From: a virus
IMG/VR virus record: IMGVR_UViG_3300005518_000039
Location: 1-25,331 of that record
Strand: one strand, 5' to 3'
DNA length: 25,331 nt
In this document: positions 1 through 25,331 of the stretch, in pieces
Layout: each line of letters starts with the position of its first letter
Position numbering within the stretch: position 1 is the stretch's first letter
Translations under genes and position numbers: made by a program
Notes under the pieces: generated by a model
Databases searched by the model: none
Told to the model about the DNA's origin: nothing
The model's input: only the letters and a program-made list of their open reading frames with translations

Positions 1-1
1 T

Positions 2-259
2 GAACAACCTCCTCTTGTTTCTGACGACGTGCCTCCTCCTGTTTCCAACGACGAACCTCCTCCTGACAGCTCATTTGTGCCGCTGACCGTGTCTGCCCCG
101 GTGGCGCAGGCCCTCGCTGAACTGGTGGCGCAACTGCGGACGGATCGGCATCTCTATCAGGCCGTGCGCCTCGCGCTGGGCAAATGTCAGCGCAACTACC
201 GGCGTGGTCCGGTGACGGCGGTGCTGGATGCACTGGTAGGCGAGCAGGGGGCCACGTGA
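2..259 (+). CDS. Partial small proline-rich protein upstream of terminase
   Basis: The reading frame is open at the left edge, so the true start lies outside the window; a GTG at 29 is only a possible internal start. The visible part begins with a repeated Pro-Pro-x-x-Ser-Asp/Asn-Asp unit (residues from about 3 to 20). After this comes a hydrophobic/helical stretch (VAQALAELVAQLR) and a basic tail with RNYRRG. Its stop TGA overlaps the ATG of the next gene by one base, so it is translationally coupled to the terminase small subunit. I do not recognise a family. The position suggests a small late or packaging-associated protein, but this is only context. Confidence 0.6.
   Translation, partial: EQPPLVSDDVPPPVSNDEPPPDSSFVPLTVSAPVAQALAELVAQLRTDRHLYQAVRLALGKCQRNYRRGPVTAVLDALVGEQGAT
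8..70 (+). repeat. 24-bp in-frame tandem repeat, about 2.6 copies
   Basis: Two 24-base units at 8-31 and 32-55 differ at few positions, and a third partial unit begins at 56 with the same CCTCCTCCT. In protein they read PPLVSDDV, PPPVSNDE and PPPDSS. More copies may lie to the left of the window. This is a coding minisatellite forming a flexible Pro/acidic linker. Confidence 0.75.
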
Positions 260-723
260 TGGGGCTGTATCCAGAGCCGCTTTTTCAGGAAATTACAGAT
301 CATCAAAAGAGGGCGTTTTTGGCGGCCTATGCGCACACCGGGCGCATCACCCGTGCGGCGACGGCGGCGCAAGTGAACTGGCGCAACCATTATAATTGGC
401 TGAAGGATCCCTCCTACGCGCATGCGTTTACTGAGGCCCAGGGGATGGCCGCGGATTTTCTGGAGGAGGAGGCGATTCGGCGGGCAGTAGAGGGGGTACA
501 AAAGCCCGTTTTTTATCGGGGGGAACACGTCGATAATGTCAAGGAATATAGTGACACGTTGCTGATTCTGATGTTGAAAGGTGCGAAACCCGAGAAGTAC
601 CGGGAGAATGCGACGGTGAAAGTGGAAGCGGCCATTACCCTGGCTCTCGAAGAACGCACCCGCCAGGCGAACGAGCGGTTGCAGAGGTTACGCCGTGGCG
701 ATCTCCCCTCTCTCGCCAGTTGA
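259..723 (+). CDS. terS: Terminase small subunit
   Basis: The 154-residue product should recognise phage DNA and present it to the large terminase subunit for packaging. The N-terminal half has a helix-turn-helix-like pattern (GRITRAATAAQVNWRNHYNW, about residues 27-46), followed by an acidic helix. The segment with EYSDTLLILMLKGAKPEKYR (about 103-122) is a hallmark of Sf6-like and related small terminases. The C-terminus is basic and helical. The ATG at 259 was chosen because it overlaps the previous stop (TGATG) and follows a purine-rich GCAGGGGG site. An upstream in-frame ATG at 184 would run inside the previous gene. The 3' end overlaps the large-subunit gene by 29 bases, a common arrangement. 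The family is clear; the exact subfamily is not. Confidence 0.88.
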   Translation: MGLYPEPLFQEITDHQKRAFLAAYAHTGRITRAATAAQVNWRNHYNWLKDPSYAHAFTEAQGMAADFLEEEAIRRAVEGVQKPVFYRGEHVDNVKEYSDTLLILMLKGAKPEKYRENATVKVEAAITLALEERTRQANERLQRLRRGDLPSLAS

Positions 724-2209
724 GGACAGGCTGCTCTCCGATATTTTGAGCTACGCCTATGACCCGGCGGGCTTTGTAAGCTACGTGTTCCCGTGGGGGG
801 AGCCAGGAACCACCCTGGAGCACGAAGCGGGGCCGGACGGGTGGCAGATTGAGGTCCTGGACTATCTCGGGCAGCAATTGATCCAGACCACGGACGCGAT
901 TCGGATCGCCATCGCGAGTGGCCATGGCATCGGGAAAAGCTCCCTCATCGCGTGGCTGATCCTGTGGTTCATGTCTACCAAGCCCCATCCGCAGATTCCG
1001 GTGACGGCGGGAACTGCGGCGCAGTTGGCCACGAAGACCTGGCGCGAGTTGGCGAAGTGGCATCGGTTGGCGCTCAATAGCCACTGGTTTGACTGGACCG
1101 CGACGAAGTTTGCGCGGAAAGGATTTGCGGAAACGTGGTATGCCTCTGCCATTCCCTGGAGCAAAGAACGGGCGCAGTCGTTCGCCGGCACGCATGAAGA
1201 GCATGTGCTCGTGCTCTACGATGAAGGCTCGACTATTGACGATGCTATCTGGGACGTGACCGAAGGGGCGATGTCTACGCCTGGCGCTATTTGGGTGGTG
1301 CCCGGCAACCCGGAATTGAGTAGCGGGCGGTTCCACGATTGTTTCCATCGGTATCGGAGCCTCTGGAAAACGTGGCAGATTGATGCCCGGACTGCCAAGC
1401 AGACCAACAAGCCCGAGATTGCGCGCCAGATAGCGGCGTATGGGGACGACTCGGATTTTGTGCGGGTGCGCTGGTTGGGGAAATTTCCCCGCCAGGCCCC
1501 TATGCAGTTTATTTCGGAGGCCCTGGTGGAGGCGGCGCAGCAGCGGGAAGCGGTAGGCTATCATCTGGCTCCTGTGGTGCTGGGCGTGGATGTGGCGCGG
1601 TTTGGCGATGACGAAACGGTTGTGGTCAAGCGCCAGGGGCCAGCCGTCACCTACTGTAAAGGCTATCGGGGGCTGCGTACGGATCAGACGGCGGATGTCA
1701 TTGCGACTCTGCTCCGCCAGGACCAGGCGATTCAACAGGTGTTTGTGGATGTGGTCGGCATTGGGGCGGGGGTGGTAGATCAGCTCTACCGGCTCGGGTA
1801 TCGGCAGGAGGTCCTAGGGGTGAATGCTGGCGAGGCGGCGACCGAGTTTTACCCAGATACCCAAACGCCGAAGTATTTTAATTTGCGGGCGCAGATGTGG
1901 GGCAAAATGAAGGAGTGGTTGGAATATGAAGGCGGCTGTCTACCCCTGGAGCCTGCACAGTTGGGGCACGATGTGGTTGGGCCGCAGTACGGCTATGCCC
2001 AGCGGCAACAGATTCAACTGGAGCGCAAAGAGGACATGAAAGCGCGCGGCTTGCCGTCTCCCGATTATGGGGATGCGCTGGCCCTCACGTTTGCCCGGCC
2101 ACTGCAGGGGGCACAGACGCTGCACCGCCAGCAGTACGCCGTGGCGACCGGCAACCCGCTGGTGACCAGGCCGCAACGGACCGCACAAGCAACAGGAAGA
2201 CTGTGGTAA
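695..2209 (+). CDS. terL: Terminase large subunit (packaging ATPase and nuclease)
   Basis: This 504-residue motor pumps DNA into the prohead through the portal and cuts the concatemer. The ATPase half shows a Walker A loop SGHGIGKSS (about residues 75-83) and a Walker B strand VLVLYDEGS (about 171-179, with Asp-Glu). The nuclease half has RNase H-like acidic clusters: GVDVARFGDDET (about 297-308), VDVVGIGAG (about 351-359) and PDYGDAL (about 456-462). The start is GTG at 695, inside the small-subunit gene. The ribosome binding site is weak, suggesting translational coupling. Length and motif order are normal for phage TerL, and it appears intact. Confidence 0.96.
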   Translation: MAISPLSPVEDRLLSDILSYAYDPAGFVSYVFPWGEPGTTLEHEAGPDGWQIEVLDYLGQQLIQTTDAIRIAIASGHGIGKSSLIAWLILWFMSTKPHPQIPVTAGTAAQLATKTWRELAKWHRLALNSHWFDWTATKFARKGFAETWYASAIPWSKERAQSFAGTHEEHVLVLYDEGSTIDDAIWDVTEGAMSTPGAIWVVPGNPELSSGRFHDCFHRYRSLWKTWQIDARTAKQTNKPEIARQIAAYGDDSDFVRVRWLGKFPRQAPMQFISEALVEAAQQREAVGYHLAPVVLGVDVARFGDDETVVVKRQGPAVTYCKGYRGLRTDQTADVIATLLRQDQAIQQVFVDVVGIGAGVVDQLYRLGYRQEVLGVNAGEAATEFYPDTQTPKYFNLRAQMWGKMKEWLEYEGGCLPLEPAQLGHDVVGPQYGYAQRQQIQLERKEDMKARGLPSPDYGDALALTFARPLQGAQTLHRQQYAVATGNPLVTRPQRTAQATGRLW

Positions 2210-2409
2210 TGCCCGCCCAATCCCAGGCGCAGCAACATGTGGCCAACATGGCCAGGGCCGTGAAGCACGGCAAGCTCCTCCTCCGCGATGTCCCTGCCGG
2301 GGCACGCAAAGCGGTTGAGTCCATGGCGGCGATGCCAGAGAGTCAGCTCGACGACTTCCAGCATGCCGTGCCCCATGCGCCGCAGCGCAAGACGTTGCTC
2401 ACGAGGTAG
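2209..2409 (+). CDS. Small DUF3008-like protein
   Basis: A 66-residue basic protein beginning MPAQSQAQQHVANMARAVKHG. The MPA-S-AQQ start, the later KAVES-M motif and the DDF segment recall the DUF3008 family of small phage and bacterial proteins of unknown role, often found between terminase and portal. This is a similarity judged by eye. The ATG at 2209 overlaps the TerL stop (TAATG), with AACAGGAAG a few bases upstream. A GTG at 2203 in the same frame would add two residues and is less likely. Its position suggests a role in packaging or head-tail connection, but nothing in the sequence shows a catalytic activity. Confidence 0.7.
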   Translation: MPAQSQAQQHVANMARAVKHGKLLLRDVPAGARKAVESMAAMPESQLDDFQHAVPHAPQRKTLLTR

Positions 2410-2411
2410 CC

Positions 2412-4124
2412 GTGGCTGAACTGGCGTCCTACAGCGCACGCCTCGCCGCCAGCACGTCGCAGGCCATTCCGGAGCAACTCTTCCGGCGGCTGGACGGCCT
2501 GAAGTCGCAGCGCCAGCTCTGGGAGTCGGACTGGCAGGATGTGGTGAATCTGCTGGTGCCGGGCGCTGACGATATTCTCCACTGGCGGGCGCCGGGGCAA
2601 TCCCGCACCGAGCAGATTTTCGATGCCCGGCCGTTGCAGGCGCCGCAGATTCTCGCGGCGAACATCCAGGGCGGCATCACCAACCCGGCCATGCAGTGGT
2701 CCCGGCTGCGCTTCCGGGCCGAGGAACTCAATGCCTTGCAGCACGTCAACGCCTGGCTCGAATCGTGCGACGACAGCATGCGGTCGCTGTATAACGGTAG
2801 TAGTTTCTATCAGGCGGCGTATACGTACTATCTGCACCTCGGGGCTTTTGGGACCGCAGCCATGTACGTGGCGCAGGGCCGGCAGACACGGCAGGCTGCC
2901 GGGCTGAAGCTTCAGTGCCGCACGCTGTCTCCAGGCAGCTACTGGATTAGCGAGAACGCTGAGGGGCGCGTCGATACGCTCTTCCGTGATTGCTGGTTGA
3001 CGCCTCGCCAGGCCGTCGAGCTGTTTGGCGACGGCGTCAGTCAACGTACGGCCGAGAAGGTGGCCAGGCAACGGGACATCGATGTCCCCGAGCGCTACCT
3101 GCACGCCGTCTACCCGCGTACGCAGCGCAACCCGCGCAAGGCGGACAACCGCCAGATGCCGTGGGCAGCGTGCTATGCCGACTATGAAACGCGGTCGCTG
3201 GTGCAGGAGACCGGCTACGAGGAATTTCCGTTTGTGGTCTCGCGCTGGGAGACGCTGGGGCAATCGCCGTACGGCGTGGGGCCGGGCCATCTAGCGCTCC
3301 CGGATGTGCGGGTACTGAACAAACTGCGCGAGTTGAACCTGGAGCAACTCGTCCTGTGGGCACGGCCGCCCCTGACCATGCTACGGGAAGGCGTCATTGG
3401 CAGCGTCAGCCTGCAACCGTATGCCTTGAACGTGTTGAGCCAGGCGGACGCGCTGAAACCGCTGGACCTGACCGGGCGCCCGGACCTGGTGCAAATTACG
3501 GCGCAGGAACTGGTGCAGTCCATTCAGGACCTCTTCTACGTCCATGCGCTCCAGGCGTTGCCGCCCCCAGAAGCGGCCCAGATGACGGCCTTCGAGGTAG
3601 CGCACCGACTCGAACTGATGCAGCGGGTGATGGGGCCGGCATTGACCCGGTTGCTGAGTGAGATGTTGGACCCGCTGAGTGATCGGGTGTTTGGCCTGGC
3701 GCTGCGGGGCGGGCTGTTTCCGCAGCCACCGATGGAAGTGCTGGAAGCCGCGATGCGCCAGCAGGGGCAACTGGATGTCGAGTACGAAGGCCCCCTGGCA
3801 CGTGCCCAGCGGGGGAGCGAGGTGCAGTCCCTGGGGCAGATTATCGGCATGTACGGCCAGATTGCCAGCACCACGCAGAATATGGAGGTCCTGGACAACA
3901 TTGATTGGGACCGTGCCGCACGGGATATTGCCACCGTGACGGGTGGGCAGCGGGTGTGGGTGCGGGATGTGCAGGACGTGTTGCGTATGCGGCAGGCCCG
4001 GGCACAGGCGCAGCAGCAGGCGCAGCAGCAGCAACAGTTTGAAGGCACCGCGGCGGCCCTGGGGCGGGTGGCGCCAGCGATCCAGGCGTACCAGGCGCTG
4101 CAACCGCAGCAGCAGGCGGCGTAA
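2412..4124 (+). CDS. Portal (head-to-tail connecting) protein
   Basis: The 570-residue product is the expected dodecameric ring at the capsid vertex, through which DNA enters and to which the tail attaches. Its start (LFRRLDGLKSQRQLWESDWQ, about residues 23-42) and the motifs RTEQIFDARP and SSFYQAAYTYYLHLGAFGTA are typical of the podovirus head-to-tail connecting family. The mid-protein segment YGVGPGHLALPDVRVLNKL also fits. The C-terminal 50 residues are low complexity, rich in Gln and Ala, and probably disordered inside the head. The start is GTG at 2412 after a GAGG site. It sits between the terminase and scaffold genes, as expected. Length is normal. Confidence 0.93.
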   Translation: MAELASYSARLAASTSQAIPEQLFRRLDGLKSQRQLWESDWQDVVNLLVPGADDILHWRAPGQSRTEQIFDARPLQAPQILAANIQGGITNPAMQWSRLRFRAEELNALQHVNAWLESCDDSMRSLYNGSSFYQAAYTYYLHLGAFGTAAMYVAQGRQTRQAAGLKLQCRTLSPGSYWISENAEGRVDTLFRDCWLTPRQAVELFGDGVSQRTAEKVARQRDIDVPERYLHAVYPRTQRNPRKADNRQMPWAACYADYETRSLVQETGYEEFPFVVSRWETLGQSPYGVGPGHLALPDVRVLNKLRELNLEQLVLWARPPLTMLREGVIGSVSLQPYALNVLSQADALKPLDLTGRPDLVQITAQELVQSIQDLFYVHALQALPPPEAAQMTAFEVAHRLELMQRVMGPALTRLLSEMLDPLSDRVFGLALRGGLFPQPPMEVLEAAMRQQGQLDVEYEGPLARAQRGSEVQSLGQIIGMYGQIASTTQNMEVLDNIDWDRAARDIATVTGGQRVWVRDVQDVLRMRQARAQAQQQAQQQQQFEGTAAALGRVAPAIQAYQALQPQQQAA

Positions 4125-4390
4125 TGGCGTTGTATCAGGGGTCGCTCCAGCAGGTGCAGGCGATTCGCGAGCAAGCGGCGCGCGCCCGGACGCGCCGGCG
4201 GGATGTGGCGCAGGCGTATCTGGCGCTGGTGCAGAGCGAGTGGGGGCAAGTGATTCTGGATGACTTAGTGCAGTCTGTCCTGTTACGCCCCAATACCTGC
4301 CCGGAGGATGAGGGCGAACGGCGGGTGGTGCTGAAAATGCTGCGGCTCATTGCCGAGGCCCCGGCGGTTCTGGCCGACGAGAGCGCGTAG
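4124..4390 (+). CDS. Small Bbp19-like protein
   Basis: An 88-residue, mostly helical protein starting in the portal stop codon (TAATG). The N-terminal 35 residues are basic and Gln/Arg-rich. The rest (GQVILDDLVQSVLLRPNT, then EDEGERRVVLKMLRLI) matches the pattern I associate with Bbp19-like proteins of Bordetella phage BPP-1 relatives: a Gly-x-x-IL-x-DL core followed by an EGxRxVVLxxLR motif. That family sits next to the portal gene in many podoviruses and its function is unknown. It is the last gene before the terminator at 4461. The assignment is by eye. Confidence 0.72.
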   Translation: MALYQGSLQQVQAIREQAARARTRRRDVAQAYLALVQSEWGQVILDDLVQSVLLRPNTCPEDEGERRVVLKMLRLIAEAPAVLADESA

Positions 4391-4408
4391 ACCACAACTA
4401 TAGAGAGC
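4388..4408 (+). promoter_or_regulatory. Possible single-subunit RNA polymerase promoter core
   Basis: The string ACTATAGAGAG (4397-4407) matches the core shared by T7 and SP6 promoters (ACTATAG with a purine-rich start), with G4403 as the expected +1. The preceding TAG-ACC-ACA resembles the SP6 upstream part (TAG-GTG-ACA) only if one extra A is allowed. There is no convincing -35/-10 pair for the host polymerase here. In T7, promoters stand before the scaffold and capsid genes, the same position as here. It is a single occurrence; I saw no second copy in the window, and the following terminator complicates the reading. Confidence 0.35.
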
Positions 4409-4420
4409 TTTGCCCGCGTC

Positions 4421-4445
4421 GTTTCGTGCCTAGCTAGCACGAGGC
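4421..4445 (+). other. RNA hairpin with TAGCTA loop upstream of terminator
   Basis: Bases 4421-4429 pair with 4437-4445 (six Watson-Crick pairs TCGTGC/GCACGA, then two G-U pairs and a G-C). They enclose the 7-base loop CTAGCTA. No T-tract follows, so it is not a terminator by itself. Its loop carries the same palindromic hexamer TAGCTA as the loop of the terminator hairpin 40 bases downstream. Confidence 0.6.
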
Positions 4446-4460
4446 CACGCACGCCATGAC

Positions 4461-4497
4461 AGGCGCACAGGTAGCTACCCCTGTGCGCCTTTTTTTT
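4461..4497 (+). terminator. Rho-independent terminator after the portal operon
   Basis: A perfect 11-bp stem (4461-4471 with 4480-4490), GC-rich, has the 8-base loop TAGCTACC and is followed directly by eight Ts (4490-4497). It closes the terminase-portal block and separates it from the scaffold-capsid block. Some read-through, or a promoter placed after it, is needed to express the capsid genes. Confidence 0.93.
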
Positions 4498-4528
4498 GGC
4501 CGGCTGACGCGGGCAACGAGGAGGACGT

Positions 4529-5497
4529 ATGGCTGAAGAATCCGGCGCCCCTGGCGCATCCGCCCCCGGCGCCCCCACGGGATCCCCCGTGCCAGCCCCG
4601 GCAGGGGGAGAGGCTGGCGCGTCTGCCGCCGCAACAGGCGGCGGCACTTCCTTAGTGAGGGACCAGGGCAACGCCAGCCTGCTCGACTGGCGGGCGACGT
4701 TGCCCGAGGCGATCCGCACTCACACGGTCTTGCAGCAGTTCCCGACCACGGAGGCCGCCGCGAAGACGCTGGTCGCCCAGGCGGAAATGATCGGGCGCGG
4801 GCTCTACCTGCCGCGCGAGGATGCCGACGATGCGGCCAAAGCGGAAGCCCTGGACAAAGTCTATGCCAGGTTGGGCCGGCCCAAAGATGCGGCCAGTTAC
4901 GCGATCACGCCGCCCGCCTTGCCGGAGGGTATGGCGTGGGACCCGGAGATGGAGCGGCAATTCCGCGAGGAGGCCTGGGCTGCCGGGTTGAGTCAGCAGC
5001 AAGTCGAGCGCCTGTTGGCCTTTGAGGGCCGGCGGGCCGCCCAGTTGGGCAACCTCCAGGCCGCCGCTGAGGCACGGAGCTACGAAGAGGGGCAGCAGGC
5101 CCTGGCCCGCGAGTTTGGCGCCAGTGCGCCCCGATTACTGGCCAGAGCCCGGGGCTTCTTCGAGCACTTTGGTCGCGGCGCCTTTGGCGGTGAAGCCGGT
5201 GTCAAGGCCTGGCAGGCCATTGCCGACAGTGGGCTGGCCAATAATCCGCATGTCATTGCCGCCTTCGCCCAGGCGTTTGACCGGTTGGGCGAAGGCGAGT
5301 TTTTCGACTCCGAGTACTACCAGGCCGGGGCCAGCACGCTGGACACGCTGCGGTCCCGGTTTGACGCCCTGACGGCGAAGCGCTACAGCCCTACCGGGGC
5401 CACGCCGCAGGAAGAAGCTGAATGGGGCCGACTGGCGGAGCAACTGGACCGGGCGCGGCAACAGGGCGGCGGACGGACACCCGGACGCGCCGCCTAG
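4529..5497 (+). CDS. Capsid assembly scaffold protein
   Basis: A 322-residue internal scaffold expected to guide procapsid assembly and then leave. The first 40 residues are a disordered Ala/Gly/Pro-rich leader. After that come DWRATLPEAIRTHTVLQQF (about 53-71) and a helix with TLVAQAEMIGRG. Then come LDKVYARLGRPKDAASY and PALPEGMAWDPEMERQFRE, followed by the GLSQQQVERLL motif. This pattern is characteristic of podovirus scaffold proteins. The C-terminus is basic (LDRARQQGGGRTPGRAA), as expected for a capsid-binding tail. ATG at 4529 follows a strong GAGGAGG site. It lies directly upstream of the major capsid gene, as in T7. Confidence 0.86.
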   Translation: MAEESGAPGASAPGAPTGSPVPAPAGGEAGASAAATGGGTSLVRDQGNASLLDWRATLPEAIRTHTVLQQFPTTEAAAKTLVAQAEMIGRGLYLPREDADDAAKAEALDKVYARLGRPKDAASYAITPPALPEGMAWDPEMERQFREEAWAAGLSQQQVERLLAFEGRRAAQLGNLQAAAEARSYEEGQQALAREFGASAPRLLARARGFFEHFGRGAFGGEAGVKAWQAIADSGLANNPHVIAAFAQAFDRLGEGEFFDSEYYQAGASTLDTLRSRFDALTAKRYSPTGATPQEEAEWGRLAEQLDRARQQGGGRTPGRAA

Positions 5498-5514
5498 CGG
5501 CCACAGACCGACAC

Positions 5515-5543
5515 GCCTGACAATCTCTGCCCAGAGACCAGGC
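5515..5543 (+). other. Short imperfect hairpin in scaffold-capsid gap
   Basis: GCCTG (5515-5519) can pair with CAGGC (5539-5543), and inside it TCTCT (5524-5528) with AGAGA (5533-5537), with an asymmetric internal loop. No T-tract follows. It may be an mRNA processing or stabilising element between the scaffold and capsid genes, or chance. The rest of this 152-base gap shows no gene. Confidence 0.35.
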
Positions 5544-5605
5544 TACCGCACGGTGAGACGTGCCGCCCAGGAGAGCGCATCTTTAGGGAAGCCGGGCGAC
5601 CGACA

Positions 5606-5644
5606 ACTCCCTGCCATGGCATGCCCGCTACACAATCAGGGAGT
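5606..5644 (+). promoter_or_regulatory. Inverted repeat that can mask the capsid ribosome binding site
   Basis: ACTCCCTG (5606-5613) is perfectly complementary to CAGGGAGT (5637-5644). The right arm contains AGGGAG, the ribosome binding site for the capsid ATG at 5650. The loop is 23 bases and includes the palindrome GCCATGGC. If formed, the stem would hide the Shine-Dalgarno sequence, so it is a candidate translational control element. Confidence 0.5.
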
Positions 5645-5649
5645 AGCGC

Positions 5650-6594
5650 ATGGCCGGGCCAGATAGTGCCGTAGTTCTTCAGTTCGAATCATCCTATGAC
5701 TATTTGTATCAGCAGCTGTTGAACCGCTTGCAGCGGTTCGTGCGTCTCGACGCGCAACCCAACAGTATCATGGCGGCGTTTGGCCTGCTGGGGCCAGTGG
5801 CCACGCAGGAGATTACCGGCGAGCGGCACGGCTCCACGAGCTGGACGGACTCGCCGTCGAGTCGGCGGTGGGTAGCCAAACGCATGTTCGAAGTGGCGCA
5901 GATGCTGGACGTCAACGACGAGCTTGCCATCGTGCTCAACCTCCAGATGGGCTACGTGAACAACGCCGTCGCCTCAATGGAGCGGCTGGCCGATAAACTC
6001 ATCATTGATGCGGTGACGGGCACGGCGCAGGCCGGCACGTTCGGGACGGATACCGCCACCTTCGACGCCACGGCGCCGGTCGCAGACGGGACCGGGGGCA
6101 ATCAGATTGCGGTGGGGAGCGCCGGGCTGACCATTGATAAGATGCGTCAGGCGCGTGAGGTGTTCGATGCCCGCGAAGTGGGCCTGGACGGCATGGCGAT
6201 GGGGATGCGGGAGTTTGTCTGGGTGATGTCGCCCAAGAATCACCAGGACCTGCTGGAGCAGACCGAAGCCACCAGTACGGATTACCTGGGCGTGATTATC
6301 GTCAATGGGCAGGAGCAGGCCAACCGCATGCCGCTTGTGCAGGGGCGCATTCCCTACTATATGGGGTTTGACCTCATCATCAGCAACCAGCTCAACACGA
6401 CGAGCAGCAACCGCATCAATCTGGCGTGGCACAAGCAGGCCATGGGCTTTGCCCGCTGGGGCGGTCAGCGGCGCATCTGGCTGGGCGAATTGCCCGAACA
6501 CCATCTCGGTAAAGGCATCCTGGTGCAGGAGCATATGGGCGCGGTCCGTATCCAGGACAAAGGGGTGCTGGCGATTGTCTGCGACGAAACCTAA
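5650..6594 (+). CDS. Major capsid protein
   Basis: A 314-residue protein, expected to form the icosahedral shell with an HK97-type fold. Recognisable stretches include the N-terminal YDYLYQQLLNRLQRFVR (about 17-33), GERHGSTSWTDSPSSRRW (about 57-74), the ERLADKLIIDAVTG helix, and a C-terminal KGILVQEHMGAVRIQDKGV (about 290-308). These resemble the major capsid proteins of BPP-1-like and related podoviruses. The position right after the scaffold gene supports this. ATG at 5650 follows AGGGAG. It is followed by a short gap with another purine-rich site. No frameshifted extension is apparent. Confidence 0.9.
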   Translation: MAGPDSAVVLQFESSYDYLYQQLLNRLQRFVRLDAQPNSIMAAFGLLGPVATQEITGERHGSTSWTDSPSSRRWVAKRMFEVAQMLDVNDELAIVLNLQMGYVNNAVASMERLADKLIIDAVTGTAQAGTFGTDTATFDATAPVADGTGGNQIAVGSAGLTIDKMRQAREVFDAREVGLDGMAMGMREFVWVMSPKNHQDLLEQTEATSTDYLGVIIVNGQEQANRMPLVQGRIPYYMGFDLIISNQLNTTSSNRINLAWHKQAMGFARWGGQRRIWLGELPEHHLGKGILVQEHMGAVRIQDKGVLAIVCDET

Positions 6595-6625
6595 TGCCTC
6601 CTGAAGGGGAGAAAGGACCCTGTTC

Positions 6626-7123
6626 ATGGCTACGACCTATACCGCCGAATACAACAATGCCTTTGTCGCCGTGCCGCCAGCGCATAACTACGCCTACGGT
6701 GCGGCGATCCGGTATTTCCCTTTTAACCAGGTGCGCACCGCTGGCGGCACGGCGAACGATCTGGTGTATGTCGCCAAGCTGCCGCCGCAGGCAATGCTCG
6801 ACATGTTGCTCTCCTGGGTCAGCTTCAAGGCAGCCACGGCGACGGAGACGCTGGACCTCGGCTGGGATGCGTATCGCGACATGGACGGCACGCTCCAGGC
6901 CGCCAGTGCCGGGGGGCTGCTCTCCGCCATTCTCATGACCACGGATGGCGTCTGGCGGGGTGGGGCGCTGATTACCGCCGCCGCCATCGCTCAGAGCCTG
7001 CCGGTGGTCTACACCAAGGCGTTCAATAACCGGGACCCGGTACTCATCTATGCCACGTTGAAGGTGGCCAATCCGGGCGCTGATGACGAGCTCCATGGCG
7101 CCCTGGCCGTGATTACGCCGTAA
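6626..7123 (+). CDS. Head accessory or decoration protein candidate
   Basis: A 165-residue protein rich in Ala, Thr and small residues, starting MATTYTAEYNNAF. Segments such as LVYVAKLPPQAMLDMLLSWVSF and LDLGWDAYRDMDG suggest a beta-rich virion protein. In many podoviruses a gene directly after the major capsid gene encodes a conserved capsid-associated protein of this size. No enzyme motif is visible. ATG at 6626 is preceded by GGGGAGAAAGG. It could equally be a minor head or connector protein; the decoration role is inferred from position only. Confidence 0.65.
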   Translation: MATTYTAEYNNAFVAVPPAHNYAYGAAIRYFPFNQVRTAGGTANDLVYVAKLPPQAMLDMLLSWVSFKAATATETLDLGWDAYRDMDGTLQAASAGGLLSAILMTTDGVWRGGALITAAAIAQSLPVVYTKAFNNRDPVLIYATLKVANPGADDELHGALAVITP

Positions 7124-7134
7124 GGAGGCGCGCC

Positions 7135-7737
7135 ATGGCGAGTGTCTCCGCTATTCAAATTACTAACAACGCCCTGGCGCAACTCGGGGAAGTGCCGCTC
7201 GTGAGCTTTGACGAGGGTACGCAGCTCAGCACCACCGCGCGCGACCTCTGGGCGACAGCGCAAGACGCCGTGCTCGAAGCCCATCCGTGGAATTTCGCCT
7301 GTTTTTATGCGGCGTTGCGGCAGCTCAATGACCCGCCGGCCTGGGGCTGGACGTACCAGTACAGCTTGCCCACGGACCCCTACTGCCTGCGGGTGCTGGA
7401 ACTCGAGCACAATGCCTGCTTTGAGATTGGCGCCGACCGCTACGAAGGGCGGGTGCTGCTCACCGATCAGGCCACCGCCCATGTGCGCTACATCGGGCGG
7501 GTAGACGACTTAGGCCACTGGAATGGCCTGGCCGTGGAAGCGCTGACGAAGTACATCGCGGCCTGCCTGGCGCCCTTGGTGACCGGGCAGCAGACCCGCA
7601 AAGATGCGCTGCTGGTGGAGTTTCAGAAGCTCCTCCCGGCGGCGCAGGACCGTGACAGCCATGAAGGCACGCCGCATGTGGTGCCCCCGAACCGTCTGCT
7701 GGTCGGGGCACGGCTGGGCCTGCGGTGGTGCCCCTGA
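7135..7737 (+). CDS. Tail tubular protein A-like adaptor (gp11-like)
   Basis: A 200-residue head-tail adaptor that should bind under the portal and join it to the nozzle, as T7 gp11 does. The start VSAIQITNNALAQLGEVPL (about 3-21), the helix TARDLWATAQDAVLEAHPWNFA (about 33-54) and YSLPTDPYCLRVLEL (about 75-89) are typical of the family. The later WNGLAVEALTKYIAACLAPL helix also fits. The C-terminal 30 residues are variable. ATG at 7135 follows a very strong TAAGGAGG. Length matches T7 gp11. Confidence 0.88.
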   Translation: MASVSAIQITNNALAQLGEVPLVSFDEGTQLSTTARDLWATAQDAVLEAHPWNFACFYAALRQLNDPPAWGWTYQYSLPTDPYCLRVLELEHNACFEIGADRYEGRVLLTDQATAHVRYIGRVDDLGHWNGLAVEALTKYIAACLAPLVTGQQTRKDALLVEFQKLLPAAQDRDSHEGTPHVVPPNRLLVGARLGLRWCP

Positions 7738-7748
7738 AGGAGGCAACC

Positions 7749-8003
7749 GTGTCCGCCTATTTCCTGGCCAAGGCGATTACGCCAGATGCCCCGGATGTGC
7801 CGGACTCGAACAAAGTGGTCGGGCCGCCCCCGGCTGCCCCGGCCCCGCCGCCCCCACCGCCGCCACCGACGCAGGCGGATGTCGAGCAGGGGGCCGTGGA
7901 AGAGCGCAAGACGCTCAAGAACCGGCGCGGCGTGGCCAGTACGATTTATACCAGTCCTCTCGGGATTGCCACGGTCCCGGATACGACACGGCTGGGAGGC
8001 TAG
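7749..8003 (+). CDS. Small proline-rich virion-associated protein
   Basis: An 84-residue protein with a poly-proline tract in the middle (residues about 25-40, including eight consecutive Pro). The C-terminal motif RRGVASTIYTSPLG resembles the RGxASTILTxPLG signature of small proline-rich proteins found near tail genes in podoviruses. Start chosen as GTG at 7749 because GAAGGAGG lies 7-12 bases upstream; an in-frame GTG at 7725 lies inside the previous gene. Function unknown. It may be a flexible peptide that binds a structural partner. The gene abuts the next one. Confidence 0.7.
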   Translation: MSAYFLAKAITPDAPDVPDSNKVVGPPPAAPAPPPPPPPPTQADVEQGAVEERKTLKNRRGVASTIYTSPLGIATVPDTTRLGG

Positions 8004-8195
8004 GTGCACGCCTACCGGGTCGAACTGACCTTTGGGGACGGGGAAGTGCGGGAGCACATGTGCGAGCGTGAGCCGGAAAACTGGCAGGGGTGCTGTCTGC
8101 TCTATCTCGCGAGCGACACGTATCTGCTGGTGCCCTGGCAGGTGTTGCGGCAGGTGGGTGTCTCCCCGGCCGTGTTGCCGGAAGCGGGAGGCTAG
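8004..8195 (+). CDS. Small hypothetical protein between tail genes
   Basis: A 63-residue protein starting at GTG 8004, directly after the previous stop, with GGGAGG upstream. It begins MHAYRVELTFGDGE and looks like a small beta-rich fold with two adjacent Cys (QGCCLLYL) and a third near residue 20. I do not recognise a family. Its place in a tight tail-gene row with a good ribosome binding site on each side supports it being real. Confidence 0.65.
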   Translation: MHAYRVELTFGDGEVREHMCEREPENWQGCCLLYLASDTYLLVPWQVLRQVGVSPAVLPEAGG

Positions 8196-11006
8196 ATGCC
8201 GCGTACGGTGCAGGTCTACGGCAATTTCTCGGCCGGCGAGCTGTCGCCCCTGATGCGTGGGCGCACCGACTTTGTGCGCTATCAGCACGGCGCGGCCCGC
8301 ATCGAGAATGCCCTCGTGTTGCTCCAGGGCGGCGTGCAGAAGCGGCCAGGGACCCGCTACGTGGCCACCGCGAAAAGGCCCGATCTGCCGGTGCGGCTGG
8401 AGGCGTTTGTGTTTCGCAGTGCCGATGCCCTGGTGCTGGAGTTTGGCCACGAGTATCTCCGTTTCTACAAAAACGATGCGCAAATCCAGGTCGCCGGGAC
8501 ACCGATTGAAGTGGCCACGCCGTATGCGGTGGCCGATCTCTTTGCCTTGCGGCTGAACCAGAAAAATGACGTGGTCTACATTACGCATCCACGCTATGCG
8601 CCACGGAAACTCCAGCGCGAGAGCGACGTGAGCTGGCCTTTGAGCACGATCACGCCGAACCCGCCGCCGACCACCGAAGCGGGGATCCAGCCTGCGGTAC
8701 GGGTGACCCTCAGTGCGACGGTGGGCACGGTGACCTGCACGGCCAGTGAGGCATTCTGGGTGGCCAGCGATCTGCAACGCGAACTGCATGCGGGCGTGGG
8801 GCGGGGCGTGCTGACCGGGATCACCGATGCCACGGTGGCCACGCTGCAGATTCTCGATGGTTTTAGTACGACGAGCCTGGCGGCGGGAGCCTGGACGCTG
8901 GACGGGTCGCCGGTGGCGCAGCTTAAACCCTCGGACGTTGGCCCGGCGGGCGCCTTGATTACGCTGGCGCTGCGGCAGGTGCAGCCCGGCGCGCCGGACC
9001 TCGTCACCAACGGCACGTTTGGGAGCGGGCTGACCGGCTGGAGCAATTATAGCGGGGGCGTGGTGGCCAGTGGCACACATACGGGCGCGGCTAATAGTGC
9101 TGTGCTGATTGATAGTGCGGCGGCGTTCACCACGGCGGGGGTGCTGCCGACGCAGCTCCTGGTGAATAGCACTGACGGGAGCTCCGGGCAGGTTGCCGGC
9201 GTGGCGCCGACGCAGATTACCCTTGTCCTGGCCGGCGGGACCGACAACGACTTTGATACGGGCGACGCCTACAGCATTACCCAGACCGGCAGTGCCAGTG
9301 CACTCAGCGGGGGCTGTACGCTCTTCGGCGGCACGGCAGGCATCGCCTGGATCGAGCAGGCCCTGGCCACGGTGGCCGGGCAGACGTACCGCGTGACGTT
9401 CGACGTGTCGGGCAATCCCGTCAGTGTCCAGGTGGGCAGTACCAGCCGTGGCGCCGATCTGCTGGCCGAGTTGTCCTACCCGGTGGGCGGGCAGCGGGCG
9501 CTGGTGTTTACCGCCACCGGGGCCACGAGCTATCTCCAGGTGCGCAACAATCAGAACGCCCAGGCCAGCGTCAACAACATCGCGGCCCGGTTGTACGGGG
9601 CCGGCGGCTGGCGCACGAGCGACGTGGGCAAGTACGTCTACGTGCATGGGGGTCTGGTACGGCTGATCGGCTACGTGTCCCCCGAACTGGTAACGGCGCA
9701 GGTGCTGGACCCGCTGAGCACGGCAGACGAAGCGGCGGCCGGGGCCTGGACGCTGGAGCAGGAGAGCTGGAATGCTACCGATTTGTACCCGGCACTGAGC
9801 CGGTTTCACGAGCAACGCTTACTCTTTGCCTCCTCGCCCGGCTTTCCGCAGACCGTCTGGGGCAGTGTCAGCGGGGATTTCGAGAACTTCACCCGCGGCA
9901 GTCTGGCCGACAAGGCGTTTGAGTACACGTTGGCGGAAGCGGAAGGCTTGCTGTACTGGATGCTGCCCTCTGAGCAACTCATGTTGGGGGCGGAAAATGG
10001 ACCATTTCGTATGGTGGGCGACGGCGATGGGCCGATTGTGGCGTCGAGTCCGCCCCTGGTGCGGCGTATCGTCGATCAGGGGACCGGGCCGGTGGAAGCG
10101 CTCCGGGTCGGGCTGAGCGTGCTGTTCGTGCAACGCCAGGGGTCTAAGTTGCGCGAACTGACCTTTCAGCAGGCGTCGTATACCTTTGAGGCCCGCGATT
10201 TGAGCAGCCTCAGCGGCCATCTGTTGACCACGCGCCGGGTGACGGAACTCCTCTATGCCCCGGAGCCGCTGCCCCTGTTGTGGGCCGTGGGCAGCGATGG
10301 CGTGTTGCTTGGCGTGACGTATGACCGCCCGGAGCAGGTCCTGGCGTGGCATCAGCACACCACGCAGGGGATCGTCGAGTCCGCTGCTGTGATTCCCCAC
10401 CCGACGGCCAATGCGTACCAGACCTGGCTGGCCGTGCAACGCACGATTGGTGGCCAGGTAACGCGCTTTATCGAGGTGTTGGATGACGCCATTGTGGGCG
10501 TGGATGCGGCGGTGCGCACGGACGAGCCCACCCTGGCCATGCTGGGGGGCCTGGCGCATCTGGAAGGCGCTCAGGTGCGGGCGGCCTTTGTGCCGGCGAC
10601 AGGCACCCACTGGGCGACCACGCCGTTGCAAACCGTCACCGGGGGCGAAATCTCGCTGCCGGTGGCCAGTACCAGGGCCTATGCGGGCTTGCCCTACCGC
10701 ATGGTCCTGGAGACGCTGCCCCCGGAAATCCCGGGGGCGCCGTCGATTCAGCTGCAAAAGAAACGCTGGGACCGGCTCTTTGTGCGCCTCTATGCCACCG
10801 GCATCGGGCTGGCGATCAATGGCCAACCGCTCCCCTTTCGCCGCACGGCGCAGGCCATGGATGACGGCGTGCCCTTCCTGACCGGGGATATTCAGTTGCC
10901 GCATCTGGGCTGGTCGCTCGATGGGACCTTGACCCTGACGCATGACGAGCCGCTGCCCTGCACGGTCTTGATGCTGGGGGGCGATGTGAGCATAGGGGAT
11001 CAGTGA
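8196..11006 (+). CDS. Tail tubular protein B-like nozzle protein (gp12-like)
   Basis: A 936-residue protein, expected to form the tail nozzle and gate as T7 gp12 does. The N-terminus (NFSAGELSPLMRGRTDFVRY, then GGVQKRPGTRYVA) is the clear signature of this family. Two related modules are seen: ASEAFWVASDLQRE...AGAWTLDG (about 180-245) and RTSDVGKYVYVHGG...AGAWTLEQ (about 473-525). The second is followed by FHEQRLLFASSPGFPQTVWG and GDFENF. Between them sits a jelly-roll-like insert starting NGTFGSGLTGWS (about 272-468), itself interrupted by a further segment. ATG at 8196 follows GGGAGG. The stop overlaps the next start. Larger than T7 gp12 (794 residues) mainly because of the insert. Confidence 0.88.
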   Translation: MPRTVQVYGNFSAGELSPLMRGRTDFVRYQHGAARIENALVLLQGGVQKRPGTRYVATAKRPDLPVRLEAFVFRSADALVLEFGHEYLRFYKNDAQIQVAGTPIEVATPYAVADLFALRLNQKNDVVYITHPRYAPRKLQRESDVSWPLSTITPNPPPTTEAGIQPAVRVTLSATVGTVTCTASEAFWVASDLQRELHAGVGRGVLTGITDATVATLQILDGFSTTSLAAGAWTLDGSPVAQLKPSDVGPAGALITLALRQVQPGAPDLVTNGTFGSGLTGWSNYSGGVVASGTHTGAANSAVLIDSAAAFTTAGVLPTQLLVNSTDGSSGQVAGVAPTQITLVLAGGTDNDFDTGDAYSITQTGSASALSGGCTLFGGTAGIAWIEQALATVAGQTYRVTFDVSGNPVSVQVGSTSRGADLLAELSYPVGGQRALVFTATGATSYLQVRNNQNAQASVNNIAARLYGAGGWRTSDVGKYVYVHGGLVRLIGYVSPELVTAQVLDPLSTADEAAAGAWTLEQESWNATDLYPALSRFHEQRLLFASSPGFPQTVWGSVSGDFENFTRGSLADKAFEYTLAEAEGLLYWMLPSEQLMLGAENGPFRMVGDGDGPIVASSPPLVRRIVDQGTGPVEALRVGLSVLFVQRQGSKLRELTFQQASYTFEARDLSSLSGHLLTTRRVTELLYAPEPLPLLWAVGSDGVLLGVTYDRPEQVLAWHQHTTQGIVESAAVIPHPTANAYQTWLAVQRTIGGQVTRFIEVLDDAIVGVDAAVRTDEPTLAMLGGLAHLEGAQVRAAFVPATGTHWATTPLQTVTGGEISLPVASTRAYAGLPYRMVLETLPPEIPGAPSIQLQKKRWDRLFVRLYATGIGLAINGQPLPFRRTAQAMDDGVPFLTGDIQLPHLGWSLDGTLTLTHDEPLPCTVLMLGGDVSIGDQ

Positions 11007-11464
11007 TGTTCACGGTCACCAGCTTTGCCGTAGCGCATCTGCACCAGATGGACTGGAACGCCGAAGCCCGGACCGGCCTGTTGCGCCTGCCGGACCCCTG
11101 GGCGGTGGTGCGGCTGTGGGCACAGCACCCGGCCTATACCCTGTGGCATGCCGAGGTGCCGCAGGTCTGTGTCGGCTGCGTCGAACCCTGGGGGCGGGTG
11201 GGCGAACTCTGGGCGGTGATGAGCCGTCACTGTGCCACCTGGACGGTGAGCCTGCAACGCCGGTTACTGACCACGATGCAGGGCTTGCTGGAGCGCCAGA
11301 TCGTGACCCGGCGGCTGCGCCGGGTGCATGCCACCGCCCGCAAGCAGGCCCGTGCCTCCCGCCGCTTGCTGCGCGCGCTAGGCTTCACGCAGTGCAGCGT
11401 CTGGCCGTGCTACGGCCCGCAGGGCGAAACGCTGGTGTGGTATGTGCGCTACCACTGGGAGTGA
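11006..11464 (+). CDS. GNAT-fold-like internal virion protein (gp13 position)
   Basis: A 152-residue protein. CVGCVEPWGRVGELWAVMSR, a basic helical stretch (RRLRRVHATARKQARASRRL) and LRALGFTQCSVWPCYGPQGE near the end follow the layout of GNAT acetyltransferase-like phage proteins. The position right after the nozzle gene matches T7 gene 13, which is also described as GNAT-like. The usual acetyl-CoA loop (Q/R-x-x-G-x-G/A) is not evident, so enzyme activity is doubtful and a structural or assembly role is possible. ATG at 11006 overlaps the previous stop (TGATG); a GTG at 11003 would add one residue. Confidence 0.68.
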   Translation: MFTVTSFAVAHLHQMDWNAEARTGLLRLPDPWAVVRLWAQHPAYTLWHAEVPQVCVGCVEPWGRVGELWAVMSRHCATWTVSLQRRLLTTMQGLLERQIVTRRLRRVHATARKQARASRRLLRALGFTQCSVWPCYGPQGETLVWYVRYHWE

Positions 11465-11467
11465 GCC

Positions 11468-12100
11468 GTGTCCTATGCCGTGCAGGCAGTGGGCGATTAC
11501 ACCAAGGCCGTCGGACATTTCTCGCAGGGCATTGCCGCTAGCAACATTGCCGACTACAACGCCGCCGTGGCCCGGCAAAATGCGACGCTCAACCAGCAGG
11601 CCGATGAGACCGAAGCGCAACAGGCGGACTACAACGCCACCATTGCCGAGCAGGATGCCAGTGTCGCCAGCCGGGCGGCGGCTTTTCGCGAGCAGCAGAG
11701 CCGGTTGGCCTTTGCCCGTCAGCAGGGCCAGAACCGGGCGGTCATTGGCGCCAGCGGCGTGACCTATGCCGGCAGCCCGCTGCAAGTCCTCAGCGACAAT
11801 GCCCTGGAAGCCGAGAAGCAGGCCCTGGTGATCCGGTACAGCGGGGAACTCGATGCCCTGGCCAATCAACGCCGGGCCGCCCTGTTCACCTACGGCGGCG
11901 CCGTGAAACGCTGGCAGGGGCGCCGGGCGCTCCTGGTGGGCGAAGAGGAAGCGGCGGGGCAGGAGTACGCCGGGAAGATGGCCAAGATCGCGAGCTACTT
12001 CCAGGTGGTGGGCGATATCGTCTCGGGGGCTAGTGGAGGCGTCGGCATGAGCGGCGGGATGGGAGCGGCGGGCGGCGCTGGCGGGGCGGGAGGAGCCTGA
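11468..12100 (+). CDS. Internal virion protein B-like (gp14-like)
   Basis: A 210-residue, almost wholly helical protein with Ala/Gln-rich stretches (NIADYNAAVARQNATLNQQA, then QQGQNRAVIGASGVTYAGSP). A similar layout with a GASGV segment is seen in gp14-like proteins of T7 relatives, which enter the outer membrane during DNA ejection. The last 30 residues are Gly/Ala/Met-rich and non-polar, suggesting a membrane-seeking or flexible tail. Start GTG at 11468 after GGGAG. It stands between the gp13- and gp15-position genes, which supports the call. Confidence 0.75.
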   Translation: MSYAVQAVGDYTKAVGHFSQGIAASNIADYNAAVARQNATLNQQADETEAQQADYNATIAEQDASVASRAAAFREQQSRLAFARQQGQNRAVIGASGVTYAGSPLQVLSDNALEAEKQALVIRYSGELDALANQRRAALFTYGGAVKRWQGRRALLVGEEEAAGQEYAGKMAKIASYFQVVGDIVSGASGGVGMSGGMGAAGGAGGAGGA

Positions 12101-12104
12101 CCCC

Positions 12105-13778
12105 ATGCCCAACCTGACGCAGTACCTGGCCAATCCCGATCTCTACCCCACCCGGACCGGCGAGCCCACCGGCACAGTGCCGATCCCGGTGGAACCGAGT
12201 CCAACGCTGAATCCCGCTGTCGGGCAACAGTTCGGCGCCGGGCTGGTCGGCGTCGGGCAGAGTCTGGAGGGCCTGGCCAGCAGTCTCAACCAGCGGCAAG
12301 AACTGGCCATGCGCCAGGCCAAAGCCCGCAATACGCTTCTGGCGCAGGATGCCCTGAATACCTATACCGTTGATCTCGATACGTTTGGTGCCCAGGACCA
12401 GCAGAACCCGGACTATACCAACCATGCGCAGCGGGTATTGGACTATGGGCGGCAGCGTATCAGTGAACTGGCACAGCCGATGTCGCCTGGGGCGCGCGAG
12501 TTGTTTCACGTCCATGCCGGGCAGCGCCTGGCCGAAGTCAACCGCCAGGCGTTGACGTTTGCCCAGCAGACCATGCTGGCGCAGGTGCCCCGGATCGCCG
12601 ACCAGACCGATCAGGCGTATATCAACGGCGCCCTGGGAGCCACGGATGACGCCGACCTGGCGCAGAAGACCGTGCAGTATATGCGCAGTATCCAGGGCCT
12701 GGTGGACGCCGGACTGATGTACCAGCCGGAAGCCACCCAGCGCATGCAGAAAGCCCAGGAGGCGGTGGAGACCAAGGGCATGCTGCTCAAGATCGACACG
12801 GACCCTGCGGGCAGCCTGCTGCATCTGGTGGGCCTGGCGCAGGGGCAGCCCGGCCAGCCGGGGTATCCCGTGCCGCCTGAGAGCCATCTGGCGCCGCTGA
12901 TCGAGCATGCCCAGCAGCAACTGCGGAGCCAGGTCACCCTGACCGAAGCCCAGCAGGCCGCACAGCACCGGGTGTTGCAGGACAGCCAGGGCCGGCGGGC
13001 CTCGGAGTATCGGATGCAGATTTATAAAGTGGGGGCCACGATCCCCGAGCTGGTAGGCCTGCTGGACCCGATCAACACCGACCGCCAGACGCAGGCCCTG
13101 GGAGAAGCCGACCACAAAGAGTTGCTGCAAGACGTCGAGCACGTTATGGAGAAAATCCGCAACGACGCCACTAAAGACGTGGACGTGCCGGCGATTGCCA
13201 AGGAAGCCCGCTTACGGATCGATATGGCCGAGACGCCGGAGCAACTGGACCGGGCGCGCGATTGGATTCGGAGTAATGCAGAGAGTTTAAGCTCCGGACG
13301 CTTTCAGGAGTTGCTGACGAAAGTCGAGACCAAACGCCAGGGCGATGATCCGCTGAACGACGATCAAGTCAAGGAGGGGCGGCGGATTATTCTCGCCGGG
13401 GCCTTTCCGGGGGGGATTGTCCCCGCGGTCCTGGACAAGATCGACGCCGGCATCAAGAGCCGCCTCAGTGATGCGGTAGACGCGTATTTCCAGAGTATGC
13501 GCGATGTCCACGACAAGGAAGGCGTCACGGCGATGCGCAGCAAGGCGATTCCCACGGCGCGGACCCTGCGGGATGCCTATTTCCGCGATGAGGGCGACGC
13601 CCGCCGGGCGGCGTTGCCCCCGGGGATCAAAGACGCCAAGACCTACGAGGCAGCTTTGCGGGGCCTGGCGGCAATGCCTGAACTGCCCTATGCCGTGAAG
13701 CGGCAGATTTATCAGCGTATCAAAGAGGCAGGGCTGCCGCATGAAACGCCGGCGCCCGCCGCAGGAAAGACACCGTAA
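12105..13778 (+). CDS. Internal virion protein in gp15 position
   Basis: A 557-residue helical protein. The N-terminus has a Pro-rich lead (about 1-45), then long amphipathic helices rich in Gln, Ala and Leu. I cannot point to a catalytic motif. In T7-like phages the gene between gp14 and the transglycosylase encodes gp15, which forms the periplasmic tunnel with gp16; length (T7 gp15 is about 750) and composition are compatible but do not prove it. ATG at 12105 follows GGAGGAG. The stop overlaps the next ATG (TAATG). Confidence 0.65.
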   Translation: MPNLTQYLANPDLYPTRTGEPTGTVPIPVEPSPTLNPAVGQQFGAGLVGVGQSLEGLASSLNQRQELAMRQAKARNTLLAQDALNTYTVDLDTFGAQDQQNPDYTNHAQRVLDYGRQRISELAQPMSPGARELFHVHAGQRLAEVNRQALTFAQQTMLAQVPRIADQTDQAYINGALGATDDADLAQKTVQYMRSIQGLVDAGLMYQPEATQRMQKAQEAVETKGMLLKIDTDPAGSLLHLVGLAQGQPGQPGYPVPPESHLAPLIEHAQQQLRSQVTLTEAQQAAQHRVLQDSQGRRASEYRMQIYKVGATIPELVGLLDPINTDRQTQALGEADHKELLQDVEHVMEKIRNDATKDVDVPAIAKEARLRIDMAETPEQLDRARDWIRSNAESLSSGRFQELLTKVETKRQGDDPLNDDQVKEGRRIILAGAFPGGIVPAVLDKIDAGIKSRLSDAVDAYFQSMRDVHDKEGVTAMRSKAIPTARTLRDAYFRDEGDARRAALPPGIKDAKTYEAALRGLAAMPELPYAVKRQIYQRIKEAGLPHETPAPAAGKTP

Positions 13779-16700
13779 TGCCACTGATTCCCGCCACGAT
13801 TCTCGCCCAGGTGGAAGCCGAAGCGCAGCGCCAAGGGGTGGACCCTGCCCTGGCCCGCGCCGTGGCGCAGGCCGAATCGGGCGGTAATCCCCTGGCGACC
13901 TCGCCGAAAGGCGCCAGAGGGGTCATGCAGTTGATGCCAGGGACCGCTGAGCGTTATGGCGTCTCCGATGCCTACGATCCGGGCGAGAACATCCGCGGGG
14001 GCGTGGCCTATCTCAAAGACCTGGGCACGCTGTTCCCCGGCAACGCGGCGCATCAGATTGCGGCGTACAACGCTGGCGAAGGGGCGGTGCAGGCGTATCA
14101 TGGCATTCCGCCATACCGCGAAACACGCACCTATGTGCAGCGGGTGTTGCAGTATATGGGTCTGACGCCAGGCAGTGCCGAGGCTGCTGGGCGCGATCCG
14201 GGGATGGAAGCCGACCTGGCCCGCGCCCAGCACCAGGACGATCTCAGCGGCGCCGTGGTGCAGCAATATCAGCAACGCCAGGATACGGCCATGGAAGCGG
14301 ATATTGCCCGCGCTCAGGGACCGGCGCCCGCCCCGGCGCCAGGGGATGCCGCCATGCAGGCTGATCTGGCGCAGGCGCAGGCCAGGACGCCAGCCGCGCC
14401 AGGGACACCGGCGACGGCGATGGACACCGAGTTCCAGCAGGCCGCCAGCACGCCACCGGCCGCCAGCACGCCACCGGCCGCCAGCACGCCACCGGCTGCC
14501 CCGGCGGCAGCGGCAGCAACAGTGCCGCGCCACTGGCTGATGCCTGAGGGTAGTACGCTGGGGCAGGCCGTAGGGCAGACCGCCCTCCAGGTGGTCGGGG
14601 GAGCCCGCGATGCCTTCGTCCATACCATGCAGTCACTCAATCTCCTCGGAGACTGGATGCGGGAGCACGGCATCGGGCCAGGGGAGACATTGACGATCCC
14701 GGTGCCGGAGGTGCCGCATACCAACACCACGGCGGGCGATGTCATCCGGGGCGCGACACAGTTCCTCAGTGTCTTTGTGCCGGTAGCCGGCGAACTGCGG
14801 GCCGTCGGGCTGGCCGGGCATGTCGCACAGGGCCTCGCGGCCGGCGCGCTCACCGATTTTGCGGCCTTTAGCGCGCAGGAGCCGCGCTTAGCTGATGCGT
14901 TGAACCAGCTCCCGGCGCCGCTGAAAAATCCCGTCACAACGTATCTGGCGCATCAGCCAGGAGACACCGAGGCCACGGGCAGGTTGAAGCGCAGCCTGGA
15001 AGGCCTGGGACTCGGGGTACTGACTATGGGGGTGTTCCATGCGGTGGAGAGTCTGTGGGGCCTCCGTACGGCCCGCCAGGCGGCGACGACAGAAATCCAG
15101 CAGGTTGCAGGGCAGCAGGGCGTTGCCCTGACAGCACCGGAGATCGACGCGGCCATGCAGGCCGAAATGGCGGCCGCGCAGGCCCGCAAAGCCGCCGATC
15201 TGACGCAAGCGCAGCAGACGCTGGCGGCGATCCAGGCCGGCGATGCCGAGGTGACCCGGGCGCAACTGACCCGGGCGCAGGCCGTTATCGCCGGCGATGG
15301 CACGGTGGTGCTGGGGCGGGGGCAGCAACCCTTACGCTTTACCAGCGAGCAAGAAGCCGCCACGCATCTGCTGACGCAGCGGGTGGCACGCATCACGGAG
15401 CAGGAGTATTACACGCCGCTCAATGCCTTACGACGGGCGATGCAGGACCGCGAGCCGGCCCCCAACCTGGTAGGCAGTACCGATGTCGGTTTGCAGGGCC
15501 AGCAACTCCAGCCGCTCACGCCGGCGGCCCCCGAGGTGCCGGTAGAAGGGGGCGCGTCTGCGGTGCCCGGTGTGCCACCGAGTGTGGCCCCCCCGGGCCT
15601 GATTGCTCGACGGCTGGCGCCAGCACCCGAGCCGGCGGCGCCGTTGCCCCCGCCGGTCTCTCCGAGTTTCCCGACCGATATCCACCTGGCCGGCGACCAG
15701 ATCCAGGGGCTTCTGTCTCGTGCAGAGGCCACGCCGGCAGCGCCGGCCATGGGGAGTGCCAGCCAGGGCCTGCCAGCGGCCCCGGAGGTGGGAGTGCCCC
15801 GGCGCCTGGCGCGGGCACTGGAACCCGAGCCGCTGCCCACGAGTCAGCCGCTGCCCCAGGGCGCCCTACGCCAGCTCGTGGATGCCCGGACTCCGGACCC
15901 GCTGCCAACGTTTCACGCCTTGCCGGCAGCGCAACTGCGGCAACTGCTCCAGGACCGGGCGCCGATTCCTCTCTCGCCCTTCGTGACGCTGGAAGTCGCC
16001 CCGACTGGCGTACTGCCGGAGGCTGCCAGCCTGGCTGCCGCTGGCGCCGAAGCCGCCGCGCCTCCCGGGCGCTATCTGCATATCAATTTTGGGCAGATGG
16101 CCACCGCCGACGATGTGCGCAGCACCCTGGCCACGGTGGCCGAAATGACCCGCTTGCAGGCCGACACGCAGCGCCGGGGTACCCAGACGATTGCCGATAT
16201 GGTGGCCGCGTCCCAGCAATCGCGCTATCGCCGGCTGGCAGACATTCTGCAGATTCAGCCCGGCACGGTGCTGAAAGCCGAAGATACCTACGCCGTGATG
16301 CAAACCTGGATTACGTCTGCGACCCGGCTGGCCGAACTGCAACAGCGTCTTCTGGCCGGTGAAGACGTGGCTGACGACTATCTGAAACAGTGGATTCTGA
16401 CCGCCAATATCTCGCCGATTGCCCAGGGGGTCCTCAGTGAACCTGGCCGTACGTTGCGGATGCTGGGGGAAGAAATCCCGGCCACGACGCGGGAGTTTCT
16501 GAATGCCTTTACCCAGAAGATTGCCACCAGCCAGGACGCCATAGCGCCGATACGTCCCCCGGCGCTGCCCCCCGCCGCCGAGGCCCCTGGCGGTCTGCGG
16601 CCTGGGCAGCTTGCGCCCCTGCCGACTCCGCCTGAGGTCGGGCTCCCGACCCCGCTACGGCTGGACTTCCCGCCGGGCGAGCGTCCCGGGGTGCCCGTGG

Positions 16701-18724
16701 GGGAGCCGACGGCGACAGCGGTCCCGGTACAGGACGCCCTCGATAAAGCCTTACGGGTGCGGGTCGCGCAGAAGCTGGCTGGCCATCTGGATATGTTGAC
16801 CGAAGACCAGATGGCGCGCTTTCTCCGCGAAGCCCAGCAGACCAACCAGCCGGGGCTGTTCAATGAAATCCTGTATGGCTCGCTGTTTAGCTTCCCGGCC
16901 ACCTGGGTCGGCAATGGCCTCGATGGCGCGTACCACACGCTCTGGGCGGTGCCTGAGCGCTATATGGCGGCGGGCATGGGGGATATTGCGCTCCAGGAAG
17001 GCAATCAGTTGCTCTATGGCATGGCGCAGGGGCTCAAGGAGTCGTGGCAATACGCCGCCCGGGCCATGGAGACCGGCGTCTCAGCCTTTGGGCAGGAAGG
17101 CAAAGTGCCGGTCGCCCGACTCCCGGCGTTCACCTCGGCAGGCCTGGGCTTGCCGCAGGATATCGCCTCGCAGACGCTGGGGCAGCATATTCTGGCTGAT
17201 TATGTCGATGCCCTGGGGGCGGTGCTGCGCTTTGGCCCGCGGGTGTTGCTGGCCACGGATGAGTTTTTCCATGCGCTGAATTTCCGCATGCAACTGCACG
17301 CGCTGGCCTTTCGCGAAGCAGCCCAGACCGGGAAGCGAGGACCCGACCTGCGCCAGGCGATCAGTAAGCTGCTGGATAGCCCGAGCGAGAGCATGCTGGC
17401 CGGCGCACGGAGTTTCGCTGAGGAACAGACGCTCAAACAGCCCTTAGACGAAGGCGGCTTTGTGCTGCTGAGCGGCCTCACGGCCAAGCTGGGCGCGCTG
17501 ACCCAGGAACACCCGGTGGCCAAGCTGCTCTTCCCGGTGCTGAATGCGCCGTTTAACGCCTTCCGACAATTCGGGGAACGTTCCCCGCTCGGGCTCACGT
17601 CCCCGACGATCCTGAAGCAACTCTTTACCCGGGAAGGCCCGGAGGCGGCGCTGGCGCGGGCCAAGTTCGGCTTAGGCGCGATGACGCTCTTGACCTTTGG
17701 CATCCTGGCGCAGGAAGGCATTCTCCGGGGCAAAGCGCCGGAAGGGCAGCAGGCCACCTGGGCACGGCTGGGGATTCAGGAGAACTCGCTGAATCTGGGG
17801 GGGCATTCGCTCTCGTACAATCGCCTGGATGCCATCGGCATGCCGATGGGCCTGGCCGCCGATCTGGTGACCGTGCTCAACCATATCCCCACCAGTACGG
17901 CGACGGAAGTGGTCGGGGGCATTATCGCTGCCTTCTGGGACAACGCCATGAGTCGTCAGTGGCTGCAATCGACGGCGGACGTGGTAGACGCTATCAGCGG
18001 CGGGGTGGGCGAGACGCAGAAAGAGACCGGCGATGATGCCGCCCGGTGGCTGCGGCAACGCATTCCCAGCCTGTTTGTCCCGAGCGCGGTCGGGCAAATG
18101 GCGCGGGCCATTGACCCGGCGCAGCACGAAGTACGCAACGTACTCGATGCCTTTCTGGTACGGATTCCTGGCCTCTCGGAAGGTGTACCGGTGGCCAAAG
18201 ATCGGTGGGGGCAACCGCGCGAACATCCCACCCCCTGGGGCATGCAGGTGCTCTCGCCTATCCTGAGCCAGGAGCACACGCCCAACCCGGTGGATTTAGA
18301 GCTTGAACGTCTGGGCGTGGTGGTCCCTCAGGTGCCGCGCACGATCAATCTGCCCCATGCTGACCGCACGCACCCCTGGCCGGTGGAATTAAGCCCTGAG
18401 CAATACGGCCGGTTGCAGGAGTTGAGTGCGGGGATTGGGCTTAAAGGCGTTGACCGTCCGCTCAGGGAGGAACTGGCCCGGCTGATCGCGCTGCCGGGCT
18501 ACCAGGACCCGCGGCTTAGCGATGGCCCCAGTGGCGGGCGGGCTACGCTGCTCAAGGCGGTCATTCAGCACTATGACGCCGCCGGGATCGCACAACTCCA
18601 GGCCGAAGACCCCCAGGTGCGAGCCTTAATGACGGCACGCGATATCGCCTCGCAGGCGGTGCAGTTGCGGCAGACGCCGGCGCCGCTGCAACAGGTCTAT
18701 GAACGGCTAGGGATTGGGCGGTGA
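13778..18724 (+). CDS. Giant internal virion protein with lytic transglycosylase domain (gp16-like)
   Basis: The largest gene here: 1648 residues. Residues 1-125 form an SLT-type transglycosylase that would cut the peptidoglycan during DNA entry. The motifs are AESGGNP (catalytic Glu about 33), GVMQLMPGTAERYGV, IAAYNAGEGAV and IPPYRETRTYVQRV. Residues about 145-245 are low complexity with M-E/Q-A-D-L/I-A-R/Q-A-Q repeats and a TPPAAS repeat. A hydrophobic region (RGATQFLSVFVPVAGELRAV, about 322 onward), then Pro/Ala-rich linkers (about 560-760), and a C-terminal half with LYGSLFSFPATWVGN (about 1032) and KFGLGAMTLLTFGILAQEGI (about 1295) follow the plan of other podovirus injection proteins. 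The 3' end overlaps the antisense gene by 18 bases. Confidence 0.92.
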   Translation: MPLIPATILAQVEAEAQRQGVDPALARAVAQAESGGNPLATSPKGARGVMQLMPGTAERYGVSDAYDPGENIRGGVAYLKDLGTLFPGNAAHQIAAYNAGEGAVQAYHGIPPYRETRTYVQRVLQYMGLTPGSAEAAGRDPGMEADLARAQHQDDLSGAVVQQYQQRQDTAMEADIARAQGPAPAPAPGDAAMQADLAQAQARTPAAPGTPATAMDTEFQQAASTPPAASTPPAASTPPAAPAAAAATVPRHWLMPEGSTLGQAVGQTALQVVGGARDAFVHTMQSLNLLGDWMREHGIGPGETLTIPVPEVPHTNTTAGDVIRGATQFLSVFVPVAGELRAVGLAGHVAQGLAAGALTDFAAFSAQEPRLADALNQLPAPLKNPVTTYLAHQPGDTEATGRLKRSLEGLGLGVLTMGVFHAVESLWGLRTARQAATTEIQQVAGQQGVALTAPEIDAAMQAEMAAAQARKAADLTQAQQTLAAIQAGDAEVTRAQLTRAQAVIAGDGTVVLGRGQQPLRFTSEQEAATHLLTQRVARITEQEYYTPLNALRRAMQDREPAPNLVGSTDVGLQGQQLQPLTPAAPEVPVEGGASAVPGVPPSVAPPGLIARRLAPAPEPAAPLPPPVSPSFPTDIHLAGDQIQGLLSRAEATPAAPAMGSASQGLPAAPEVGVPRRLARALEPEPLPTSQPLPQGALRQLVDARTPDPLPTFHALPAAQLRQLLQDRAPIPLSPFVTLEVAPTGVLPEAASLAAAGAEAAAPPGRYLHINFGQMATADDVRSTLATVAEMTRLQADTQRRGTQTIADMVAASQQSRYRRLADILQIQPGTVLKAEDTYAVMQTWITSATRLAELQQRLLAGEDVADDYLKQWILTANISPIAQGVLSEPGRTLRMLGEEIPATTREFLNAFTQKIATSQDAIAPIRPPALPPAAEAPGGLRPGQLAPLPTPPEVGLPTPLRLDFPPGERPGVPVGEPTATAVPVQDALDKALRVRVAQKLAGHLDMLTEDQMARFLREAQQTNQPGLFNEILYGSLFSFPATWVGNGLDGAYHTLWAVPERYMAAGMGDIALQEGNQLLYGMAQGLKESWQYAARAMETGVSAFGQEGKVPVARLPAFTSAGLGLPQDIASQTLGQHILADYVDALGAVLRFGPRVLLATDEFFHALNFRMQLHALAFREAAQTGKRGPDLRQAISKLLDSPSESMLAGARSFAEEQTLKQPLDEGGFVLLSGLTAKLGALTQEHPVAKLLFPVLNAPFNAFRQFGERSPLGLTSPTILKQLFTREGPEAALARAKFGLGAMTLLTFGILAQEGILRGKAPEGQQATWARLGIQENSLNLGGHSLSYNRLDAIGMPMGLAADLVTVLNHIPTSTATEVVGGIIAAFWDNAMSRQWLQSTADVVDAISGGVGETQKETGDDAARWLRQRIPSLFVPSAVGQMARAIDPAQHEVRNVLDAFLVRIPGLSEGVPVAKDRWGQPREHPTPWGMQVLSPILSQEHTPNPVDLELERLGVVVPQVPRTINLPHADRTHPWPVELSPEQYGRLQELSAGIGLKGVDRPLREELARLIALPGYQDPRLSDGPSGGRATLLKAVIQHYDAAGIAQLQAEDPQVRALMTARDIASQAVQLRQTPAPLQQVYERLGIGR
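14441..14494 (+). repeat. Three exact 18-bp tandem repeats
   Basis: The unit GCCGCCAGCACGCCACCG occurs three times without change, in frame, giving AASTPP three times inside the linker of the transglycosylase. Perfect identity suggests recent slippage or unequal exchange, so copy number may vary among relatives. Confidence 0.95.
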
Positions 18725-19069
18725 GCCATGCAGATGCCGACGACACCAGGCGACGTGATGGGTGGCCAGCGACAGGACAAACGCTGGGAAGAGATAGCAG
18801 CCGGCGAGGACCCAGACCTGGAGATTGAGGGGACTATGCCACCAGGAGACCCAGACATCCGGATGCTCGAGCACCTGCGCGCTGGCCACGCGGGGCGCTT
18901 TGTCGAGCGCGCCTTCATGCAGCGCTGCGAGGCTGGCGTGGACGGTGGCAATAAGGGGTTCCATCGGTACCGGGGCGGCCTGCCATTGGGCCAGATGGAT
19001 AAGGAGCCCCAGGACCCCGAGTCCCCAGGCCAGCATGGCCAGACCATGCAACCGGCGTACAGCCGTCAT
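18707..19069 (-). CDS. Antisense small two-helix membrane protein
   Basis: The only well-supported minus-strand gene. The ATG (19067-19069 on the plus strand) has a perfect AGGAGG five bases upstream. The 120-residue product has a basic start (MTAVRRLHG), a hydrophobic helix (about 10-27, with LAMLAWGLGVLGLLIHLAQW) and a central soluble loop with several Trp. A second hydrophobic helix follows (about 84-103, LQVWVLAGCYLFPAFVLSLA), then a basic tail (CRRHLHG). This suggests an inner-membrane protein with both ends in the cytoplasm. Codon use is strongly GC3 (CTG, GTC, GCC), like neighbouring genes. I recognise no family; it could be a moron such as a superinfection-exclusion or lysis-timing protein. 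The overlapping plus-strand frame (18728-19129) has poorer codon use and is rejected. Confidence 0.8.
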   Translation of the reverse strand: MTAVRRLHGLAMLAWGLGVLGLLIHLAQWQAAPVPMEPLIATVHASLAALHEGALDKAPRVASAQVLEHPDVWVSWWHSPLNLQVWVLAGCYLFPAFVLSLATHHVAWCRRHLHGSPPNP

Positions 19070-19074
19070 CGACG

Positions 19075-19080
19075 CCTCCT
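19075..19080 (-). promoter_or_regulatory. Ribosome binding site of the antisense gene
   Basis: Read on the minus strand this is AGGAGG, five bases before the ATG. It fixes the start of the antisense membrane-protein gene and is one of the best sites in the window. Confidence 0.85.
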
Positions 19081-19115
19081 GCGGATACGTGTGTGTTGCG
19101 AGCGTACAGAAGGAA

Positions 19116-19143
19116 AGTATACCTCATGAGCGTGGCAAGCCAA
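19116..19143 (-). promoter_or_regulatory. Sigma70-type promoter for the antisense gene
   Basis: On the minus strand: TTGGCT (19143-19138), a 16-base spacer, then TATACT (19121-19116). The boxes match the consensus at four and five of six bases. Initiation would fall near 19109, giving a leader of about 40 bases. The promoter overlaps the start codon and ribosome binding site of the tail fibre gene on the other strand. Confidence 0.55.
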
Positions 19144-20397
19144 CCAGGCTGGATTCGGCATACCGGCGATGGCGCCAGCACGACGTTCCCCTATGACTTC
19201 TTGCTGCTCGCCGCCTCTGAGCTGGAAGTCTATCTCGACGGCATGGTGACCACGGCCTACAACTTGACCGGGCTGGGCAACCCGGCGGGCGGCCTGGTGG
19301 TGTTTTATCTGGCCCCGGCGCTGAGCGTGGCCATTGTCTTTCGCCGCGTCACGGCGACCAGTCAGAATGTCACCCTGGCGACGGCGGGCCTGCTGCCGAC
19401 CCGGACCCTGGAAGCGGTATTTGACCGGCTGACACTGCTCACGCAGGACCTGCACGAAATCTGCAGCCGTGTTCCCACCCTGGCGCCGTGGGTCAAGGAT
19501 GCCCTGCGCAACCTGGAGTTTCCACGCCCTGGCATCGTGCCTCTGCTCGGCTGGAATGCCCAGGGGACGGCGCTGACCCTCTACCCGCCCACGGTGATCT
19601 ATCAGGTGCTCGAGCCGCCCATCGGCCACACCTTCGTGCGGACGGAGGTGCTGTTCACCGCTGCCCACTGGGGCGGGCGCGATGAGATGCGTGCCGCCGG
19701 TGCGCTACCGGCTAACAGTCTGATCCTGGGCGTGCCGGTGAGTGTCGAGCAGGGCTTTGGCAACAGCAATGGCCTGACGGGCCTGCTGGTGGGCGATGAC
19801 GAAGTCGGAGACCGCTGGACGGCGACGCCGCTGGGGCTGGAGATGGGACTCACCACCGATGAGGGCTGGTTCTCGGGGGAGGCACAGGTCCGCTGCAAGA
19901 CGGCCCGCGATCTGGTCATTCGTGGCGTCGATGGCGCCTTTGATGGCTTTGGCGTCCTCAAAGCCGTGATTCACTCCCGGCAACTCTCGGTGCTGACCGG
20001 CATCACCATCACGCCGGCAGCGGGGCAGCGCTATTTCAGTGCCTCCTATACCCTGGCGGCGGCAGATTTCGTCGGGCAGCCGGAGATGCGGGCGGTGGCG
20101 GCGCTGCCCCCCAATACGCTGATTCTGGGCGTGCCCGTTCTCGTGGAGAGCAATTTTGGCAGCAGTGGCGGAGCGACGGCGTTGCTGGTGGGCGACGGCC
20201 TTGTCGTGGATCGCTGGAGCCGCGAACCGCTCAGCCTGATGAGTGGCACGACGACGGGCGACGGGGATTTCAGCGCCCAGAGCGAAGTGCGGCAAAACAG
20301 TGCCGGTGATGTGGTGATCCGTGCCGTTGGCGGCGTCTTCGATCCGGATGGGGTCATCACGGTGGTGATCCATTATCGCACCCTGAGCACGAGTTAG
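19126..20397 (+). CDS. Tail fibre protein with T7-type N-terminal domain
   Basis: A 423-residue fibre. The N-terminal domain (about 1-125) follows T7 gp17, which anchors the fibre to the nozzle: GWIRHTGDGASTTFPYDFLL, then LEVYLDG, YNLTG, VFRRVTATSQ and a helix LEAVFDRLTLLTQDLHE. The C-terminal 240 residues contain two copies of a domain of about 110 residues (see findings). They begin at about residues 170 and 303 and each contain LILGVPV, LLVG and a final VIH-x-R-x-L-S. These are likely the receptor-binding or trimerising part. ATG at 19126 was chosen over an in-frame TTG/ATG at 19093 because AGAAGGAAAG lies just upstream and the family start fits. Confidence 0.86.
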   Translation: MSVASQPGWIRHTGDGASTTFPYDFLLLAASELEVYLDGMVTTAYNLTGLGNPAGGLVVFYLAPALSVAIVFRRVTATSQNVTLATAGLLPTRTLEAVFDRLTLLTQDLHEICSRVPTLAPWVKDALRNLEFPRPGIVPLLGWNAQGTALTLYPPTVIYQVLEPPIGHTFVRTEVLFTAAHWGGRDEMRAAGALPANSLILGVPVSVEQGFGNSNGLTGLLVGDDEVGDRWTATPLGLEMGLTTDEGWFSGEAQVRCKTARDLVIRGVDGAFDGFGVLKAVIHSRQLSVLTGITITPAAGQRYFSASYTLAAADFVGQPEMRAVAALPPNTLILGVPVLVESNFGSSGGATALLVGDGLVVDRWSREPLSLMSGTTTGDGDFSAQSEVRQNSAGDVVIRAVGGVFDPDGVITVVIHYRTLSTS

Positions 20398-20404
20398 GAG
20401 GCGT

Positions 20405-20677
20405 ATGCGTCTCGTAGGACTGTGTATGGTGCTCTGTCTGTGGCTCCCCCTGGCCGCACTGGCGGCGGACGCGACGTGCACGCAGCAACTTGCGGAGCAG
20501 CAAATCCTGGTGCAGGTGCTGCGGCAACAACGCGAGCAGACGGAGCAGGACGTGGCCAAGATCGTGGCCCTGCTCAACACCACCCGCCAGGAACTGGCCA
20601 CGGCGCAACAGGCGGCGGCGAAACCGCCCGGAGAGGCGCCCACGGGCGAGGCGCCGAAGGAACCACCGCAGCGATGA
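20405..20677 (+). CDS. Exported coiled-coil protein
   Basis: A 90-residue protein with a clear Sec signal: basic MR, hydrophobic core (LVGLCMVLCLWLPLAALA) and an AxA cut near residue 21. The mature part has one Cys and a heptad-like coiled coil (QQLAEQQILVQVLRQQREQ, about 27-62), then a flexible Pro/Glu/Gly tail. ATG at 20405 follows TTAGGAGG. The last four bases (ATGA) overlap the start of the next, also exported, fibre-like gene. The layout recalls small periplasmic spanin-like or assembly-aid proteins, but I recognise no family. Confidence 0.72.
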   Translation: MRLVGLCMVLCLWLPLAALAADATCTQQLAEQQILVQVLRQQREQTEQDVAKIVALLNTTRQELATAQQAAAKPPGEAPTGEAPKEPPQR

Positions 20678-23600
20678 AACGGGTTGTGGTGGCCTTCGGG
20701 CTCCTGCTGAGCCTGGCGGGCCTGGTGCAGGCACAATTGACCCAGAAGCCGGTGACCGAAGTCTATGACTTCAAGAACGGCTTCAAAATCCGGGGCGTGC
20801 CGTTCACCGGGACGGGCAGTACGCCACTCACGACGATTGTGCCCTCGACGCTGGGCGGGATGGGGACGGATATCCACCTGGTCAGTGCCGGGCATTACCC
20901 CAAGGCGACCGGGGCGAATCCGGCCCTGTTTATCGCCTCGACGCTCGGTGCGGCGGGCACCGGGGCCTGTAGCAACACGTTCGTCAGTGGGCTGAATGGC
21001 GATGCCCCCCCGACCTGTGGCAATACCCTGGGCGCGCTGGGCCTCAATACCAGTGTGGGGGCGGCGGGGACGCTCCGCAGTGTCCTGGGCGCCAACGGGG
21101 TGACCGGACTCGAGATGCAGCGGGCCACCGATACGGCGCCCACCGGAGCGTTTCTGGACTTCCTGGCGGCGAATCGGGCCAGTGCCTTTCGCGTGGACAC
21201 GACCGGGGCGATTACTGTGGGCAGTTACGCCGGCGTGCCGATTCCCCTGGCCTATCTGAGCGGGCAGCTTGTGCCGTCGCTGGGTGGCCTGGTCTACACC
21301 GATGCCAATGGTCTGGCTCTTTTACCAGCACCAGGCACCAGTGGTCTGATCCTGCAATCCATCGCCGGGGATGTGCCCTCGTACTCGACGGCGATCTACC
21401 CGATTACGATCACGGCGGATCATGCCCTGGCGTCAGTAACCGATGACATTATCACGCCTCTGGCCCTGACGGATTGCCCGGATACCGCCGGGCAGCACTG
21501 GAATTACACCCATGCCAGCGGCATTACCTGCGGCACGTCGGGGGCGACGGCGGGGACGGTCACACATACCGGCACGTTGACGCCTCTGGCTATCCTGCTG
21601 GGCAATGGGGGCGCCGACCTGACCGCTCTGGCCGGCAATACGACCACGACGCGACGCTTTCTCCAGCAGACAGGCGATGGCGCCGCCATCAGTAGCACCT
21701 CGCTGGTCACCCTGGCGGATAGCGATATCCCCGCGGCCCTGACCGGGAAAACCTACAACGCTCTGACGCTGACTGCGCAGACAACGGGTTTCACCGTCGC
21801 CGGGGGCACGACCAGTAAGACACTCACGGTCGATGCCGATATCAGTACGGCCAATGTGGCCCTGCTCACAGCGGCCAACACCTTCAGTAGCGCCACGGGG
21901 CAGAGCATGAAGAAGCTGCTGCTGCCAGGCAGTAGTTCCGGCACGCTCACCGTCCAGGCCCCGGCGGCGGCGGGCTCGAATACGTTGACTCTGCCGGGGG
22001 GCACGACCGATTTCTCCGCCACGGGTGGGACGTCGCAAGTCGTGAAGCAGACCAGTGTCGGCGGCGCCTTCACCGTGGCACGGCTGGCCTGTGCAGACTT
22101 GAGCGATGCAGGCGCCGGCTGTAGCGGGGCGGCGGGTGGGGTCACTTCGCTGACTGGTACGGCGAATCAGGTCCTTGTCTCCGCCAGTACGGGCGCGATT
22201 ACGCTCAGCGCGCCGCAAAATCTCGATACGGCGGCGGCCTTTCGCATCGGCTCGCTGGGCGTCAATCAGGCGGCCAGTACGGCGGGCTCGGTGGCCCTGA
22301 TTGCCAGCACCAATGGCATGACGATGTTGTCCCTGCAACGGTTTACCGATACGTCTCCGTCCGGGAGCTTTGCGAATTTTAAGACGGCGGGCGGTAGCAC
22401 GCTTTTCAGCGTGGATATTACCGGCGCGGTGACCGGCCAGAAGTTCAACAAGCTGACCCTGACGGCACCGGCGACCGGCGCCACGTTGACCCTGGCCGAT
22501 GGCAAAACATTCACCGTCAGCAACACGCTGACCTTCACGGGCACGGATAGCAGCAGCGTGGCCTTTGGCGCGGGCGGTACCGTGGCCTATACCGGCGTAG
22601 ACGTGAATACCAGCGGGCAGGTGACGGCCACGCATCTAGCGAGTGCCCTCCCCGTCGCCCAGGGCGGCACCGGGCTTACCAGCGGCACCTCGGGGGGCAT
22701 TCTGGCCTATACCGCCTCAGGCACGCTGGCCAGTTCGGGCGTCCTGGCGGCGAACCTGCCGGTGATCGGCGGCGGCGCCGGGGTAGCCCCCAGCAGCGGC
22801 ACGCGTTCGGGCAACACGACCACGTTTGCGACCACCTCGGGCACGCTTACCAGCGGCAACTGCGCCAAGTTCGACGCCAGCGGTAACGTTGTGGACAACG
22901 GTAGCACCTGTGGCAGCGGCGGCGGCAACGTCTCGAATACCGGCACGCCCACCAGTGGACAGGCAGCCGAGTGGACCAGCGCCACGGTGATTCAGGGCGT
23001 GGCGGTGACGGGCACCGGCAGTTATGCCAAGGCGACGAGCCCGGCCCTGGTGACGCCCACGTTTCTGTTGGCGAGCCCGCCCAGTGGCAACACCATCACG
23101 GTCCAGACGCAGACCAGTAATCATGCGTCCTTTCTCTACCTGGCCGCTAAGGGCACCATGACGGCGGGCAATGCCTCAGAAATAGACATCTACAGTACCG
23201 ACGTGGTGGCCGATGCGACTAATACGGAACAGCTCAGCGTAGGCAAGACGGTCAATGATTTTGGCTATATCCAGACCTATGCTGGCGGCACCGGGGCGGT
23301 ACGGAATTTCATGATCGGCCCGGCGGAGGGGCTGACCCAGAGCCACGGCCTCTACATGCCGGTCACCAAGTCGGTGACCAATAACAGTGCGGCATCCATT
23401 GCCAACCTGACCCTGGCGAGCAATTCCAGTGCGGCGGTGATCGTGAATTACAGTGTGCAGGTCATTGACGCCTCGAACCATATTCAAAACGAAGTGGGCA
23501 GCGTGCTGTGCAATGTGGCCAATAGCAACGGCACGATTACTCTGGGCGGCACCAATGGCTGCGTGGTGGCAAAAAGTCAGCCGATTATCTCCGCCTCGGG

Positions 23601-23751
23601 GGGCACCCTGACCGTGACATGGACTCTGACGGCGGCGAATCCGAGTGTGCTCAAAGTGAATGCCAATAGTTCTTTAACGCCCAGTGCGAATTATCCCAAG
23701 GTGACCACGACCCTGCACAGTTTGACCGGGCAGGCGATCACGCTGCAATAA
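20674..23751 (+). CDS. Large exported fibre-like protein with signal peptide
   Basis: A 1025-residue, Thr/Ser/Gly/Ala-rich, beta-type protein. It starts MKRVVVAFGLLLSLAGLVQA, a textbook Sec signal with an AxA site near residue 20. The body is repetitive. A module with LQRFTDTSPSGSFANF occurs twice (about residues 120-185 and 525-590), and a YN/FN-x-LTLTA motif follows each. Near residue 658 is LPVAQGGTGLTSGTSGG, a motif common in phage tail fibres. Shortly after comes SGNCAKFDASGNVVDNGSTC. The C-terminal 230 residues look like a compact beta domain. ATG at 20674 (ATGA overlap) was chosen; the frame extends upstream but that part lies in the previous gene. Fibre-like content with a signal peptide is unusual. 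Confidence 0.8.
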   Translation: MKRVVVAFGLLLSLAGLVQAQLTQKPVTEVYDFKNGFKIRGVPFTGTGSTPLTTIVPSTLGGMGTDIHLVSAGHYPKATGANPALFIASTLGAAGTGACSNTFVSGLNGDAPPTCGNTLGALGLNTSVGAAGTLRSVLGANGVTGLEMQRATDTAPTGAFLDFLAANRASAFRVDTTGAITVGSYAGVPIPLAYLSGQLVPSLGGLVYTDANGLALLPAPGTSGLILQSIAGDVPSYSTAIYPITITADHALASVTDDIITPLALTDCPDTAGQHWNYTHASGITCGTSGATAGTVTHTGTLTPLAILLGNGGADLTALAGNTTTTRRFLQQTGDGAAISSTSLVTLADSDIPAALTGKTYNALTLTAQTTGFTVAGGTTSKTLTVDADISTANVALLTAANTFSSATGQSMKKLLLPGSSSGTLTVQAPAAAGSNTLTLPGGTTDFSATGGTSQVVKQTSVGGAFTVARLACADLSDAGAGCSGAAGGVTSLTGTANQVLVSASTGAITLSAPQNLDTAAAFRIGSLGVNQAASTAGSVALIASTNGMTMLSLQRFTDTSPSGSFANFKTAGGSTLFSVDITGAVTGQKFNKLTLTAPATGATLTLADGKTFTVSNTLTFTGTDSSSVAFGAGGTVAYTGVDVNTSGQVTATHLASALPVAQGGTGLTSGTSGGILAYTASGTLASSGVLAANLPVIGGGAGVAPSSGTRSGNTTTFATTSGTLTSGNCAKFDASGNVVDNGSTCGSGGGNVSNTGTPTSGQAAEWTSATVIQGVAVTGTGSYAKATSPALVTPTFLLASPPSGNTITVQTQTSNHASFLYLAAKGTMTAGNASEIDIYSTDVVADATNTEQLSVGKTVNDFGYIQTYAGGTGAVRNFMIGPAEGLTQSHGLYMPVTKSVTNNSAASIANLTLASNSSAAVIVNYSVQVIDASNHIQNEVGSVLCNVANSNGTITLGGTNGCVVAKSQPIISASGGTLTVTWTLTAANPSVLKVNANSSLTPSANYPKVTTTLHSLTGQAITLQ

Positions 23752-23771
23752 CCCGTACAGGAAGGAAAGCT

Positions 23772-24290
23772 ATGCGCTACAGCAGACTCGCGGTCCTTGT
23801 CCTCCTCTGGAGTGGCCTGCTGCCTCTGGCGGGGTGTCAGGCGCTGCGCCAGGCGGAACCGGGGATCGAACAACAGGTGATTGCGCACCGGGCGCTGATT
23901 GAAAGCGTGGTGCGCCTGGAGACGGCGCATCTGGTCGAGCAGCATCCAGGCTGGGCGCCGGCTCTGGTGACCTGGGGCCGCAGTGTGCAGGCCAGCGTGC
24001 AACCACAGGGGATGGACCTGGTGCAACTCGAGCCAGCGCTCATTGCCACCATCGACACCTATAACGTGTGGAATTCGCCGCAGCAGCGCCTTCTGGCCCG
24101 CGCTGCTATTCAGTCGATGCTGGACACGGCCTCTGCGGAACTGGCGCGAATGGAACCCCACCCGGGCGGCCTGTTGCTGACTGTGGGCGAAGTCGGGGGG
24201 TGGATTGCCTCGACGGCACAACTGGCGCTGCCGCACGATCTACAAAGCCAGACACGCCTCGATACGGCCCGTGCCGATAGGAGCGAATAA
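23772..24290 (+). CDS. Phage-encoded lipoprotein
   Basis: A 172-residue protein with a lipoprotein signal: MRYSRLAVLVLLWSGLLPLA then GC, lipobox LPLAGC with Cys22. After processing it would be anchored to a membrane by lipid. Residue +2 is Gln, not Asp, so outer-membrane sorting is expected in a Gram-negative host. The mature part is mostly helical, with no catalytic motif seen. It is too long and not Pro-rich enough for a typical o-spanin. Phage lipoproteins of this kind can block superinfection (T5 Llp, TP-J34 Ltp), but that role here is inference. ATG at 23772 follows AGGAAGGAAAG. Confidence 0.78.
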   Translation: MRYSRLAVLVLLWSGLLPLAGCQALRQAEPGIEQQVIAHRALIESVVRLETAHLVEQHPGWAPALVTWGRSVQASVQPQGMDLVQLEPALIATIDTYNVWNSPQQRLLARAAIQSMLDTASAELARMEPHPGGLLLTVGEVGGWIASTAQLALPHDLQSQTRLDTARADRSE

Positions 24291-24518
24291 ATGGCTGTTA
24301 CCTGGGAAGACCTGTTGCCAGCCCTGTTGCAGATGCTCGAGATTGGCCTGCATGCCGTGAGTGCTCGCGAGGCTTCGGCAGCGCAGCCGGTCACCACGGG
24401 GCATGTGGCCACCCTGGCGGAGCCGCATCAAGATGCCTTGCTGCACCTGGCGGATACGGTGCTGGCGCATCAGGCGGGTATCGTTGACCCGGAGCCACCG
24501 ATGCCGGCGAGCCCGTGA
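24291..24518 (+). CDS. Small hypothetical protein before holin-like gene
   Basis: A 75-residue protein whose ATG directly follows the previous TAA, with AGGAG about ten bases upstream. The first 25 residues form an amphipathic/hydrophobic helix (LLPALLQMLEIGLHAVS); the rest is acidic with several His. No export signal, no recognised family. It sits between a lipoprotein and a holin-like gene, so a link to lysis is possible but not shown. Confidence 0.62.
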   Translation: MAVTWEDLLPALLQMLEIGLHAVSAREASAAQPVTTGHVATLAEPHQDALLHLADTVLAHQAGIVDPEPPMPASP

Positions 24519-24528
24519 TAGGAGTCGC

Positions 24529-24756
24529 ATGGAAACCAAGCCGGCCTATCAGACGACCGAATTCTATCTGACCCTGTTCAGCAACCTGGCGACGCTGGTG
24601 ACGACGATTGCTGGTGTGTTACCGCCGAAGTATGCCGTCCCGACGCTGGCGGCGGTCAATATCGGCTACAGCATCGCGCGGGGCATTGCAAAAAATGGCA
24701 TCCCCCACGGCGAGCCACCGGCGCTGGTAGTGACTGACATCCAGACGCATCCGTAG
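24529..24756 (+). CDS. Holin-like small membrane protein
   Basis: A 75-residue protein beginning METKPAYQTTEFYLTLFSNL. Two hydrophobic segments (about 13-30 and 34-53) are separated by a Pro-Pro-Lys turn; a polar tail follows. The KPxYxTTEFxLTL start is one I associate with small holin-like proteins of many phages. A holin would form the inner-membrane lesion that times lysis. No endolysin is visible in the window, so the partner would have to lie further on. ATG at 24529 follows AGGAG; the longer open frame upstream overlaps the previous gene. Confidence 0.68.
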   Translation: METKPAYQTTEFYLTLFSNLATLVTTIAGVLPPKYAVPTLAAVNIGYSIARGIAKNGIPHGEPPALVVTDIQTHP

Positions 24757-24767
24757 AAGGAGCGAAC

Positions 24768-25085
24768 ATGCGGAGACGACTCCAGGGAGCCTTGTGGCTG
24801 GCCGTGCTGGCCTGGAGCAGTACGGTCCTGGCTGCGACCTATACCTATACCACGACGCCTCGTGAAGAGGCGGCATTGCAAATAGTCGTCAACCAGACCG
24901 GCGCCGCAGACCGGGCGGCGGCCTTTCAGGGTTTGATGAGTCAGCGGCTCGACGATCTGTTGCAACGAGCGATCAGTACCATGAAGAAAACCCTCGATGC
25001 CCAGCAAGATGACTGCTTGAGCCAGGGCAAAACGTGGTCGATTACGCAGGGCGCCGGCGGACTCCCACAGGGCGTCTGTCAATAA
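24768..25085 (+). CDS. Small exported protein with a phage-type helical domain
   Basis: A 105-residue protein. MRRRLQGALWLAVLAWSSTVLA is a clear Sec signal (three Arg, hydrophobic core, VLA cut). The mature start TYTYTTTPREEAALQIVV, followed by a helix ending RLDDLLQRAI, resembles a small phage domain usually seen without a signal. Two Cys lie near the C-terminus (DDCLSQGK and QGVCQ) and could form a disulfide in the periplasm. ATG at 24768 has AGAAGGAG upstream. Function unknown. Confidence 0.7.
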   Translation: MRRRLQGALWLAVLAWSSTVLAATYTYTTTPREEAALQIVVNQTGAADRAAAFQGLMSQRLDDLLQRAISTMKKTLDAQQDDCLSQGKTWSITQGAGGLPQGVCQ

Positions 25086-25099
25086 AGGAGGAAACGCCT

Positions 25100-25331
25100 G
25101 TGAAGTGTCACCGCGCGTGGCTCCTGACTGCGCTGCTTGTCTGCGTGCTGGCTGCCCCAGCCTGGGCGACCACCTGGCATGTGGCCAAGACGGGCTCCGA
25201 TAGCGTCTCCTGTGCCACCGCTCAGACGTGGAGTACCGGGAGTCCGGGGAATGCCAAACTGACCATTAATAGCGCCCTGGGCTGCCTCACCAATGGCGTC
25301 GGGGGCACGCTGGTGCTGCATGCCGGGACGT
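25100..25331 (+). CDS. Exported beta-helix-like protein, cut by window end
   Basis: The start is GTG at 25100 with TAAAGGAGG eight bases upstream; the gene runs off the right edge. The 77 visible residues begin with a Sec signal (MKCHRAWLLTALLVCVLAAP, AWA cut) and continue TTWHVAKTGSDSVSCATAQT and LTINSALGCL, then GTLVLHAGT. The pattern W-x-V-x-x-x-GSDSxSC...TINxxLxCL...L-x-x-x-AGT is typical of the first coil of right-handed beta-helix (pectate-lyase-like) secreted proteins. In a phage this could be a polysaccharide-binding or degrading protein. Activity cannot be judged from this fragment. Confidence 0.72.
   Translation, partial: MKCHRAWLLTALLVCVLAAPAWATTWHVAKTGSDSVSCATAQTWSTGSPGNAKLTINSALGCLTNGVGGTLVLHAGT

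Follow-up and report, generated by a model that had tools for sequence, protein, structure and literature searches.

The 3' end of the late operon in a group of uncultured podoviruses appears to encode a block of receptor-binding proteins and tailspikes that are predicted to be Sec-exported and disulfide-bonded, together with a few small envelope proteins, and that would dock to virions at lysis; we give this reading a probability of roughly 0.45. Phage fibres and spikes are normally assembled in the cytoplasm. On their sequences, the block proteins are probably Sec-exported, disulfide-bonded fibres and spikes. Joining virions at lysis is their most likely fate; the chief alternative is that they act on the host surface.

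The DNA analysed, referred to here as the window, was IMG/VR record IMGVR_UViG_3300005518_000039 (25,331 bases). Its late genes are of podovirus type, coding for terminase subunits, portal, capsid, tail tubular proteins and internal virion proteins with a transglycosylase domain. Behind a fibre anchor lie seven tightly packed genes (20405-25331), spaced by 0-21 bases and with an ATGA overlap at 20674 (Table 1). The anchor region comprises residues 1-110 of the anchor protein, and its N-terminus is similar to those of phiV10 and other tail fibres. The knob domain is present twice in this protein and once in relatives G005 and G006, and is also duplicated by comparison with G011. A 120-aa ORF containing two hydrophobic segments (18707-19069, - strand) lies between the genes for the anchor and for the transglycosylase virion protein, antisense to the late operon; it looks more protein-like than the + strand ORF that overlaps it (18728-19129). 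An Rfam search of the window gave zero matches, and a scan for promoters and terminators found them at chance level.

Table 1. Fibre anchor and downstream block genes in the window; signals and cleavage sites are predictions.
Feature	Position	Strand	Basis
Fibre anchor, T7/epsilon15 type, 423 aa	19126..20397	+	phrog_1640, E 6e-14; signal absent
Exported protein, 90 aa, coiled-coil-like, Pro-rich end	20405..20677	+	Sec signal flagged (predicted)
Exported fibre-like protein, 1025 aa	20674..23751	+	Sec signal, cut AQA|Q or VQA|Q (predicted)
Lipoprotein, 172 aa	23772..24290	+	Lipobox LAG|C (predicted)
75-aa protein, signal absent	24291..24518	+	ORF with ribosome site within tight operon
75-aa moderately hydrophobic protein	24529..24756	+	Sequence
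Exported protein, 105 aa, two Cys	24768..25085	+	Sec signal flagged (predicted)
Beta-helix protein start, exported, 77 residues, truncated by contig end	25100..25331	+	Sec signal flagged (predicted)

Export signals were called with a custom heuristic that considers the charge of the n-region, the hydrophobic core, and the -3/-1 rule or a lipobox. It detected 9/9 textbook E. coli signals, and flagged 5/140 annotated genes of control phages and 1/102 shadow ORFs of the window, which sets its background at 1-4%; in pelagiphage HTVC010P there was a single weak call in 54 genes. The first-pass annotation had read Sec or lipoprotein signals at the start of five block genes (20405, 20674, 23772, 24768 and 25100), and the calibrated heuristic called these same five of the seven, compared with zero calls in the 18 genes spanning TerS to the anchor (Fisher P = 4e-4). 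The 1025-residue length it gave for the fibre is also correct with the start at 20674. The 24529 product, which it described as a small membrane protein, has two moderately hydrophobic stretches, but no segment reaches the 19-residue transmembrane threshold.

For the 20405 product family searches gave nothing below E 0.1, the lipoprotein had no relatives among isolate phages or viral contigs, the 24529 product had no family match and no relative in isolate phages, and the isolate-phage search likewise found none for the 24768 product. By shape the 20405 product is possibly spanin-like and the 24529 product possibly holin-like. The fibre matched no protein family and no isolate phage, and had no sequence relative in the PDB; some of its segments are common to signal-bearing fibres of other phages. 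The truncated 25100 product is 51% identical over 51 aa to an exported 1201-aa Beta_helix/NosD protein of relative G019.

Relatives were collected by capsid alignment. This gave 14 loci, all from one group of podoviruses; several loci duplicate the same phage. For these contigs, genes and start codons were taken from our own gene caller. When the same cluster was sought in these contigs, each one that extends past the fibre anchor (G006, G011, G012, G015 and G019) was found to continue into exported genes. G019 has a run of seven genes, six with clear signals, whose exported set includes a 710-aa pectate-lyase-type spike and the 1201-aa beta-helix protein, with 22 Cys; its 511-aa protein, read from the called start, lacks a clear signal. 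G011 has four exported genes consecutively. In G012 one directly follows the anchor and five more lie in a row ahead of the terminase; among these five, a 416-aa protein at 44941 looks signal-like but does not satisfy the cleavage rule. The G015 and G006 contigs end after the first exported gene. By hand tally, 22/27 block genes were flagged (23 with the signal-like G012 protein) compared with 1/112 core late genes, and the single flagged core gene, the G011 capsid protein, was judged a false call. Fisher's test on 23/27 against 1/112 gives 4e-21, a value that overstates the evidence because the genes are related. Chance or wrong start codons as the source of the signals were considered and rejected on the scorer controls and on the conservation over contigs.

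The exported beta-helix proteins of the relatives are 618-1201 aa long, and exported fibres or spikes of 500-1200 aa occur in several of the phages. Among related phages whose anchor and fibre form one protein, phiV10 and the uncultured Manatee Spring phage had signals on small proteins only. Three phages with different structural genes (G001, G002 and G004) have relatives of the fibre that start with a signal or signal-like stretch. The exported fibre of G023 (L094 5977-7767) is 81.5% identical over 65 residues to the window fibre (21913-22107); these two phages share few structural genes, and the match points to a recent exchange of fibre segments. Several signal-bearing genes, reaching 848 aa with 22 Cys, are also dispersed among the head and tail genes of G009 (L023-L024, IMGVR_UViG_2829035783_000001; contig 13673-24897). 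As this phage is unrelated, exported late proteins may be more widespread. A search of genome contigs for a host, using the capsid alignment and the N1 module described below, found no relative.

The layout of the exported proteins in the relatives resembles that of receptor-binding proteins, with a predicted signal, a constant N-terminal module and an exchangeable beta-helix or lectin C-terminus. Two such modules were recognised. N1 occupies about 150 residues after the signal in the first exported gene of G011, G015, G019 and G012, and also occurs in G023 and G024; it was not found in the window, whose sequence stops inside the block, and a search of isolate phages returned nothing. N2 is a short motif, [VI][YFW][DN]FxxG, lying 6-9 residues after the predicted cut in the window fibre (TEVYDFKNG) and in seven proteins of relatives; the model of one small N2 protein, G011_207, was too poor for use (pLDDT 48). 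The helix that follows N1 in G019 is 49% identical to the one that follows N2 in G011. C-terminal domains found in the relatives comprise pectate lyase, Laminin_G, beta-helix/NosD, G8 with CEMIP helix and Malectin, and BNR. Two exported helices match signal-less proteins of isolate phages, G012_657 matching Kuttervirus TSP2 (27% over 225 aa, E 4e-12) and G011_618 matching BcepMigl gp27 (E 4e-26), and tail and tail spike PHROGs are matched in the relatives as well.

A predicted model of N1 (pLDDT 75, pTM 0.71) looks like a virion docking domain. Its best structural matches were the cyanophage A-1(L) tail fibre, BPP-1 Mtd, the receptor-binding proteins of p2 and 1358, the HFTV1 fibre, TssK and SPP1 gp22, and the best 22 were all parts of tails, fibres, receptor-binding devices, baseplates or injection systems. 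The best Z was 8.5, although values of 7-8.5 can stem from a common arrangement, and the Foldseek E-values were weak (best 0.03). The p2 and 1358 proteins, Mtd, the A-1(L) fibre and TssK are assembled in the cytoplasm; N1 differs from those docking domains in that it follows a signal in five relatives and has a Cys pair.

The sixth occurrence of N1 is in G024 (L098, IMGVR_UViG_3300011434_000345), whose terminase is 49% identical to that of the window. Here N1 opens with a Met at the position where the other N1 proteins would be cleaved, a strong ribosome site lies ahead of it, and the upstream frames are without a signal. Both Cys are kept in all five signal-bearing versions and both are replaced in G024. 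Thus N1 exists either with signal and Cys pair or without both, the latter in a single case. The C-terminus of the G024 protein is a Peptidase_S74 chaperone domain, which is typical of virion fibres. The same contig carries a conjugative type IV secretion set (27838-36986; VirD4-, TrbE/VirB4-, TrbL/VirB6-, VirB8-, TrbI/VirB10- and CagX/VirB9-like genes) along with the phage terminase, virion genes and an integrase; the contig is either chimeric or represents a hybrid of phage and conjugative element. The VirB8-, CagX/VirB9- and TrbI/VirB10-like genes suggest that the host of this element is diderm.

Cysteine content followed the same division. Among group proteins of at least 280 aa, there were 1.13 Cys per 100 aa in exported proteins versus 0.32 in those not exported (Mann-Whitney P = 9e-5), and the Cys of exported proteins often sit close together in pairs. 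The ten Cys of the window fibre form five pairs whose members are 10-18 residues apart, and random placement of Cys brought all five pairs so close in 3.5e-5 of trials. We infer that these pairs form disulfide hairpins, the pattern being that expected of them. The exact hairpin GNCAKFDA is limited to contigs already in the set. The signal-less tailspike TSP2 of PM10 contains 10 Cys among its 724 residues, and so Cys content alone is no proof of export.

What would such proteins do once exported? An ordinary answer, that the block is a lysis cassette accompanied by hydrophobic N-termini that are not signals or by wrong starts, is very improbable. The scorer is a heuristic, and three products (20405, 23772 and 24529) could be spanin- or holin-like, but they are candidates by shape only, with family searches empty, and lysis genes do not explain exported fibres and spikes of 500-1200 aa (1025 aa in the window). 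Nor does this answer fit the 1-4% background of the scorer, the way Cys enrichment tracks the signals, or the start of the G024 N1 at the predicted cut. The earlier argument that spanins and exclusion lipoproteins do not suffice is supported: the block is a conserved set of exported proteins and is too large for either. Lysogenic conversion, with surface adhesins or enzymes made for lysogens and lying by chance behind the fibre anchor, we regard as improbable. Tyrosine integrases in G012 and G024 and an integrase-like fragment in G019 mean that at least some members look temperate; however, the block genes are co-directional with the late genes and tightly packed after them, the window offers no promoter signal of their own, and the C-terminal domains are tailspike-like.

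A stronger rival, possible if somewhat doubtful in our estimate, is that the exported proteins never enter virions and work at the infected cell's envelope or beyond it, masking or destroying receptors, attacking surface polysaccharide so that progeny are spared capture by debris, or blocking superinfection; their receptor-binding modules would then keep them on the host receptor or an envelope partner. Export before lysis is useful only if the proteins act there, and the block includes a predicted lipoprotein (23772). The surface-acting module proposed in the first-pass annotation gains from the relatives' folds that act on polysaccharide or bind carbohydrate (pectate-lyase type, Laminin_G, Malectin and beta-helix). 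There are also precedents: in phiV10 an O-antigen acetyltransferase conferring superinfection immunity adjoins the tail fibre, and the bacterium Pantoea stewartii exports an enzyme, WceF, that folds into a trimeric beta-helix resembling a tailspike (PMC7949094). Against this, the predicted N1 fold is of a virion-docking type and occurs without a signal in a Peptidase_S74 fibre, and there are two docking-type modules each with exchangeable domains, as in receptor-binding proteins borne on particles. The accompanying premise, that exported proteins would not be virion proteins, fares poorly given the receptor-binding layout, tailspike-homologous domains and docking-like N1 fold of the relatives.

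Docking to virions at lysis, the reading we favour, is in keeping with a docking-type N1 and with its relative joined to S74. In the cytoplasm the tail would bear a short anchor carrying knob domains. Signals that are later cleaved would take the long fibre and the beta-helix proteins across the inner membrane into the oxidising compartment, where their disulfides would form and where they would fold, perhaps as trimers. N1 in the relatives and N2 in the window fibre would dock these proteins to a common partner, with the C-terminal domains swapped between phages; that partner would be the virion tail, reached when lysis mixes cytoplasm and periplasm. Because P22 tailspikes can be added to completed particles in extracts, docking at a late stage and outside the cytoplasm is physically feasible. 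On the other side, the anchor already ends in knobs and the exported spikes may be dispensable to the virion, and since lysis sets all of these proteins free, only folding or a role before lysis would call for export. On this view, offered only tentatively, virion assembly would be spread over two compartments: Sec would export the receptor-binding fibres and spikes, their disulfides would form in the periplasm, and at lysis they would be joined to completed particles.

The closest known systems are T7 gp17, the tail fibres of epsilon15 and phiV10, and Kuttervirus TSP2, which are alike in being late genes after internal virion proteins and in their modular domain exchange; the podovirus fibres share anchor homology with the window and TSP2 shares beta-helix homology with the relatives. 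In phiV10, however, anchor and spike are one cytoplasmic protein, whereas here the anchor is separate and spikes and fibre have predicted export signals. The block departs from classic receptor-binding proteins and tailspikes in these signals, predicted on five window proteins and on most block proteins of the relatives. WceF differs in being encoded in a bacterial exopolysaccharide cluster rather than by a phage beside virion genes, and in having a Tat signal. Signal-bearing endolysins and spanins are likewise made late by phages and rely on export by the host (PMC8878798), but they are single lysis genes and do not form a series of proteins of fibre and spike type. In the literature searched, which left preprints and most subscription journals outside, no title or abstract described exported tail fibres or spikes.

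The assembly of tailed phages is regarded as purely cytoplasmic. A conserved set of spike- and fibre-like proteins with export signals and paired Cys would mean either that part of virion assembly takes place outside the cytoplasm or that the phage runs a programme at the host surface before lysis. For annotation, the block counsels caution, as identity as a receptor-binding protein is compatible with a signal peptide.
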